NCBI RefSeq assembly: GCF_038443385.1
Contig: NZ_CP151726.1
Coordinates: forward strand, 1,302,001 to 1,366,000
From: Stieleria varia
Lineage (GTDB): Bacteria > Planctomycetota > Planctomycetia > Pirellulales > Pirellulaceae
DNA length: 64,000 nt
Direction: 5' to 3'
Shown piece after piece: positions 1-64,000 of the stretch. The notes under the pieces are model-generated. The model searched no databases. It worked only from the letters and a program-made list of their open reading frames with translations, and had not been told where the DNA came from. The translations under genes were made by a program, and so were the position numbers. How positions within the stretch are numbered: the first letter of the stretch is position 1; every line of letters begins with the position of its first letter.

Positions 1-178
1 GCTGCACTCCCGGCAGGCTCTCCACGTCGATCGGTTGTTGACCGTCATGTACGAACAACGGCCAAATCAGATCGTTCACGCCCAACGCGTGTTCGGCGAC
101 CAATCGCCTCGACCAATCGTGCCGACGAATCCGACGCATTCGAGTCATCGGGTACGGCGATCTGGCAAAGTCAAACAT
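1..178 (-). CDS. hemB: Porphobilinogen synthase (delta-aminolevulinate dehydratase), N-terminal part
   Basis: The minus strand reads MFDFARSPYPMTRMRR, then IRRHDWSRRLVAEHALGV and NDLIWPLFVHDGQQ, which is the typical start of HemB (the RMRR box, then the LIWPLFV strand). HemB condenses two 5-aminolevulinates to porphobilinogen in cytoplasmic haem synthesis. Only about 59 residues lie in the window and the gene runs off the left edge, so the zinc-binding and Schiff-base lysine regions cannot be checked. The ATG at 178 was chosen because it directly precedes the conserved segment. No clear ribosome binding site is visible, so an upstream start is possible. Confidence 0.85.
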   Translation of the reverse strand, partial: MFDFARSPYPMTRMRRIRRHDWSRRLVAEHALGVNDLIWPLFVHDGQQPIDVESLPGVQ

Positions 179-419
179 TTCAAAGGATTCCGGATGCTTG
201 CGGTTTGGTTGGTGTTGGCCAGGAAGCGACGTCGACACAGTGAATTGGGGTGCCAAAAAGCCAAACTGACGCGGTTCAACGAACCGCGTCATCCTACGGA
301 AGATTAAAAAACAGCGACAGACGGCGTCGGTGGGCACCTGATCACGCGACGCCTCATGGTAAACTATGCCGCACCGCCAATCCGTATTCCCTCCCCACAT
401 TACCACTCCCACGGATACG

Positions 420-2018
420 ATGAATCGAGTCTCGACGACGCACCTGTCCTTTCCCTTCGTTTTTTTCCTGACTTTGCTGATCAGCCCTTTTGCCGGAAGT
501 GTGCTAGGTGCAGAAACGGAGAAAACGCCGATCAAGACGCTCATTATCGATGGGCAGAACAATCACAAGTGGCAGACCACGACGCCACTGATTCAGCAAA
601 CGTTGGTCGGCACCGGGTTGTTTCAAGTCGATGTGGCAACAACCCCCGGCAAAGGTGGCGACATGAATTCATTTGCCCCGAACTTCGCGGACTACGACCT
701 CGTTGTTTCCAACTACAACGGCGAACCCTGGAGCGAGGAAACGCAAGCGGCCTTTGAGCAGTTCGTCGCCGAGGGAGGCGGTTTCGTTTGTGTTCACGCA
801 GCCGACAACGCTTTCTCGAATTGGCGGGCGTACAACCGCATGATCGGTCTGGGAGGTTGGGGTGGCCGAAATGAAAAGAGCGGTCCCTACGTTCGTTGGA
901 ACGATGACAAGAAAACGTTTGTGCGAAACACCGAACCAGGTCGCGGCGGTTCTCACGGCAAACGCACGCCGTTCATGATCGTCGTTCGAGACAGCCAGCA
1001 TCCGATCACGGCCGGTTTGCCAAGTTCGTGGATGCAAACGGAAGACGAATTGTACGCACTACTACGAGGTCCTGCGGAGAACATGCATGTGCTGGCCACC
1101 GCGCAGAGCGACACATCGACCGGCGGCAGTGGAAACCACGAACCCATCCTGATGACGATTCAATATGGCGGCGGCCGATGTTTTCACACCACCCTGGGCC
1201 ACGATGTAACGGCCATGCAAGGGCTCGCGTTTCAGGTCTCTCTCGCTCGTGGAGCCGAATGGGCGGCCACGGGCACCGTGACTCAAGGCCCGGTCAGCGA
1301 ATCGATGCTCACCAGCGAAACACCCGCCGTGCGAGACCCCGCAGCACCGGCATCCTCCAGTGAGCCATCGGACGACGATACAGCGGATGCCGACGCACAA
1401 ACAGATGTCCCCGGCGACGAGAAAATCCCCGACATCACCGCCGCTGGTTGGACGCCACTGTTCAACAGCACGGACCTCACCGGTTGGACACAAAAGAACG
1501 GCACGGCAACCTTTCGAGTCCAAGACGGCGTGATCGTCGGAAAGACCGCGATCGGTAGCCCGAATTCCTTTCTATGCACGGAAAAAAACTTCGGCGATTT
1601 TGAGTTGACCTTTGAGGTCAAAGTCGACGAGGGACTCAACAGTGGCGTGCAGATTCGTTCACAGAGCAAACCCGATTACAAGTCCGGCCGCGTTCACGGT
1701 CCGCAAGTGGAAATCGAAAACGCACCTGGGGAATCGGGGTATCTCTACAGCGAGGGCACGGGGCGAAACTGGATCACAAAAGAGCATCCTGTGCTGGATG
1801 CGTTTCGCAACGGCCAATGGAATCGTTACACCGTCCGAGCCCGTGGAACTCGTTTACAAACTTGGGTCAACGATGTCCCCATTGCCGACATTCGCGACCC
1901 AGACTCCAGCCTGAGCGGTTTCCTGGGTCTACAGGTCCATGGCATCAAAGAAGGTGAGGGCCCCTACGAAGTCCGTTGGCGTGACCTGCGTGTCCGTGAA
2001 TTGAAATCGCAGCCCTGA
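420..2018 (+). CDS. Secreted ThuA-like plus DUF1080 (3-keto-disaccharide hydrolase) protein
   Basis: About 532 residues with two domains typical of planctomycete exported proteins. A signal peptide (residues 1-30, hydrophobic FVFFLTLLISPFAGSVLGA) precedes a ThuA-like, class-I-amidotransferase-fold domain (about 37-290; LIIDGQNNHKW, GGGFVCVHAADNAF). An acidic, Ala/Asp-rich linker follows, then a DUF1080 concanavalin-like domain (about 345-528; LFNSTDLTGW, DFELTFEVKV, NSGVQIRSQ, WNRYTVRARG). DUF1080 members are annotated as 3-keto-glycoside hydrolases, so a periplasmic role in sugar degradation is likely; the substrate is unknown. A start at 366 is possible, but it adds 18 polar residues before the signal peptide. 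The gene stands alone. Confidence 0.85.
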   Translation: MNRVSTTHLSFPFVFFLTLLISPFAGSVLGAETEKTPIKTLIIDGQNNHKWQTTTPLIQQTLVGTGLFQVDVATTPGKGGDMNSFAPNFADYDLVVSNYNGEPWSEETQAAFEQFVAEGGGFVCVHAADNAFSNWRAYNRMIGLGGWGGRNEKSGPYVRWNDDKKTFVRNTEPGRGGSHGKRTPFMIVVRDSQHPITAGLPSSWMQTEDELYALLRGPAENMHVLATAQSDTSTGGSGNHEPILMTIQYGGGRCFHTTLGHDVTAMQGLAFQVSLARGAEWAATGTVTQGPVSESMLTSETPAVRDPAAPASSSEPSDDDTADADAQTDVPGDEKIPDITAAGWTPLFNSTDLTGWTQKNGTATFRVQDGVIVGKTAIGSPNSFLCTEKNFGDFELTFEVKVDEGLNSGVQIRSQSKPDYKSGRVHGPQVEIENAPGESGYLYSEGTGRNWITKEHPVLDAFRNGQWNRYTVRARGTRLQTWVNDVPIADIRDPDSSLSGFLGLQVHGIKEGEGPYEVRWRDLRVRELKSQP

Positions 2019-2068
2019 GTGGAGACGACCGAGTGGTAGTAGCGACTTGGTTTGCGTTGAAAGTGGGC

Positions 2069-2252
2069 GTTACAATTTGATACATCAGCCGGAACGCGAT
2101 AGCGTTCGGTTCCAGCGTCCATGCGAAAGAACCGGACGCTATCGCGTGGCGGCTAATTTGGTCAGACTGGTTTCGGCACCAATCCGCGCAAGCCGTTTCG
2201 TGCAAACGCATTGCGAAGACTATCGTGAGTTGCGTGAATATTCCGGGTGCTA
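2069..2252. repeat. MITE-like intergenic element, family A, degenerate copy
   Basis: The core is a strong hairpin (CGCGATAGCG arm at 2094, opposite arm ending near 2146). It is followed by about 100 bases closely similar to the element at 20419-20601 (shared AATCCGCGCAAGCCGTTTC and a GTGAATA..CCGGG..CTAG right end). The left terminus is decayed. It lies between the ThuA/DUF1080 gene and asnB. Confidence 0.7.
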
Positions 2253-2320
2253 GCACACTCCGGTTGATGCGAATCCGGCCTAGATACTAGCGAACCCTGT
2301 CTGCGGAAAGTAACGTTCAT

Positions 2321-4228
2321 ATGTGTGGGATCACAGGCAGTGTTTGGCGGCGCGATGAACTAGCGATTGGCGAAAGCCAGTTGCAGCGAATGACCGATGC
2401 GATCACGCATCGCGGACCGGATGAACACGGGCAATGGTTGTGCCCCAATCATCGTGATGCTTACGGCCAAAATGTCGGTATCGCACTCGGTTTCCGTCGT
2501 CTTTCGATCATCGATGTACAAGGAGCCCACCAGCCGTTATCCAGTGAAAACGGCAATGTCCGTGTGGTCTTCAATGGTGAGATCTACAACTACCAGACTC
2601 TGCGCCGTCGCTTGGAAGGCACCGGGCACCAATTCACGACCTCTGGCGACGGTGAGTCGATCGTCCACCTCTACGAAGACATCGGGACGGATTGTTTCGC
2701 ACAGCTCAACGGCATGTTTGCGATCGCCATTTGGGACGCGAAACGAAATCGTTTGGTTCTGGCCCGTGACCGAATCGGGCAAAAACCGCTCTTCTACGCC
2801 GCGACCAGTGACCGCATTGTTTTTGGCAGCGAACTGAAATCGTTGCACGCCGTCCCCGGTGTTTGCAATGAAATCGATCCGGGTGCCATCGACGAGTTCC
2901 TGACGTACCAGTACATCCCGCACCCGGGGACCATTTGGAAAGGCGTTCGCAAGCTCTCTCCAGGTCACTTCTTGATCTACCAGGACGGGAAAGTCACTGT
3001 TGAGCGATACTGGGATTTTGACCCCGCGTATGAAAAAGAAATCTCTGCCGCCCAAGCACGCGAACGTCTTTCGGAACTGCTCACCGACTCCGTTCGATTG
3101 CGTCTGCAAAGCGACGTGCCGCTGGGATCATTTTTGTCGGGCGGCATCGATTCTTCATTGATCACCGCCATCGCACAATCACTGCGTGACGAACCCGTTC
3201 GCACATTCAGCATCGGATTCCCCGTCGCGGATTTTGATGAAACGGCCTACGCCGCGAAAGTCGCCTCACACTTGGGGACCGAGCATCAACGGTTCGAGGT
3301 GCAACCGCATGGCGTTGAGATCATCGACAAATTGGTGTGGCACTACGACGAACCGTTTGGTGATTCCTCAGCCGTTCCGACTTGGTATCTGTCCGAACTG
3401 ACGCGAAAGCAGGTGACCGTGGCATTGTCGGGCGACGGTGGGGATGAATTGTTTGCCGGCTACGAACGCTATCGCGCCCTTTGGCTCAGCCAGCGAATGC
3501 AACGTTGGTTTCCCGTTCACAAGATCCCGGGGGCGAGCCTCTTGCAGCGTTTGCCGGACAGCAACAAACGGCGTTCGATCATTCGACGCGGGAAACGATT
3601 CCTTGAAGCAATGGGAGAGACCGCGCCACGACGCTACATGAATTGGCTACAGATTTTTCCCGAGTCTTTGCGTGCAGATTTGTACACGGACGAATTCGTG
3701 CAAACCTTGCCGGGCGACGATCCATTTGATTTCTTGCAATCCGCTTGGGCACGTTCCAACAAACGAGATGACGTCACCCGAGCCAGCATCTCCGACATCC
3801 TGACTTACTTGCCATGTGACCTGTGTACCAAAGTGGACATCGCATCAATGGCTCACGGACTGGAGGTTCGCCAACCGATGCTGGATCATCGAGTGGTGGA
3901 GTTCGCCGCATCATTGCCTGTGCATCACAAATTCCGTGGCAAACGTGGCAAGTTGATCCTGCAAGATACCTTCGGGTCGATGATCCCTTCATCCATTTTC
4001 ACTCGCAAAAAGATGGGATTTGGCATCCCGATTGCGAATTGGTTTCGGAGCGAACTCAAGCCGATGGTGCACGACACGTTGCTTGCCGACGATGCAAAGA
4101 TTTCGCCGTTCCTGCGGATCGACGCGGTTCGCGAGATGGTCCGTCAACATGAACAAAGCGAGCAGAACCACGGCTATCGTTTGTGGAACCTGCTCATTCT
4201 GGAAAAGTGGCTTCGTCACTGGACGTGA
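2321..4228 (+). CDS. asnB: Asparagine synthetase (glutamine-hydrolysing), class B
   Basis: 635 residues. It begins MCGITGSVW, so Cys2 becomes the N-terminal nucleophile of the class II glutamine amidotransferase domain (about 2-190; THRGPDEHG, VFNGEIYNY, SGDGESIVHLY). The synthetase domain follows, with the ATP pyrophosphatase loop SGGIDSS near residue 272, ALSGDGGDELFAGY and a C-terminal KMGFGIPIANWF segment. It converts aspartate, ATP and glutamine to asparagine. Length and motifs are complete. Similar proteins also act in exopolysaccharide clusters, but nothing nearby suggests that here. It ends 1 bp from the convergent PH-domain gene. Confidence 0.92.
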   Translation: MCGITGSVWRRDELAIGESQLQRMTDAITHRGPDEHGQWLCPNHRDAYGQNVGIALGFRRLSIIDVQGAHQPLSSENGNVRVVFNGEIYNYQTLRRRLEGTGHQFTTSGDGESIVHLYEDIGTDCFAQLNGMFAIAIWDAKRNRLVLARDRIGQKPLFYAATSDRIVFGSELKSLHAVPGVCNEIDPGAIDEFLTYQYIPHPGTIWKGVRKLSPGHFLIYQDGKVTVERYWDFDPAYEKEISAAQARERLSELLTDSVRLRLQSDVPLGSFLSGGIDSSLITAIAQSLRDEPVRTFSIGFPVADFDETAYAAKVASHLGTEHQRFEVQPHGVEIIDKLVWHYDEPFGDSSAVPTWYLSELTRKQVTVALSGDGGDELFAGYERYRALWLSQRMQRWFPVHKIPGASLLQRLPDSNKRRSIIRRGKRFLEAMGETAPRRYMNWLQIFPESLRADLYTDEFVQTLPGDDPFDFLQSAWARSNKRDDVTRASISDILTYLPCDLCTKVDIASMAHGLEVRQPMLDHRVVEFAASLPVHHKFRGKRGKLILQDTFGSMIPSSIFTRKKMGFGIPIANWFRSELKPMVHDTLLADDAKISPFLRIDAVREMVRQHEQSEQNHGYRLWNLLILEKWLRHWT

Positions 4229-4229
4229 C

Positions 4230-4685
4230 CTACGAGCGGCTCTTGGCTTGAAAATTCGCGATGGCCGAGTTGAGATGCTCGATGAACAGCTCACGGTCTT
4301 TGGGCGAAACCAAATGAAATCGCGAAGGCGTACTGACTTTCACTCGCCGTAGCGAGAGGGCGGGACCGCTGAGCCAACTGCCCGACAATTCGACCGATTG
4401 AATCTTTTCGAATGGGACACGATAGAACAGGATGCCACAGCGAATCGTCAACGAGTCCGACAGAATCGTGTAGCGACAAGGCACCGTAAACATCCCCGTT
4501 AATAGGATGGACCCCGTCCCGACGAACAAGACCGTGATCGCGTCTTGCGTCTTACCTTGTGAAAGCAGAAGGCCTGCCGAACCGAGACAAATCAACGGTG
4601 CAGCCAACAAGACCGGCCAGACCCACCAGTCCACTGCCGACTCATAAACTTGATTGGTCCGATGGTTCGTTTGGGTCACGTTCAA
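4230..4685 (-). CDS. Small membrane protein with bacterial PH-like domain
   Basis: 151 residues. Two hydrophobic segments (WWVWPVLLAAPLICLGSAGLLL and AITVLFVGTGSILLTGMF, about 21-40 and 49-66) form a hairpin. A short soluble domain follows (YTILSDSLTIRCGILFYRVPFEKIQSVELSG, then the VSTPSRFHLVSPKDRELFIEHL end) that resembles the YyaB/bPH_4 type of bacterial PH domain. The start codon is TTG at 4685 and overlaps the TGA of the upstream gene (TTGA), so the two are translationally coupled. Function is unknown. Confidence 0.7.
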   Translation of the reverse strand: MNVTQTNHRTNQVYESAVDWWVWPVLLAAPLICLGSAGLLLSQGKTQDAITVLFVGTGSILLTGMFTVPCRYTILSDSLTIRCGILFYRVPFEKIQSVELSGSWLSGPALSLRRVKVSTPSRFHLVSPKDRELFIEHLNSAIANFQAKSRS

Positions 4686-5704
4686 ACCGGCTGGTCAGGA
4701 GTGCTCGTGATGGTCGGACGAATGTCGTCTTCGTCATCTCCCCCGTCGTTGCTCAGCTCGGCGACTGCCTCTGCCATCGCGGTTGCAAAGTCTGTGATTT
4801 CTTCTCGCTGTGCATCGGTGATGCTCATGTGGCGAAAGATCGGCGATTCGTTCTTCTGAACATTGCCATCTTTGACGGTCAGTGTGATACCGATCGCAGA
4901 CAAAAAGTCGTTGCTCTCGCATGTCGGACACTCCGCCATTCGCAACTCGACGTAGCTGGACGTGTTGTGTGTTGAAATCTGCAATTTCTTTAACGCGTCC
5001 AAATTCCCCATGCGAACTTGCTGCCACGCGGGGTCAGCCGTCGAAACGGGCAGCACCGCCAGTTCCTGAGTCTCATCCGTCCAGCGATTGCAGATTTCGC
5101 AGAACGGACGATCGCCGTATGCCGCGGAGCGAGCGACCCATGCCGTCCCGAAGATGACGGCCGCCTCGAACAACCAAATCGCAACGGCACCGAATCCGCT
5201 CACCGCGTTGCCGCCGTTGCCCATTCCCCACAATCCTTGGGTGTAAATGAATTCCATCCAACCGAGGATCATTTGAGGCAGGAAACCCACGATCGCCGCT
5301 ACGATCACATCAGAGTTGAACCCTTCGTCCATCGAGATCACCAACGCCGGGTGAACCGCCCACGCGGAATAGTAGCTGACGAAAGCGAACGCCAGCCCCA
5401 TCAGCATGACGACCAAGTTGTTTCGGAACTTGAGCTGATACGCAAGCCAACCGGCGATCGCTCCCAGTGCCCCACCGTACAACAACGTGATCAGCCCCCG
5501 CAGCTTGATGAACGGCAGATAGACAACGGCGGCGGAGTACACGACGCCCATCAAGATGGCCAGCGGGACCAAGATGCATGCGGCAAGGACCATCGAGCCG
5601 ACGGGCACTTTCCCGCTGTGCTTGTACAGGACAGGAGCACTCAACGGGTTGACCGATGGGGACGCGACGGGAGCCGTGTAGGGGTTCTCGAAGGAGTCAC
5701 TCAT
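4682..5704 (-). CDS. Hypothetical multi-pass membrane protein with C-terminal Cys pairs
   Basis: 340 residues, family not recognised. A Pro/Ser-rich cytoplasmic N-terminus is followed by four or five hydrophobic helices between about 35 and 190 (MVLAACILVPLAILMGVVYS, LITLLYGGALGAIAGWLAY, LVVMLMGLAFAFVSYYSAW, AIWLFEAAVIFGTAW). The soluble C-terminal part has two CxxC pairs (FCEICNRW and ECPTCESN), which could bind one zinc ion. It ends in an acidic tail. It is the first gene of a two-gene unit with the PH-domain protein and overlaps it by 4 bp. Confidence 0.65.
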   Translation of the reverse strand: MSDSFENPYTAPVASPSVNPLSAPVLYKHSGKVPVGSMVLAACILVPLAILMGVVYSAAVVYLPFIKLRGLITLLYGGALGAIAGWLAYQLKFRNNLVVMLMGLAFAFVSYYSAWAVHPALVISMDEGFNSDVIVAAIVGFLPQMILGWMEFIYTQGLWGMGNGGNAVSGFGAVAIWLFEAAVIFGTAWVARSAAYGDRPFCEICNRWTDETQELAVLPVSTADPAWQQVRMGNLDALKKLQISTHNTSSYVELRMAECPTCESNDFLSAIGITLTVKDGNVQKNESPIFRHMSITDAQREEITDFATAMAEAVAELSNDGGDDEDDIRPTITSTPDQPV

Positions 5705-6049
5705 GCAATCGGTCCTAGATTAGAAAAGTGCTGGAGAAGAAAGGGGTGCCTTTGCCCGACTATATCCGACGCAAAACCTCGGCGGGGTGTGGGCGCATAA
5801 AAAAACGTGCGAACGTTGATATGCACTCATGATTTGCTGCGCTAAATCTTAGGGTAGCGAAACTCGTCAAGAGTTCCGGCCGTCAGCAGAAAGCGGCGAA
5901 AGTCACGCACGACTTTCGCTATGGCCGCACCCCATAATCCTGAACTGTCAAAAAGCGAGGGTTGTGGACTCGGTTTGCGCAAGGTTTTTCTTGCTTCCGC
6001 CGGTCTTGCTCTGGGCTTGCTCTGGGCTTGTCCCAGGCAAGCCCTGGGC
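5705..6049. other. Intergenic region with degraded repeat sequence
   Basis: No convincing gene. It contains self-complementary stretches around GCGAAAGTC/GACTTTCGC (5892-5919) and tandem CTTGCTCTGGG units followed by the inverted CAGGCAAGCCC (6003-6050). The only open frame (minus, about 87 codons) has low-complexity composition and crosses into the adjacent repeat, so it is not called. Confidence 0.5.
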
Positions 6050-6267
6050 TGTTCAAAATCTGGCGTTGACATTGATTTTTCAGTCCATATTTTTGTCCCA
6101 TGCATCGCAATCAGAGTGAGCCTCAGGCGCTAGCCGTGGGCCGGCACCACAATCCGCCTCAGGCCCACGGCTAGCGTCTGAGGCTCACTGGGGGCCACCA
6201 GCTGCGTCGGGAGAGGTGACAGAAACTTGCGGAGCGCCATAGTGCCACAACACCAACCCTTTGATCA
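6050..6267. repeat. MITE-like element, family B, copy 1
   Basis: About 218 bp, closely similar in inverted orientation to 63717-63932. The ends are imperfect inverted repeats (TGTTCAAAATCTGGCGTTGA left, CACCAACCCTTTGATCA right). The centre is a long palindrome with GCTAGCCGTGGGCC and GGCCCACGGCTAGC arms around a 19-bp loop (6113-6192). It carries no coding capacity. Confidence 0.75.
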
Positions 6268-6305
6268 GCCCAGGCTCATCCCAAAAACAAGACTGGGCGA
6301 GTGCC

Positions 6306-7613
6306 TTAAAGTTCCAGGAACAATCGTGCGGGGTCTTCGATCACTTCTTTGATGGTTTTCAAGAATCCCACAGCTTCGCGGCCGTCCACGATTCGGTGAT
6401 CGTAAGTCAACGCGACGTACATCATCGGCCGGATCTCGACTTTGCCGTCGATCGCGACCGGGCGATCTTGGATGCTGTGCAAACCAAGGATGCCGCTTTG
6501 TGGCGGGTTGACGATGGGTGTGCTCAACAGTGATCCGTAGATACCACCGTTGCTGATGGTGAACGTGCCGCCGATCAGGTCTTCGGGTTGCAGACGGTTC
6601 TCGCCTGCTTGCTGAGCGAAGTCACCGATCGACCATTCGACTTCGGCAAACGACATCCGTTCGACGTTTCGCAAGATCGGAACGACGAGCCCTTTGCCAC
6701 CACCGATCGCGATCCCGATGTCCTGATAGTTGCGAAAGATCGCGTTGTCTTCACGAATCTCGGCGTTCACCGCTGGATAACGACGCAGCGCCTCCACGGA
6801 GGCTTTGGCAAAGAACGACATGAAGCCCAACTTGACGCCATGCTTCTTGAGAAACGCGTCCTTGTATTTTTGACGAATCTCCATGACGGGTTTCATGTCG
6901 ATTTCATTGAACGTCGTCAACAACGCGGCGTTCTGCTGAGCTTGAACCAAGCGAGCGGCGATCGTTCGACGCAGCATGCTCAGCGGCTTGACTTCCTCAC
7001 TGCGGTGCGGCGGGTCGCTGGTGACCAAGGAGGTTGGTCGCGGCGGCCCACTGGGCTTTGCAGGAGCAGCGGCAGCAGGTTTTGGAGCCGTGAGCCCGGC
7101 GGCGGCAGGGGCGGAGGGCGCCGACTTGCTCAAGTGAGCCTCGACATCTTCCTTCAACAGCCGTCCTCCTGGGCCCGTCGCTTTGATGTCCCCAGCATTG
7201 AGGCCGTACTCGGTCAACAAACGCTGGGCGGCGGGCATGATGATGGACGCGCCGGCGGATGAAGATGCACCGGTGGAAGATGCACCGGATGCAGTAGCGC
7301 CACTTGAGGGGCTGGATTCGGCCGGTGCCGAGCCGGCAGTCTCACCACCGTCACCGCCACCGGGACTCGGGGCGACTCGGATCTTGGCGATGACTTCGCC
7401 GACCTTGGCAAACTCCTCGGATTGCTTGGTGATGCTCTCCAAGAATCCGTCGGCGGGCGAAGGCAATTGAACGGACGCCTTTTCGGTTTCAATTTCCAGC
7501 AGGTCTTCCCCCGACGCGACCCAGTCGCCTTCGGATTTCAACCACGTTCCCAGTTGGACTTCCGTGATCGACTCACCCACGGTGGGAATCTCAACGTTGA
7601 CTTCTTTGCTCAC
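6306..7613 (-). CDS. odhB: Dihydrolipoyllysine succinyltransferase (E2 of 2-oxoglutarate dehydrogenase)
   Basis: 435 residues in classical E2 order. A lipoyl domain (about 3-78) carries the modified lysine K45 in EIETEKASV. An Ala/Ser/Gly-rich linker leads to a peripheral E1/E3-binding domain (about 127-164; [26 protein letters not shown]). A second Pro/Ala linker leads to the acyltransferase core with His406 and Asp410 in [10 protein letters not shown]. It moves the succinyl group from lipoate to CoA in the TCA cycle. The single lipoyl domain and GESITEV start favour the 2-oxoglutarate over the pyruvate complex. No E1 or E3 gene is adjacent. Confidence 0.88.
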
Positions 7614-7954
7614 GATCCAGGCTTTTCAGAAAGGCGAAATAAGTGGGAATTCGGCATCTCCGGCAAAGTGCACCGGCAGTGCACCGTTTCTTTACACCGG
7701 TTCTGTGCCGATAGGATACGACGCAAGGGTAGGAATCGGCAATTCCGGCAAGGCCTTCGTGAGAGGAATCGTCCCGGATTTTAACTTCTCCGCAGCACGG
7801 GGTCGTAACGACGATTCAAGTCATCCGGTCGGTCATCGCCGCCAGAGCCGCAAAATGGGCCAATGAACTGTCTTTCGGCGATTGGTCGGATCGATCTCTA
7901 GAGGATGACCCCCGAAGCTCTTTTTTTGACTCAGGATTCCATCTTTAAAACCTC
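7614..7954. other. Divergent intergenic region, no gene seen
   Basis: 341 bp between the divergently transcribed odhB and the EEP-like gene. It should carry both promoters. I see no convincing gene, tRNA or dispersed repeat in it. Confidence 0.5.
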
Positions 7955-9067
7955 ATGGGTGACGAAACACGCTCCAGTCGTCTACCGAGCACTCTGATCG
8001 TGCTTGCGCTCGTCGGTGGCGGGTTCTATTTCCTCAGTCGCTATCAAGTCACCGGACTGGACGCGATCTCGGTCCGACCTCGCGCCAACGTGCAAGATGC
8101 GGATCACAACGACGACGGCTACGGCAACCCCTTGGGGGATTCGACCATGTTTGTGGGGATCACCCGCGAACCGGGCCTGGACTCGTTCGACAATCCCTTC
8201 GACGCACCGTTGATTCGCAACGACGCCGTACTGGCCGATCTGGCACCCTCTGCCGCTGACGAACTGGTCACGTCCCGCATCCGACGCATTCGGAATCTGC
8301 GAATCGGCTCATGGGCTCTTAACGGATTCGGCCCGTCTAAACTCAATAACGACCTCGCCCGCCGAAACATTGTCCGCATCGCACACCAATTCGACGTGCT
8401 GGCATTGCAAGAAATCAGCACCCCGGAACGCGACATCATCCCTCGCTTGGTCGATACTCTCAACGAAGGCGGCCGAAGTTACGAATACGTGCTGGGTGAA
8501 ACGACGGGACCGCACGGCTATCCGGAGCAACTGGCGATTCTTTTCGACACGGAAACGGTCCGCGTCGATCGCACCCAGGTCTACAGCGTTGCCGATCCCG
8601 GCGGAAACATGACCTACGCGCCCTTGGTCGCTTGGTTTCGTGCGGCACGCCCCAAGCCGCAAAACGCTTGGACGTTCAGTATCGTCAATGTCCACATCAA
8701 CTTGCAGCGTGCCGGCGCAGAGGTTGCCCTGATGCCAGGGCTGTTTCAATCGGTTCGGTCCGACGGACGCGGCGAAGACGACGTGGTGATGCTCGGGCTG
8801 CTACAAGCGGACGATCGGTACATGATTCCGCAAATCATGGGCGACAACATGGTCGCTTCGGTTCGCAGCGTACCGACGGATATCTTTGGCCGACATCAGA
8901 CGGGCAACGTCTTGATCGATCCCGTACCCACGAGCGAGTACCTCGGACGCGGCGGCGCGTTGGATTTCTTGCGAAATTACAACCTCAGCATCTCCGAAGC
9001 CGAAACGGTCAGCAGCCAGCTGCCCGTCTTTGCCGAATTCTCGGCAATCGAAGGCGGCGAGCTTTAG
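7955..9067 (+). CDS. Membrane-anchored endonuclease/exonuclease/phosphatase-fold protein, active site degenerate
   Basis: 370 residues. One N-terminal membrane segment (about 11-28, STLIVLALVGGGFYFL) and an Asp/Asn-rich linker precede an EEP (DNase I-like) fold from about residue 110. Asn123 in IGSWALNGFG and Glu153 in LALQEIS match the first metal-site residues. The usual GDFN motif is replaced by G281-LLQ and the C-terminal SDH by S353-SQ, so two catalytic motifs are lost. The fold is kept to the end (LPVFAEF). A structural or binding role seems more likely than nuclease or phosphatase activity. Confidence 0.72.
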   Translation: MGDETRSSRLPSTLIVLALVGGGFYFLSRYQVTGLDAISVRPRANVQDADHNDDGYGNPLGDSTMFVGITREPGLDSFDNPFDAPLIRNDAVLADLAPSAADELVTSRIRRIRNLRIGSWALNGFGPSKLNNDLARRNIVRIAHQFDVLALQEISTPERDIIPRLVDTLNEGGRSYEYVLGETTGPHGYPEQLAILFDTETVRVDRTQVYSVADPGGNMTYAPLVAWFRAARPKPQNAWTFSIVNVHINLQRAGAEVALMPGLFQSVRSDGRGEDDVVMLGLLQADDRYMIPQIMGDNMVASVRSVPTDIFGRHQTGNVLIDPVPTSEYLGRGGALDFLRNYNLSISEAETVSSQLPVFAEFSAIEGGEL

Positions 9068-9190
9068 CCGCTCTCCCAATGCGTGTATCCTTGGGAGTAC
9101 GCTCAGGCGAGTCGTTGACGGCTCCGCCAAGCTTTTCTGCAGAAAACGATCTGTCCAGAAAAATGTCTTCTCCCAAGAGATCCTGTGAAC

Positions 9191-11839
9191 ATGACTCTTC
9201 GCCTCTTTCTGGCACTCGCGGTGCCTTGCATTGCCCTGCTGAAAAGCGTCGGGCTCCACGCCCAAGCTCCGATCACAACCAGCGATTTGGTCTTCGGTGA
9301 TCGGGGCGGCGTCATCGCTGTGGAAGCCGAACATTTCGTTCGTCAAGAAATGACGGACACGCGGGCGTTCTATCTCACACACCAGGAACTCACGCCTGAG
9401 ATCTCGCCCGATGGTGATCCCAACCATGTCGCCGGTGCCAGCGGGGGAGCCTACCTGGAAATCCTGCCCGACACGCGTCGTACTCACGACGATCGCCTGA
9501 TCAAGGGAACAAACTTCGCCCCCGAACCGGGCAAGATGGCAGTCGTCAGCTACCAAGTCGACGTGCCAGCGGCAGGTCGCTATTACGTTTGGGTGCGCGC
9601 CCACTCCACCGGCGGCGAAGACAACGGGCTGCATGTCGGACTCGATGGCCAATGGCCCGAGTCCGGACAACGACTGCAGTGGTGCGAGGGCAAAAAGACT
9701 TGGCGATGGGAAAGCAAGCAGCGCACCGAAGCAGAGCATTGCGGCGAGCCGTACAAGATTTTCTTGGACATTGATTCTCCAGGCCGACACGTGGTTTCCT
9801 TCTCGATGCGCGAAGACGGTTTCGAGTTCGACAAGTGGTTGATGACAACCAATCGTGACTTTCCCCGTCCAACCGGCTTGGGACCGGAACCTGTGGTGCT
9901 TGCCGGCACAGCCCCCAAAGCATTCAAGTTTGTCCAAGCATTAGCTGCCACGCCCTCAGACTCGACCGATGCGTCCCAGCAAGCCAGCCAATCACCGCTC
10001 CGACAACCACGACAAGCCGATGGTGAGGGAACCGTCACGATCACAGGTACACTGCAACAGTGGCACAAGATCACACTGACGATCGATGGACCGTTCGCCC
10101 ACGAGCAAGACAACGCTCCGAACCCTTTCCTGGATCGACGCCTGACGGTCACCTTTCGACACAGCGACGGAACTCAGTACAACATTCCCGGCTTCTTTGC
10201 CGCCGACGGCGATGCCGCCAACAGCGGTGCCGAGGCGGGAACAAAATGGCAAGCACGCTTTGCCCCCGATCGCACCGGTAAGTGGACGTACAAAGTCAAC
10301 TTCGTCTCAGGCGACGATGTTGCGATCAAGTTGGATGCAGCCGGCACCCCGATCGAATCCTGCAACGGCAAGTCCGGCGAGTTCCAGGTCACAGCCAGCA
10401 ACGCACCGCCGATGAGCCTGCGTGCGCAAGGTCGTTTGCAGTACGTCGGCCAGCGATACCTGCAACACGCCACCAGCAAACGGTACTTCCTCAAAGCCGG
10501 AGCCGACGCGCCCGAGACGCTGCTCGGCTACGCTGATTTCGACAACACGGTCGCAGGCAAACCGAGCAAGGTTCCGCTGAAAACGTGGGCTCCTCACCTC
10601 AAAGACTGGCGAGATGGCGATCCCACTTGGCGCAACGGCAAGGGAAAGGGACTGATCGGCGCAGTCAACTACTTGGCCGACAAAGGCTGCAATGCGTTCT
10701 CGTTCTTGACGTACAACGCCGGCGGCGATGGTGACAACGTCTGGCCTTTCGTACAACGCAATGACAAGCTTCACTACGACTGCAGCAAACTGGATCAGTG
10801 GGGCGTCGTGTTTGATCATGGCACGGATCGCGACATGTACCTGCACTTCAAAATGCAAGAGACCGAAAACGACGACAACCGAAGCGGCAAAAAAAACGCC
10901 GGCCTTGTCCCCGAAAGCTTGGACGGCGGAGACCTGGGAACGCAACGAAAACTTTATTGCCGAGAGTTGGTCGCACGTTTTGGTCACAACCTGGCTCTCA
11001 ACTGGAACCTCGGCGAAGAAAACACGCAGACGACCAAGCAACAAACCGCAATGATCGATTACATCGCAGCGCTCGATGCGTATGACCACAACATCGTCAT
11101 TCATACGTTCCCCGATCAACAGGCTAAAGTCTACGAACCGCTGCTGGGGAACAAGTCAAAATTGACCGGCGTCTCTCTGCAGAACAGCGGTATTCATGAC
11201 ACCCATCACCAGACCGTACATTGGGTCACTCAGTCCATCCAAGCCGGCAAACCTTGGATCGTCGCGTTTGACGAGTCAGGGACCGCTGCACACGGCCAAT
11301 GCCCGGACATCGGCTACGAAGGATACGATGGACACGACCGCGCCGGCAAAATGACTTACACACCTGACGAAGTTCGCCGGCAAACGTTGTGGGGTACGCT
11401 GATGGGCGGCGGCGCCGGCGTCGAGTACTACTTTGGCTACCAATACGCCCAAAATGATCTGGTCTGCGAAGACTGGCGTTCGCGTGACAAAAGCTGGGAC
11501 TACTGTCGCATCGCGTTGGACTTCTTTCGCCAAGCAGAACTGCCGCTGGAAAAGATGTTGCCCGCCGACGAGCTGATCGGCAATCCCGATCATGACAACA
11601 CCAAGTATTGCCTCGCTCTGCCAGGTGAATGCTATTTGGTTTACTTGGCGACTGTTTCAGAAACGACGTTGGATCTCTCGGGATCAAACGCCCAGTACGC
11701 CGTCTCGGTTCTCAACCCGCGAACGGGCGAAGTCAGCGAACATCCGACAACAAAGTCGGTGACCGGAGGTGCAACCGTAACACTCAACAACACCGACGGA
11801 TCCCAGAATGACTGTTTGCTGATTCTGCGCAAACGCTAA
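9191..11839 (+). CDS. Large secreted protein: carbohydrate-binding-like, DUF5060, glycosidase-like barrel, collagen-binding-type C-terminal domain
   Basis: About 882 residues. A signal peptide (1-25) is followed by a CBM6-like N-terminal region (about 30-230; VIAVEAEHF, GGAYLEILPDTR, YYVWVRAHS). A DUF5060-like beta domain (about 285-390; WHKITLTIDGPF, GKWTYKVNF) comes next. A barrel-like region follows (about 400-790; NLALNWNLGEEN, PWIVAFDESGTA). The last 85 residues resemble the putative collagen-binding domain found after DUF4038 glycosidases (YAVSVLNPRTGEV). It is probably an exported polysaccharide hydrolase; the substrate is unknown. A GTG at 9185 could also be the start. Confidence 0.72.
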   Translation: MTLRLFLALAVPCIALLKSVGLHAQAPITTSDLVFGDRGGVIAVEAEHFVRQEMTDTRAFYLTHQELTPEISPDGDPNHVAGASGGAYLEILPDTRRTHDDRLIKGTNFAPEPGKMAVVSYQVDVPAAGRYYVWVRAHSTGGEDNGLHVGLDGQWPESGQRLQWCEGKKTWRWESKQRTEAEHCGEPYKIFLDIDSPGRHVVSFSMREDGFEFDKWLMTTNRDFPRPTGLGPEPVVLAGTAPKAFKFVQALAATPSDSTDASQQASQSPLRQPRQADGEGTVTITGTLQQWHKITLTIDGPFAHEQDNAPNPFLDRRLTVTFRHSDGTQYNIPGFFAADGDAANSGAEAGTKWQARFAPDRTGKWTYKVNFVSGDDVAIKLDAAGTPIESCNGKSGEFQVTASNAPPMSLRAQGRLQYVGQRYLQHATSKRYFLKAGADAPETLLGYADFDNTVAGKPSKVPLKTWAPHLKDWRDGDPTWRNGKGKGLIGAVNYLADKGCNAFSFLTYNAGGDGDNVWPFVQRNDKLHYDCSKLDQWGVVFDHGTDRDMYLHFKMQETENDDNRSGKKNAGLVPESLDGGDLGTQRKLYCRELVARFGHNLALNWNLGEENTQTTKQQTAMIDYIAALDAYDHNIVIHTFPDQQAKVYEPLLGNKSKLTGVSLQNSGIHDTHHQTVHWVTQSIQAGKPWIVAFDESGTAAHGQCPDIGYEGYDGHDRAGKMTYTPDEVRRQTLWGTLMGGGAGVEYYFGYQYAQNDLVCEDWRSRDKSWDYCRIALDFFRQAELPLEKMLPADELIGNPDHDNTKYCLALPGECYLVYLATVSETTLDLSGSNAQYAVSVLNPRTGEVSEHPTTKSVTGGATVTLNNTDGSQNDCLLILRKR

Positions 11840-11908
11840 TGGGTTCCAGTAGACGAAGTGAGTGCTGGCTAAGTTGTATTGCGACCTGCAATGGTGAGCG
11901 GCAAGAAG

Positions 11909-12069
11909 CTAGTGGTCTGGGACAACTTATTTTTAGGGTAGTGGATCTTGTTAAAGATCCTGTAGCTTATTTTTAGGGTAGTGGATCTTGTTAAAGATCC
12001 TGTAGCGGTGGGATCTTTGGCAAGATCCACTACGTTAAACCCTAACTTTTAGCTGTTCCAGACCACTAG
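11909..12069. repeat. MITE-like element, family C
   Basis: 161 bp bounded by inverted repeats CTAGTGGTCTGG and CCAGACCACTAG, perfect over 12 bp and continued imperfectly to about 21. Inside is a direct repeat of about 40 bp (GTAGTGGATCTTG.., near 11938 and 11978), then an opposite-facing copy (GCAAGATCCACTAC). It is the main content of the 480-bp gap between the two flanking genes. Confidence 0.7.
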
Positions 12070-12325
12070 TGCATGCCCGCAGTGCGCTAGAGAGCGTCCC
12101 ACTTAAAACGCAGCGGGATCAAAGTATTTAGCGGGAATTTGCCTTCAATCCCAAACACCTCAACGTAACTCTAAGCGGATGACACAACCATCCGAAGCGG
12201 GACGCGGCGTTCTCCCTTTGACAGCGTCCCAATTGCCCTCGCGGTAGGATTACCAAGTTGTTGCGATCGGTGGTGGTCCAACGCCAACTGAATTCAGAAC
12301 TGAAATCAATTGCGAAAGGTATTTT

Positions 12326-13381
12326 GTGAAGAATACAACACGTGTCGCCGCAGTCTGTCTTGTGCTTGCACCAATATTCCTGCCAGCGATTCAAACTACC
12401 AATGCTTGCAGTCGAGCGGTGTACTTTGGCAAGGCGGGGCAGACGGTGACGGGTCGAACCATGGACTGGCGGGAAGACATGCAATCCAACCTGTGGATCT
12501 TCCCCCGTGGCATGCAGCGGGACGGAGGCATGGGAGAGCAAGGGTTTGCTTGGACGAGCCAGTACGGCAGCGTCGTCGCTTCGATCTACGAAGGCGGGAC
12601 GTCAGACGGCATGAATGAGAAAGGGCTGGTCGCCAATCTTTTATTCTTGGTCGAAAGCGAATACCCAGATCCCAACAAAGATCCGCGTCCAAAGATGTCC
12701 ATTGCTGCTTGGACACAATATGTGCTGGACAGCTTCGCGACCGTGGAAGAAGCCGTCGATGAAATGAGCAAAGAACCGTTCTGTATCGTTGGCGTCGTGG
12801 CTCCCAACGGCGTGGCAGGTACGATCCATTTGTCCATTTCCGACCCATCCGGTGATTCGGCAATTTTCGAGTACATCAATGGCAAGCTCGTTATCCACCA
12901 TGGCAGACAGTACCAAGTGATGACCAACTCGCCGATTTACGATCAGCAGTTGGCGCTCAATGAATACTGGCAGCAGATTGGCGGAACCGTGATGCTGCCG
13001 GGCACAAACCGAGCCGCCGATCGTTTTGCCAGAGCAAGCTTTTACATCAACGCGACCACGCAATCAGCCGACCCGCGTGAGGCGACCGCGGCAGTCTTCA
13101 GCGTGATGCGAAACGTAAGCGTACCGCGAGGGATCAGCACGCCCGACCAGCCGAACATTTCCTCAACCATCTGGCGCACGGTCGCCGATCAGAAGAACCT
13201 CGTTTACTTCTTTGAAGATACCGCCAGTCCCAGTCTCCTGTGGGTTGATCTGAAACAAATCAATTTTGAAGCGAGCTCAGGAGTACGCAAACTGCAACTC
13301 CATGGAAACCCTGGCCTGGGAGGCAATCAGACGGACAACTTCAAAGCCTCGGCTCCGTTCATGTTCCTGGCACCGGAATAA
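12326..13381 (+). CDS. Secreted linear-amide C-N hydrolase (choloylglycine hydrolase/penicillin V acylase family)
   Basis: 351 residues. A signal peptide ends at Ala27 and leaves Cys28 at the N-terminus (NAC-SRAVYFG), the expected Ntn-hydrolase nucleophile after cleavage. Family features follow: TGRTMDW, GMNEKGLVANLLFL, VMTNSPIYDQQL and the Asn/Arg segment LPGTNRAADRF. Members hydrolyse non-peptide amides such as bile salts, penicillin V or N-acyl homoserine lactones; which one cannot be told here. The start is GTG, with AAAGG 6-7 bases upstream. The signal peptide suggests periplasmic or extracellular action. Confidence 0.85.
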   Translation: MKNTTRVAAVCLVLAPIFLPAIQTTNACSRAVYFGKAGQTVTGRTMDWREDMQSNLWIFPRGMQRDGGMGEQGFAWTSQYGSVVASIYEGGTSDGMNEKGLVANLLFLVESEYPDPNKDPRPKMSIAAWTQYVLDSFATVEEAVDEMSKEPFCIVGVVAPNGVAGTIHLSISDPSGDSAIFEYINGKLVIHHGRQYQVMTNSPIYDQQLALNEYWQQIGGTVMLPGTNRAADRFARASFYINATTQSADPREATAAVFSVMRNVSVPRGISTPDQPNISSTIWRTVADQKNLVYFFEDTASPSLLWVDLKQINFEASSGVRKLQLHGNPGLGGNQTDNFKASAPFMFLAPE

Positions 13382-13572
13382 GTGCCCGGGGGACGCCAGA
13401 AACGCTCAAGCCTCTCGTACGTGTGCTTGGGTGGGGCAGGTTTGCAACCTGCCGTTGATTCGCAGCGGCAGACAGTTGGACTTTGTGTTGTGATCGGCCA
13501 GCAAAGGATTTGAATCTGACGGTTCATTCGCAAAGATGTATTCAAGCTTGGGGTTGCGGCACTACATCACTT
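13382..13572. other. Intergenic region with short palindrome
   Basis: It contains the palindrome GGCAGGTTTGCAACCTGCC (13435-13453). No gene is seen. Confidence 0.4.
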
Positions 13573-13860
13573 TCAGGCATTTGGCACACGATTCCGAATG
13601 ATCTTGGTGGTGGGGTCCCCCGGCATGATCGTGTCACACCACATTTCATTCTCGAACACATAGCGGACTTGGATCGCAACTGCTTCTTGGGCGGCGAACG
13701 AGTCTCTTGCTTCCGCCAATGTCACGGTGGCATCGGTCCGAGCCGACTTAAGCTGCACGTGCTGCACATCAGATCCGTCACGCAAGTCGTCAAACAACTG
13801 CAAGACCTGATCGGCCGACCATTCGGCTTGCAGGATCTCGCTGATATCGTCATTCATCAT
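13573..13860 (-). CDS. Small acidic hypothetical protein
   Basis: 95 residues starting MMNDDISEILQAEW. It is acidic, soluble, has no signal peptide or membrane segment, and shows a mixed alpha/beta pattern (DQVLQLFDDLRDGSDV, AIQVRYVFENEMWCD). I do not recognise the family. Codon choice and amino-acid composition look like a real gene, unlike the shadow frames around it. The start has GGAGG (13870-13874) at 10 bases distance on the complementary reading. It lies just outside the repeat array. Confidence 0.55.
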   Translation of the reverse strand: MMNDDISEILQAEWSADQVLQLFDDLRDGSDVQHVQLKSARTDATVTLAEARDSFAAQEAVAIQVRYVFENEMWCDTIMPGDPTTKIIRNRVPNA

Positions 13861-13885
13861 CGCGAACCTCGGAGGAAACTTGTTG

Positions 13886-14278
13886 GTAGAAGATTGTCAG
13901 GGGAGGATTCACGGTGGGGGGCTCTTCAAAATTTTCTACCAATTCCTTCCGCCGGCAAGTGATGGGCATGCGGGCGACGTTGAGACGATTTGGTAGAAGA
14001 TTGTCGGGGTAGAAGATTGCAGGGGTAGGAGATTGCAGGAGTAGAAGATTGTCGGGGGAGGATGCACGGTGGGGGGCTCTTCAAAATTTTCTACCCGCAA
14101 TTTTCTACCCGCAATTTTCTACCCGCAATTTTCTACCCGCAATTTTCTACCCGTCATTTTCTACCCGTCATTTTCTACCCGTCATTTTCTACCCGTCATT
14201 TTCTACCCGTCATTTTCTACCCGTCATTTTCTACCCGTCATTTTCTACCCGTCATTTTCTACCCGTCATTTTCTACCC
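13886..14278. repeat. Compound tandem repeat array with opposite-facing units
   Basis: Two related repeat types face each other. Left: four 16-bp units GTAGAAGATTGCAGGG (13993-14056, with variants). Right: thirteen 14-bp units, four TTTTCTACCCGCAA then nine TTTTCTACCCGTCA, plus a partial unit (14087-14278). The right units are nearly the reverse complement of the left ones. A 55-bp block (13886-13940) recurs at 14041-14094 and itself begins GTAGAAG and ends TTCTAC. The 14-bp period keeps all forward frames open, which produces spurious ORFs. The end of the array overlaps the stop codon of the napF-like gene. Confidence 0.9.
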
Positions 14279-15088
14279 TTTCTTGCTCGGCCGCTCAAAG
14301 GCGGGCATCAGCAGGATGGCGTTTTCGGGTGCCGGACATACGTAGCGGCATACTCCGCATCCGGTGCAGGTGTCTTCGATGACGATCGGCTTGCCTTGAG
14401 TGACTTCAATGGCGCCCTCGACGGGGCAACGTTCGCTGCACACGGTGCAAGTGGTGTGGTGATGAGCCAAGCATAGGTGCTCAATCACACGGGCGGTGCC
14501 CATGATCGGCGGGATCGTGTCGATCAGCACACCAGGCTTGCACGATGCGATGCAAGGAAAGTCTTCGCACATCATGCACGCGGAAGTGTCGGCTTCGATG
14601 ACAGGCGTGCCGGCGATATTTCCGAGTCGATCGGGTGCTTGGACAATCGCGTCATAAGGGCACGCGGTGAGGCAGTCGCCACATCGGGTGCATCCGGTGA
14701 GGAATTGAAATTCGTCGATCGCTCCCGGCGGACGATGCACAGGGATGGTTCGCGATACCGATCGGTTGCCAAGATCAGTCGGCGGCACCGGGTCGATATT
14801 GATGCCACCGATGCTGCGTGGTGGCTGCGTCGCTGGCTCTGGTTGGTGCGGTTTGGGTAGCCGAGTGACCAACGGTACAAACCGGTCCGACGGAATCAGT
14901 CGCCAGAAACGTCCTTGGAGTAGATCGCGGCGGCTTTGATTGGCGCGAGCGGGGCGGAATAGAAGCGTCCAGAGAAAAGCGGGAAGCCAAAGAGCAGCAA
15001 AGGCGATTCGCTTGATCGCCGACGACTTCGTCCTGGCAGTACGGTCGTCCTCCTCTGCATCACTCCGGCTCTCGCGACTTTGCGTCAA
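14273..15088 (-). CDS. NapF/NapG-like polyferredoxin of the nitrate reductase operon
   Basis: 271 residues with four [4Fe-4S] motifs: CTRCGDCLTAC, CMMCEDFPCIASC, CTVCSERC and CTGCGVCRYVC. The N-terminus has a hydrophobic stretch (IAFAALWLPAFLWTLLF) and a NapF-like SRRDLLQGRFWR box. NapF and NapG proteins carry electrons or assist NapA maturation. It is the last gene of napD-napA-napB-like-napF. It starts with TTG preceded by GGAGAG and lies 12 bp after the cytochrome gene. The TAG stop lies inside the first unit of the adjacent repeat array. NapF and NapG cannot be separated with certainty. Confidence 0.8.
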   Translation of the reverse strand: MTQSRESRSDAEEDDRTARTKSSAIKRIAFAALWLPAFLWTLLFRPARANQSRRDLLQGRFWRLIPSDRFVPLVTRLPKPHQPEPATQPPRSIGGINIDPVPPTDLGNRSVSRTIPVHRPPGAIDEFQFLTGCTRCGDCLTACPYDAIVQAPDRLGNIAGTPVIEADTSACMMCEDFPCIASCKPGVLIDTIPPIMGTARVIEHLCLAHHHTTCTVCSERCPVEGAIEVTQGKPIVIEDTCTGCGVCRYVCPAPENAILLMPAFERPSKKG

Positions 15089-15100
15089 ATTTCTCTCCGG

Positions 15101-15910
15101 CTATTTTGTAACGACATCCAGTGGTGGCAGCATCGGCACAGATTCCGGACCGTACCATTCCGCTTCGGGCATTTGGTCCAGCGTTGCAGAGGGGGCGTGG
15201 CATTGGGTGCAGTTGGTTCGCCACGGGTGCGTTGATTCCATTCCGGCCCATCCGTTGGGTCCGCCGTGACACGCGTTACAGTTCTCGCGCATCCACTGTG
15301 AGTGTGGGATTGTCGGCGGTGCTCCCTGGTACGCTCGCTTGCCTGCTTTCGGTGCCGGCAGTCCGACAAAACTCGATTCGACCGATGTGCCAGCGTCTTG
15401 GAACGGTGCCGGCGGCATCGGTGCGTGACACTGAGTGCAATTGCCCAGGAACGGGTGAGACATCACGCTGGCTTTTAAGCCCGCCATCTGCACGCCGCTA
15501 CCATGACAAGCGTAACAAGCTGCGTCTGTCGTGTTTTCAATCGGGTGCGGAATGATCGGCGGAGCACCGTTGAAGGCGCGACGCGACGCCCGAAGTTTGC
15601 CGGACGCTTCTTTCTCCGATTTGCTCGGCTCGATTTTGGCGTAGAGATCGTACTGCGGCTGCGACAACGATTGCCGCTGGGCTTGCCAGGCCTTCGTCGG
15701 ACCCATCGGTGTTTCGGCAATGTCGGCGTACGACACCGCGGGGATAAGCTTCGGATTTTCCTCGATCTTTTCATTGTCGAATTTCGCGACGAGCGCCGGT
15801 TCATGCAAACCGTCAGGTTGCGGCACACCGTCCATGATGCCGACAAAGAAACCGACCACCGCGATGGCGATGATGCAGGAAAAAAAGATCGGTGCAAGTC
15901 GTCGCATCAT
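15101..15910 (-). CDS. Tetraheme NapB-like cytochrome c, nitrate reductase electron-transfer subunit
   Basis: About 269 residues from the ATG at 15910, which overlaps the napA stop (ATGA). One N-terminal anchor (FFSCIIAIAVVGFFVGIM) leads to a periplasmic domain with four CxxCH haem sites: CYACH, CTQCH, CNACH and CTQCH. Each pair sits in a repeated frame (GAPPIIPHP.. and GAPPTIPHS.., then HPFLGNCTQCH and HPWRTNCTQCH). The protein therefore looks like a duplicated NapB module, where ordinary NapB has two haems. It probably passes electrons to NapA. An ORF extension to 15949 exists but would overlap napA further. Confidence 0.8.
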   Translation of the reverse strand: MMRRLAPIFFSCIIAIAVVGFFVGIMDGVPQPDGLHEPALVAKFDNEKIEENPKLIPAVSYADIAETPMGPTKAWQAQRQSLSQPQYDLYAKIEPSKSEKEASGKLRASRRAFNGAPPIIPHPIENTTDAACYACHGSGVQMAGLKASVMSHPFLGNCTQCHAPMPPAPFQDAGTSVESSFVGLPAPKAGKRAYQGAPPTIPHSQWMRENCNACHGGPNGWAGMESTHPWRTNCTQCHAPSATLDQMPEAEWYGPESVPMLPPLDVVTK

Positions 15911-18327
15911 GACGGCGCCTCGGCCAGTTTCTTCACGCGCGCGGCGCATTTCTTGTAGTCCGGCTGTTTAGAAAACGGATCGTGAGCGTCCAGCGTGCAG
16001 TTGTTGATCAGCTTCGTTTCGTCAAAAAAGGGAACGAAGATTGTTCCGCGTGGTGGGCGACCACGACCATCGATCCAGACCGGCAACTCGCATTTCCCGC
16101 GACGTGACTCGACGATCACCCGTTCGCCTTGGCGGATATTGGCTGCCTTGGCGTCTTCCGGATTCATTTCGAGATAGGCCGTCGGCATCGCCCGAGAGAG
16201 TTGTGAAACGCGTCGCGTCATCGTGCCGCTATGCCAATGCTCCAGCACGCGACCGGTACACAGCCACATCGGAAACTCCTCATCAGGCATCTCCGGTGGC
16301 GGAGCATATTCGTGGAACCAAATCTGGGCGCGGCCGTCGTTGGTCGAGGAATGATAGAAATCGAACTCTTGTCCCGCGGTGACAAACGGATCGTCAAACC
16401 CCGAGAACCGGAATTTGGTTTCTCGCCACGATCCGTCATCTTGCTCAACGACCGGCCAACGCAACCCGCGTGCTTTCACGTATTCATCGTACGGCGCGAG
16501 GTTCTTATGCTTCATCGTCGTGAATTGACGGTACTCCTCAAACAGATGCTTATCGACGTTGGTATCGTAGTAATGATCAAACTCCCAAATGGGAATTTCT
16601 TCCCCGGCTTCGTTCTTCACCGCGAAGATGAACTCGCCGTCCTTGTCTTTCATCCCTTCGTAGCCCATCTCGAACAACTTATGCGCGATCGCGATCGTCA
16701 TCCAGCAATCATCGCGAGCCTCACCGGGCGGATCGACCATTTTGAACCATTGCTGCGTTCGCCGTTCACTGTTGCCATACACGCCGTTCTTTTCCACCCA
16801 CATCGCCGCAGGCAAAATCAAATCGGCCAAAACAGTCGTCGCGGTCGGGTACACATCGCTGACGATTAGAAATTTATCTTCGAGACCTTGCTTGTCGTTG
16901 AACAACGCGTTCAAGTTCGGCAGCGTCTGGCCGGGGTTGGTGACTTGCACGAACATCGTCGTGATGTCCCCGCCCTGGGATGTCGGTTTCGTGAACTGCT
17001 CGAACATCTTCACCGTGTGATATCCGGGGGTGGCGTTGATGCTGCCGGGCGACAAGTTCCAGAACCCTTCGCATTGCTCGCGGTGCTCTGGATTGGCAAC
17101 AACACGACCACCAGGCAACGCGTGCGCAAGCGTGCCAACTTCGCGAACCGTGCCGCACGCCGAAGGTTGACCGGTCAGGCTGGTCGGCGCGTCGCCGGGC
17201 CGACCGAAATGGCCCGATAGCAAGTGAACACCATGAACCAACGAATTGATCGCGGTGCCCATTGTGTGTTGATTCATCCCCATGCACCACAGCGATGTGA
17301 TGCGGATGTCGTGGTTACCGAACAAGTCAGCCAGCATTCGGATCTGATCCGCAGGCACGCCCGACAGTTCTTCGACCCGTTCCGGCGTGTACTTGGCGAT
17401 GCGTTTGCGAAACTCTGCTTCGCTGATCTGTTCGCCCTGCAGCGTCGGCGTCAGTTCTTCGGCGCCGCGGAAGTTACAGTGTTTCTCGACGAATGACTTG
17501 TCGTAGTTGTTGTTCTCGATGAGTAAATGCATGATGCCCAGCGAGATTGCCACGTCGCCGTGCGGCTTCATTTCCAGATAATCGTTGGCCGCATCGGTTG
17601 TGCGTGTTTTCCGAGTGCCGATGTCGATAATGCGAACCGTCTCGCCGCGCGATCGCCGGTCGGTAACGCGCGAGAACAACACCGGGTGCATTTCAGCCGG
17701 GTTATTACCCCAGGTGATCAGCACGTCACACTCGTCGAGATCTTGATAGCAACCGGCCGGTTCGTCGACTCCGTAGGTTGCCAAGAAACCGGTCACGGCC
17801 GACGCCATGCAGAGTCGTGCGTTGGGGTCGATGTGATTATTGCCCAGGCCGCCCTTCATAAACTTTTGAGCAGCATAGCCTTCGGGGATCGTCCATTGCC
17901 CGCTGCCATAAAATGCGAATGTCTGAGGGGAATCAAAGATACGTTTGGCGATCGTTTCGATCGCTTCGTCCCATTCAATTTCCGTCAGCTTGCCGTCTTT
18001 GCGGAGCAGCGGATTGGTCAGGCGGTCTTTGCCATAAAGGATGCCGCCGACGTGATAGCCTTTGACGCACAACAATCCCTTATTGACGTCGGCGGCCTTG
18101 TCACCGGCAATCGCAACGACGCGTCCATCTTCCACGCCGACTTGCACGTGGCAACCGGTCCCGCAGAAACGACACGGCGCCTTGTTCCACGTCATGCCTT
18201 CACCCGTCGGCAAATCGTCAACGGCTTGGTCGGCGTGAACCACCGGCAACGATGTGTTGCCCGCGACCATCGAACCGGCCGCCGCCATCGCGGCTGACTT
18301 CAAGAAACTGCGACGTTTGGCATCCAT
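15907..18327 (-). CDS. napA: Periplasmic nitrate reductase catalytic subunit
   Basis: 806 residues, full length. A Tat signal (RRSFLK at 5-10, then a hydrophobic stretch and HA cleavage) directs the folded molybdoprotein to the periplasm. The [4Fe-4S] cluster is bound by Cys52, Cys55, Cys59 and Cys87 (CRFCGTGC, KGLLCVKG). Cys173 in ARLCMASAV is the expected molybdenum ligand. Later motifs include TWGNNPAEMHP and the C-terminal molybdopterin-dinucleotide-binding domain (LCTGRVLEHWHSGTMTRR). It reduces nitrate to nitrite. The start overlaps the napD stop by one base. Confidence 0.95.
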   Translation of the reverse strand: MDAKRRSFLKSAAMAAAGSMVAGNTSLPVVHADQAVDDLPTGEGMTWNKAPCRFCGTGCHVQVGVEDGRVVAIAGDKAADVNKGLLCVKGYHVGGILYGKDRLTNPLLRKDGKLTEIEWDEAIETIAKRIFDSPQTFAFYGSGQWTIPEGYAAQKFMKGGLGNNHIDPNARLCMASAVTGFLATYGVDEPAGCYQDLDECDVLITWGNNPAEMHPVLFSRVTDRRSRGETVRIIDIGTRKTRTTDAANDYLEMKPHGDVAISLGIMHLLIENNNYDKSFVEKHCNFRGAEELTPTLQGEQISEAEFRKRIAKYTPERVEELSGVPADQIRMLADLFGNHDIRITSLWCMGMNQHTMGTAINSLVHGVHLLSGHFGRPGDAPTSLTGQPSACGTVREVGTLAHALPGGRVVANPEHREQCEGFWNLSPGSINATPGYHTVKMFEQFTKPTSQGGDITTMFVQVTNPGQTLPNLNALFNDKQGLEDKFLIVSDVYPTATTVLADLILPAAMWVEKNGVYGNSERRTQQWFKMVDPPGEARDDCWMTIAIAHKLFEMGYEGMKDKDGEFIFAVKNEAGEEIPIWEFDHYYDTNVDKHLFEEYRQFTTMKHKNLAPYDEYVKARGLRWPVVEQDDGSWRETKFRFSGFDDPFVTAGQEFDFYHSSTNDGRAQIWFHEYAPPPEMPDEEFPMWLCTGRVLEHWHSGTMTRRVSQLSRAMPTAYLEMNPEDAKAANIRQGERVIVESRRGKCELPVWIDGRGRPPRGTIFVPFFDETKLINNCTLDAHDPFSKQPDYKKCAARVKKLAEAPS

Positions 18328-18602
18328 TATTCTAGATTCCTGATTGATTCTCGTTCTGCGGTTTCGTTATCCTCGTCAAATGCGACCATGGCAACCGCTA
18401 AGTCGATCACTCCAGGTAACTCTCGGACCATATTCCATATTTGTTGGTCGCGGCGTTTGTCGGCCGAGTCGACAACGATCGCTAGTTTGCTGCCGCTAGC
18501 ATTTCCGATTTCGATTTCGGGCACTTCGTGCAGAGATTCTATCGCCGCGGAATGCTCCTCAACTTGCGAGGCGAACGTGATGACCAAGCCGCTAATAGGC
18601 AC
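18327..18602 (-). CDS. napD: NapD chaperone for NapA signal peptide
   Basis: About 91 residues from the GTG at 18602: MPISGLVITFASQ, followed by the compact ferredoxin-like fold with KLAIVVDSADK and ELPGVIDLAVAMVAFDED. NapD binds the Tat signal of NapA and holds back its export until the cofactor is inserted. A longer frame starts with TTG at 18638, but NapD normally begins just before the ISG strand. It is first in the operon and its TAA overlaps the napA ATG by one base. Confidence 0.82.
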   Translation of the reverse strand: MPISGLVITFASQVEEHSAAIESLHEVPEIEIGNASGSKLAIVVDSADKRRDQQIWNMVRELPGVIDLAVAMVAFDEDNETAERESIRNLE

Positions 18603-18715
18603 GGTGGCTGCTCTTTTAAAAGTGGCGGGAAGATGCAAAAGTGAGGTTTCGCTAACCTATACGTGAGTGTATACATTAAGTCTCGTCCGTGGAACCTCAT
18701 TTGGGACAGAAATTC
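18603..18715. promoter_or_regulatory. Divergent promoter region of the two nitrate reductase gene sets
   Basis: The short gap between napD and the cytochrome gene must drive both directions. I see no clear FNR box (TTGAT-N4-ATCAA). An imperfect palindrome around GTATAC (18669-18674, within ACGTGAGTGTATACATTAAG) is the only candidate operator. The functional assignment is inferred from gene arrangement only. Confidence 0.4.
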
Positions 18716-19471
18716 ATGCCGCGAACCGCCAGTATGCTCTTTGCCAGTGTGGTGTGCTTGGCCGTTGCGATGATTTTCGTCGTCGTCGGACGAGGCAACA
18801 CGCGAGACGATTCTCGCTCGCGCCGTGTCGGTGCGGATCAACGTGACGGTGCGGATCAAATCGCAAGCAATGCGCCGACGGCGGTTGCCGCGGAGGCTTC
18901 TGCCGATCAGAACACTGCGGCGAATACTGCGGCGAATACCGGCGGTTCAAGACACCCCATCATCATTCGCAAACCCACCGGCCCACCGCGGATCGAGCTG
19001 GCCGGGATGGACCCGCAAGGTCGAACCGGCAGCGTCGCTTGTTCGACCTGCCATGCCGTCCGCAAACCAAACTCGGAAAACGTGTCGGCCGCGACGCTGG
19101 ACGAATTTCACCAAGGCATGACGTTCAATCACGGCAAGATCGCCTGCTATGCCTGCCACAACCCCGACGACGCCGACACCTTGCGTTTAGCCGACGGACA
19201 GTCGATCGCGTATGAAAATGTGATGACGCTGTGTTCGCAGTGCCATAGCAAACAGGCCGAGTCGTTTGCCCATGGTGCGCACGGCGGCATGAACGGGCAT
19301 TGGGATCTCACTCGCGGTCCACAAATGAAGAACAATTGCATCGACTGTCACGATCCCCACTCACCGACTTATCCCAGGATGGTCGTCGGCTTCAAACCCA
19401 AAGACCGCTTTAACGCCCCGCTTAGCCATCACCACGACCACCAAGGAGCGGAATCGCATGACGACCACTGA
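18716..19471 (+). CDS. Tetraheme cytochrome c, membrane anchored
   Basis: About 251 residues from the ATG at 18716 (a GTG at 18689 is possible). An N-terminal hydrophobic anchor (MLFASVVCLAVAMIFVVVG) and an Ala/Asn-rich spacer precede a domain with four CxxCH sites: CSTCH, CYACH, CSQCH and CIDCH. The His-rich tail ends SHHHDHQGAESHDDH. It overlaps the next gene (FeS subunit) by 14 bp, and the set ends with an NrfD-like protein. This resembles the cytochrome partner of NrfD-type quinone oxidoreductases. It probably links the quinol pool to the periplasmic NapB-like cytochrome. Confidence 0.78.
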   Translation: MPRTASMLFASVVCLAVAMIFVVVGRGNTRDDSRSRRVGADQRDGADQIASNAPTAVAAEASADQNTAANTAANTGGSRHPIIIRKPTGPPRIELAGMDPQGRTGSVACSTCHAVRKPNSENVSAATLDEFHQGMTFNHGKIACYACHNPDDADTLRLADGQSIAYENVMTLCSQCHSKQAESFAHGAHGGMNGHWDLTRGPQMKNNCIDCHDPHSPTYPRMVVGFKPKDRFNAPLSHHHDHQGAESHDDH

Positions 19472-20399
19472 GAACGCTCGCAAACCATCACTACCGATCG
19501 TCGAGAACTTCACGCGACGTGCGGCTGTGAAAGGCGGCTTCGCAACACTCGGCGCTGCCGCGTTTGTGGCCGCCGTGTCGCCGCTGCGGCAAGCCGCCGA
19601 GGACAAGTCGGCGGCGGAGTTCATGCAGCAGCACTACACCGAGCTGTCGCCCCAGCAAAAGGCCGATGTGATCGCTCGATTGGAAGCCGAAGCGAAAGAG
19701 AACTACGGCGCAGACGTAACGATCGCCGACGACCGACCGATCCCTGGAACGAAATTTGTCTACGCGATCAACCTGAGTGTTTGCAACGGCAACGGCAAAT
19801 GCGTTGAAGCTTGCCACAAAGAAAACAACCATGACCGCGACACCAACCAGTCGTATATCCGCGTGCTTGAAATGCCCAAGGGCACGATGGACATGGAAAA
19901 AGGCAACACGACTTACACCGGAGCCGTCCCTCAAGACGACAAGTTCTACTTGCCTGTTCAGTGCCAGCAATGCGACGAGCCACCGTGCGTTGACGTTTGC
20001 CCGGTGAAGGCGACGTGGAAGGAAGAGGATGGCATCGTCGTCGTGGACTACAACTGGTGCATCGGATGCCGGTATTGCGAAGCCGCTTGCCCCTATCACG
20101 CGCGTCGCTTCAACTGGAAAAAGCCAGAAGTGCCGGCCGACGAAGTCAATCCGGACCAGAGCTACTTGAGCAACCGTATCCGCCCGGTCGGTGTCGTCGA
20201 AAAGTGCACCTACTGCCTGCACCGAACTCGACGTGGCAAATTGCCCGCTTGCCTGGAAGCCTGCCCCACCGGCGCTCGCGTGTTCGGCAACATCCTCGAT
20301 AAAGATTCCAACATCCGCTGGATCCTGGAAAACAAACGCGTTTACATCCTAAAGGAAGAACTCGGCACGAAACCGGCGTTCTTTTATTACTTCGATTGA
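19458..20399 (+). CDS. NrfC/DmsB-type iron-sulfur protein (four [4Fe-4S] clusters)
   Basis: 313 residues. A Tat-like start (FTRRAAVKGGFATLGAAAFVA, about 18-38) suggests periplasmic location. The cysteine pattern is that of the four-cluster ferredoxins of the DMSO-reductase family: CNGNGKCVEAC, CQQCDEPPCVDVC, CIGCRYCEAAC and CTYCLHRTRRGKLPACLEAC. The start is well supported by AAGGAG 8 bases upstream. In such complexes this subunit carries electrons between the NrfD membrane subunit and a partner cytochrome. Confidence 0.88.
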   Translation: MTTTENARKPSLPIVENFTRRAAVKGGFATLGAAAFVAAVSPLRQAAEDKSAAEFMQQHYTELSPQQKADVIARLEAEAKENYGADVTIADDRPIPGTKFVYAINLSVCNGNGKCVEACHKENNHDRDTNQSYIRVLEMPKGTMDMEKGNTTYTGAVPQDDKFYLPVQCQQCDEPPCVDVCPVKATWKEEDGIVVVDYNWCIGCRYCEAACPYHARRFNWKKPEVPADEVNPDQSYLSNRIRPVGVVEKCTYCLHRTRRGKLPACLEACPTGARVFGNILDKDSNIRWILENKRVYILKEELGTKPAFFYYFD

Positions 20400-20418
20400 C
20401 GAAAGTGAGCCGACGGCG

Positions 20419-20601
20419 TTAGCCCGAATCATTCATGCGCCGCAACGCGATAGCGTCCGGTTCCCGAATATAGGGGTGAGAACCGGACGCTATCGCGTGG
20501 CGGCTGATATGCGCAGACTGCTTTCGTGCCAATCCGCGCAAGCCGTTTCACGCAAACGTGTTGCGATGACCGTAGTGAGTCGCGTGAATAATCCGGGCTA
20601 G
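20419..20601. repeat. MITE-like element, family A, inside the NrfD operon
   Basis: 183 bp with terminal inverted repeats TTAGCCCGAATCATTCAT and GTGAATAATCCGGGCTAG. A central hairpin has 18-bp arms (CGCGATAGCGTCCGGTTC and its complement). It fills most of the 263-bp gap between the FeS and NrfD genes, where operon spacing is otherwise tight. It is similar to 2069-2252 internally and to 22620-22788 at its ends. Confidence 0.8.
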
Positions 20602-20662
20602 CGGGCCGTTCTTTTCAATCTCCCCAACTACCCTCGGTTCGCGCCGTCGGCTCTAAAATAAC

Positions 20663-21928
20663 ATGAGCAGCATCACCACAACGCCACAGCCTAACGAGCC
20701 CAACGGAAAACAGTCGCACATCACCAGCTACCCGAAATTCATCGGGCGATCGTTGTGGTTGGCGACCGAAGGATCGTTTGCGTTCTACGCATGGATGACG
20801 ATGTTGACCGCATTGTTCCTGGTCGGCGCAAACGCTTGGGCCAACCAAGTCGCGGGCGGAATGATTGCCACCAACATGACCGATCAAGTTTCGTGGGGAC
20901 TCTACATCGCCAACTTCACCTTCATGGTCGGATTAGCGGCAGGCGGCGTCATGATGGTGATTCCGGCGTACCTGTATCACGACCGCAAGATGCACGATGT
21001 CGTCATCATTGGCGAACTGCTTGCCATTGCCGCCATCGTGATGTGCCTGATGTTCGTTGTCGCCGATCTCGGACGGCCCGATCGGTTCTGGCACATGCTG
21101 CCCATCGTCGGCAAATTCAACTGGCCGATCTCGATGTTGACCTGGGACGTGATCGTGCTCAACGGTTACCTGCTGTTGAATCTGCACATTTGCGGCTATC
21201 TGCTGTACATGCGATTTCTCGGTCGCAAGCCCAATCCGACGTGGTACATCCCGTTCGTGATGCTGTCCATTGTTTGGGCGATCTCGATTCACACCGTCAC
21301 CGCGTTTCTTTACTGCGGCCTGGGCGGCCGACCGTTTTGGAACACGGCACTTCTTGCACCACGTTTCCTTGCATCCGCGTTTGTCTCCGGTCCCGCGTTC
21401 ATCATCGTGTCGATGGTTCTGATCAAACGGTTGACCGGCGTGGGCGGACTCGACCAGCCGATCGCCACGCTCACCAAGATCATCCGCGTCACGATCCTGA
21501 TCAATCTGTTGATGGTCGCCTCAGAACTGTTCACCGAATTCTACACCGGTGGATCGCACGTCAGCGCCGCGAAGTATCTGTTCTTTGGCTTGCACGGCAA
21601 AACCGCACTCGTCCCGTGGACCTGGACCGCGATCGGGCTGAATGTCACGGCGGCGTTGCTGTTCTTGTGGCCGGGGCTGTTGAGATTGCGCTGGCGGCCG
21701 TTGCTCGTCACCGCTTGTTTGATGGCGTTCGTCGGTGCTTGGATCGAAAAAGGTATGGGGCTAATCATTCCAGGATTCGTCCCTAGCACGCTGCACGAGA
21801 TCGTCGAGTATGTCCCCAGCCAACTCGAATGGAAAGTCACGGTGGGAATCTGGGCGTTCGGGCTTATGGTATTCACCGTCGCCCTCAAAACTGCTCTCCC
21901 AACATTAAAGCATCCCGCTGAACACTGA
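20663..21928 (+). CDS. nrfD: NrfD/PsrC-family quinone-interacting membrane subunit
   Basis: 421 residues with about nine to ten membrane helices (for example FYAWMTMLTALFLVGANAW, FTFMVGLAAGGVMMVI, LAIAAIVMCLMFVVADLGRPD, VTAALLFLWPGLL). The VVADLGRPDRFWHM segment and charged residues inside early helices are typical of NrfD/PsrC/HybB proteins, which exchange electrons with the quinone pool without haem. With the two genes before it, it forms a cytochrome-FeS-NrfD complex. Its position beside napDA suggests it supplies quinol electrons for nitrate reduction in place of NapC. Confidence 0.85.
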   Translation: MSSITTTPQPNEPNGKQSHITSYPKFIGRSLWLATEGSFAFYAWMTMLTALFLVGANAWANQVAGGMIATNMTDQVSWGLYIANFTFMVGLAAGGVMMVIPAYLYHDRKMHDVVIIGELLAIAAIVMCLMFVVADLGRPDRFWHMLPIVGKFNWPISMLTWDVIVLNGYLLLNLHICGYLLYMRFLGRKPNPTWYIPFVMLSIVWAISIHTVTAFLYCGLGGRPFWNTALLAPRFLASAFVSGPAFIIVSMVLIKRLTGVGGLDQPIATLTKIIRVTILINLLMVASELFTEFYTGGSHVSAAKYLFFGLHGKTALVPWTWTAIGLNVTAALLFLWPGLLRLRWRPLLVTACLMAFVGAWIEKGMGLIIPGFVPSTLHEIVEYVPSQLEWKVTVGIWAFGLMVFTVALKTALPTLKHPAEH

Positions 21929-22021
21929 CCCCTGAGCACTGACTACTTTCGATGCAACCGGGTACGCCGACGCCCGAGAGCGAACTGCCGGATAGTGTTA
22001 CGATGACTACTGTTAAGACAA

Positions 22022-22579
22022 TTACTTGACTCGCTTCGCTGCACCCGACATGAAGGTTACCCAGTCTCCATTTGCGTCAAGCATCCTCGATGTCATCGAG
22101 ATCTCATCAGCCGATTTGAACTCGTAGATGTCTTGAAACTTCGTCAGCTTGCCATCGCCCATGAAGTTTGGTCCGTCAGCTTCGAGTGTTAACACCTTTC
22201 CGGTCGCATCGACGTTGCCTGTGTACTGCCACATGAAGGCCGTCGCCGAATCAACCCACGTTCCGACATACTTCTGCTTCCCTTCGTCATAGCCGATCGT
22301 CTGAACCCCAGTCATCGGGTCACCGGACCATTCGCCCTTCATTTCATTGAGCACCCAGAATCCACCGAGCTTGCGTGAGGTCAATGTTCCAGTGCATTGC
22401 ATCGGTGGCTGGTCCGGGGCCATGGTTGCTTTTGACTCGGTCGTCCATTCTCCGACGAACTTCACAAGCCACTCGTGCTCTTGAGTCGGCTTTGGCATGG
22501 CAGGGGACTCTTGCCCGCAAGCCGGTTCGTGGAAGCACACGAGGCTCAGAATCAGGGTCGTCAACACAAGAGTTTTCAT
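22022..22579 (-). CDS. Secreted DUF1579 family protein
   Basis: About 185 residues from the ATG at 22579 (MKTLVLTTLILSLVCFHEPACG, signal peptide, possibly lipoprotein-like but without a clear lipobox). The mature part follows the DUF1579 pattern: EHEWLVKFVGEWTTES, GGFWVLNEMKGEW, MTGVQTIGYDEGKQKYVGTWVDS. These are beta-barrel proteins of unknown function, common in planctomycetes. The ORF can be extended five codons upstream. No operon partner. Confidence 0.8.
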   Translation of the reverse strand: MKTLVLTTLILSLVCFHEPACGQESPAMPKPTQEHEWLVKFVGEWTTESKATMAPDQPPMQCTGTLTSRKLGGFWVLNEMKGEWSGDPMTGVQTIGYDEGKQKYVGTWVDSATAFMWQYTGNVDATGKVLTLEADGPNFMGDGKLTKFQDIYEFKSADEISMTSRMLDANGDWVTFMSGAAKRVK

Positions 22580-22619
22580 GTTCAGTCTCGCCAAATTGAA
22601 AAGGGTACGAATGCTCGAT

Positions 22620-22788
22620 CTAGCCCGGATTATTCATAACCCAACGCGTAAGCGAGGGATACTCGGTAAATCCCTCGCTTACGCGTCGGGTGATGAAAAA
22701 CAATCTGCTTTTCCCAACGATGTCACAACTCATTGTCAAGAATCTGTTTGCGCTAAAATCAATCATCGGCATGAATAATCCGGGCTAG
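22620..22788. repeat. MITE-like element, family A, best-preserved ends
   Basis: 169 bp with perfect 18-bp terminal inverted repeats CTAGCCCGGATTATTCAT / ATGAATAATCCGGGCTAG. Inside is a perfect 17-bp-arm hairpin (ACGCGTAAGCGAGGGAT). The core differs from the other family A copies, so the ends are shared but the cargo hairpin is not. No coding capacity. Confidence 0.85.
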
Positions 22789-23362
22789 CAGTTGTCGATT
22801 AGGTAGCCACTCAATCGACATCAAGAGCTTCGATTTTATCGTGGAGTTTGGCCGGCAACTGAGTCGGAAGTTGTGCTTGGCACTGCGGCGTAATCCGGAT
22901 GGTAGCGACTCCTGCGCCTTCGGCTGCGGGTCAAACGATCCGAAGACTCCTGCGCCTTCGGCTGCGGGTCAAACGATCCGAAGACCAACGCAGTGGTCTT
23001 TCGGGAGGTATCCGCGACCGCGAAGGCGGTCGCAGAGAACTCGTCGTAATACACCGCTTGAGCAAAGCAATCGTAGGTCATGCTGTGCATGACGAAATCC
23101 GGTACGCCCGTTTTCACGCTTGGTTACCTGGATTTGGGAAAACTCATGCCGAGATCCGCTGCGGCCGTGTTGTGGCACAGAGCAGACTGCGAGGGCAAAA
23201 AGATGTCGGATCAGAAATTGCTCAGGGACCACATCGATCAGAGTGAATCACATCACCGTTGAGGCAAGACGGTGGGAGGGAATTCTGGCGAATCCCACTA
23301 CGCGGGTAGGGTTAGCGTCTCGGAGAGACGCTGCTACGTGGTGGGCTGCTACGTGCTGCCTG
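22789..23362. other. Intergenic region with short dispersed repeats
   Basis: About 570 bp without a convincing gene. It holds a 38-bp direct tandem duplication (22907-22944 and 22945-22982, GACTCCTGCGCCTTCGG..) related to 51288-51318. It also holds a 24-bp repeat (23278-23301) whose reverse complement is at 48960-48982, and a GCGTCTC palindrome near 23309-23330. Open frames here are repeat-derived. Confidence 0.6.
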
Positions 23363-24310
23363 CTATCGGATCACGCCGGAGGTGGCGCTGAGTGTTTGCG
23401 AGTTGGACACCGCGTTGCCCAGGTGTTTGAAGTCCTTGAATTGCCAATGCACCTTTTTGTCTCGATCGATTTCGATCAGTTGCGGATTGTCTTCGCCCGC
23501 GTGACAATTTCCGATCACGATGTGCCCGTTGGGGTGGACTTCTAAAGTCGTCACCCAAGCCAACGTGATGCCGTCGAGATCGTTTTGATGAACTTGCCAC
23601 ACGATCTCCTTAGCCGGTGTGACTTCTAAAATGCTGTGGCCGTTGCCCGTGCCGATCAATGTGTTGCCGTTGGGCAATCGCAGGGCGCTAAAAACGGCGT
23701 CTCCGAATGCTTCTGGGCCATGGCCGCCTTGGGCCGGTTTGCCGAACATCGGGACATCGTATTCCCAAGTGATCTTGCCGTCGTGGTCATACTCGCGGAC
23801 CACTCCGTCGCCTTCTTGTGCCACCAAGTAACCGCCATCGGCCAAAGGACGAACCAGACGTGTGTCGCGGTGGGGGTGGGGGTGATCGCGTTTGAGCGTG
23901 ATGCTGTGGTGAACCTTGCCGTCTCGGTCGATCTCATAGATCTTTCCTTCGCCGCTGAGGGCGACCATCACTTGACCGTTTGGCAGCGGAGCGATCGAGT
24001 GAAGTTCGACGGCGGATTCGGTCGCCAGCGACTTGGAATCGAACGACCAAACTCGCTCTTTCTTTTGCAGGTCGATCTCGACCACGCGTGTGCCTTCATG
24101 CGTCAGCAAGTTCCCATTGGGCAGCACGTGCATGTCGTGCGGTGCGCCGCCGATCTCCATCTCCCAATCAAGGCTGCCGTTTTCATCAAAGCGAAACAGC
24201 TTGCGTCCTTGGTTGGCGATGAAAGCATGCTCGGCCGACGCGGGCGATGCGGCGAAACAAAAGGCAAAGAGGAGGATAGAGATGGAAAGACACGTGACGC
24301 TTCGTTTCAT
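23363..24310 (-). CDS. Secreted PQQ-like beta-propeller protein
   Basis: About 315 residues from the ATG at 24310, which opens a clean signal peptide (MKRSVTCLSISILLFAFCFAASPASA). The rest is made of repeated propeller blades with the pattern G-x-L-x-W-E / LPNGNLL / I-x-E-I-D-x-D (GSLDWEMEIGG, HVLPNGNLLTHEG, LPNGNTLIGTGNG). It resembles PQQ-binding or arylsulfotransferase-like propellers. No catalytic residue can be assigned; a binding role is as likely as an enzymatic one. The upstream in-frame extension is poor in protein character. Confidence 0.75.
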   Translation of the reverse strand: MKRSVTCLSISILLFAFCFAASPASAEHAFIANQGRKLFRFDENGSLDWEMEIGGAPHDMHVLPNGNLLTHEGTRVVEIDLQKKERVWSFDSKSLATESAVELHSIAPLPNGQVMVALSGEGKIYEIDRDGKVHHSITLKRDHPHPHRDTRLVRPLADGGYLVAQEGDGVVREYDHDGKITWEYDVPMFGKPAQGGHGPEAFGDAVFSALRLPNGNTLIGTGNGHSILEVTPAKEIVWQVHQNDLDGITLAWVTTLEVHPNGHIVIGNCHAGEDNPQLIEIDRDKKVHWQFKDFKHLGNAVSNSQTLSATSGVIR

Positions 24311-24461
24311 CGGTGCAAGCTCGAATGGCATAAGGGAGCGGGAAATGGATTTCCCCCCGATGATACTCGATCTACCAGTTTGGGCGTGGCGGTTTGGGCG
24401 TGTCAGTTTGGGCGTGCGGATTGAAAAGGACGTCACGCCTGGATTTTCATCCGCCGCAGGT

Positions 24462-25076
24462 CTAGGGGAGCACGCTGACGCGGTTTTCGACGCTGCTGAC
24501 GCCGGGCTCCAAACGCATCAGCAATTCGCTCATTCGGCGGTCTTTCTCGGTTCGAACGGCTCCCGTCAAAACCGCCGTGCGTCCGTTCATGGAGACGTTC
24601 ACGTTTCGTAGCGCCGGGGCTTTAGTGACCGTAGAAAGCCGCGTCGAAACGGTGGCTTGGACCTCCGCTGGTGGGAGTGGCTCCACGTCCACTGCCGAAC
24701 GAAGGCGTACGCGAACAGCGGGTTTGCTGGTCGATGCACCTTGATTGAGTCCGCCAAACAGGCCGCCGAACAAGCCCCCCAGGCCTCCTCCTCCACCGCC
24801 GAAGCCGGCTCCCCCGCCAGCACCACCGCCGCCGCCCGACTCGGCTCCGATACCGAAGCCGGTTTCGGTGGCCGCACCAACGGTGTCGCCACGCTCGAGC
24901 GTGAAGGCGCTCCTGTCGGCTTCCACTGGTCCCAGCGAAATGGTGGTCGCATCGCCGACGCCAACGGTCCCAGATCCCGAGGTGTCTCCGTTTTGTGCCG
25001 ACGCAGAGGAGCCCCAGCAAAGCACGACGGCCAGTGACAGAAGAGCGAAAGAGTATCGTTGGTGATCGAAATTCAT
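24462..25076 (-). CDS. Secreted Gly-rich protein with BON domain
   Basis: About 204 residues from the ATG at 25076. A signal peptide (SFALLSLAVVLCWGSSASAQ) is followed by a Ser/Thr region, then a glycine-only stretch (about 78-110, GGGGGAGGGAGFGGGGGG). The C-terminal BON domain (about 125-204) includes APALRNVNVSMNGRTAVLTGAVRTEKDR and ends EPGVSSVENRVSVLP. BON domains bind phospholipid or other envelope components in the periplasm. The ORF continues upstream to 25250, but the signal peptide fixes the start. Confidence 0.78.
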   Translation of the reverse strand: MNFDHQRYSFALLSLAVVLCWGSSASAQNGDTSGSGTVGVGDATTISLGPVEADRSAFTLERGDTVGAATETGFGIGAESGGGGGAGGGAGFGGGGGGLGGLFGGLFGGLNQGASTSKPAVRVRLRSAVDVEPLPPAEVQATVSTRLSTVTKAPALRNVNVSMNGRTAVLTGAVRTEKDRRMSELLMRLEPGVSSVENRVSVLP

Positions 25077-25313
25077 GGAAATCGCCCGTTTTTCTGCTAG
25101 CAAGAACGTGAATGGGTGAGGAACGCGTGTCAGTATCAGTTTAACCCGTTGGCAAAGAAAACGTTCCGAAATCGATCCTTGCGGCATCGACGGATGCCAA
25201 GATCCCGGTCGGTGGGGCGAATCATGCCGAGAATTCGGTTCCAGCGACAAAAACTAAGCCTGATGCCGTAGAGCATCCAGCCGGTGAACGGGTTAACCTA
25301 TCGGTCGGAGTCA

Positions 25314-27305
25314 ATGACACCTTCCCCACAGCATGATCGAACAATGAATCTCATCCTCACGCGCATCCATCAAACGCGACTCGCCCCACGCATTGCGACC
25401 CGTGTCGCTTGGTTATTGCTGCCGATCATTCTCTGCCTCGTCGTCGTGTCGTCGCCGGAGGCCCGTGCCCAGGACGACGCGAGCAAGAAAAACGAGACGT
25501 CGATGCCGGGTGCGCCACGTTTGTTGCCCGAGGATGCGATGTTTTATATCCGCCTGGACAGTGCGGATGATTTGCGAGAGGACTCCAAGAAATCTTCCAT
25601 CGGACTGATGATCAACGATCCGCAGATGCGTCCGTTGGTGCAAGATGTCTATTCGACCGCCCGCGATCTGTTTGCGATGGTCAGCGACAAAGTCGGTGTG
25701 TCACTTGACGAACTGCTCGCCATCCCCAGCGGCCAAGTCGCCGTGGCGGTGATCCCCGCGATCCCACCGGACGAGGAGTCGCGTGAGTTGTACGAGCAAG
25801 AAAACCAAGTCGACGATTCATCCGAAGCGGCGGCGCGTAAAGAACGTCGCCGACGTCGTGAAGCCTACGGGTTCGCGACGGTGATCATGATTGATGCGGG
25901 CAAGAACGTGGACAAGTTGCTGGCGATTGTCGATCGCATCGAAAACCAAGTCGTCACCAACGATGGCTATGTCCGGCGACGCACCGTGGTCGACAAGACG
26001 GACGTGATCCGGTTACTGCCTCCGCGTCAGGGCCGACCTGAGATCGAATACTTTGAGCGTGAAGGAACCGTCGTCTTTGGTTTTGGGCATCGAACCGCAC
26101 AAGACGTCTTGGAACATTGGCGTGGCAAGAGTGACCAAACCACGTTGGCCGAGAACGCTCGGTTCGGAACACTGATGTCGCGTTGCCTGGGTAGTGAAGA
26201 GACACGCCCCCAGATCACTTTCTTTGTCGATCCCCACGCGATCATCGACCGCATCATCAAACGTAGCGGCAGCATGACGGCGGGATTCGTGTGGCCGGTG
26301 ATCCAAGACCTTGGCGCGTCACGCGTCGCCGGTATTGCGGGCAGCTCATTCCGAGGCGGCGAAGTGTTTGAGGGGATTTCGCATATCCATCTTCGCATCG
26401 AGCCTCCACGCGACGGAGTGCTGGGGTTGTTGCGGCCCGAGACCGGCGACACCACGCCGCCCAAATGGGTTCCTTCGGACGTCAGTGGATACACGACGCT
26501 TAACTGGGATATCGAGCAAGCCTACGAAAACTTCGGCAAAGTTCTTGACAATTTCCAAGGCGAGGACTCACTCAAACGTTTGGCCGAAGACCCGTTGGAA
26601 AAATCCACCACGATCAACTTGCGTGAAGACCTGTTCAAGAATTTGACCGGACGTTTGGTCCATACGACATGGATGGAACCACCGGTTCGCTTGAACAGCC
26701 AAGTCAGCGTGAACGCGTTGGAGCTCAAGGACTCGACGGCTGCGAAGGCGGTGATGGCGGAGTTTCGCAAAAAACGCCCCAACGATTTGACTCCGGAGAC
26801 CATCGCCGGCAACGTGGTTTACTTTGGCAATCGCGCCCGACGTGGAAATCTGCCCGAGAATTTCAGGCAGCCTGAGCCCTGCATGATGTTCTTGGGCAAG
26901 TGGCTGATCACGTCGGACAGTCGCAAATTCATGGAACGCGTCGCGTTGGCGGATGCCGGCAACCTGCCCCGTTTGTCCAACGTCGCCGAGTACGACCTTG
27001 TCGCCGGTGAACTGGGCAGCAAACTCGATGGCGAAAAGCCCTTCATGCTTTCGTTCTTTCGTGGCGCGGATTCACTGCGATTGTTCTACGAGCTGGCTCA
27101 AGCTCCCAATACACGTCAGATGTTGCGTCGCGCTGGAGAAAACAATGTCGTGGCCAAGACATTTGCAGACATGATCGAGCGAAATGAGTTTCCGCCGTTC
27201 TCTGAGTTTGAAAAATATTTTGCGCCCACGGGGGCGTTCGCTTATGACGAACCCGACGGCATCCACATCGGCATGTTCAGTTTGCGTGGGGATGCTGCGA
27301 AGTGA
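25314..27305 (+). CDS. Large secreted hypothetical protein
   Basis: About 663 residues. A long N-terminal region ends in a hydrophobic signal (VAWLLLPIILCLVVVSSPEARA). The mature protein has a repeated alpha/beta pattern with MFYIRLDSADDLRED, LAIPSGQVAVAVIP and KWLITSDSRKFMERV. It resembles the DUF3352-type planctomycete proteins only loosely. A basic Arg-rich segment (ARKERRRRREAYG) lies near residue 180. The start at 25314 has GGAG just upstream; 25344 is an alternative. Its 3' end overlaps the convergent TAXI gene by 29 bp. Function unknown. Confidence 0.65.
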   Translation: MTPSPQHDRTMNLILTRIHQTRLAPRIATRVAWLLLPIILCLVVVSSPEARAQDDASKKNETSMPGAPRLLPEDAMFYIRLDSADDLREDSKKSSIGLMINDPQMRPLVQDVYSTARDLFAMVSDKVGVSLDELLAIPSGQVAVAVIPAIPPDEESRELYEQENQVDDSSEAAARKERRRRREAYGFATVIMIDAGKNVDKLLAIVDRIENQVVTNDGYVRRRTVVDKTDVIRLLPPRQGRPEIEYFEREGTVVFGFGHRTAQDVLEHWRGKSDQTTLAENARFGTLMSRCLGSEETRPQITFFVDPHAIIDRIIKRSGSMTAGFVWPVIQDLGASRVAGIAGSSFRGGEVFEGISHIHLRIEPPRDGVLGLLRPETGDTTPPKWVPSDVSGYTTLNWDIEQAYENFGKVLDNFQGEDSLKRLAEDPLEKSTTINLREDLFKNLTGRLVHTTWMEPPVRLNSQVSVNALELKDSTAAKAVMAEFRKKRPNDLTPETIAGNVVYFGNRARRGNLPENFRQPEPCMMFLGKWLITSDSRKFMERVALADAGNLPRLSNVAEYDLVAGELGSKLDGEKPFMLSFFRGADSLRLFYELAQAPNTRQMLRRAGENNVVAKTFADMIERNEFPPFSEFEKYFAPTGAFAYDEPDGIHIGMFSLRGDAAK

Positions 27306-28599
27306 CACGACGCAGAGCGAGTTGTTTTTGGCAATCGGTCAACAGCGATTGAAAGATCTGAAACGAATCGTCGGCCATCAGCTTTTCGTCGACCAGTTCG
27401 CGAACGGCTTCGTGACGCATGGCGATCAACTCGTTTTCAATCGCGTCCAGGCGATGCGTCTCACCGGAGTTCAGTTCGGTGAGCAAGCCGTCCAAACGGA
27501 CATAGTAGCGATCGACCCGATTCTTTTTGCGCACCGATAGCCACTTGTTCAAACCGGCGACCAGACCGCAAAAGGCCAGGATCAGCGACAGCAGAAACGC
27601 CATCGGTTCGCTGTAGCGTTCCAGGAAACTGGGGCGTAGACGTTGAAAGTACGCCATCGCGCCGTAGTGGATCGGAAACTGCACGTCGTCGGAATCAAAC
27701 TGCTCGGAAATGTCACGCGCCTCATGATGCTGACGCATGATCACGGCGCGTTGGGTGACGATCGATTCGACGATGGTGCGAGCCACCGCGTCGGGTAGAT
27801 CCCCGCGGCAGATCAGCGTGGATCGCAAAGCAAACGTTTCGCAGGGCGATTCGGGTAAACCATGGCGATCGTCATGCACAGGGTACACGTGGCGGGGAAT
27901 GATGAAACGCTCGACATAAGGATTCATCACGGCAAATCCATCCACCTCGTTTCCTTCGCCGGACGACGCAAGTGAAACGTATCGCACGTTGCCCCGACCG
28001 ACCAAATCGACCACCGATTGATTGGTCACGGCGGTCATGATCAAAGCCGCGTCGAGCGTACCGACATCCAATTTCACGCTGCACTGGGCGATGCCTTCGT
28101 AAACCGGAATGTAGTCGTTCTGGGATTCACGCAGTCCAAAGTGGTCCAGCAGGGCACGCACGATCTGTTGATTGCCACTGTTTTGTTGCCCTACACCGAC
28201 TCGCTTGCCTCGCAAATCGTAAACGCTCTGGATGTCGGACGATTTGGGGACCAAGAAGTGGCAAACGGCGCGATGCAGGGGCAGCAGTGTCTGAACATCG
28301 GGTGCCGGAGCGGTATCGTTCTGAACGATCGCCAAGTCGACTTCGCCGCGTCCCAGGCGATCCATGTTGTCGATGCTGCCCTGGCTGTCCTGGGTCAGCG
28401 AAATCGTGATCTCGGGATGAGTTTGATGAACGATCTGAGCGATCCCCAGGCCGAGGGAATGAAACGCGCCTTCGGTCGGTCCGGTGGCCAATTTCAGCTC
28501 GACGGGGGCGGGATTGCGTTGGCCCAACCACAACCACATGGCCGCGGCGGCACCAAGGCAAAACACTAAAACAAAGGTGAGCGAAAATCGTCCTGACAT
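27277..28599 (-). CDS. Membrane-anchored TAXI family (TRAP-type) solute-binding protein
   Basis: About 440 residues. An N-terminal hydrophobic anchor (SLTFVLVFCLGAAAAMWLWLG) precedes a TAXI-type binding domain (about 32-325: LKLATGPTEGAFHSLGLGIAQ, GEVDLAIVQND, LRGKRVGVGQQNSGNQQIV). A second membrane helix (about 333-355, FLLSLILAFCGLVAGL) and a charged C-terminal helix region follow; ordinary TAXI proteins are soluble and lack these. No TRAP permease (DctM/DctQM) gene is near. It may sense rather than transport its ligand. It starts 6 bp after the upstream gene, so they are likely co-transcribed. Confidence 0.75.
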   Translation of the reverse strand: MSGRFSLTFVLVFCLGAAAAMWLWLGQRNPAPVELKLATGPTEGAFHSLGLGIAQIVHQTHPEITISLTQDSQGSIDNMDRLGRGEVDLAIVQNDTAPAPDVQTLLPLHRAVCHFLVPKSSDIQSVYDLRGKRVGVGQQNSGNQQIVRALLDHFGLRESQNDYIPVYEGIAQCSVKLDVGTLDAALIMTAVTNQSVVDLVGRGNVRYVSLASSGEGNEVDGFAVMNPYVERFIIPRHVYPVHDDRHGLPESPCETFALRSTLICRGDLPDAVARTIVESIVTQRAVIMRQHHEARDISEQFDSDDVQFPIHYGAMAYFQRLRPSFLERYSEPMAFLLSLILAFCGLVAGLNKWLSVRKKNRVDRYYVRLDGLLTELNSGETHRLDAIENELIAMRHEAVRELVDEKLMADDSFQIFQSLLTDCQKQLALRRVTSQHPHAN

Positions 28600-28608
28600 C
28601 ACTTGTCA

Positions 28609-29166
28609 TCAAATCCGTTGCGGTGAGAAAGCGTCGGGGCCGCCGACCAGTGGGCGATGATCGTAATCGGTGACCAACCAACGTCCGTCGGTTTGCTTTT
28701 CAAAGGTCAAGATCACGCGTCGGGGGACACGGACATTTTGAAGGCCGCCGGACTTCATGCTGGCCGTGACCGAAGCGTCCAAGTCGACCGTGGCCGTGGG
28801 AGGAAAGCTTCCCTCCAGCATTTGGATTTGCACGTTACGCACGTTGACGCGACTGAAATCGTACCTCGGCAATTCCTGTTCCGCACGCGTCCGGACGGCC
28901 GGGTCGCTGATGATTTGTACTGCCGTCGCCGCATCGTTGGCTTGCACCGCCGCGGCCGTCTCATCGATCGCGGTCAAAATCTTTTCTCGATCGGTCTGAA
29001 TGTTCGCAGCGATCAACCAGACCACGGGAATCAGCAGGCCGCAAACCAAGGCAGCGATCCCGGCGCGTTTGTCGCCCGATTGCAGGTAGCCGTATCCGAT
29101 CATGGCCGCTGTCACTGCGAGCAAGATCGAGAGCATGAGGGGTTGTTCGGCAAGAAAAGTCATCAT
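28609..29166 (-). CDS. Small two-helix membrane protein, partner of TAXI protein
   Basis: About 186 residues from MMTFLAEQPLMLSILL (ATG ATG at 29166). Two membrane helices (about 7-25 and 35-55) are followed by a soluble domain of about 120 residues (TDREKILTAIDETAAAVQANDAATAV.., then VPRRVILTFEKQTDGRWLVTDYDHRP) that resembles NTF2-like/DUF4440 folds. It forms a two-gene unit with the TAXI protein, 6 bp apart. Function unknown. Confidence 0.65.
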   Translation of the reverse strand: MMTFLAEQPLMLSILLAVTAAMIGYGYLQSGDKRAGIAALVCGLLIPVVWLIAANIQTDREKILTAIDETAAAVQANDAATAVQIISDPAVRTRAEQELPRYDFSRVNVRNVQIQMLEGSFPPTATVDLDASVTASMKSGGLQNVRVPRRVILTFEKQTDGRWLVTDYDHRPLVGGPDAFSPQRI

Positions 29167-29528
29167 CGCGAGTCCTCCCGTTGAAATCGTAGGTGCGTAG
29201 AAAAGAGACACCGCATCCTGCACAATCCACGATAGCAGGAAATCAGGTCGCGCTGGCGGGCTGTGGCAACCATGCCGCCGATCCAGGGCGAATTGCCAAA
29301 CCGTGCAATATCAGTGCAAAATTGCGGCAAAAACCCAGTGAAATCAACCGCCTGTTGGATTCCACGCGAGTGGGAGTTGTCAGGGGGTAGCCTACCGCAT
29401 AGGCTTTTCCGCTTGCTCTGGATCGGGCGGTGCTCGGAACCGCTCTCTCCAGGGTCTTTTTTTGCCTCAATCCAAAGGTTGTCCTGTGGGGACGGATTGT
29501 GGCGTTTCGCAATCCAGGAGTCGGACGG

Positions 29529-30851
29529 GTGTCGGGAACTTGCGTGATCGGGCTGCAGTGGGGAGATGAGGCCAAAGGTAAATTGGTCGACCTGCTCGCG
29601 CCCCAATTTGATCTGGTGATTCGCTACCAAGGCGGTGCCAACGCCGGACACACGGTGGTTTCCGGTGACGAAACCTACAAGCTGCACCATATCCCCAGCG
29701 GGATCCTGCACAGCGCGACACAAAATGTCATCACGCCCGGCGTCGTCATCAATCCGGAAACCATGATCGGCGAGATCGACGGTTTGATCCAACGTGGGAT
29801 CACCTGCGAGAATCTCCGCATCAGCGAACGGGCACACCTCGTGATGCCTTGGCACATCGCCGAAGACCGTCAGATTAACGCGACCCAATTGCGTGGCGAG
29901 TCGATTGGTACGACCAATCGTGGCATCGGTCCGTGTTACCGTGACAAAGTCGGACGTACGCACGCGATCCGCATGACGGACTTGGTGCAACCGCAACGCG
30001 ACGAACGTATTCGCACCGTGGCCGAGCAGAAGGTCGAGCTGCTAAAAAACCTCGGTGCATCCGAAGACGAACTTCGCAGCATCGCACCCGATGTCGTGGT
30101 GGAAACCGCCACGCGATGGGCCGAGCGTTTGTCGCCGATGATCGCCGACACGACGGAGTTCCTGTTGTCGGCTGCCGAGAGCGACAAAAAGATGTTGTTC
30201 GAAGGCGCCCAGGGCGCTTTGCTGGACATCGACCACGGCACATATCCGTTCGTCACCAGCAGCAATAGCAGCGGCGTCGGCGTGTGCGCCGGTGCCGGCG
30301 TTCCTCCTCGCTGGATCAACACGGTTCTGGGTGTGTGCAAAGCCTACAGCACTCGCGTCGGTGGCGGTCCGTTTGTGACCGAACTGGATGACGAAATCGG
30401 CAATCGCATTCGAACGCTGGGCAACGAATTCGGAACCACGACCGGACGTCCGAGAAGATGCGGTTGGTTCGACGCGGTTGCGGTTCGTTACACCGCACGA
30501 CTGAGCGGCGTGACGCGATTGGCGTTGATGATGATGGACGTCTTGGCCCATTTGGACGAGCTAAAAATTTGCGTCGCCTATGAATTGGACGGCCAACGCG
30601 TCACACACTTCCCCAGCCATGCCGATCAACTGCGTCGCTGCAAACCGATCTACGAAACCATTCCCGGTTGGAAACAGCCTGTTGATGACGCTCGCCATGT
30701 CAGTGATTTTCCCGAAGGTGCCATGGCCTACGTTCGCCGTATCGAAGAGTTGGTCGGGGTGCCCGTCGGTATCCTGTCGGTCGGTCCGGACCGTGTGCAA
30801 ACGATTTTGACCGAGCAAGCTGACGAGCTGCATTTGCAACCGATTGCCTGA
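29529..30851 (+). CDS. purA: Adenylosuccinate synthetase
   Basis: 440 residues from GTG at 29529 ([18 protein letters not shown]), which has AGGAG 8 bases upstream. The GTP-binding loop GDEAKGK carries the catalytic Asp and an Ala where Gly is usual. His appears in [10 protein letters not shown]. Later motifs are [35 protein letters not shown] and the base-recognition [13 protein letters not shown]. It joins IMP and aspartate in AMP synthesis. The longer in-frame reading to 29430 lacks family similarity. uppS and cdsA follow. Confidence 0.92.
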
Positions 30852-30922
30852 TGACGTTTTCTGAGAGGCATTCGGTCCCCCGTAAAGAATCACGTTCTTA
30901 GCGTCCTGTAGTGCTTAGGAAA

Positions 30923-31678
30923 ATGTCGACCCAGCCAAACCCTGATTCCGAATTGCTGCCGCCCGGGACCACATTGCCTCGGCACATCGCAATCATCATG
31001 GATGGCAACGGTCGCTGGGCTCAGGGACGCGGCTTGCCTCGAATCGAAGGTCACCGGCAAGGCGTCAACACCGTACGCATGGTCAGCGAAACCAGCACCG
31101 CGCTGGGTGTGGAGGCACTGACGTTGTACTGTCTGTCGAGTGAAAATTGGAAACGACCTGCGACAGAACTCGAGTTCCTGATGCAGTTGCTGCAACAGTA
31201 CCTGGTGGAGGAACGCCAGTTGATCATGGATCAGGGGCTTCGCCTGAAAGTGATCGGGCGTCGTGACCGGTTGCCCGACGCCGTCTTGGACGAAATGAAT
31301 CAAACCATCCGTCTCTCGGCAGACAACACGGGTACGCAACTGGTCTTGGCGATCGACTACGGCGGTCGCGACGAAATCACGACCGCCGTCCGCAAGATCG
31401 CTGGGCGATTGCGTGACGGCGAGATCGGGGAATCCGATATCACGGAAGCGTTTGTTGCGGAGAACCTGTACACGGCCGGATTGCCTGAGATCGACTTGAT
31501 GATTCGCACGGGCGGTGACATGCGGGTCAGCAATTTCTTGCTTTGGCAATTGAGTTACGCCGAGCTGTGGGTCACCGATCGTTGTTGGCCCGAGTTCAGT
31601 AAAGAAAACTTCCTCGGCGCGATCTCTGACTTTTCTGTACGACAACGCCGCTTCGGCGGGCTCACTGTGAACGAGTGA
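30923..31678 (+). CDS. uppS: Isoprenyl transferase (undecaprenyl diphosphate synthase family)
   Basis: About 251 residues. Family signatures are complete: HIAIIMDGNGRWA (catalytic Asp), GLPRIEGHRQG, YCLSSENWKRP and the C-terminal DLMIRTGGDMRVSNFLLWQLSYAEL. It makes the C55 lipid carrier for cell wall and envelope glycans by adding isopentenyl diphosphates. A GTG at 30911 is an alternative start. The neighbour cdsA is the standard partner of uppS in bacterial genomes, which supports the call. Confidence 0.93.
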   Translation: MSTQPNPDSELLPPGTTLPRHIAIIMDGNGRWAQGRGLPRIEGHRQGVNTVRMVSETSTALGVEALTLYCLSSENWKRPATELEFLMQLLQQYLVEERQLIMDQGLRLKVIGRRDRLPDAVLDEMNQTIRLSADNTGTQLVLAIDYGGRDEITTAVRKIAGRLRDGEIGESDITEAFVAENLYTAGLPEIDLMIRTGGDMRVSNFLLWQLSYAELWVTDRCWPEFSKENFLGAISDFSVRQRRFGGLTVNE

Positions 31679-31741
31679 TCCATGACATACTGGCGATCCC
31701 TTCCTATCTCATTGACCAACACTCGCTGAGCGAAACACGCC

Positions 31742-32755
31742 TTGCTGCATCAACGATTGAAATCGGCCGCCGTGCTGCTGACCGTCGCCGTCACCTTGCT
31801 CGTCTTGGACGCAAAATGGTCAGTGGGGATTGACGGCGTTTGGCTGATGCCGCTGTTGATGTTCTTTGCGATTGGAACGGCATGGGAGCTCTCAACCATC
31901 CTGCTCAACGGTGGCCCTGCAGGTGAACCGGGTGTGCGTCGCGGTGTCGCCGTGATCGGCGCAACCATGGTTTCACTTTCCGCTGGCGTTCCAATGCTGT
32001 GGCCTGCGATGGGCTCCAGCTATCCGGTGGATTGCCCGGTGGGGCGACTGGGGTGGATTGTCTTGGCAACCGCCGCGGCAATCGCGTTGGCGTTCCTGGC
32101 CGAGATGCGTCATTACGGCAAATCGCCAATCGCAGTGGCCGACGACAACCACGAGTCCGATCGGTCGTCAGAAAAAAAACAAGTTTCCTTCGCGACAGGC
32201 GACACAATTCGGCGCACCTGTGCCGCGGTGTTTGTGTCCGTCTATGTCGGCGTGCCGATGGCAATGCTGGTGGCGACCCGCACCATGCACCCGGGCGGAT
32301 GGGGTTTGGCGGCGTTGATCACCACGATCGCCGTGACCAAGAGCACCGACGTGGGCGCCTATTTCGTGGGCCGCTTGTTGGGACGCAACAAGCTGATCCC
32401 GCGTTTGAGCCCCGGCAAGACTCGGGAAGGGGCGGTCGGTGGAATCGTAACCGCCACGATCGTTGCATTTGCTTGCTTGAAATGGCTTTTTCCCGCCCTG
32501 ACCGACCAAGCCGCCGCGGTGGGGGCGACAAGCCCTCTCGCCTCCCCGATTTGGGGGGCGGTCGTTTTGGGTCCTGCTTTGGCAGTGTCCGGGATGATCG
32601 GCGATTTAGCAGAATCTCTGTTCAAGCGAGATGGTGGCGTCAAAGATAGCGGATCGCTTCTCCCAGGAATGGGGGGCGTGTGGGATGTGACGGATTCGTT
32701 AATTGCAGCGAGTATCCCAGCATTCTTTTGCTTTGCCAGCGGCGTGGGGAGTTAA
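31742..32755 (+). CDS. cdsA: Phosphatidate cytidylyltransferase
   Basis: 337 residues with about eight membrane helices. It makes CDP-diacylglycerol for phospholipids. Helices such as GVWLMPLLMFFAIGTAWEL and a soluble loop (about 130-150) precede ITTIAVTKSTDVGAYFVGRLLGRNKL, with SPGKTREGAVGG, typical of the family. The CdsA signature region reads SLFKRDGGVKDSGSLLPGMGG, then VWDVTDS: the usual PGHGG and DRxDS residues are changed to PGMGG and DVTDS. The start is TTG at 31742; an ATG at 31684 is quickly closed by a stop. Downstream of uppS. Confidence 0.88.
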   Translation: MLHQRLKSAAVLLTVAVTLLVLDAKWSVGIDGVWLMPLLMFFAIGTAWELSTILLNGGPAGEPGVRRGVAVIGATMVSLSAGVPMLWPAMGSSYPVDCPVGRLGWIVLATAAAIALAFLAEMRHYGKSPIAVADDNHESDRSSEKKQVSFATGDTIRRTCAAVFVSVYVGVPMAMLVATRTMHPGGWGLAALITTIAVTKSTDVGAYFVGRLLGRNKLIPRLSPGKTREGAVGGIVTATIVAFACLKWLFPALTDQAAAVGATSPLASPIWGAVVLGPALAVSGMIGDLAESLFKRDGGVKDSGSLLPGMGGVWDVTDSLIAASIPAFFCFASGVGS

Positions 32756-32860
32756 AAAAACAGCCCCAGAGATCGCTGCACTACCCCAATCGGGAATGTA
32801 TAGACCGTCGGAACCGTATAGGATGACGACAACGGATTCATTAGCACCAGGCTCCACTGA

Positions 32861-33877
32861 ATGACCGAAGCCACAATATCGATCACCAATCCGGACGAAC
32901 TGCTCAAGCTTTTCGGGCCCCGGGACCAGCATCTCCGCAAACTCCGCCAACTGTTTGATGTCACCATCACCCAGCGAAATGGACGTGTGCGAATCGTCGG
33001 TGACGAAACCGAAGTCCAGCGAGCCACGAGGACGCTGGAACGATTGCGTCACCTGTCTCGCAAACGTGAATCGATCAGCGCCGAAGACGTTGCCGATGCG
33101 GCGACGGAGGAGGGTGCTGTGATCAACGGTTCCTCACGCCTGCCCGATCGTGCCGATGCCATCGACATCCATCACGCGGGCCGCAAGATCAAGCCACGTA
33201 CGCAGGGCCAAGCCGAGTACGTCAAATCGATCCGCAAGTACGATTTGACCTTTGCCACCGGCCCGGCCGGATGTGGTAAGACTTACCTGGCGGTCGCCAC
33301 TGCCGTGGAAGCCATGAAGGCGGGTGAGATTCGCAAGATCGTCTTGGTCCGTCCCGCCGTGGAAGCCGGTGAGAGTCTTGGTTTCCTGCCCGGTGACTTG
33401 CGTGCCAAGCTCAATCCGTACCTGCGTCCGTTGCTGGACGCGTTGGGTGAGATGATCAATTACGATCAAGCACGCGAGTTGATGGAGCAAGACGTCATCG
33501 AAGTCATCCCGTTGGCCTACATGCGTGGTCGCACCTTGAACGATGCCTTCGTGATCCTGGACGAAGCCCAGAACACGACGGTCGCGCAGATGAAGATGTT
33601 CCTGACTCGGATGGGCGAGCGCAGCAAGATGGTGGTCAGCGGCGACGTCACCCAGCAGGATTTGCCTCGCGGCGTGACCAGTGGCTTGAAAGACGCCCTG
33701 CGACGACTCGGGCACTTGAAAGACATCGGTGTTGTGCGTTTGCAAGCGTCGGACATCGTCCGCCATCAATTGGTCCAAAAAATTGTCGAGGCCTACGAGG
33801 CTTCGGAGGAATCCAGTCACGAGGGAACGCCCCGTGCCCACACCAATGGCTCCAAAGAGGACCCCATGGATCGATAA
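32861..33877 (+). CDS. phoH: PhoH family ATPase
   Basis: 338 residues. The N-terminal KH-like region (about 8-70; HLRKLRQLFDVTITQRNGRVRIVG) is usual for PhoH. Walker A is GPAGCGKT and Walker B is FVILDEAQN, with VRPAVEAGESLGFLPG and VVSGDVTQQDLPRG further on. PhoH-type ATPases are linked to RNA metabolism with YbeY. The gene is followed by the 7TM-HD protein and ybeY, the conserved bacterial cluster order. Confidence 0.92.
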   Translation: MTEATISITNPDELLKLFGPRDQHLRKLRQLFDVTITQRNGRVRIVGDETEVQRATRTLERLRHLSRKRESISAEDVADAATEEGAVINGSSRLPDRADAIDIHHAGRKIKPRTQGQAEYVKSIRKYDLTFATGPAGCGKTYLAVATAVEAMKAGEIRKIVLVRPAVEAGESLGFLPGDLRAKLNPYLRPLLDALGEMINYDQARELMEQDVIEVIPLAYMRGRTLNDAFVILDEAQNTTVAQMKMFLTRMGERSKMVVSGDVTQQDLPRGVTSGLKDALRRLGHLKDIGVVRLQASDIVRHQLVQKIVEAYEASEESSHEGTPRAHTNGSKEDPMDR

Positions 33878-33947
33878 GAGGTCTCTGACGTCGCGTTAGC
33901 ATTCTTGCTATGACCAATGCCGATGTCCGGGGCTATGATCCGTCACC

Positions 33948-36329
33948 ATGAGCGGTGGAAAAACACACAAACGAACCAGCCAAGAACGAATCGAGTCGTT
34001 GGGAATCCCCAAGCCTCGATTCATTCAGTGGTGGAAATCCAGCGACAAGGCAGATTGGTCGATGCGAATCGGCATCGCTGTCGTTGCCGCGATCACCTTG
34101 CTGGTGGCTTGCCAGACTTGGCGGCCCTCCTTTGCGTTTCGCAGCGGCGCGATTCCGACACGGAACTTGATCGCCCGCGTGACGTTTGATGTGGAGGACC
34201 GTACCCAGACGGAAGAGCTGAAACTGAAACGGATTCGGGAAGGTGCGATGGTCTATCGCAATCGCCCCCAACCGTTGGAGCAGTTGCGTGCGACGCTCAA
34301 GAATGAATTGTTCAAGGTCTTGGCGGCATCGTCGTTTGACGACATGACCGTTGAACAAAAGTCGGCCTTCAGCGAATTCTACATGGGCGATGAAACCGCT
34401 CAGCCGGGCGAGCTGCCTTCGGATCGATTTCGCATGCTGAAATCGGTGTTGTCGACCGACGAAAAATTGGACAACGTCGAGTTCGCGTTCAACATGCTGT
34501 CGGCCGACAAAGGACCATTCCACTATGGTTTGCTCCGAGCGCCCCAGCACAAACCGGAAGAAGGAAGTCAGCAGCAGATCCAGGTCTACAGCACATCCGA
34601 CACTCCGGAAGACGCCCGGTACGTCAACGTCGAATCGGTGCAAATCGCATTGATGGACTCGCGAGTCAAGAAAGCTCTCGCAGATCACTTTCGCTCGCGA
34701 TTCGACAAGATCGATGACAAGGAAGCCGTCCAAAACGTGGCGGGCATGATCAGCGATTGGATCGTCAAGCGTCTGCCCCAGCACGAGACGCTGGTTTACG
34801 ACATTCCCAGCAGTAACATCGAACGGACCAAGCTGGCCGCCACGGTGGAGCCGGTGATGCAAAAGTTCTATGCCGGGCGAACCGAACTGGCGTTTGGTGG
34901 CAAACCGCTGGGTGAAAGCGAGCTGTCGTTGCTACGCAGTGAATATGACCACTGGGTCGCCAGCATGAGTTGGGGCGACCGCTTGATTCGCGTTTCGGCT
35001 TACGCCGGAATGATCGCTGCGTTGTACTTGCTGTGCGGCAGCTACATCTTCTTTGTCGACGACCGCAGATTGCTGAGGGATCGCTTGCGATTGTCTCAAT
35101 TGCTGTTGCTGATCGTCGCAACCATTGCGTTTTGCTTTTACGCCGCGAGCGATCAGTATCGGAGTGAATTGGCACCCTTGGTCGTCGCGTCGATCGTGAC
35201 CGCCGTGGTGTACGGTCGGGAACTGGCGTTGCTGTTGATGGCGGCGGTCTGCATCAGTGTGACGCTGTTCTTGGGCGAGACCCTTGCGCACCTCGTCATG
35301 TTGGCAGCGGCGGCAACCAGCAGCACCTTGTTGGTCGGCCGCATCCGTTCCAGGACTCACCTGCTGTATGTCGGTGGTGTTTCCGCCGCGATCACGGTGT
35401 TGACGGTGGTCGGTGTCGGAATCGTCACCGGCGAAACCATGTCGGCGGCGCAACTGGGTGATGACGTCGTCAATCGCGCCCCGACGTTTTACTTGGTGCT
35501 CAGCGGTCTGATCCGTGAAGCGTTGTGGGCGGGCGTGTTCATCGCCGTGGCCGCATCCGCGTTGACGCCCGCTCTGCCGATCGTCGAAAAAGTATTCGGC
35601 GTGCAAACCGACCTCAGCTTGATGGAGCTTGGCGACGCCAGTCACCCGCTGTTGAGACGTTTGGCCCAACGCGCACCGGGAACCTACAACCACTCGATCA
35701 ATGTCGCGTCGATCGCCGAGGCAGCCGCGGACTCGATCGGTGCAAACGGCTTGCTGGTCCGCGTCGGAGCGTATTTCCACGACATCGGCAAGATGTTCAA
35801 ACCGGAGTACTTCATCGAGAACCAAGCCTCCGGGATCAATCAGCACGACACGTTGCAACCCGCGATGAGCACGCTGGTGATCATCGCCCACGTCAAGGAC
35901 GGTGCGGATCTGGCTCGCAATCACAAGCTGCCGGTGCCGATCATCGATCTGATCATGCAGCACCACGGCACCACGCTGGTGGAATACTTTTATCGTGAAG
36001 CAGCCCGACGGAGCGAAGAAGACCCCAACGGGGAGTCGGTCAGTGACAAGGATTTCCGCTACCCCGGTCCCAAGCCGCAGACTTTAGAAGCGGCCGTGAT
36101 GATGCTGGCCGACACGGTCGAGAGCGCCAGTCGAACGCTGGTAGATCCGACACCCGCCCGCATTCAGAGTCTTGTCGATTCCATTGCACAAAAGAAAATG
36201 GCGGATGGTCAATTTGATGAGTGCGGACTAACGTTCCGACAACTCGGCTCCGTCCGCCAAAGTTTGGTTAAGTCCCTTACCGCTATTTATCACGCTCGTG
36301 TCAAATACCCCGGACAACAGTCCGCGTGA
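33948..36329 (+). CDS. 7TM receptor-type HD hydrolase (PgpH/YqfF family)
   Basis: 793 residues. One N-terminal helix (about 45-62), a large extracytoplasmic domain (about 65-325), and seven membrane helices (about 350-530) precede a cytoplasmic HD domain. The HD dyad is His611-Asp612 in AYFHDIGKMFKPEYF, after the conserved RAPGTYNHSINVASIAEAAA and before HHGTTLVEYFYREA. Family members such as Listeria PgpH hydrolyse cyclic di-AMP, so that substrate is possible; no diadenylate cyclase is in the window. The position between phoH and ybeY is the classic arrangement. Its end overlaps ybeY by 32 bp. Confidence 0.9.
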   Translation: MSGGKTHKRTSQERIESLGIPKPRFIQWWKSSDKADWSMRIGIAVVAAITLLVACQTWRPSFAFRSGAIPTRNLIARVTFDVEDRTQTEELKLKRIREGAMVYRNRPQPLEQLRATLKNELFKVLAASSFDDMTVEQKSAFSEFYMGDETAQPGELPSDRFRMLKSVLSTDEKLDNVEFAFNMLSADKGPFHYGLLRAPQHKPEEGSQQQIQVYSTSDTPEDARYVNVESVQIALMDSRVKKALADHFRSRFDKIDDKEAVQNVAGMISDWIVKRLPQHETLVYDIPSSNIERTKLAATVEPVMQKFYAGRTELAFGGKPLGESELSLLRSEYDHWVASMSWGDRLIRVSAYAGMIAALYLLCGSYIFFVDDRRLLRDRLRLSQLLLLIVATIAFCFYAASDQYRSELAPLVVASIVTAVVYGRELALLLMAAVCISVTLFLGETLAHLVMLAAAATSSTLLVGRIRSRTHLLYVGGVSAAITVLTVVGVGIVTGETMSAAQLGDDVVNRAPTFYLVLSGLIREALWAGVFIAVAASALTPALPIVEKVFGVQTDLSLMELGDASHPLLRRLAQRAPGTYNHSINVASIAEAAADSIGANGLLVRVGAYFHDIGKMFKPEYFIENQASGINQHDTLQPAMSTLVIIAHVKDGADLARNHKLPVPIIDLIMQHHGTTLVEYFYREAARRSEEDPNGESVSDKDFRYPGPKPQTLEAAVMMLADTVESASRTLVDPTPARIQSLVDSIAQKKMADGQFDECGLTFRQLGSVRQSLVKSLTAIYHARVKYPGQQSA

Positions 36330-36912
36330 TCGGGAGTCGTCCGACAGCGGCGCTCCCGATGAACGTGACTTAGACATCGACCCTTTCGGGTCTGAATTGA
36401 CGGTCGAAATCCGTCATGATTCACAAATCGCTCCACTCTGCGACGACCAGCGGATCAAAACTGCCGTCCAGGTCGCCGCCGCCAGCCGTGGCTTCACAAA
36501 AGGCGATATCGGTGTTCGTTTGACCAGCGACGCGACGATCCGCGAAATCAATGCGCAATTCCTGCAACATGATTACGCGACCGATGTGATCAGCTTTGGT
36601 TACGAAGCCGAATCCGAATATCTATCGGGTGAACTCGTGGTCAGCGTCGACACCGCCGCCCGTGTTTCGGCCACCATGGGGCAATCCACGATTGCGTCCG
36701 ACGGTGCCGATTGGCCGCCCGATGCGGAATTGATTCTGTACATCGTCCATGGTGTCCTGCACATCACGGGGATGGATGACCAGGATCCCGAGAGCCGCAG
36801 CGAAATGCGTCGCTCCGAGCTGAGCGTTTTGACTCAACTCGGTTTGAATCACGTCGCGCGATTTGGCGCTGACATGCATCCGACCCTCGACGCGTCGGAG
36901 GTGAGTTCGTGA
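36298..36912 (+). CDS. ybeY: Endoribonuclease YbeY, with altered third metal ligand
   Basis: 204 residues. The family motif is present as HGVLHITGMDDQD: the two histidines are in place, but the third zinc ligand, His in the usual GYDH, is Asp. YbeY matures the 16S rRNA 3' end and takes part in ribosome quality control. An acidic N-terminal extension (DSPRDRESSDSGAPDERDLDIDP type) precedes the domain. A conserved segment DVISFGYE matches the normal DVLSFP strand. The start is GTG at 36298, inside the previous gene. Its stop overlaps the next start (GTGA). Confidence 0.88.
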   Translation: MSNTPDNSPRDRESSDSGAPDERDLDIDPFGSELTVEIRHDSQIAPLCDDQRIKTAVQVAAASRGFTKGDIGVRLTSDATIREINAQFLQHDYATDVISFGYEAESEYLSGELVVSVDTAARVSATMGQSTIASDGADWPPDAELILYIVHGVLHITGMDDQDPESRSEMRRSELSVLTQLGLNHVARFGADMHPTLDASEVSS

Positions 36913-38213
36913 CGGACGCTTGGTTATGGACGATGGCTTCGATCAGTGGATTCGCACTCAGCAGCATCGGTGGACTGGGCAGCGAACTGCTCGATCGATT
37001 CGCAGGCAGATCATTGGAAGCCTACTGTCGCTTGAAACGACACCGTGAGCGATTCGGTAGCGTACTGGATCACCAAGATGCGGTGATCGACGGCAGCGAA
37101 TACTTGAGGATGATCGGTACGGTTGTCTTTTTGATCGCGGGAACCTCGGCGCTGTTTGCCCAAGATGTTCCACCGGATGCCGCCCGATTGTTGTCTTGGG
37201 GAGTGATCGCGGTGATTCTGATGATGACCACACACGCTTGGTTGCCCGCTGCGGTCACGCGGTTTGCCTCGGCGCCGATCCTGTATCACACATGGCCGTT
37301 TTGGCGTTCCCTGGCGACCATCATGCGTCCGTTGGAGGTGCCCGGTGCCGTGATCGAGACGCTCACCCGTCGGTTGGCGGGCAAACTGGAACATGAGGAC
37401 GAAGAAGAAGAGTTGCTGGAAGACGAAATCCGCACGATGGTCGCCGCGGGAACTCGCGACGGTTACTTCGGCCCCGGAATTCGTGAAATGATCCAAGGAG
37501 TGATGGATCTCAACGAAGATGACGTCGGGCACATCATGACTCCGCGTGGAGACGTCGACGCCATCGAAGCCTCCGCGACTTGGAGCGAAATTCTGGCTGC
37601 CGTCGTCGAATCCGGTCGCACCCGCTTGCCGGTCTACGAACAAACCCTCGACAACGTCATCGGTGTGCTCTACGTCAAGGACTTGCTGCCCTATCTGGCC
37701 AACGGCACCACGCCGACGCAAACCATCCACGAACTGATGCGAAACGCGTGGACGGTTCCGGTCGATCGCAGCGTCGAGTTGTTGCTACGTGAGTTCTTGC
37801 ACAGCCGTAGTCACATGGCAATCGTACTGGACGAGTTTCAACAGACCGCCGGTGTGGTCACGATCGAAGACGCCTTGGAAGAGATCGTCGGCGAGATCGT
37901 CGACGAGTCCGACGAGGAAGAAGAAGTCGAATTCACCGTCGTCGATGACCATACCGCCGAAGTCAGCGGGCGAGTGATGATCGATGATTTGAACGAGCGG
38001 CTGGGCTGGGATTTTCCCGAAAGCGACGACTACGAAACGGTTGCCGGGTACGTGCTCAATACACTCGGAGCGATTCCCGATGAAGGCCAGCGGCTCCGCA
38101 TCGGCGACGCGGAGATTGAAATCCTGGTCGCCAGCACAAGAAAGATCGGCTTGATGCGAATCCACTATCAGCCCCACCGCGATCAGTCCCAGCGTGATCA
38201 ACTCGCCGGTTAG
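36909..38213 (+). CDS. CorC/HlyC-type CBS-domain membrane protein
   Basis: 434 residues. An N-terminal region with about three membrane helices (1-150, DUF21/CNNM-like) is followed by an acidic linker (LEHEDEEEELLEDE), two CBS motifs (about 205-330; IMTPRGDVDAIEAS, LPVYEQTLDNVIGVLYVKD, MAIVLDEFQQTAGVVTIEDALEEIVGEI) and a C-terminal CorC_HlyC domain (about 345-425; RVMIDDLNERLGWDFPES). Such proteins are implicated in magnesium or cobalt efflux. It starts with GTG overlapping the ybeY stop, so translation is coupled. Confidence 0.88.
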   Translation: MTDAWLWTMASISGFALSSIGGLGSELLDRFAGRSLEAYCRLKRHRERFGSVLDHQDAVIDGSEYLRMIGTVVFLIAGTSALFAQDVPPDAARLLSWGVIAVILMMTTHAWLPAAVTRFASAPILYHTWPFWRSLATIMRPLEVPGAVIETLTRRLAGKLEHEDEEEELLEDEIRTMVAAGTRDGYFGPGIREMIQGVMDLNEDDVGHIMTPRGDVDAIEASATWSEILAAVVESGRTRLPVYEQTLDNVIGVLYVKDLLPYLANGTTPTQTIHELMRNAWTVPVDRSVELLLREFLHSRSHMAIVLDEFQQTAGVVTIEDALEEIVGEIVDESDEEEEVEFTVVDDHTAEVSGRVMIDDLNERLGWDFPESDDYETVAGYVLNTLGAIPDEGQRLRIGDAEIEILVASTRKIGLMRIHYQPHRDQSQRDQLAG

Positions 38214-38234
38214 GACTGAACGGAAAAGATACCA

Positions 38235-38303
38235 ATACCAGCACGAAGCGCAAGCGAGTGAATAAAACACCATGAATCACTCGCTTGCGCGTCGTGCTGG
38301 TAT
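38235..38303. repeat. Long hairpin repeat behind the corC-like gene
   Basis: Inverted repeat with 26-bp arms (25 matches; left arm begins ATACCAGCACGA and ends AGCGAGTG) around an AT-rich loop of 17 bases, 22 bp after the stop codon. It could help end transcription, but there is no T tract. It resembles the hairpin core of family A elements (GCGTAAGCGAGG at 22645). Confidence 0.7.
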
Positions 38304-38409
38304 CAATCCTCAACTCGCGGTTTAGGCTCTAGCCGGCTAATTCAGCCTGATTCTCTTGTCGCATGCCGGAAACTCGACGGGGCCGACTTGACTCCTCTAT
38401 ACTGCCGTC

Positions 38410-38841
38410 ATGAACATCAAACCTTGCCAGCCGATTCTGGTCTTTCTCGCCTGTCTTCATGTCACGTTACTCGGGTGCGGGACGCCAGAAGCCACGCAGA
38501 CCGCCCCGGTGGTTGACCCGGCTATCGACGCGAATGCGTCCTCCGGCCCGGTCACCTTCTCGTTCGAGTCACCCGACTCAGTTCGGGAATGGGTTGTTGA
38601 TGACGTCGTCGATGGTTCGACGCTCGAAACGGTGATGAGAACGATCCAGATGCCACAGATCGAGATCTCCGGCAGCGGCCCCACCGCGTTCGTCAACTCG
38701 ATCGACGGGATCATGACGTCGGGGGACAAGGGCTGGACCTTCAAGATCGATGACGAGTTTGCCAACCAGGGAATCGGCGCAACCGTGCTGCATCCGCCCA
38801 CCAAAGTCACTTGGACCTTCGGCAGTCTCGAGGCACCATGA
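38410..38841 (+). CDS. Lipoprotein with DUF4430-like domain
   Basis: 143 residues. The N-terminus (PILVFLACLHVTLLGCGTPE) has a lipobox LLGC, giving lipid-modified Cys23. The mature part resembles the DUF4430 domain, a beta-grasp fold related to transcobalamin-binding regions: VDGSTLETVMRTIQ, GWTFKIDDEFANQGIGATVLHPPTKVTWTF. Function unknown. Its stop codon overlaps the sigma factor start (ATGA), which places it in one transcript with it. Confidence 0.65.
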   Translation: MNIKPCQPILVFLACLHVTLLGCGTPEATQTAPVVDPAIDANASSGPVTFSFESPDSVREWVVDDVVDGSTLETVMRTIQMPQIEISGSGPTAFVNSIDGIMTSGDKGWTFKIDDEFANQGIGATVLHPPTKVTWTFGSLEAP

Positions 38842-39482
38842 TGGCGGAGAACAGCGAAGCCGACGAGTTCTTGATTCGCCAAATCCGACAAGGTGATTCT
38901 GACGCATGGCAGGCCTTGATCGATCGGTACGAAGGCCGATTGTTGGCGTACACCGATAGCCGGATCCGCAATCGAGCGGCCAGCGAAGACATCGTGCAAG
39001 AAGCGTTTGTCGGTTTCCTGATCAGTTTACCCAACTATGACGGCTCACGACCGCTGGAGAGCTATTTGTTTTCCATCTGCGCCTACAAACTGACGGACCA
39101 TCTGCGCCGCGAGGGCCGTCGTCCCTCGATTCAAATGCACGGTCGTAGCAGCTCCCACGGAGGCGATATCGAGCCCGCCGCTTCGCAACGAATGGCCAGC
39201 TCGATCGCCCGCAGTGTCGAGCGTAAGCAGATCGAAGCGGATGCGGTCAGGTCAGCGATCGCCGAACAGATCGATCGTTGGAAACGTAGCGACAACTGGG
39301 AAAAACTGCGTACCATCGAATTGCTCTACGTCGCCGGAGTCAACAACAAGACGGCCGCGGAACAACTGGGCCTGACCGAACAGCAAGTGGCGAACTACAA
39401 GAGTGACTTTCAAATCCGGCTCAAGTCGATCATCAAACGGATGGAACTGGACGAAGATGTCTTTCCCGAATTGGCCGATTGA
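38838..39482 (+). CDS. Sigma-70 family (ECF-like) RNA polymerase sigma factor
   Basis: About 214 residues. Region 2 is clear (GDSDAWQALIDRYEGRLLAY, ASEDIVQEAFVGFLISLPNYD, LESYLFSICAYKLTDHLRREG). Region 4 is a helix-turn-helix near the C-terminus (VAGVNNKTAAEQLGLTEQQVANY). The linker is longer than in ordinary ECF factors (about 60 residues). No obvious anti-sigma gene is adjacent; the upstream overlapping gene is a lipoprotein and the next gene a flippase-like protein. Target promoters are unknown. Confidence 0.85.
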   Translation: MMAENSEADEFLIRQIRQGDSDAWQALIDRYEGRLLAYTDSRIRNRAASEDIVQEAFVGFLISLPNYDGSRPLESYLFSICAYKLTDHLRREGRRPSIQMHGRSSSHGGDIEPAASQRMASSIARSVERKQIEADAVRSAIAEQIDRWKRSDNWEKLRTIELLYVAGVNNKTAAEQLGLTEQQVANYKSDFQIRLKSIIKRMELDEDVFPELAD

Positions 39483-39491
39483 TCAAAAACG

Positions 39492-40916
39492 GTGCCAGAC
39501 ACCCTTCGCTGGGACACGCACGTGAAGTCACGCCGCGTACTGGATCGATTGCAGATGGATCGTCCGTTGGCTTATGCATTGGCCGAGCGTGTTTGGCAGA
39601 TCGTCTCCGGGCCGCTGACCATCTGGCTGCTGATCCGAGAACTCTCCGAGTCATCCACCGGCGTTTACTATGGTGTCGGCAGCGTTCTGGGGATTCAAAA
39701 CCTCTTCGAACTGGGGTTGCTGAATGTCCTGATCGGACACGCCGGTCACGCCAGTGCCGCGTTGCAGCGATCGAAAGCTGACTCCGATGCCGGTTCAATA
39801 TCGTCCGCCCGCCAAAGGATGAAAATTCTCATCGACGCCTCTGGACGGTGGTTCGCCATCGCCGCATTGGTCTTCGCCGCAGCTTCACTCGCGATCGGTT
39901 GGTACACCTTCACTCGAACGGAAAAGGCGACGACCGTTTCGTCGTCGACCGAGTGGCTGGGACCTCTGCTGGCCGTCGTACCGCTGTCGGCGTGGATCGT
40001 TGCCCTGTCGCCGCGTTTGGCGATTCTGGAAGGCAGCGGGTTTCGCGAACTGATCTACAAGTTTCGATTCTATCAACGGCTCTGCGGCAGCTTTGTCATG
40101 TGGACCGCGTTGTTGTGCGGCTTGGGCGTCTGGTCGCTCGTGCTTTCCACACTGGTGCAACTGTTGTGGACGATCTACATCCCCATGTTTCATTGCCGGG
40201 GATTCTTTCGCGAGTATCAAATGTTCGATTCGGCCGAGGCAATCGAGAGCCAAGCCGAGTTTTCTTGGATCAAAGACGTTGTGCCGGCCCAGTGGCGTGC
40301 GGCGCTGGTCAGCATGGCTCATCACTTCGCCACCCAGTACTTTGTCATCATTGTGCTGATGTTCCAGACGCGCAGCGCCGCGGGGCGACTGGGGATGACG
40401 TTGACAGTGACGGCGGCCATTCAAGCCGTCGCGTTGGCTTGGGTGCAAACCAAATTCGCGGTCATTTCGGATCACCACGGCGCCGGACGACGTGATGAAG
40501 CGGGCACGCTGTGGCGACGCACAGCCATCGTGTCCACATCATTACTGGTGCTGGGCCTGGGGTCTTTGATAAGTCTGATTGCGATGCTGCCGTTGGTGGA
40601 ACAAGCCATCGCCTGGGCCGGGTTGCGACCGCTGGTTCTGGTCACACGATTCATCACGCCTCTTCAGTGCTTTGTGCTGTCCGTGGGATGTATCGCATCT
40701 CATCTCGTGGGGCTGCAAGGATTCTACGTGTTGGCGCGCAAGGCCAATCCGCTGGTGGTGCCCATGATGATTGGGTCCCTCAGCGCGACTGCGGCCGTTT
40801 GGATCGGAGGAGCGACCTTCGGCACCTCCGGCATGTTGATCGGCTACGCCGCAACCATGGCTTTGATCGCGCTGCCTGTACACACTTTCGCGTATTGGAA
40901 GTTTCGTCAACGTTGA
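39492..40916 (+). CDS. Polysaccharide/lipid flippase-like multi-pass membrane protein
   Basis: 474 residues with about 12 hydrophobic helices (for example IWLLIRELSESSTGVYYGVGSVLG, WFAIAALVFAAASLAIGW, FVMWTALLCGLGVWSLVLST, VVPMMIGSLSATAAVWIGG). The layout and the long central loop are those of the MOP flippase superfamily (oligosaccharide flippase/Wzx-like). Substrate unknown; no glycosyltransferase is next to it. The start is GTG at 39492, 9 bp after the sigma factor stop. The 3' end overlaps the convergent dehydrogenase gene by 10 bp. Confidence 0.7.
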   Translation: MPDTLRWDTHVKSRRVLDRLQMDRPLAYALAERVWQIVSGPLTIWLLIRELSESSTGVYYGVGSVLGIQNLFELGLLNVLIGHAGHASAALQRSKADSDAGSISSARQRMKILIDASGRWFAIAALVFAAASLAIGWYTFTRTEKATTVSSSTEWLGPLLAVVPLSAWIVALSPRLAILEGSGFRELIYKFRFYQRLCGSFVMWTALLCGLGVWSLVLSTLVQLLWTIYIPMFHCRGFFREYQMFDSAEAIESQAEFSWIKDVVPAQWRAALVSMAHHFATQYFVIIVLMFQTRSAAGRLGMTLTVTAAIQAVALAWVQTKFAVISDHHGAGRRDEAGTLWRRTAIVSTSLLVLGLGSLISLIAMLPLVEQAIAWAGLRPLVLVTRFITPLQCFVLSVGCIASHLVGLQGFYVLARKANPLVVPMMIGSLSATAAVWIGGATFGTSGMLIGYAATMALIALPVHTFAYWKFRQR

Positions 40917-43783
40917 CGGGGAAACGGTTCTAGCAAGTATGCTAGGAGATCTCGGAATTCTTGCGTGGTCATGGTGTCCACCAAACCATCAGGCATGATC
41001 GACTGAGTGGACGGACGCATCGCTTCGATTTCACTCACTTGGAAGGATTCGATCTCGCCTTTCGCATTGATGATCGAGCGCGTGCCCTGACCATGGCGGT
41101 GATAGATGCCCGATGCGACGCGACCATCCACGGTCATGATGGTCATCGGCATGAAACCGGGATCGACATCTTTGCTCGGCTGCAAGATCGACTGCACCAA
41201 GCGACGACGTGTCAACGCGATTCGACCATCCACGCGAACAAGGCTCGGCCCGATCGCTTGACCTCGTCCATCGATGCGGTGACATCGCGCACACCCAGGG
41301 CCTTTGGGATGAAAGAACACGCGTTGGCCGGCACTCGCATCCGCAGGGCCGTCAAGCACGGTGAGCCACTGATCGAGATCCGTCACAGACGGGCGACTGG
41401 GCTGCTCGGTTCTTAACGTCTTGGCTACCAATTCGGAAATCGCCGCGTTACTTTTGCCAAGCTCTCGCAATTCGCCGCTTTGCGTCTCGTTCAACGTGGC
41501 GTCTCGCAGCCCGATGACGGCTTGAGCAACGATCGCTGCCTCTGGGTCGCTCGTCAGACGCATCAGTAACTGATGCTGCTGAGGGTTGGATGCGTCCAGC
41601 CCGATCACCGCTTCCGCCCGTACGTCTATCCGGCGTGACCTGTCCAGCGCAATCGATTCGAGTAGCGACGTGGCGGCGTCGCCGCTGAGTTCGCGCAAAC
41701 GCACGACCGCATCGATCTGAACGCCAATCTCCTCGTGCTCGCAAAGACGTGACAACGTGTCGAACGACAAGGACCGATTCCCCTCGGGCAGAAAACGCAA
41801 TACCTGTTGCAACACGAGTGGCGAGACGCTGGGATTGCTCAAGAGCGAATCGGCGTACTGAAAGGAGTCGGCAGCCGCCATCCACCAATCGCCGGACTTG
41901 TTCTTGCCCCATTGTTCCATCACGCCGTCGAGCTGAGCGATCGCAGCCAAGTACGCTGCAAACAACTCGGGCGTCGTTGCATGCGTTGCCAAGTCATCCA
42001 CCAAGCGATCATGAAACGACTCGATCTGTTCGCGACCGATCCACTCCACCGCGGCGAAGCGAACATCGGGGTTGCGATCACTCAACGCACGTGTCAGCAC
42101 TTGATCCCGGGCGACTGGATCGATCGGCATCTGACTCACTGGACCGCGAAGCAACAAGACGGCCGCCAAACGAACCTCGTCTTTGTCGTCGCCTGTCAAC
42201 GCGATAAATCGCTTAAGGGAAACGGATTGGCCGAGCCCCTTGCGGGCCGCTTGGACCAAGTACGGATCGTTGCTCGAAAGACTCCCAATGAAGAGAGACT
42301 CGGCATCTGGATCTGAAATACGACGCATCGCTGCGGCACGAACGGACGGTTCTGGATCGCTTTGGGCGACCTGGGTCAACGAAAACAGCTCATCGGGCAA
42401 TGTGCGGGCCGCTTGTTCGCGAATGGCGGTGAACGGGTCGTTGAGTACTTTCTTGGCGATGGAGTCCGTCACGGAGCCGGCATGGATCAACGCCGATAGG
42501 GCGACGGAGCGAACGCGAGGATCGTTGTCGTCAAGTGCCTCGGTCAACTTTGCCAAACCCGCCTCACCGTTGCCGGCCAACTGCCGGGCTACCTCTTCAC
42601 GAATCGTCCGATCCGAGTTGTGAAGCGTCCGATCCGTAGATCGCTCCATCGGTTGCTTGGCCCGGACATGCCAAATGCGTCCTTTGCCGTGCAACGGATA
42701 CGAGCGATCCGCCCAGTCACCGATGTAGAGTGAACCGTCGGGAGCTACCGCGATTCCCGCTGGCCGAAAATGCTCCCCGCCAGCGATCACGGCTTGGCTG
42801 GTGGTTTGAAAGTCCGCGCCGTTTCGCTCCAAGTGATAGCGATCAATGCGATGTTCGCCCCAACTGGCAACCAGCAGATCGCCTCGATAGTCCGCAGGCA
42901 AGTGATCGGACTCGTAAGCCACGATGCCGGTGGGGGATTCACCGGTCGACGAAGTCATCGGTAGGGTCCCGGGAACTTCGCCGTCCACCGCTATGAACGG
43001 TTCCAATGTTTGACGTCGGTATCCATAGTCGCCACCCTCCACGATAGAAAGAAAGCGACACGGGGGACGGTTTCCAGGATCGTTGTCGCCTAAAAACATT
43101 CGTCCGTAGACATCAAAACACAAGTGAAACGGATTCCAGAATCCGATGGCCACACGTTGCAGTCCCGAGCCGTCTTCGTTGCAGCGAAACACGCCGCCCG
43201 AACCCAAGTCTGCTGCAAGCCTCGTGTCACTGGCGATCAGCGTGCCGTTCTCGCCCATGTTCTCACCGAGCCCGAAATACACCTTTCCGTCAAAGTCAAA
43301 AGCAAAGCCGGAGATTCCGTTGTGTGGATAATCCGAAGTTGTTTCGAATTGAACCAAGTCCTGGCGTTCGTCAGAACGTCCGTCACCGTCGAGGTCTCGA
43401 ATGCGAAAGACAAGATTTCGCGTCGCGACATAGACCCAACCATTGCGGTGAGCGGCAATGTTCATGGTCTGAGTGGTCCCACTGAAGAACGTTTCGATGC
43501 GGTCCGCACGCCCGTCCCCGTCGGTGTCTTCCAACAGACGAATTCGATCCGTCTCTGGACCATCGTAATCCTCGGGTCGAAAGTGCGTGTGGCTTTCCAC
43601 CACCAACACTCGGCCTTGGCTGTCGACCGTCAACCCTGTGACGGTGACGACATCGGGTTCGCTGGCGAACAGTTCAATCGTCAGGCGATCGTCCAATGCT
43701 AAAGGCAACTCAGGCGAATCAGCGTGAGTCACCGACGGAACCACGCAGAAGCCTGCCAACAGCAGTACAATCCAACGCGACAT
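40907..43783 (-). CDS. PVC-type exported dehydrogenase with HEAT repeats and cytochrome c domain
   Basis: About 958 residues from the ATG at 43783 with a signal peptide (WIVLLLAGFCVVPSVTHA). The N-terminal beta-propeller (about 25-390; TVDSQGRVLVVESHTHFRPEDYDG, RIRLLEDTDGDGRADRIETFF, GFWNPFHLCFDVYGRMFLGDNDPGNRPPC) is typical of the planctomycete membrane-bound dehydrogenases. A HEAT-repeat region (about 400-790) follows. The C-terminal domain has one CxxCH haem site (CARCHRIDG) near residue 845. It is thought to oxidise sugars or alcohols in the periplasm. It lies 138 bp after the caspase-like genes. Confidence 0.88.
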   Translation of the reverse strand: MSRWIVLLLAGFCVVPSVTHADSPELPLALDDRLTIELFASEPDVVTVTGLTVDSQGRVLVVESHTHFRPEDYDGPETDRIRLLEDTDGDGRADRIETFFSGTTQTMNIAAHRNGWVYVATRNLVFRIRDLDGDGRSDERQDLVQFETTSDYPHNGISGFAFDFDGKVYFGLGENMGENGTLIASDTRLAADLGSGGVFRCNEDGSGLQRVAIGFWNPFHLCFDVYGRMFLGDNDPGNRPPCRFLSIVEGGDYGYRRQTLEPFIAVDGEVPGTLPMTSSTGESPTGIVAYESDHLPADYRGDLLVASWGEHRIDRYHLERNGADFQTTSQAVIAGGEHFRPAGIAVAPDGSLYIGDWADRSYPLHGKGRIWHVRAKQPMERSTDRTLHNSDRTIREEVARQLAGNGEAGLAKLTEALDDNDPRVRSVALSALIHAGSVTDSIAKKVLNDPFTAIREQAARTLPDELFSLTQVAQSDPEPSVRAAAMRRISDPDAESLFIGSLSSNDPYLVQAARKGLGQSVSLKRFIALTGDDKDEVRLAAVLLLRGPVSQMPIDPVARDQVLTRALSDRNPDVRFAAVEWIGREQIESFHDRLVDDLATHATTPELFAAYLAAIAQLDGVMEQWGKNKSGDWWMAAADSFQYADSLLSNPSVSPLVLQQVLRFLPEGNRSLSFDTLSRLCEHEEIGVQIDAVVRLRELSGDAATSLLESIALDRSRRIDVRAEAVIGLDASNPQQHQLLMRLTSDPEAAIVAQAVIGLRDATLNETQSGELRELGKSNAAISELVAKTLRTEQPSRPSVTDLDQWLTVLDGPADASAGQRVFFHPKGPGCARCHRIDGRGQAIGPSLVRVDGRIALTRRRLVQSILQPSKDVDPGFMPMTIMTVDGRVASGIYHRHGQGTRSIINAKGEIESFQVSEIEAMRPSTQSIMPDGLVDTMTTQEFRDLLAYLLEPFPRQR

Positions 43784-43921
43784 CGTGACTGTCCGGTGAA
43801 TGAAAGAGAGAGAATGCTGCATGGTTCATTTCCCTGGATGATTAGCTGAACAGAAATCTCAGACGACCGGAAAAACGCCATGATAGTCCAGTCCGTGGAG
43901 TCGCGGGTGACGCCCTAACCG

Positions 43922-44665
43922 CTACGAAGAGATCTCATTCAAAACGGTTTCATTGTCGAGCGTCCCTATCAATACCGGATGCTGCTGCTGTTGCGTCGCC
44001 CGCTTGGTGCGTGAGTAGACGTAGTCATACAAATCTCGCAAATAGACTGGTTTCATTTGATTGGGACCCGTTTGATCGCGAGCAGCTTTTCCCTTCAAAC
44101 CTTCGATCATGAAATGGCTGAAGATGCCCTGACGTCGACTCGGCGATTCGATCGATTTCTCCAAGGGCGAAGCGGAGAATAAACAAGACAAACCTCCTTT
44201 GCCGACCGTCTGAGACTTGGAAATGTCGAACCCGATGGCTCCACAATAGCACGAGTCAAAAACGATCAAGCACTCCACTCCACGATGGATCGTCGACGCC
44301 AACGCATTGATCAGCAACTTGGACGAAATGCCCGTTCCCAACAGATTTTGCGGGTCAGCGTCGTAGGGCATGAAAAAGAAATCGTTGTATTTGACGACCC
44401 CGTGAGTGGCCACAAAAAACAGCAGCAGATCCCCCGGCTCGGCATGCGTCATCATGAAGTTCAACTGAGTGAGCACATTGCGTCGCGTGGCGTCTTGCTC
44501 CAGTAGCAGCATGGTGACTGCGGAAGGCCTGGTATCGAACGCCTCGGATAACCCTTTCGCGTCTTTGCAGCAGTAGTTCAAATCGGGGACGATCTCGTTT
44601 CGATAGTCATCGACTCCCACGAACAACCCGAATGCAGCGCGAGGGGTTTGGTGTTCTGTATCCAT
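43922..44665 (-). CDS. Caspase-like (peptidase C14) protein with intact His/Cys dyad
   Basis: 247 residues, a single caspase-hemoglobinase fold domain and nothing else. The catalytic pair is present: His88 in FFVATHGVV and Cys139 in IVFDSCYCGAIG. Other family marks are FGLFVGVDDY at the start, FFFMPYDAD and SCLFSASPLEKS. There is no signal peptide, membrane helix, WD40, TPR or other effector domain. It is 65 bp downstream of a paralogue whose dyad is replaced, and the two are probably co-transcribed. Substrate unknown. Caspase-like proteases take part in programmed cell death and phage defence in other bacteria, but no such partner is seen. Confidence 0.85.
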   Translation of the reverse strand: MDTEHQTPRAAFGLFVGVDDYRNEIVPDLNYCCKDAKGLSEAFDTRPSAVTMLLLEQDATRRNVLTQLNFMMTHAEPGDLLLFFVATHGVVKYNDFFFMPYDADPQNLLGTGISSKLLINALASTIHRGVECLIVFDSCYCGAIGFDISKSQTVGKGGLSCLFSASPLEKSIESPSRRQGIFSHFMIEGLKGKAARDQTGPNQMKPVYLRDLYDYVYSRTKRATQQQQHPVLIGTLDNETVLNEISS

Positions 44666-44730
44666 GGCTTGTCATGTGGCCGGCTTCAGGGAGGGTTGGC
44701 GGATTGAGGCATGATTGACGGGAGTTCAAC

Positions 44731-45462
44731 TCATCCCGAGTTCAGCAGACCTGTCTCGTTGGGTAGCGTGCCAATCAGGATGGGATGCTGTTTGTTGCTG
44801 GAATCGGATTGAGTGTGTTTGTAGACGTGGTCGTAGAGATTTCGCAACGTGATGATGCCGTTGCCGTCCACGTCAGCGCTGCCGCGTAGTCCTTCCACCA
44901 AGTGATACGAAAAATTTCCGTGGCTCAGTCGCTCGGATTCGTAGCAGTCCTCCGTAGGTGAAGCCGAGAAAAAACACGATATCCCGCCACCATTCTTGGA
45001 TTGTGATTTTGAGATATCAAAACCAATTGCCCCGCTATGGCTGGTGTCAAAAATCAGCAACACCTTGACGCCTTGATCGGCCACCGACCCCATGGTGTTG
45101 ATCAACAGCTTGGACGAAACGCCAGTGGCCAAAAGGTTTTCACCGTCTCCGTCGTAAGGCAGAAAAAACAAATCGTTGTGCCGAACGATACCAATGGTTG
45201 AGACGAACAGGACCAGCAGGTCGCCGGAACAAGCTCGATTCATGAGTTGGCTCAAGTTTCCCAGCACATTTTCGCCGGTCGCCATCTCACCGCACAGCAA
45301 GATGACATCATCATTCTGCTCGTGAAACACTTTGTGGAGCGACGTCGCATCGTCACTGCAGTAACTTGCGCCCACAACACCATTTTCAAAATCCTCCACG
45401 CCGACAAACAATCCGCGAACGCGAAGTGCACTTGAGTCTGATGATTCGAAACTCAGGGCCAT
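44731..45462 (-). CDS. Caspase-like pseudoprotease, paralogue of the downstream gene
   Basis: 243 residues, clearly related along the whole length to the next gene (GLFVGVEDF, LFFLPYDGDGENLLATGVSSKLLIN, GAIGFDISKSQ, SCFFSASP, HPILIGTLPNET). Both catalytic residues are replaced: Ile90 stands where His is expected (FVSTIGIV) and Ser141 where Cys is expected (FDTSHSGAIG). Neighbouring positions are kept. It should be unable to cleave peptides but may bind the active partner or its substrate. No frameshift or stop is present. The family assignment is seen; the regulatory role is inferred. Confidence 0.85.
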   Translation of the reverse strand: MALSFESSDSSALRVRGLFVGVEDFENGVVGASYCSDDATSLHKVFHEQNDDVILLCGEMATGENVLGNLSQLMNRACSGDLLVLFVSTIGIVRHNDLFFLPYDGDGENLLATGVSSKLLINTMGSVADQGVKVLLIFDTSHSGAIGFDISKSQSKNGGGISCFFSASPTEDCYESERLSHGNFSYHLVEGLRGSADVDGNGIITLRNLYDHVYKHTQSDSSNKQHPILIGTLPNETGLLNSG

Positions 45463-45637
45463 GTTGTAGATTCAAAATCGTGAGTGGAACTCAGTCGCAA
45501 AGACTACCATACGGCGATGCCAAGGAACTTCGCGGTCCGCGCCCGCTACACCGCTCGTCTAGTTCCCATTCAAAAAGTCTTGATATCTTGAGCGTCATAG
45601 CTCACGACGTTTGGTGTTGTCACGCTCTGAAACGGGA

Positions 45638-47119
45638 CTAAACCGCGGGTTTCGCCGCGTCTGCTGGAGCCGTCTCTTGCGGCGTCTCGCTGGGGGCAGT
45701 CTGCAGTGAACGGATGAAGTTGATCAGGTGCCACACGTCGACTTCCTCGAACTGGCCGGGGACGAACGTGGCGGCCGGCATCGGTGTGCCCTCGATGCCT
45801 TGAGTGATCCGTCGGTACAGGTCCTCTGCGGACTCGCCACCTCGATAGACGCCGGCGGCAAAGTCTCTTGGCAACGCATTCTTAGGCGGCAATGCACCGC
45901 GAGCGATCAGTGGAACCAACGAATCGTACTCCGTCGGCTTCAGGCCGGCGCGAACCGTCCAGTCCTTGGTCCAGTCGTCGAAATCATCTTTTTGGCCGTC
46001 ACCGCGTCCTTTCTCGCCGTGGCACTTGCTACACGAAGCGATCTTGCCCACAAAGATTTCTTGACCACGTTTGATCGATGCCGCAAGCGCCTCGGCTTGA
46101 TCGCCTTGCTGCATCTCCACGAACTGTTCGTAGTTGTCAGCTACCGGAATGCCTTCGGGTTTCTCGGGCACTTCGACCACGTCGTCTTCCGCATCCAACC
46201 AATCCTCGACGATCGGAGCAAGCAAATCTTCGTTGATGATTGCTAACGACTCCTCGTAGTTTTCAAACTCTCGAAGTTTCTTCTCGGCTTCGTACTTCTT
46301 GCGTTGATCTGCGGTCAACGCATCGACACCTTTTTCTTCGTCTTCGACAATGTCGTAGATCTCGTCCAACTCAGGATCATCACGTTCGGGTGAATCAAGG
46401 GCTTCGGTCAGTTCCTTGCTCTTGGCCTGGGTCATCGACTCCGCGTATTGTGTGTCAAGAATTCGGTCGCCATCCGCGAGATCCAATTCATTGACCGCAT
46501 CGTCGATCATGGCACGTTCCAACTCACCGCGGATCGACAAATAGATCACGTAGTCGACCAGAGCTTGGATCTTCGGCTCATCCAACTCCGGGATTTTCTT
46601 CATCGCCGTGCCGTCAATTCCCTCGCGGATCGCGCGGGCCAAATCCTCCCGAGTCGGCTTGGAACCTCGCTTGGTCGATTTGAACTTGAACGTCCCCATT
46701 CGATAGTCGCGTGGGTACGGCGTGATGATTGCCGCCGTTTCGCCACGCCCGTTTCCCGTGACCCCGTGACAGGTGGCGCAGTGTTGCCGGTACAGCCCGT
46801 GACCCTCGGATTCAGGACCCGCGGCCATCTGCAAATTATCCATCGAGACCACTTCACTGAGGTCTGGATCGCTCGTGATGAATTCTGGTATTTTCGGTTC
46901 ATCAGGCGTGCCAAAGAATTCATGGACCACCCATGTCGCGTCCTTGGAGACCTGATCCATGTCGATCCCATCCTTGATCTCGTATTTCATCGCTTGCACG
47001 ACGTTGGGCTCAAAGACGGCGGGACGCATCTCGGGTTCGCGGTTGCAACCCGCAACCACGACGAGCGAAAAGGTTGCAGACAGGAATGCGGTGACTTTGC
47101 TTCGTTGGGACGAGTTCAT
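45638..47119 (-). CDS. Diheme cytochrome c lipoprotein
   Basis: About 493 residues from the ATG at 47119. The signal ends in a lipobox (SLVVVAGC), so it is probably anchored on a membrane. Two cytochrome c domains are present: CATCHGVTGNGRGETA (about residue 115) and CSKCHGEKGRGDGQKDD (about 365). An acidic helical region lies between them (SPERDDPELDEIYDIVEDEEKG). The C-terminus is Ala/Pro/Thr-rich. It may carry electrons in a respiratory chain; no oxidase is adjacent. The ORF extends to 47176 with no family similarity. Confidence 0.82.
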   Translation of the reverse strand: MNSSQRSKVTAFLSATFSLVVVAGCNREPEMRPAVFEPNVVQAMKYEIKDGIDMDQVSKDATWVVHEFFGTPDEPKIPEFITSDPDLSEVVSMDNLQMAAGPESEGHGLYRQHCATCHGVTGNGRGETAAIITPYPRDYRMGTFKFKSTKRGSKPTREDLARAIREGIDGTAMKKIPELDEPKIQALVDYVIYLSIRGELERAMIDDAVNELDLADGDRILDTQYAESMTQAKSKELTEALDSPERDDPELDEIYDIVEDEEKGVDALTADQRKKYEAEKKLREFENYEESLAIINEDLLAPIVEDWLDAEDDVVEVPEKPEGIPVADNYEQFVEMQQGDQAEALAASIKRGQEIFVGKIASCSKCHGEKGRGDGQKDDFDDWTKDWTVRAGLKPTEYDSLVPLIARGALPPKNALPRDFAAGVYRGGESAEDLYRRITQGIEGTPMPAATFVPGQFEEVDVWHLINFIRSLQTAPSETPQETAPADAAKPAV

Positions 47120-47260
47120 ATTTCGGCGAAAGGCTAGATGCACTGAATGTGAGAGGTGCGCCCGAGAGCGACGCATTTCATAAGTCTAATGGTAACGCAA
47201 CCATCACAAAAACCTGTGCGCCATTTCGTCGCCCCCCACCGTCTCAAAATCTGCCCCCTT

Positions 47261-48835
47261 TCAGGCGGCAGCCTTTGCGGCGGCGATCGCGGCGTCGATT
47301 CGCTGACACACTCTTTCTTTACCGAGAATCGCCAGCGTTTCAAACATCCCAAATCCGGCGGGCTGGCCGGTCGTGGCCACTCGCAGGGCGTGAATGATCT
47401 GACCGATCCCGACGCCCGCCGTTTCGCAAAACGATTTCAGCAGAGTTTCGGCAGATTGTGGGTCAAAATCGCACGCCCCAGCGACTTGATCCCGAAATCC
47501 CGCCAGCAGCTCGCAAGCGTCCTCTGGCTTGACGATTCGTTTCTGAAACGCCTTTTCGTCGTAGCTCACCTCGTCGGCGAAACAGTATTCATAGTCGATG
47601 ATGTCGCCCGCCATCTTCAGCCGGTCCCCAGCGGCGTCGACCACGGCCGCCAAAGTCCGCTCGGCGGCCTGTTGGTCGGCGAATCCAGGCTGTTGCATGA
47701 ATCCGGCCGCTTGGGCAAACGGCAGGGTCCGCTGCAGACGGGCTTCGGGGCTCAGCGCCGCGAAATCATCCGCTTGGAATGACAGCAGTTTTTGCGGATC
47801 GAACGACGCGGGCGATTTGTTGACGCGGCCGATCGTAAACAACTCGATCATCTCATCCACCGTGAACTTCTCGCGTTCACCGTCGAGCGACCAGCCCAGC
47901 AGCAGCAAGTAGTTGAGGATGGATTCCGGCGTGAACCCGATTTCTCGATAGAAGTCCACAATGACCGGGTTAAACGTATCGGCTTCGGTCGCAATCGAAC
48001 AACGCTCGGCGATCCGCCGGCCGTGGGCGAGCAGGTCGGCAAAGTCCTTGTTCTTTTCGTACTGAGCCAACTTGCGTTTGCTGAGCTTGGCGGTGCTGGC
48101 CGGAGCGGCTACGTAGGGCAAGTGTCCGTATTGTGGACGGGCGTACCCGAGCGACTCAAGAATAAAAATTTGTCGCGCCGTGTTGGGCAAGTGTTCTTCG
48201 CTGCGGATCACGTGAGTGATTTCAAAGTCATGGTCGTCAACGACGCTGGCCAAGTGATACAGGCAACTGCCGTCGCCACGCTGGATCACGTGGTCCTGTT
48301 CGGTCGCCCAGTCGACGACGACTTCGCCGCGGACCAAATCCTGAATCACGCACTTGCCTTCGCGTGGCATCTTCAGTCGAACGACATGGCTCCGCCCTTC
48401 GGCTTCGAACGCGGCGGCTTGTTCATCCGTCTCGGCCATCCAAGCACGGTCGTAGATGAACGGCTTCCCCGCCTTTTGAGCCGCATCACGTTGGGCGCTG
48501 AATTCTTCGGCAGTCGAGTAGTCGCGATAGGCATGCCCGCTGGCCAGCAACTGAGCCGCAGCGGCTTGATAGCGATCTCCGCGTTGGGATTGGTAGTAAG
48601 GCCCGTGCGGTCCACCCACTTCCGGCCCCTCATCCCACTGCATGCCCAGCCAGCGAAATCCGGCCAAGATCGGCTCAATCGCTTCGGCGACATTGCGGCC
48701 GGCATCGGTGTCATCGATCCGCAAAATGAACTGTCCACCGGTTTGGCGAGCCATCAACCAGTTGAACAACGCCGTACGAACACCACCGATATGCAGATAA
48801 CCGGTCGGACTGGGGGCAAAGCGGGTGCGAATCAT
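47261..48835 (-). CDS. gltX: Glutamyl-tRNA synthetase
   Basis: About 524 residues from the ATG at 48835 ([18 protein letters not shown]). Class I signatures: HIGG in [19 protein letters not shown] and the KMSKS-type KLSKRK. Other conserved parts are [40 protein letters not shown] and [10 protein letters not shown]. It charges tRNA-Glu. An extension to 48880 is possible but adds only low-complexity residues. It is a stand-alone gene. Confidence 0.95.
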
Positions 48836-49184
48836 GGGGATCGGTGCGTGAGGGGAGTTGTCGTCGTTAGCAGAGGTCAATAATCAAGGATCAAGGCGAA
48901 AACGTCCAGTGGCCTGCGTCCGCAGAGGCTTTCTCCCAAGCATCATCAAAGGCAACCCCGTAGTGGGATTCGCCAGAATTCCTCGCCCCTATCTGCAACT
49001 TGCTGATCCGCCACCACCGAAACGTACGTTCCAAGTGACGAGGAGGTTCTGTTGCGTTTATATTGAAATCCACTTCGCAGAGCCGTCCGTAATCGTGTTT
49101 TCTGCCGCTCAGTCCAAAGCGTCGCCCTCCTTCGCCGGGCGGGCTGAATCGGCAGCGCGAAGGAAGCATAGGAAATGCCAAACC
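48836..49184. other. Intergenic region upstream of the Uma2 gene
   Basis: About 350 bp without a convincing gene. It contains a 23-bp dispersed repeat GTAGTGGGATTCGCCAGAAT.. at 48960-48982 that recurs inverted at 23278-23301. The open frame joining it to the Uma2 gene has no protein-like character. Confidence 0.5.
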
Positions 49185-49835
49185 ATGACTCAAAGCACTC
49201 ATGAAGAATCCAGCCCCTTTCATTCGGCAGTGCCCTCGCTGTACAGCGGTGACGTTCTCGACGCCGGTGAATACCTGCGTCGGTACAGAGCGGCTCCTGA
49301 ATGCATCGACGCAGAGCGGATCAATGGGAAGGTTTTTTTGATGTCTCCGCTTCGAGCCACCAGTCACGCAGAACCGCATGCCCTGCTTTCGGCGTGGTTG
49401 GTGATGTACTCCGCAGGGCACGCCGATCTTCGTGTCTTTGACAATGCGACAACGAGGCTGGATGAAAACAACGATCCGCAGCCGGATCTTGTGTTGATGC
49501 GCACCGGTGGACAGGCTCAGTTGGTGGACGACTACATCGTTGGCTCACCCGAAATGATCATTGAGATTGCCGGGTCATCCGCGAGCTACGACTTTGGCGA
49601 AAAACGCGATATCTACGAAACGGCGGGTGTGCAAGAGTACCTTGTCTACGAAACCGCCGAAGGCCGGATCGCATGGTGGGTCAACCGCGAAGGCCGCTTC
49701 GTCGAAATCCAGCCGATCAACGGGATCTACCGAAGCCCAACATTCCCTGGACTTCATCTGAATGCCGATGCGATTCGAACAGCCAACGCAAATCAGCTGT
49801 TGCAATGCCTCCGCGACGCAATGAACGTCGAGTAA
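49185..49835 (+). CDS. Uma2 family (DUF820, PD-(D/E)XK) endonuclease-like protein
   Basis: 216 residues from the ATG at 49185. The PD-(D/E)XK core is present: Glu/Asp sites in PQPDLVLMR and MIIEIAGSS, followed by DFGEKRDIYETAGVQEYLVYE. Uma2 proteins occur in large numbers in cyanobacteria and planctomycetes; their cellular role is not established. The ORF can be extended to 48858, but the first 109 codons do not look like protein. It is not in an operon. Confidence 0.82.
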   Translation: MTQSTHEESSPFHSAVPSLYSGDVLDAGEYLRRYRAAPECIDAERINGKVFLMSPLRATSHAEPHALLSAWLVMYSAGHADLRVFDNATTRLDENNDPQPDLVLMRTGGQAQLVDDYIVGSPEMIIEIAGSSASYDFGEKRDIYETAGVQEYLVYETAEGRIAWWVNREGRFVEIQPINGIYRSPTFPGLHLNADAIRTANANQLLQCLRDAMNVE

Positions 49836-49989
49836 CAGACTTGCGAAGAACATTTTTTTAACCTTCCTGCTCGTCCTATTGTTGTGACTCGATCGCATCG
49901 CAGGAGACAAAAAGGATGATTTGGCGACTCCGCGCTGTTAGGATGCACGCTCAGGCACTCGGCTTTTCTTCTTTTCTACGAGGTGCGTC

Positions 49990-51237
49990 ATGGTTTGTGT
50001 GCGATCCTGCCATCGATCGGTTCTGCCGGCGTTCTGTATGCTGTTGATCAGTAGTGTTTTTCCTGGACTCCCCAGTCGGCATGCCAGGGCGTGTGATTGG
50101 GATAGCGAAACGCTGCTGGAGGAACGCTCGCGGTTTCCCACCGCTCTGGAGATCATCCTCGGCAAGTTTCCTCGACACACCAAAGAGTACTACCAGTGGC
50201 GTCTGGAGGATCGGCAACGGAAACTCCAACAACAGCCGCTGGACGATCGCCTGCTAGATGACATCGCGGTTTCGTACGAGAAACTCGCGCGCTACGACGA
50301 TGCGATTCAGGTCGCGAACGAGCAACTGCAAAGGAATCCAGATCGCTATGAGTCCCTCGCCAACCTCGGCACTTTTTTGATTCACGACGGACGCTTGGCC
50401 GAAGGATTGCCGTACATCGAGAAGGCGATCGAAGTGAATCCGGATGCGCACTTCGGACGAGAAAAATATCAGGTGATCTTAGTCAAGTACGTGCTTTCAC
50501 ACTCGGCCGACGACGGGATCATGTTACCGTTGTCGAAAATCTCACTGGATAAAAAATCGTATAGTCGTCCATTCGAGTTCGTTGAATTCTTGAACAAGGA
50601 ATTGAACAAGGAATTGAACAAGGAACTCGGGACCACTGAGGAACAAGGTCTGTCATCCGACGAATTACAAAAAGCTCTCAAAGGGGTTCTGGGGATGATG
50701 CGATTCTCTCGGCATGACTCGCCAATCTTGCTGGAGGTGCTCGCTGAGTTGGAAGCAACGATGGGCGCAGAGCAACTCGCGTTTCGCGCTTATCTCAGCG
50801 CGGCACAACACGTCGATGATCCACAAGCCCGTCGAGTCTACGAGCAACTCGCCAGCCATGTGATCTGGTGGAAGCTCGCTTCATTTCGAGGAACCGGTCA
50901 TACCGAGTTGACGGAGAAGCAGCTGGTTGAGGACTTTCACACCGAGCAAGTCGATGCCGAGGAGTGGTTCGCGCGGCTTGCCGAAGACGAGCGGCGATGG
51001 ATCGCCGCAGGCGTGCCGGTGGACGAACGCTTCAATGAACGGTATCGCGAGATGCCCGAAGCAATCGTGACTGACCCGAAAGCTGCTGATGTTTCGCCGA
51101 CGCACGAGGGCGGGGCTGCGCGAGCATTCTTTGCACGCATGTTCGTCGTTACTCTTCTTGCCAGCGGCATTCTGGCGACTCTTGTTTGGTTTGGGCTCCG
51201 CACCCGACGTGGTGCGAAACCTCTGTTTGACCCGTAG
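49990..51237 (+). CDS. Exported TPR-containing protein with C-terminal membrane helix
   Basis: 415 residues. A signal peptide (VLPAFCMLLISSVFPGLPSRHARA) is followed by about two TPR units (about 85-165; DIAVSYEKLARYDDAIQVANEQL, ANLGTFLIHDGRLAEGLPYIEKAIEVNP). A short repeat NKELNKELNKEL at about residues 201-212 comes from three 12-bp units AACAAGGAATTG. The C-terminal helix (FVVTLLASGILATLVWF) anchors it. Its last codons and stop lie inside an inverted repeat (51225-51317). Function unknown; a scaffold is likely. Confidence 0.7.
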   Translation: MVCVRSCHRSVLPAFCMLLISSVFPGLPSRHARACDWDSETLLEERSRFPTALEIILGKFPRHTKEYYQWRLEDRQRKLQQQPLDDRLLDDIAVSYEKLARYDDAIQVANEQLQRNPDRYESLANLGTFLIHDGRLAEGLPYIEKAIEVNPDAHFGREKYQVILVKYVLSHSADDGIMLPLSKISLDKKSYSRPFEFVEFLNKELNKELNKELGTTEEQGLSSDELQKALKGVLGMMRFSRHDSPILLEVLAELEATMGAEQLAFRAYLSAAQHVDDPQARRVYEQLASHVIWWKLASFRGTGHTELTEKQLVEDFHTEQVDAEEWFARLAEDERRWIAAGVPVDERFNERYREMPEAIVTDPKAADVSPTHEGGAARAFFARMFVVTLLASGILATLVWFGLRTRRGAKPLFDP

Positions 51238-51317
51238 CCGATAGGCGCAGGCGGCGTTTGACTTTGCGGGGCAGTCCGTTTGGCAGTGGCTCCTGCGCCT
51301 TCGGCTGCGGGTCAAAC
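51225..51317. repeat. Inverted repeat spanning the end of the TPR gene
   Basis: Left arm GTTTGACCCGTAGCCGATAG.. (51225-51251) and right arm CCTGCGCCTTCGGCTGCGGG.. (51292-51317) are reverse complements with two differences. The TPR gene's FDP-stop lies in the left arm. The right arm also occurs, duplicated in tandem, at 22907-22982. Confidence 0.75.
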
Positions 51318-51616
51318 GACCCAGCGGACCTGACGCAAAAAATGAAAAAATCCGCGCCCCGATCTCTGATCGCTCTAGCCCGGTAAGTATCGGCCGAAGA
51401 ATGACTCCGAACTTTCATCGCTTTTGCGACTGCCGTGAACCTTGAGTTTTGGGGAGGGCTCTCTTCCGACAGAAAGTAGAGACGAGTAGGGAAGAAATGG
51501 CGAATCCCCGCGTTCTCTGAGTAGGTGTTGGCGTTGACTGGTTTTTGATGCGGCCGGTGTCCTCGGTCGGGTGGTCCGAGGCTATTTGTTGAACTTTGTT
51601 TTTCGAAGGGTTTCCT
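51318..51616. other. Intergenic region before the YbjN gene
   Basis: About 300 bp. I see no gene or repeat in it; it should contain the promoter of the YbjN-like gene. Confidence 0.45.
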
Positions 51617-52066
51617 ATGAGCAAAATGGAACAGTTTGAAGCGTATCTGATGCGAGAGGAGCTGAAGTACACGCGAGACGACGAGCGAGAGGCCTTCTTG
51701 CTCAGTTTCGGTGGTGATCACGGAAGCTATCGGGAGATCATCCGTATCGACGACAACGTCTTGCAGTCGTTTGTCGGGATGTCGGTGAAGGTTCCCGAGG
51801 GCAGTCGTATCGACATCGCCGTGGCGGTGGCACGAGCCAACTACGGCATGAAGATCGGTAAGTTCGAGTTGGACATGAACGACGGCGAGCTGCGATACCA
51901 CATCGCGGTTCCCGTGGACGGTGATCTGCCAAGCGACAACGTGCTGGACCGATTGGTTCACATCGGCATCGCCATGGCCGACCGCTACATGCCGGCCTTC
52001 TTGGCCGTGATCTACGGCAACGAACCCGCCAAGGATGCGATCGCCTTGGTCGAGCAAACTGCGTAG
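51617..52066 (+). CDS. YbjN-like (CesT-fold) protein
   Basis: 149 residues from the ATG at 51617. The sequence (MEQFEAYLMREELKYTRDDEREAFLLSF, SVKVPEGSRIDIAVAVARANYGMKIGKFELDMNDGELRYHIAVP) fits the YbjN/type III secretion chaperone-like fold. It is soluble and acidic, with no export signal. The role is unknown. A strong intrinsic terminator begins 37 bp after the stop, so it is a monocistronic unit. Confidence 0.78.
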   Translation: MSKMEQFEAYLMREELKYTRDDEREAFLLSFGGDHGSYREIIRIDDNVLQSFVGMSVKVPEGSRIDIAVAVARANYGMKIGKFELDMNDGELRYHIAVPVDGDLPSDNVLDRLVHIGIAMADRYMPAFLAVIYGNEPAKDAIALVEQTA

Positions 52067-52102
52067 CGCCGAGAGGCCAACCGCTGAAGATGATTCGTAG
52101 GT

Positions 52103-52136
52103 CCGCCGCAGAGCAAACTCTGCGGCGGTTTTCTTT
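52103..52136 (+). terminator. Rho-independent terminator of the YbjN gene
   Basis: Perfect 11-bp stem CCGCCGCAGAG / CTCTGCGGCGG with a CAAA loop, followed by TTTTCTTT. It lies 37 bp after the YbjN stop. It is the clearest intrinsic terminator in the window. Confidence 0.9.
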
Positions 52137-52148
52137 GAGATAAGCACG

Positions 52149-52210
52149 TACGTCAGGCTTTCTAGCCTGACATTCACAAACACGCATGTCAGGCTAGAAA
52201 GCCTGATGTA
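52149..52210. repeat. Palindromic repeat overlapping the end of the metallophosphoesterase gene
   Basis: Inverted repeat with 25-bp arms differing at one position (left 52149-52173, right 52186-52210). Each arm is itself a small palindrome (GTCAGGCT..AGCCTGAC). The right arm encodes the last codons and the TAG of the minus-strand metallophosphoesterase gene (52194-52196). Confidence 0.8.
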
Positions 52211-53375
52211 CTTTCGCTTGGGACAACGTGAGCAATGACAGCTCAGGACGACAGTTGATTCGCATCAGGTGCACACCACCGAGACCGCGCGTGACGTGCA
52301 ATGTCGTCGGTGGCTTGTAGAAGTCGCCCGATGCGTAGCGAGAGCCATGAAAGCTGGGGCTGAGAATCGGGCCGATCAGCGGCAAGCGTCCTTGGCCGCC
52401 GTGCGTATGACCGGCCAACATCAATCCCACCGCGTTGCGTCTGGCCCACCCGAGTTGATCGGGGCTGTGGCTGAGCAACAGCCGAAACGAGTCGTCCGGT
52501 GGTGGCAAATCCGGTCTTTCAAACCAAGGAAACTCGTTGCCGATCAGCGAGACAGGGATCCCACCAATCATTCGCCGCACGGCTTGCGATCCCAAATCAA
52601 TCCAGCCGGCGCGATCCATCGCGTCGCGTGTCTGTCGCGAGTCGACCACGCGAGTGTCGTGATTGCCCAAGATGTAGTAGCAGCCGTCATGCGCGTTGGC
52701 GGGATGAAAGATGTCAACCAACCAGTCGATGCACGGTTGTTTGTCGATGATGTCGCCGGTCAAGGCAATCAAGTCCGGCTTCCAGAGCGTGGCACGTTGC
52801 ATCGCGTGTTTGACAAAATCGGGATGAATGTCCCCGGTCAAGTGAACGTCCGAGACGTGCGCGATGCGATAACCGACAAGTTCATCAGGCAATCCAACGA
52901 CCGGCAACGAAATCTCTTCGATGGAAAGCTCCAGCAGTTGATTCAATGGCAGCTTGGATTCGAGCTTTGCTTTGCCGCTCAACGCCAACGGTCGTCGCAC
53001 GGCCACCTGCACATCGACGACTTCGATCTTTCGCGGTGCGTCGACCCACTCCAGTCGAAAGATCGGTCGCCACATCAACCAAGGGATGCCCAACACCAGC
53101 CAAATGATGCAACACAGTGTCACATAACCCCTGGCCCAGAGTGATAAACTGGACCATGTCCCGCCGTGGATCAGCAGATCCAAAATCACCTGTCCTTGAA
53201 AAACACAGAACAGGATCGGGATGGCGATCGTGGTCAGCAAAAAGAACTTCACGATCGATTTGATCACGACTCTCGGCCAACCGAATCCGTTGATTCGATT
53301 GTAGATGCCGATGTGCAACCCCGCGTGCCCGATCAAAGCCACCAACCAAACGATCCACCAGCTCAACGCACTCAT
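52194..53375 (-). CDS. Membrane-anchored metallophosphoesterase
   Basis: About 393 residues from the ATG at 53375, which overlaps the sixA stop (ATGA). Four hydrophobic segments in residues 1-125 anchor a calcineurin-like domain with all metal motifs: HVSDVHLTG, ALTGDIID, ILGNHDT and AGHTHGGQG. It resembles the YkuE/YaeI-type phosphohydrolases; substrate unknown. The last residues VHQAF and stop come from a palindromic repeat, so the C-terminus may differ from the original one. Two-gene unit with sixA. Confidence 0.85.
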   Translation of the reverse strand: MSALSWWIVWLVALIGHAGLHIGIYNRINGFGWPRVVIKSIVKFFLLTTIAIPILFCVFQGQVILDLLIHGGTWSSLSLWARGYVTLCCIIWLVLGIPWLMWRPIFRLEWVDAPRKIEVVDVQVAVRRPLALSGKAKLESKLPLNQLLELSIEEISLPVVGLPDELVGYRIAHVSDVHLTGDIHPDFVKHAMQRATLWKPDLIALTGDIIDKQPCIDWLVDIFHPANAHDGCYYILGNHDTRVVDSRQTRDAMDRAGWIDLGSQAVRRMIGGIPVSLIGNEFPWFERPDLPPPDDSFRLLLSHSPDQLGWARRNAVGLMLAGHTHGGQGRLPLIGPILSPSFHGSRYASGDFYKPPTTLHVTRGLGGVHLMRINCRPELSLLTLSQAKVHQAF

Positions 53376-53938
53376 GTCTCGTCCTTGGATGCATGACCCA
53401 AAGCCTTGGGACGCATCAGGTATGTGAGGGAAAGCTGGCGATTGAGTGAAAATCGCGACCATTCACCAGGGCCGTCCTGCGACGGCCAATCAAACACGGC
53501 AACTGCCGCCGTGGGCATCTCGATCGATTGGCCGGACAGTTGACTGACGATCGAACTCATCCCTGGATTGTGGGCAACAATCATCAGGGATCGCGCCCCG
53601 CAGTGGTCGGACCGAATCGTCGCTGCGATCTGCTCCGGGATTGCCAAATAGAGTGCATCCGTGAAGGAAACGGTGGGAGCCGTGTTCAGCTTACTCGACC
53701 AGCACTCCAATAACGCGGCCACGGTCTGCTGGGTGCGTGTCGAGGAAGACGACAGAATGACATCCGGGAACAGTCCGTTGGTCGCCATCCAACCGGCCAT
53801 TGCCGGGGCGTCACGATTTCCCCGAGCATTGAGTGGTCGCTCGTGATCGCTGAGCTTGTGATCGCCCCAGTCGCTCTTGGCATGCCGCATCACAATGAGC
53901 TGCAGCGGACGGTCTTGGGAGGGCTGCTCGTCAGTCAT
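53372..53938 (-). CDS. sixA: SixA-type phosphohistidine phosphatase
   Basis: 188 residues, histidine phosphatase superfamily. The RHG-type motif is R18-HAKSDW (MRHAKSDWG), with DHERPLNARG, SSSTRTQQTV and the second His in MIVAHNPGM. SixA removes phosphate from histidine phosphotransfer proteins. It lies directly before the metallophosphoesterase with a 4-bp overlap. No phosphorelay protein is in the window. Confidence 0.85.
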   Translation of the reverse strand: MTDEQPSQDRPLQLIVMRHAKSDWGDHKLSDHERPLNARGNRDAPAMAGWMATNGLFPDVILSSSSTRTQQTVAALLECWSSKLNTAPTVSFTDALYLAIPEQIAATIRSDHCGARSLMIVAHNPGMSSIVSQLSGQSIEMPTAAVAVFDWPSQDGPGEWSRFSLNRQLSLTYLMRPKALGHASKDET

Positions 53939-53982
53939 CGGTGATGGTTGGGTTGAGAGAATCCGTTCGTCGCAGCATACGC

Positions 53983-55149
53983 TTACAAATCAAACTCGTC
54001 GAGCGAATCGAGCAGGTGATCCAATTGATCCTTGGGTTTTCGATTCAAATCGGCTTGGCGTTTTTTGAGCTGTTCGTCAATTCCGATGGCATCACGTCCG
54101 GCCAACAACAGTTGCTCGTCACGCTCTCGCGCCGCCGTTGCGATCGCATCGTCACCCGTATCGGGAGCGCCAAACAACTTTGACAAATCGATCTTAAAGC
54201 CTTCTTCGCCTTCGATCTCCGCACCGGCGATCGCGGGCGCCTTGTGCTGAGGAAAGATGATCGCGTTCTCGGGGCACACACGACTGCAAGCAGGACATCC
54301 TTTGCGACAGTTGTCGGGTTGTTCGACCAGAATCGTTTCTGCACCGTCGACACCGTAAACACCGAACAAACAAAAATCGATGCACTCCATGCAATTGGTG
54401 CAGCGATTGAAATCGATCACCGGGTACCAACGACGTGACGTCGTCTCGTCGACTTGCAAGATCTGACCGCCGATGATCGGCAAGCTGCCCGCGACACCGC
54501 CTGATGAACTGTTTGAGTCAGCTACCGGAGGTTGCTCGGGTTGGCCGGCGGGTTGAATGAGCCTCTGGATCTCGCCAATGTAGACGCCTTGGTCGTCAGA
54601 GACCTTGAGGTCCAAACAGTGGACATCGCGTTTGGGTCGCGGAAACAGATCCGAGACCCGCTCGATCTCGGTGTCACCGTCAGCCCCTTCCGCGACACTG
54701 GACACATCCCCATCTGCCTCATCCGCGTCTGCTTCGTCACCGATCTGGGGCGGCACGAATTGCCCCCGGATGTTGTTTCGGTCCAGTACCCAGTGCGCCG
54801 CTCGGGGAAAGATCCACGAGACGACGATCAGGTTGCCGTCAAACTGTGCCAGCGTTTGCAGCGACTCGCCGCCTTTGGGCAAATCGTACAGGTGTGGCAC
54901 CACCACGACGTTGACGCCAGGCATCTGAGCCGCTGCGTCGGCGATCGCTTGCTCCAATCCCCTCTTAGCCGGATTTCGTGATTGACCACGAGAGACCACC
55001 ACCGTCCATCCGGATTTCTGTCCAGCGGTCGGCTGAGCCAACGCGCCGGTGGAGGACCGAGCTTCGGTCGACGAATCGGAACGCGTTTCGAGTACAGCCG
55101 GTTCTCGAAGAGCCGGTTCTCGAAGAGACTGGGGGTTGGGTGAAATCAT
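53983..55149 (-). CDS. Ferredoxin-like [4Fe-4S] protein with N-terminal alpha/beta domain
   Basis: 388 residues. After a repetitive start (LREPALREPAVLE), residues about 47-130 form an alpha/beta domain (VVVSRGQSRNPAKRGLEQAIADA, VVVVPHLYDLPKGGESL). A low-complexity Asp/Glu/Ala linker follows. Two [4Fe-4S] motifs are then seen: CTNCMECIDFC and CRKGCPACSRVC. The C-terminal region is helical. The ATG overlaps the purL stop by one base (TAATG), which suggests coupled translation. No cofactor partner is recognised; function unknown. Confidence 0.7.
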   Translation of the reverse strand: MISPNPQSLREPALREPAVLETRSDSSTEARSSTGALAQPTAGQKSGWTVVVSRGQSRNPAKRGLEQAIADAAAQMPGVNVVVVPHLYDLPKGGESLQTLAQFDGNLIVVSWIFPRAAHWVLDRNNIRGQFVPPQIGDEADADEADGDVSSVAEGADGDTEIERVSDLFPRPKRDVHCLDLKVSDDQGVYIGEIQRLIQPAGQPEQPPVADSNSSSGGVAGSLPIIGGQILQVDETTSRRWYPVIDFNRCTNCMECIDFCLFGVYGVDGAETILVEQPDNCRKGCPACSRVCPENAIIFPQHKAPAIAGAEIEGEEGFKIDLSKLFGAPDTGDDAIATAARERDEQLLLAGRDAIGIDEQLKKRQADLNRKPKDQLDHLLDSLDEFDL

Positions 55150-58112
55150 TACCAGTTGAGTGGTTCTTGCCAGGTTTTCTTTGCGACCACGAGATCGACG
55201 TCCAACACCGATCCTCCGCCAAAATTCGCGGTCAATTGAGTGGACGCGGTCATTGTACCCACTCTGGCGACCGGAACACGCAATTCACCCAACAGACTTT
55301 CAAAGGCGCCGGCGTTTTGCGGTGTCGTTTCGACGAGAAATCTGGTGTTGGACTCGCTGAACAGCAGTTCCGGGGCGGACAAACCGGTTTGGGCGATCCC
55401 GGCGACCGCGTCAAGGTCCAGCGTCATCCCCAAGCCGCCGGCCATCGCCATCTCGGTCGCCGCCGCCGCCAAACCGCCTTCGCTCAAGTCATGGCAGGAC
55501 CGGACGAGCGAATTCTGGATGGCGCGGTGAACAGCGGCAAAGGTCGCCTTGGCACGCTCGGGGTCCACGGCGGGCACGTTGCCCCCTGAAAGTCCTCGGA
55601 CGAGTGCAAAGTGCGACCCGCCCAACTCGGCTTTCGTCTCACCCACCAAGAAAACCATGTTGCCTGCCGCTTTCGCGTCCATCGTGACGGCTTTGGAAAC
55701 GTCGTCGATCTGCCCCATCGCACTGATCAACAGGCTCGGTGGGATCGCAATGGTCTGCTTGTCACCACTGGCGTCGTGGTAGCTGAACTCGTTGTTCAAA
55801 CTGTCTTTGCCGCTGACGAACGGAGTCCCCAACGCGACGGCGAGGTCCTGGCAAGCGATCGCGGCGCGGACGAGCGACCCGAGTGTTTCGGCGCGATCGG
55901 TGTAGCCCCAGCAGAAGTTATCCAGGATCGCGATCTTTGACGGATCGGCTCCGACGGCCACCGCATTCCTCATGGCTTCGTCGATCGCGGAGGTCGCCAT
56001 GTGATAGGTGTCAAAATCGCCGAAGTGTGGGTTCATTCCACAGGAGATCACCAATCCGCGATTACTGGTCAACAGCGGTCGGATCACCGCAGCATCACCT
56101 GGTCCGTCACATTGCGGTCCGACAAGCGGTTTGACCACGCTGCCGCCTTGGACTTCGTGATCATATTGGCGAATCACCCAATGCTTGCTGGCAACGTTGA
56201 GGCTGCCCATGATGCCCAACAATGTTTGACTGTTTTGATCACAACTGAGTGCCGGCACGTTCAGCGGTTGTTGTTTCGGCGGGTTGTAAACCGCGTCGCG
56301 GATCACCGGTGGACGTCCGTCGTGCAAAAATTCCATCGACAGATCGCCCACGGTTTCGCCGTGATAGGTCAACAGCAAGCGTCCGGTGGGTGCAAAGCGA
56401 CCCAGTACGGCGACTTCCACGCCTTCGCTTTCGCACAACTGACGCAGCTCATCCCATTTTTCTTGTGGGACGGCGAGCACCATTCGCTCTTGTGCTTCCG
56501 AAATCCAAATTTCGGTGTACGAAAGTCCGTCGTATTTCAGCGGTGCCTTGTCCAACCAGACTTCCGCCCCGACGCCTTCGCCCATCTCGCCCACGGCGCT
56601 GGAGAAACCGCCGGCGCCGCAATCGGTGACCGCGTGGTACAAGCCCCTGTCGCGCGCTTGCAGCAACACATCAAGTACCATTTTTTCCGTGATGGCGTTG
56701 CCGATCTGAACGGCACCGCCAGAAAGTGATTCGGATTCGCTGGTCAGTTCAGCGGAACTGAACGTCGCGCCGTGAATGCCGTCTCGTCCGGTTCGTCCGC
56801 CCATGGCGACGATCAAATCCTCTGCGTGAACTTTCTTGTCTTCCATCCCGACCGGAATCATGCCAACGTTGCCACAGTAGACCAGCGGGTTGCCCAGGTA
56901 ACGCTTGTCGAAATACACCGCGCCATTGACCGTGGGGATCCCCATTCGGTTGCCGTAGTCGCGAACACCCGAGACGACGCCTTTCATGACGCGACGCGGA
57001 TGCAAAACGCCGGGCGGCAATTCGTCCGCGGGTGTGTCCGGTGGCGCGAAACAGAACACATCGGTGTTGCACACGGGTTTGGCACCCATGCCGGTTCCCA
57101 TCGGGTCGCGGATCACGCCGCCGATGCCCGTGTTGGCACCCCCGTACGGTTCCAACGCCGAAGGGTGATTGTGCGTTTCGACTTTGAAACACGCGTGGTA
57201 CTGATCATCAAAAGTCACCACGCCCGCGTTGTCTTTGAACACACTGACGCACCAGTCGTCTTCGCCAAGCGTTTTGCGAATCGATTGCGTGGCGGCAAAG
57301 ATCGTTTCCTTGAGCATGTTGTCGTACTGGCGTTCGTCAGCATTGGGCGTCCCACTTGCGTCCACGCCACGATAGTGAATCCGACCGGCCAAGGTCTTGT
57401 GGCTGCAGTGTTCCGACCATGTCTGTGCAACCGATTCCAGCTCGATGTCGGTCGGGTCGCGTCCGATGGAGAGGAAGTGGTCGCGGATGGTCTGCATCTC
57501 GACCAGCGTCAGATAGAGCTGGCCTTCACGGGAAAGTCTTTCCAAGGCCACGTCGTCCAGATCACGAATCGGAACGGTGATCAATTCAAAGTCGTACGCG
57601 GCGCCGACATCGAGCTGATCCATGTTCAACGCCCCGGTGACGACTTGCTCGATCGAGTCGTTCGACAAAGCGCGTCGACAAATCGTTTGGAATGATTCAT
57701 CGTCCAGATCGCTGATCCAGTACTTTCGCATCGTCCGAACGGCTTGGACATCGAATCCGATATCCCGCGCGGCGCTGATCGTGCTGGCCGCCACCGGGTC
57801 CATCACCCCCGGCTTTGGCAACACGTTGACCAAACGGACTTGATCGCTGGCGATCGATGGCGGCGGGGCGTTGAGTATTTCTTGGCCGGCGATGGCGACG
57901 ACCGACCGCTCGGTGACCGAGTCGCTGAGCAGGGTTTCCGCCAACTGAGTGGCCTGCTCGATGCCAAAGTCGCCTTGGACCAAAAAACCTCTCGCGAACA
58001 CGACCGACACATCGTCCCCGAGCCCCAGCTCGTGGATTTCTTCGCTGGTGCGTGCACCGTCTCGGTCAACTTGGTTCTCGGCCGGGTAGATATCGATTTG
58101 CCAGAGCGGCAT
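55149..58112 (-). CDS. purL: Phosphoribosylformylglycinamidine synthase, PurS-PurL fused form
   Basis: 987 residues. The first about 190 residues look like tandem PurS-type domains ([40 protein letters not shown]), and the rest is Pur[44 protein letters not shown]-type [14 protein letters not shown] and the second half with [12 protein letters not shown] and [12 protein letters not shown]. There is no C-terminal glutaminase domain, so a separate PurQ, not seen here, must supply ammonia. It makes FGAM in purine synthesis. It is first in a short unit with the ferredoxin-like gene. Confidence 0.93.
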
Positions 58113-58198
58113 GGTTCAGATTCCTGCGGTGGACTGGTGGGTCAACAGGCCGGCAATCTTAGCGAACCGGCGGCGTTTGACGAACCAGTGGCGATTTT

Positions 58199-58260
58199 CC
58201 ACGTAGCCGCGTCTCTCCGAGACGCGAAACTTCGAGCCTCGGAGAGGCTCGGCTACGTGA
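58199..58260. repeat. Inverted repeat upstream of purL
   Basis: Outer arms CACGTAGCCG and CGGCTACGTG enclose inner GCGTCTCTCCGAGACGC and CGAGCCTCGGAGAGGCTCG palindromes, making a cruciform-capable block between purL and the proline-rich gene. A similar GCGTCTC motif is at 23309-23330. Confidence 0.6.
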
Positions 58261-58283
58261 TTTGGAGAGAACTCACAGCGAAT

Positions 58284-58613
58284 TCACCAGGCCGTTGGCA
58301 GGCCGGGGTTTCCGGGATAGCCACCGCCGCCGCAGCTTGGGGGAGGGCAAACCGGGGGTTGTGGCGGAAACACGGGCGGATAAACCGGAGGCGTGTAAGG
58401 CGGAATGTACGGAGGACAGACGGGCGGTTTGGGATGGCAAATCGGCGGGTGTCCGGGTGGATTCCAGTTCGGGGGCGGCGTGGGCAGCCATTGCTGGCCT
58501 CCGCCGCCGCCTCCGACACCTTGCCAGCCTCCGGGAAAGCCGGCCTCTGCGGTGGCGGAAGCGACGAACATCAGGGTGAAAGCAAATACGGTAAGAGCAG
58601 CAAGGCGTTTCAT
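58284..58613 (-). CDS. Secreted Pro/Gly-rich small protein, copy 1
   Basis: About 109 residues from the ATG at 58613. A signal peptide (MKRLAALTVFAFTLMFVASATAEA) precedes a short Gly-rich stretch (GVGGGGGGQQW). A long proline-rich repeat follows with Cys residues at intervals (PPICHPKPPVCPPYIPPY, PPQPPVCPPPSCGGGG). It looks like a structural envelope protein. A second, almost identical copy is at 60582-60911. A GTG at 58661 gives a longer reading with no added support. Confidence 0.7.
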   Translation of the reverse strand: MKRLAALTVFAFTLMFVASATAEAGFPGGWQGVGGGGGGQQWLPTPPPNWNPPGHPPICHPKPPVCPPYIPPYTPPVYPPVFPPQPPVCPPPSCGGGGYPGNPGLPTAW

Positions 58614-58709
58614 CGTTGGGGTCCATGAAAGAAAGGGTTCAGTGTGGTTTTCGTTAGCCACACGTACCTGCGTCGGAACTGCAAAAACCCCTCAACCGTT
58701 TTCCAGAAA
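58284..58709. repeat. Duplicated segment, copy 1 (partner at 60582-61004)
   Basis: About 426 bp containing the whole proline-rich gene plus about 96 bp of upstream sequence. It is nearly identical to 60582-61004 except for a small divergent patch just before the ATG (58627-58650 against 60925-60945) and a Gln/His codon change. The shared sequence stops at TTCCAGAAA on the right side of both copies. Confidence 0.88.
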
Positions 58710-58767
58710 TACTTTGGACACCCTGGTCGATGCACCCCAACAAGCGTCCGCCTGCTTGTCGCATTTG

Positions 58768-59985
58768 TCTGATTGATGTGTCCGAAACGCAACTGAAAAG
58801 AGATGTGTCACGCGAAGACGCGAAGGCGCGAAGAACATAGGCCACCTTCGCGCCTTCGCGACTTCGCGTGAGCCCATCACCAATCCGGCGAGCGACTGAG
58901 TCAGGGGACTCTCACTCCAGGAAAACTTGTGACGCGACTGTCGGTCGCATTTGTCTGATTGATGTGTCCGAAATGCAATCGGAAACAGATGTGTCACGCG
59001 AAGACGCGAAGGCGCGAAGAACATAGGCCACCTTCGCGCCTTCGCGACTTCGCGTGAGCCCATCAGCGATCCGGCGAGCGACTGAGTCAGGGGACTCTCA
59101 TTCCAGGAAAACTTGTGACGCGACTGTCGGTCGCATTTGTCTGATTGATGTGTCCGAAATGCAATCGGAAACAGATGTGTCACGCGAAGACGCGAAGGCG
59201 CGAAGAACATAGGCCACCTTCGCGCCTTCGCGACTTCGCGTGAGCCCATCACCAATCCGGCGAGCGACTGAGTCAGGGGACTCTCATTCCAGGAAAACTT
59301 GTGACGCGACTGTCGGTCGCATTTGTCTGATTGATGTGTCCGAAATGCAACTGAAAAGAGATGTGTCACGCGAAGGCGCGAAGAACATAGGCCACCTTCG
59401 CGCCTTCGCGACTTCGCGTGAGCCCATCACCAATCCGGCGAGCGACTGAGTCAGGGGACTCTCACTCCAGGAAAACTTGTGACGCGACTGTCGGTCGCAT
59501 TTGTCTGATTGATGTGTCCGAAATGCAACTGAAAAGAGATGTGTCACGCGAAGGCGCGAAGGCGCGAAGAACATAGGCCACCTTCGCGCCTTCGCGACTT
59601 CGCGTGAGCCCATCACCAATCCGGCGAGCGACTGAGTCAGGGGACTCTCACTCCAGGAAAACTTGTGACGCGACTGTCGGTCGCATTTGTCTGATTGATG
59701 TGTCCGAAACGCAACTGAAAAGAAATGTGTCACGCGAAGACGCGAAGGCGCGAAAAACATAGGCCACCTTCGCGCCTTCGCGTCTTCGCGTGAGCCCATC
59801 AGCGATCCGGCGAGCGACTGAGTCAGGGGACTCTCATTCCAGGAAAACTTGTGACGCGTCTGCTTGTCGCATTTGTCTGATTGATGTGTCCGAAACGCAA
59901 TCGGAAAGAGATGTGTCACGCGAAGACGCGAAGAAATTAGGCACCTTCGCGCCTTCGCGTGAGCCTATTACCAATCCGCCGTGAG
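58768..59985. repeat. Tandem array of 186-bp units (about 6.5 copies)
   Basis: Units begin with TCTGATTGATGTGTCCGAAA at 58768, 58954, 59140, 59326, 59504, 59690 and 59876. Five spacings are 186 bp and one is 178 bp, because an 8-bp GACGCGAA unit is missing. Each unit holds a hairpin with CACGCGAAG..CGCGAAGG and CCTTCGCGCC..CTTCGCGTG arms. 186 is a multiple of three, so the minus strand shows long open frames; these have no start signal and break at the 178-bp step. The array is not a CRISPR, because there are no unique spacers. Confidence 0.95.
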
Positions 59986-60155
59986 ACCTCCTCAGTAGAC
60001 ACGAGAAGGATTGTCACATGGTCTGTTGCGGATCTATCGATTGGAATTGATTCCAATCAAGGTTTCTGGAAATCGCTTTCTCCATTCCAGTCGTATAGAA
60101 TCTCTCGCATTTCAGGTTCCTGAAACCTTCGTCCAACGTAAAAAGGCCATCTGTT

Positions 60156-60557
60156 ATGACTGAGAACGAAATCGGAAAGATCATCGTCGACTGCGCTTAC
60201 AAAGTTCATGTCACACTGGGACCGGGATTGCTTGAGACGGTTTACGAAGTCGCCTTGCTTCACGAAATCCGAAAACACAATTTGCGTGCCGAACGACAGA
60301 TTCCCATTCCTATCGTGTACGACAACATCGCATTCGACGAAGGATTCCGAGCAGACATCATTGTCGAAGATTTGGTCATCATTGAATTGAAGTCGGTGGA
60401 GGCGATCCTTAGAGTTCACAAGAAGCAATTGCTTACCTATCTTCGCCTCGCCGACAAAAGACTCGGATATCTGATCAACTTTGGTGACGAATTGATCAAG
60501 GATGGAATCTCACGGATCTCCAACGGTGCGGAGGACTGGGGCACGCGAAGTCGCTAA
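60156..60557 (+). CDS. GxxExxY family protein (PD-(D/E)XK-like)
   Basis: 133 residues. The name-giving motif is G24-LLE27-TVY30 (GPGLLETVYE), and the nuclease-like core follows with FRADIIVEDLVIIELKSVE (Asp, Glu and Lys placed as in PD-(D/E)XK). The function of this family is not established; an endonuclease-like role is possible. The last codons GTRSR are written by GGCACGCGAAGTCGC, the same word that forms the hairpin of the 186-bp array immediately upstream. It sits between the array and the second proline-rich gene copy. Confidence 0.82.
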   Translation: MTENEIGKIIVDCAYKVHVTLGPGLLETVYEVALLHEIRKHNLRAERQIPIPIVYDNIAFDEGFRADIIVEDLVIIELKSVEAILRVHKKQLLTYLRLADKRLGYLINFGDELIKDGISRISNGAEDWGTRSR

Positions 60558-60581
60558 TCGATCAGCAACCGACTGGGCGAC

Positions 60582-60911
60582 TCACCAGGCCGTTGGCAGG
60601 CCGGGGTTTCCGGGATAGCCACCGCCGCCGCAGCTTGGGGGAGGGCAAACCGGGGGGTGTGGCGGAAACACGGGCGGATAAACCGGAGGCGTGTAAGGCG
60701 GAATGTACGGAGGACAGACGGGCGGTTTGGGATGGCAAATCGGCGGGTGTCCGGGTGGATTCCAGTTCGGGGGCGGCGTGGGCAGCCATTGCTGGCCTCC
60801 GCCGCCGCCTCCGACACCTTGCCAGCCTCCGGGAAAGCCGGCCTCTGCGGTGGCGGAAGCGACGAACATCAGGGTGAAAGCAAATACGGTAAGAGCAGCA
60901 AGGCGTTTCAT
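60582..60911 (-). CDS. Secreted Pro/Gly-rich small protein, copy 2
   Basis: About 109 residues, the same protein as at 58284-58613 with a His for Gln change in PPHPPVCPP. Signal peptide, Gly stretch and Pro/Cys repeat are all intact, so both copies can be functional. The upstream 20 bp differ from copy 1, but the further upstream sequence (60946-61004) is shared, so a common promoter is possible. Confidence 0.7.
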   Translation of the reverse strand: MKRLAALTVFAFTLMFVASATAEAGFPGGWQGVGGGGGGQQWLPTPPPNWNPPGHPPICHPKPPVCPPYIPPYTPPVYPPVFPPHPPVCPPPSCGGGGYPGNPGLPTAW

Positions 60912-61004
60912 CGTTGGGGTCCTTGTCAGGAGGTAAGTGTGGTTATCGTTAGCCACACGTACCTGCGTCGGAACTGCAAAAACCCCTCAACCGTTTTCCA
61001 GAAA
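60582..61004. repeat. Duplicated segment, copy 2
   Basis: Direct-orientation partner of 58284-58709. The two copies enclose about 1.9 kb with the 186-bp array and the GxxExxY gene, which looks like an insertion or a segmental duplication. Confidence 0.88.
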
Positions 61005-61162
61005 AATCTTTCTCGCCGCGGCTCTAACGCTGAGTCGCGGACCGAGCCCTCAGCGACATCTGTTCAGAGATCCGTGTTCGATCGGGTAAAAACCAATGTT
61101 GTGGAAAAACTAAACATTTCGTATTTTGCGTGATTGAATCCACAGGGATGTGCCCCAAAATC

Positions 61163-62086
61163 ATGAAATATGACTCTCGCCCAGCCGCCGGCCATTCGTT
61201 GGCCATTTCCCAGCGTGGTGCGTTCACGGTCCTGGAACTGCTGGTGACCATCGCCGTCATCAGCATCTTGGTCGCCCTTGTCTTACCCGCGTTGGGTGCT
61301 GCTCGCGAAACCACCCGACGCATTCAATGCACCGATCATATGCGTGAGATCGGACTGGCGATGCAAAACCATCATGCCGCTAAGAGGACTTTACCGGTCG
61401 GCTGGACGATTGAACCGAGCGGCTCATCTGCATACGGCTGGGCTGTGCCTCTGCTGCCCTACCTGGAACAAAGCTCACTGGCAAACCGAATCGACATGAG
61501 CCTGCCTCTGGATGAGGCACGCAACGATCATGCCCGATCAACTGCACTGACGGTCATGCTATGCCCGTCTGACATCACCGAACCGATGTTCACTCTGTAT
61601 CGAGATGGCGAGCACGAAGACGAGAACGAAACGTCACGTGGGTTGCCGCTGCAACAGCTGTCGACTGCAATGACGCCCGCGTTGATGACGCTACCCACGG
61701 TAAACTATGTCGGCATTTTCGGCACCATCGAGTCCGACGACGACATTCCGGCACCGGTTGGCGATGGAGCGTTTATCGAGAATCGTCCTGTGCGGTTTCG
61801 CGATTTCGCCCGCGGCACCTCGAACACGATCATCGTCGGCGAACGCACGATGGCTCAGGTGCCGTCCACTTGGATCGGCATCAGCCTCGCGGGCGAGGAC
61901 GCGGCAGCCCGCTTGGTCGGTTCGGCCCTGCAAGGCATCAACCATCCGCTCGCCGACGAATGCGATCACTCAAGTCGCCATCCAGGTGGAGCCAATTTTC
62001 TTTGGGGCGATGGTCACGTTTCATTTGTGACCGAAAATGTCGATCTGCAGGTATATCATCGCTGGGCCAAACTCAGAGACAACTGA
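61163..62086 (+). CDS. DUF1559 family prepilin-like protein
   Basis: About 307 residues. The N-terminus carries a type IV prepilin cleavage/methylation motif (RGAFTVLELLVTIAVISILVALVLPAL, cleavage before Phe, Glu at position +5). The DUF1559 body follows (CTDHMREIGLAMQNHH, YGWAVPLLPYLEQ, MLCPSD) and ends with the family's H-x-GGANFLWGDGHVSF motif. Such proteins are numerous in planctomycetes and probably build pilin or pseudopilin fibres. Start codons at 61130 (GTG) and 61148 are alternatives. BlaI and M56 genes follow. Confidence 0.88.
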   Translation: MKYDSRPAAGHSLAISQRGAFTVLELLVTIAVISILVALVLPALGAARETTRRIQCTDHMREIGLAMQNHHAAKRTLPVGWTIEPSGSSAYGWAVPLLPYLEQSSLANRIDMSLPLDEARNDHARSTALTVMLCPSDITEPMFTLYRDGEHEDENETSRGLPLQQLSTAMTPALMTLPTVNYVGIFGTIESDDDIPAPVGDGAFIENRPVRFRDFARGTSNTIIVGERTMAQVPSTWIGISLAGEDAAARLVGSALQGINHPLADECDHSSRHPGGANFLWGDGHVSFVTENVDLQVYHRWAKLRDN

Positions 62087-62143
62087 AGAGCCTTGCAACT
62101 CCGCAAGTACGAAACACGCTCCGACCTACTATTGCACACCACC

Positions 62144-62527
62144 ATGCCACGATCCAAGAAACGCTATGAATTGACCAAGTGTGAAGCCGAAGTCATGGAC
62201 GTGGTCTGGGAACGAGGGACATTGACCGTCAATGACGTCTTGGAAGCGATTGACCGTGATCTTGCATACACCACCGTCATGACGACGTTGAGGATCCTGG
62301 AAACAAAGAAGATCGTTCGTCGTGGCAAGAAAGTTGGCCGCGCGTACAGCTACAGCGCCAGGGTTTCTCGCGAACAAGTCCGCGAAGGCATGGTCAAGTC
62401 ATTGGCAGATCAGTTGTTCGGAGGCTCTGTTCGATCACTCGTTTTGAATCTTCTCGAATCCGATGTCGTTTCGGCGGAAGACATCGAGGCGGTCAAAAAG
62501 GCCGCAGCCAAGCTCGGGGATAAGTGA
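62144..62527 (+). CDS. blaI: BlaI/MecI/CopY family transcriptional repressor
   Basis: About 127 residues from the ATG at 62144. The winged-helix DNA-binding domain is clear: LTKCEAEVMDVVWERGTLTVNDVLEAI, LAYTTVMTTLRILETKKIVRRGKKVGRAYSYSA. The C-terminal helix (VKSLADQLFGGSVRSLVLNLLES) gives dimerisation. It represses genes until cleaved or released by a BlaR1-type sensor; here the M56 gene starts within its stop codon (TGATG). Its targets are unknown and need not be beta-lactamase. Confidence 0.9.
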   Translation: MPRSKKRYELTKCEAEVMDVVWERGTLTVNDVLEAIDRDLAYTTVMTTLRILETKKIVRRGKKVGRAYSYSARVSREQVREGMVKSLADQLFGGSVRSLVLNLLESDVVSAEDIEAVKKAAAKLGDK

Positions 62528-63630
62528 TGGACGCTCGCTTGGCCTTCGAAGTCGCCAGCACGCTGTGCTTGCATGTCACGGTCGTGATCGCAGTCGCGTT
62601 CATGCTTCAACACTGGATCAATGATGCCCGTTGGGGATGTCGGCTTTGGACCACGTGCTTCATTTCCGTCATTGGACTGGTGGCAGGCGCACTCCTGCTG
62701 CCTCATCGCCGACTGTTCCATTTCCCCATCGACATGTCTCGCGAATCGCTGCTCAGCGTTGCTGTATGGCAAAGCCGCATCATCGCCGCACTCGCGATCA
62801 TCTGGGTAACCGGCGTCGCCGTGTCGATCCTCAGGCGATGCTCACTTTGCGTGCACCTGCTGCGATTTCTGAAACTGGAATGCTACCCGTTGGAGACCGC
62901 AAGCTTGCTGAGTCAAGTCGGAATCTCCGCTGCAGATTACCCGACGTTGTCGATCCTGACATCGAAAAGAATCCAGGGACCCTTCTGCTGGCAATTGCAT
63001 CGGCCGTTGATCGTGTTGCCGGAATTCCTGGTCGAAGATCGGAACAACGACAATACGATGCTTCAACATGTGCTACTGCATGAACTGGAGCACCTACGCA
63101 CCCAGCACCCGATCCAGCACTTTTTGCAGGGCATTTGCTCAACATTGCTCTGGTTTCATCCACTCGTGTGGTCGGCCGCACGAGATGCAGGGCTGACTCG
63201 CGAGTATCTGTGCGATGAAGTTGCTGCAAAGACGGCAGGGAAATTTGGTGCCTACCTGCGAACATTGGCGGATGTGGCCGAACGTTGCGGGACGGTTTCG
63301 TGTACCGAAGTCTCGAAAAGCACACTCGCGTTCGGCAATCAGCCGAGCGCATTGATTCGCCGCAGCAATCGATTGGTGCAGTTGGCTGAGGGCGATCCGC
63401 CAGCTTCTGGCTTGCGGTCGATCGTCGCAGTCTCGGTTCTGGTACTGTGTGCGATCGCGATTCAGCAAGTCTGGCTGCCGACCAACGCGATGGCCTCGCA
63501 ACGAAGCCGCTGGTCGCCGTGGCCGACGTGGACCGCAAACGCACTGCACCAGTTCGATGTCAATGTTCGCGACTTTGAATCCTTCGAAGATCGCGTTCAG
63601 ATGCACGAACTGCTCTATCAAGACGATTGA
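62527..63630 (+). CDS. BlaR1/MecR1-type M56 family sensor peptidase
   Basis: 367 residues. Membrane helices (about 10-30, 38-58, 82-104, 298-317) surround the zinc peptidase motif HELEH in LLHELEHLRTQHPIQHF, with the further Glu in REYLCDEVAA. BlaR1 relatives sense a signal and inactivate BlaI by proteolysis. The C-terminal penicillin-binding sensor domain of BlaR1 is absent; only about 50 residues follow the last helix. The ATG overlaps the blaI stop by one base. A GTG at 62524 could also be used. Confidence 0.88.
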   Translation: MDARLAFEVASTLCLHVTVVIAVAFMLQHWINDARWGCRLWTTCFISVIGLVAGALLLPHRRLFHFPIDMSRESLLSVAVWQSRIIAALAIIWVTGVAVSILRRCSLCVHLLRFLKLECYPLETASLLSQVGISAADYPTLSILTSKRIQGPFCWQLHRPLIVLPEFLVEDRNNDNTMLQHVLLHELEHLRTQHPIQHFLQGICSTLLWFHPLVWSAARDAGLTREYLCDEVAAKTAGKFGAYLRTLADVAERCGTVSCTEVSKSTLAFGNQPSALIRRSNRLVQLAEGDPPASGLRSIVAVSVLVLCAIAIQQVWLPTNAMASQRSRWSPWPTWTANALHQFDVNVRDFESFEDRVQMHELLYQDD

Positions 63631-63716
63631 GTCCACGTCAAAGATTCTTTTCCGCCGGGCACTCTGCTCGGTTCCGATGTGGCGAACGGTTCAGCATCAC
63701 ACGTCTCCTGACCTAG

Positions 63717-63932
63717 TGCTCAAAGTTTGGTGTTGTGTCTTTTTGGGTTTGCGCAAGTTTATGTCCCTACTGCCGGCACAGCTGGTGGCCCCAGTGAGCC
63801 TCAGGCGCTAGCCGTGGGCCTGAGGCGGATTGTGGTGCCGGCCCACGGCTAGCGTCTGAGGCTCACTTTGATTGCGATGCATGGAACGAAAACATGGACC
63901 GAAAAAACAATGTCAACCCCAAACTTTGAGCA
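63717..63932. repeat. MITE-like element, family B, copy 2
   Basis: 216 bp, inverted relative to 6050-6267. Terminal inverted repeats are TGCTCAAAGTTTGGTGTTGT and CAACCCCAAACTTTGAGCA; CTAG..TGCT / AGCA..CTAG extends them outside the ends. The centre is the same GCTAGCCGTGGGCC palindrome and 19-bp loop. It lies between the M56 gene and the right edge, and shares CTAGTG-type outer ends with family C. Confidence 0.82.
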
Positions 63933-64000
63933 GTCCAGCACTAGCCCGTTCTACTAATCTCTTAATAGTTGCTATTGCGAGGATCGCATTGAACAAAGTA
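63933..64000. other. Right edge, no feature seen
   Basis: 68 bp after the repeat, AT-richer than its surroundings. Too short to assign. Confidence 0.3.

Follow-up and report, generated by a model that had tools for sequence, protein, structure and literature searches.

Periplasmic nitrate reductase systems of the NapEDABC/NapDABC kind (E. coli, Rhodobacter and Shewanella; NapC/CymA-type) contain NapD, NapA, NapB and a NapF-like ferredoxin. Periplasmic nitrate reduction with NapC is usually held not to conserve energy. We analysed a 64-kb stretch of the Stieleria varia genome (the window) that encodes a similar set of Nap proteins. Unlike these systems, the window locus has no NapC, its NapB is a four-haem tandem duplicate, and a cytochrome-FeS-NrfD trio is added. 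In the epsilonproteobacterial NapAGHBFLD and Desulfovibrio NapCMADGH systems, too, NapC is missing or plays a lesser part, and FeS proteins together with a multihaem cytochrome assist. Compared with them, the window locus lacks NapH, retains NapB and has an NrfD/DsrP-like membrane quinol protein. In the Nap cluster of Caldithrix abyssi, which also carries epsilon-Hao, NapC has likewise been lost and another quinol-oxidizing module lies beside napA (PMC5317091). That module is a Rieske/cytochrome b with NapM and NapGH, whereas the one in the window is NrfD. We found Rieske/cytochrome b loci of the C. abyssi kind in other Pirellulales (L061, L062). NrfBCD of the NrfABCD system resembles the trio itself, as there, too, a multihaem cytochrome, an FeS protein and NrfD bring electrons from quinol to a periplasmic nitrogen-oxide reductase. 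In the window, however, NapA would be the target, and the trio has a cytochrome with four haems instead of five and a DsrP-like NrfD.

Four nap operon types were distinguished in a review of May 2026 (PMC13223375), and a 2021 survey of NrfD complexes includes no nitrate reductase (PMC8076601). In 2023, an MHC-4Fe4S-NrfD-ActD cluster beside nap was reported in two Oslofjord Planctomycetota MAGs, OFTM8 and OFTM33 (PMC10732223). That paper noted the co-location only; it neither proposed a replacement of NapC nor described the clade, the linkage across phyla or the tandem duplication of NapB. Both MAGs were recovered here (L100 and L102) with the same nap genes and trio. In the window, the genes adjoining the trio include none that looks like actD. 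Our literature search on tetrahaem NapB and on NapC-less Nap with NrfD returned nothing beyond the papers cited; it covered few subscription journals, so that an earlier description is possible. The NapC-free layout of nap and trio lies outside the four reviewed operon types and is a further type.

Results

Two divergent operons

Using open reading frames and profile searches of the window, we found all seven genes where a preliminary description of this DNA had placed them (Table 1). The four minus-strand genes are ordered napD-napA-napB-napF/G. As had been claimed, the three plus-strand genes (cytochrome-FeS-NrfD) lie directly opposite, back to back with the nap operon across a gap of ~50 bp between napD and the cytochrome gene. 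Overlapping gene ends (1 bp for napD/napA, 14 bp for cytochrome/FeS) fit two operons. An FNR-type dyad (TTGAN6TCAA) was present in 7 of 94 divergent intergenic regions (0.35 expected); the window copy of this region holds no clear dyad of this type.

Table 1. Features of the nap-trio locus (window coordinates)
Feature	Position	Strand	Basis or remark
NapF/NapG/MauM-group ferredoxin, several 4Fe-4S clusters	14273..15088	-	final gene of nap operon
Tetrahaem NapB, membrane-anchored at its N terminus, with two NapB-like dihaem units in tandem	15101..15949	-	PF03892 and self-alignment
napA, Tat-exported molybdenum periplasmic nitrate reductase	15907..18327	-	family scores and motifs
napD maturation chaperone	18327..18638	-	PF03927
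Divergent intergenic region	18639..18688	.	presumed shared promoter region
Membrane-anchored tetrahaem cytochrome c	18689..19471	+	four CXXCH
Four-cluster ferredoxin, DsrO/NrfC-like, twin-arginine leader	19458..20399	+	DsrO and NrfC profiles
NrfD-type membrane protein, predicted to bind quinol, DsrP-like	20663..21928	+	NF045798

The Nap proteins

NapA scored highest with PRK13532 (875 bits) and TIGR01706 (840 bits), followed by the next family at 451 bits; both top scores are slightly (3-10%) under the curated equivalog cut-offs. The nearest solved structures were periplasmic nitrate reductases. The protein has kept an FeS motif from residue 53, the Cys-Lys loop at 85, the Mo-ligand loop NARLCM at 169 and the Tat signal. 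Judged by these sequence features, it is a true NapA. NapD reached 30.6 bits with PF03927 (Pfam cut-off 28). The locus thus has the make-up of a Nap system, in which a NapA with FeS motif, Mo-Cys, Tat signal and Nap-specific sequence is encoded alongside NapD and NapB.

The last gene of the operon had been described as a NapF-like ferredoxin. Its N-terminal SRRDLLQGR stretch does resemble NapF, but NapG (92 bits) and MauM/NapG (83 bits) outscored NapF (58 bits), all of them under the curated cut-offs. The gene was absent or unrecognized in several relatives.

The preliminary description had further listed a four-haem NapB-like protein. We confirmed the four CXXCH motifs, which were also found in 87 of 90 relatives, and found that PF03892 (NapB) exceeded its cut-off on the first half only. 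The two halves are 47% identical, with a Smith-Waterman score of 135 against 42±8 for shuffles that kept the haem motifs. By this comparison the protein is a tandem-duplicated NapB, and we have corrected its name. A start near 15910, overlapping the napA stop, is more likely than one at 15949. AlphaFold2 predictions had mean pLDDT values of 46 for the tandem NapB and 48 for the tetrahaem cytochrome and were discarded.

The cytochrome-FeS-NrfD trio

All four CXXCH motifs of the trio cytochrome were invariant in 13 homologues, and four haems were present in 98/98 relatives counted. The cytochrome gave no match with the DsrJ model. The FeS protein has an RR motif and scored 187 bits with DsrO (cut-off 200) and 119 bits with NrfC. 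With NF045798 (DsrP), the NrfD protein obtained 433 bits (cut-off 350); it obtained 135 bits with PF03916 and just 29 bits with TIGR03148 (cut-off 348). The trio therefore resembles DsrJOP of DsrMKJOP, with an NrfD over the DsrP cut-off and an FeS protein whose best match, just under its cut-off, is DsrO. It differs in its cytochrome, which has four haems instead of three, in the lack of DsrM and DsrK among the neighbouring genes, and in its linkage to nap; the operon is not a DsrMKJOP operon. With an NrfD and a periplasmic four-cluster ferredoxin encoded in one operon, the trio has the composition of an NrfD-type (CISM) quinol module.

In the homologue alignment, NrfD residues Y81, D135, S157 and D162 were invariant. 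The quinone-site residues of DsrP1 (Tyr52, Asp106, Ser124 and Asp129; PMC8076601) map onto these four by spacing. D162 also aligns with ActC Asp169, and D135 with ActC His139. The conserved quinone-site residues make the NrfD protein a candidate quinol oxidizer.

No NapC and no separate NapH in the genome

We searched the complete genome (9.72 Mb) for quinol dehydrogenases of the known Nap types. PF03264 (NapC/NirT) gave no match at E≤0.001, while the E. coli control was positive. Two weak matches at E≤0.01 (E about 0.005), below cut-off, lay inside frames of ~745 residues. The claimed absence of NapC thus holds genome-wide, and the locus does not belong to the napEDABC type. In relatives, NapC-family matches seemed to contradict this pattern; the ten that we inspected, all short tetrahaem proteins, were NrfH, having the CxxCHxM motif and lying beside an NrfA-like multihaem gene. 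No NapH over cut-off and no separate napH was found in the complete genome, so the locus, with its NapG/F-like ferredoxin, is not of the NapGH type (napAGHBFLD, napDAGHB) either. It had been described as lacking NapGH; 'NapH-free' is the correct term, the ferredoxin being NapG/NapF-like. NrfABCD was likewise not encoded, as neither NrfA (PF02335 over cut-off) nor NrfH was present in the complete genome.

The genome does contain a weak NapH-NapG-like fusion (genome positions 4,374,911-4,377,229; NapG 104 bits, NapH 68 bits), which might be the real quinol dehydrogenase for NapA. However, only 3 of 14 Nap+NrfD genomes have the fusion and 11 do without it, and it also occurs in 12 genomes that lack this Nap. 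We rejected it as a hidden donor on this co-occurrence and consider such a role extremely improbable. A napC or napGH elsewhere in the genome was an observation that would have spoken against the wiring first proposed; napC was not found, and nothing resembling napGH behaves like a partner of Nap.

Linkage of trio and napA in at least five phyla

Among 196 Pirellulales genomes, the trio was present in 14/14 with this NapA type and in 3/182 without that NapA (Fisher p about 8×10−19, not corrected for phylogeny). In all 14 carriers, nap and trio were linked within 7 kb. NapA was found in 28 of 29 genomes of the phylum survey (NrfD at least 64%). In the locus survey (nonredundant loci with an NrfD at least 62% identical and at least 5 kb available upstream of NrfD), napA lay beside NrfD at 88 of 89 loci, from Planctomycetota, Verrucomicrobiota, Myxococcota, Acidobacteriota and Sumerlaeota. 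The NapA-linked NrfDs formed one supported clade of 112 rows in the tree. The arrangement is thus conserved, and the converse case, a trio found mainly without napA, does not apply. The divergent layout is usual but not obligatory (86/99 loci). Pirellulaceae, the scope given in the preliminary description, do have the locus, but this scope is too narrow for at least five phyla.

The same counts bear on whether the general cytochrome c pool feeds NapAB, with electrons from another, alternative complex III-like quinol complex of the genome, while the trio does something else. A second NrfD/ActC-like quinol complex is encoded at 5.478 Mb and could feed periplasmic cytochromes, which counts against reading the locus as one unit. 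Moreover, Qcr is proven to feed Nap without NapC in Campylobacter jejuni (PMC6195509). Supply from the pool would nevertheless leave the tracking of trio and napA at 88/89 loci in five phyla unexplained, and we regard it as unlikely.

A sister clade lies beside an octahaem cytochrome

In the sister NrfD clade, the trio adjoined an octahaem HAO-like cytochrome in 16 of 21 cases. The trio could accordingly serve chiefly a nitrite or other reductase and adjoin nap only because both act in nitrogen respiration; a similar NrfD locus in Thermosulfurimonas has been guessed to serve nitrite reduction (PMC5276818). Yet none of the 112 NapA-class loci has an octahaem gene within 1.5 kb of NrfD, and the S. 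varia genome lacks NrfH and any NrfA over cut-off, making this a distinctly unlikely explanation. An interchangeable quinol module would be expected to occur in other such positions, as the sister trio does beside an octahaem reductase-like gene, and the trio looks like a plug-in unit of this kind.

Discussion

Gene content and order, co-occurrence, near-obligate linkage, the absence of NapC and the conserved quinone-site residues are the basis for reading the locus as one functional unit. On these grounds it is very probably a Nap system with its own NrfD-type quinol dehydrogenase, which would replace NapC or NapGH. The alternative wiring of the preliminary description is supported in this respect. 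We infer in which direction electrons flow, in what order the carriers act and that cytochrome and NapB are in direct contact. Quinol, probably menaquinol, would be oxidized at the periplasmic face of the DsrP-like NrfD. Electrons would then move along the four clusters of the Tat-exported FeS protein and reach the tetrahaem cytochrome, which is anchored in the membrane, before the tandem four-haem NapB takes them up. NapB would deliver them via the 4Fe-4S cluster of NapA to molybdenum, where nitrate would be reduced to nitrite. Cultured relatives are described as aerobic or microaerophilic (PMC10541342, PMC12910023), which counts against this reading; a respiratory use is presumed.

Quinone reduction is known from some NrfD complexes, namely Qrc and Nhc (PMC8076601). 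The trio might thus run in reverse, from periplasmic cytochromes to quinone, with NapA oxidizing nitrite or acting as a sink. The nitrate/nitrite couple (+420 mV), however, cannot spontaneously reduce quinone, NapA belongs to a reductase family, and NapD and NapB are retained. Reverse flow is therefore highly improbable.

If the locus is a Nap system with its own quinol dehydrogenase, a further proposal can be made, which we offer tentatively and consider rather doubtful. The seven proteins might form an energy-conserving quinol:nitrate oxidoreductase, in which the ActC/DsrP-like NrfD would pump protons as it supplies the four-haem NapB, making periplasmic nitrate reduction electrogenic. During evolution, the same module might have changed partners between NapA and an octahaem nitrite reductase.

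The layout of nap and trio is common to cultured planctomycetes, verrucomicrobia and myxobacteria and represents a probable, overlooked wiring of bacterial nitrate reduction. A genome survey that takes napC or napGH as its marker of nitrate respiration passes over whole lineages. The sister module at the octahaem cytochrome suggests that quinol modules were swapped as units in nitrogen respiration. Nap with the trio provides a direct test case for energy conservation by NrfD modules during periplasmic nitrate reduction.

Gene content of the nap locus

Reading 14.2–22.0 kb of the window bore out the gene list of the preliminary description: a nap locus lies on the minus strand, back to back with a plus-strand trio of tetrahaem cytochrome, iron–sulfur (FeS) protein and NrfD. 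Because napD and napA overlap by 1 bp and the cytochrome and FeS genes by 14 bp, each strand looks like a single operon. A 14-bp tandem repeat (ATTTTCTACCCGTC; window 14086–14278, 13.8 copies, 98% matches) overlaps the ferredoxin gene at its 3′ end.

Table. Features of the S. varia locus and of related loci (L, individual loci of the comparison set; G, genomes)
Feature	Location	Coordinates	Strand	Remark
Ferredoxin, NapF/NapG-like	window	14273-15088	minus	
NapB-like gene, four-haem	window	15101-15949	minus	
napA	window	15907-18327	minus	
napD	window	18327-18638	minus	
Tetrahaem cytochrome	window	18689-19471	plus	begins ~50 bp from napD
Four-cluster ferredoxin (FeS protein)	window	19458-20399	plus	twin-arginine leader
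NrfD protein	window	20663-21928	plus	
Rrf2-family regulator	L052	10708-11139		by trio
Rrf2-family regulator	L053	9554-9985		by trio
Rrf2-family regulator	L059	1005-1451		by trio
Rrf2-family regulator	L102	9768-10208		by trio
Second NapA type	L061 (G103)	4898-7417		cytochrome b and Rieske-type genes instead of trio
Second NapA type	L062 (G091)	5418-7754		cytochrome b and Rieske-type genes instead of trio
Octahaem HAO-like cytochrome adjoining sister-clade NrfD	L058, L203, L206, L208, L209, L211, L218 and others			

The window NapA scored 875 bits against the NapA equivalog PRK13532, and its nearest solved structures are periplasmic nitrate reductases. As its scores fall only slightly under the curated cut-offs, it is a divergent NapA and not a different molybdoenzyme. 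Its NapB-like partner is a tandem of two NapB-like dihaem units, each with R-A-x-x-GAPPxIPH...CxACH...NCTQCH. The halves are 47% identical (Smith–Waterman score 135 vs 42±8 for shuffles preserving the haem motifs), and four haem motifs were found in 87 of 90 relatives counted. In the literature that we searched, no tetrahaem NapB was described.

Among the trio proteins, NrfD scored 433 bits against the DsrP model, whose cut-off is 350, the FeS protein matched DsrO best but below cut-off (187 bits; cut-off 200), and the cytochrome gave no match above cut-off to the DsrJ or NrfB models. The DsrP1 quinone site is formed by Tyr52, Asp106, Ser124 and Asp129 according to Calisto and Pereira (PMC8076601); judged by spacing, these residues would correspond to Y81, D135, S157 and D162 of the window NrfD, all four invariant in an alignment of the 15 closest homologues. 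In a profile alignment to Rhodothermus marinus ActC, D162 and D135 align with the quinone-site residues Asp169 and His139, respectively.

Linkage of the trio and napA

In 196 Pirellulales genomes, NapA of the window type (62–100% identity) occurred in 14 and NrfD in 17. All 14 NapA genomes also carried NrfD, at most 7 kb away (Fisher P~8×10−19, relatedness ignored). Of the three genomes with NrfD only, one has its copy at a contig edge and two have other classes (46–56% identical). Across the phylum (392 genomes), NapA was present in 28 of 29 genomes with NrfD of at least 64% identity, the exception lying at a contig end. A named-genome scan favoured close relatives because only the best 80 matches were kept, a bias from which the phylum survey is free; among these matches the trio occurred in Planctomycetota, Verrucomicrobiota (e.g. 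Haloferula, Persicirhabdus), Myxococcota (Archangium, Myxococcus), Acidobacteriota and Sumerlaeota. Pooling, with these matches included, gave 112 nonredundant loci with NrfD of at least 62% identity; in 89 of them the sequence upstream of NrfD spanned 5 kb or more, and napA was found in 88 of these. Overall, the layout was divergent in 86 of 99 loci, the other 13 having both sets on the same strand. Trios of this NrfD type thus nearly always accompany napA; had they mainly lacked it, that would have spoken against the preliminary description.

Of the 145 NrfD proteins placed in a tree, 112 formed one supported clade; all of these but one are either linked to napA or truncated at a contig edge. 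In the sister clade (50–61% identity), NrfD directly adjoins an octahaem HAO-like cytochrome at 16 of 21 loci, sometimes with napA too, and this pair may form a module that reduces nitrite or hydroxylamine with quinol. A third group (<50% identity) has neither neighbour. Other Pirellulales encode a second NapA type (~48% identity) with a four-haem NapB, beside an octahaem HAO-like cytochrome, cytochrome b and a Rieske protein, much like the nap cluster of Caldithrix abyssi (PMC5317091).

Three further arrangements were observed. Genome G526 has two trios 35 kb apart (L174, L175), one a napA-class orphan beside a NapB-like cytochrome and the other of the octahaem class beside napA. In one relative (G190 contig C71; L050/L078) a cytochrome c554-like tetrahaem gene lies directly upstream of the trio. 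Five mosaic clusters (L047, L115, L118, L125, L126) have NapA 81–89% and FeS protein 87–91% identical to the window but NrfD only ~71%, as though just this one gene had been exchanged.

Candidate electron donors to NapA

NapC was described as absent, and the genome agrees: a NapC/NirT family search of the complete 9.72-Mb chromosome, with an E. coli positive control, gave no match at E≤0.001, and relaxing the threshold yielded only two matches, both below cut-off and within long frames. NapH, searched over the same chromosome, was likewise not found over cut-off; the top sub-cut-off match is a 773-aa NapH–NapG-like fusion (L001; chromosome 4374911–4377229). This fusion is unlikely to be a donor to NapA, because only 3 of the 14 Pirellulales genomes with Nap and NrfD have it whereas 12 genomes without that Nap do; its spread is patchy, with no linkage to Nap. 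A possible alternative route is a second NrfD complex at 5.478 Mb, where an ActC-like protein is followed by an apparent ActD/cytochrome c protein.

Since the quinol dehydrogenases that define the NapC and NapGH types were searched for and not found, the locus falls outside both. We read the NrfD trio as a substitute for NapC that would donate electrons to NapAB, mainly because NapA partners vary while a quinol-oxidising module is encoded alongside each time; the trio would then be a swappable module. Electrons would pass from the trio to NapB. By analogy, NrfBCD feeds NrfA, and the client here would instead be NapAB.

None of the four nap operon structures listed in a 2026 review includes NrfD (PMC13223375), and no nitrate reductase appears in a 2021 survey of NrfD complexes (PMC8076601). 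Co-location was already noticed in 2023, when a similar MHC-4Fe4S-NrfD cluster adjoining nap was reported in two MAGs (PMC10732223), both in our comparison set (L100, L102). New here are the findings that the linkage is nearly obligate and extends so widely, together with the tandem NapB and the sister clade next to an octahaem cytochrome.

Regulation and physiological role

An Rrf2-family regulator, mostly adjoining NrfD, was present in 45 of 99 napA-class loci of at least 9 kb. None was seen at the window copy or among the 32 loci that belong to the other two NrfD classes. In the relatives, this regulator is consistent with control by nitrite, NO or iron–sulfur state.

Most relatives have NapC-family (PF03264) matches over cut-off; ten are readable as short tetrahaem proteins with the NrfH CxxCHxM motif and adjoin an NrfA-like multihaem gene. 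At L052 and L053, nap and the trio have NrfHA next to them, a combination that would provide complete nitrate ammonification. Nitrite in S. varia is probably excreted or assimilated, because its genome has no NrfH, no NrfA over cut-off and two NirA/sulfite-reductase-like genes.

Stieleria tagensis (G184 contig C129; L171), of the same GTDB genus and with the same genes, can draw its nitrogen from nitrate; on the medium tested, it grew under microaerophilic but not under anaerobic conditions (PMC10541342), so that low-oxygen redox balance is as likely a role as anaerobic growth.
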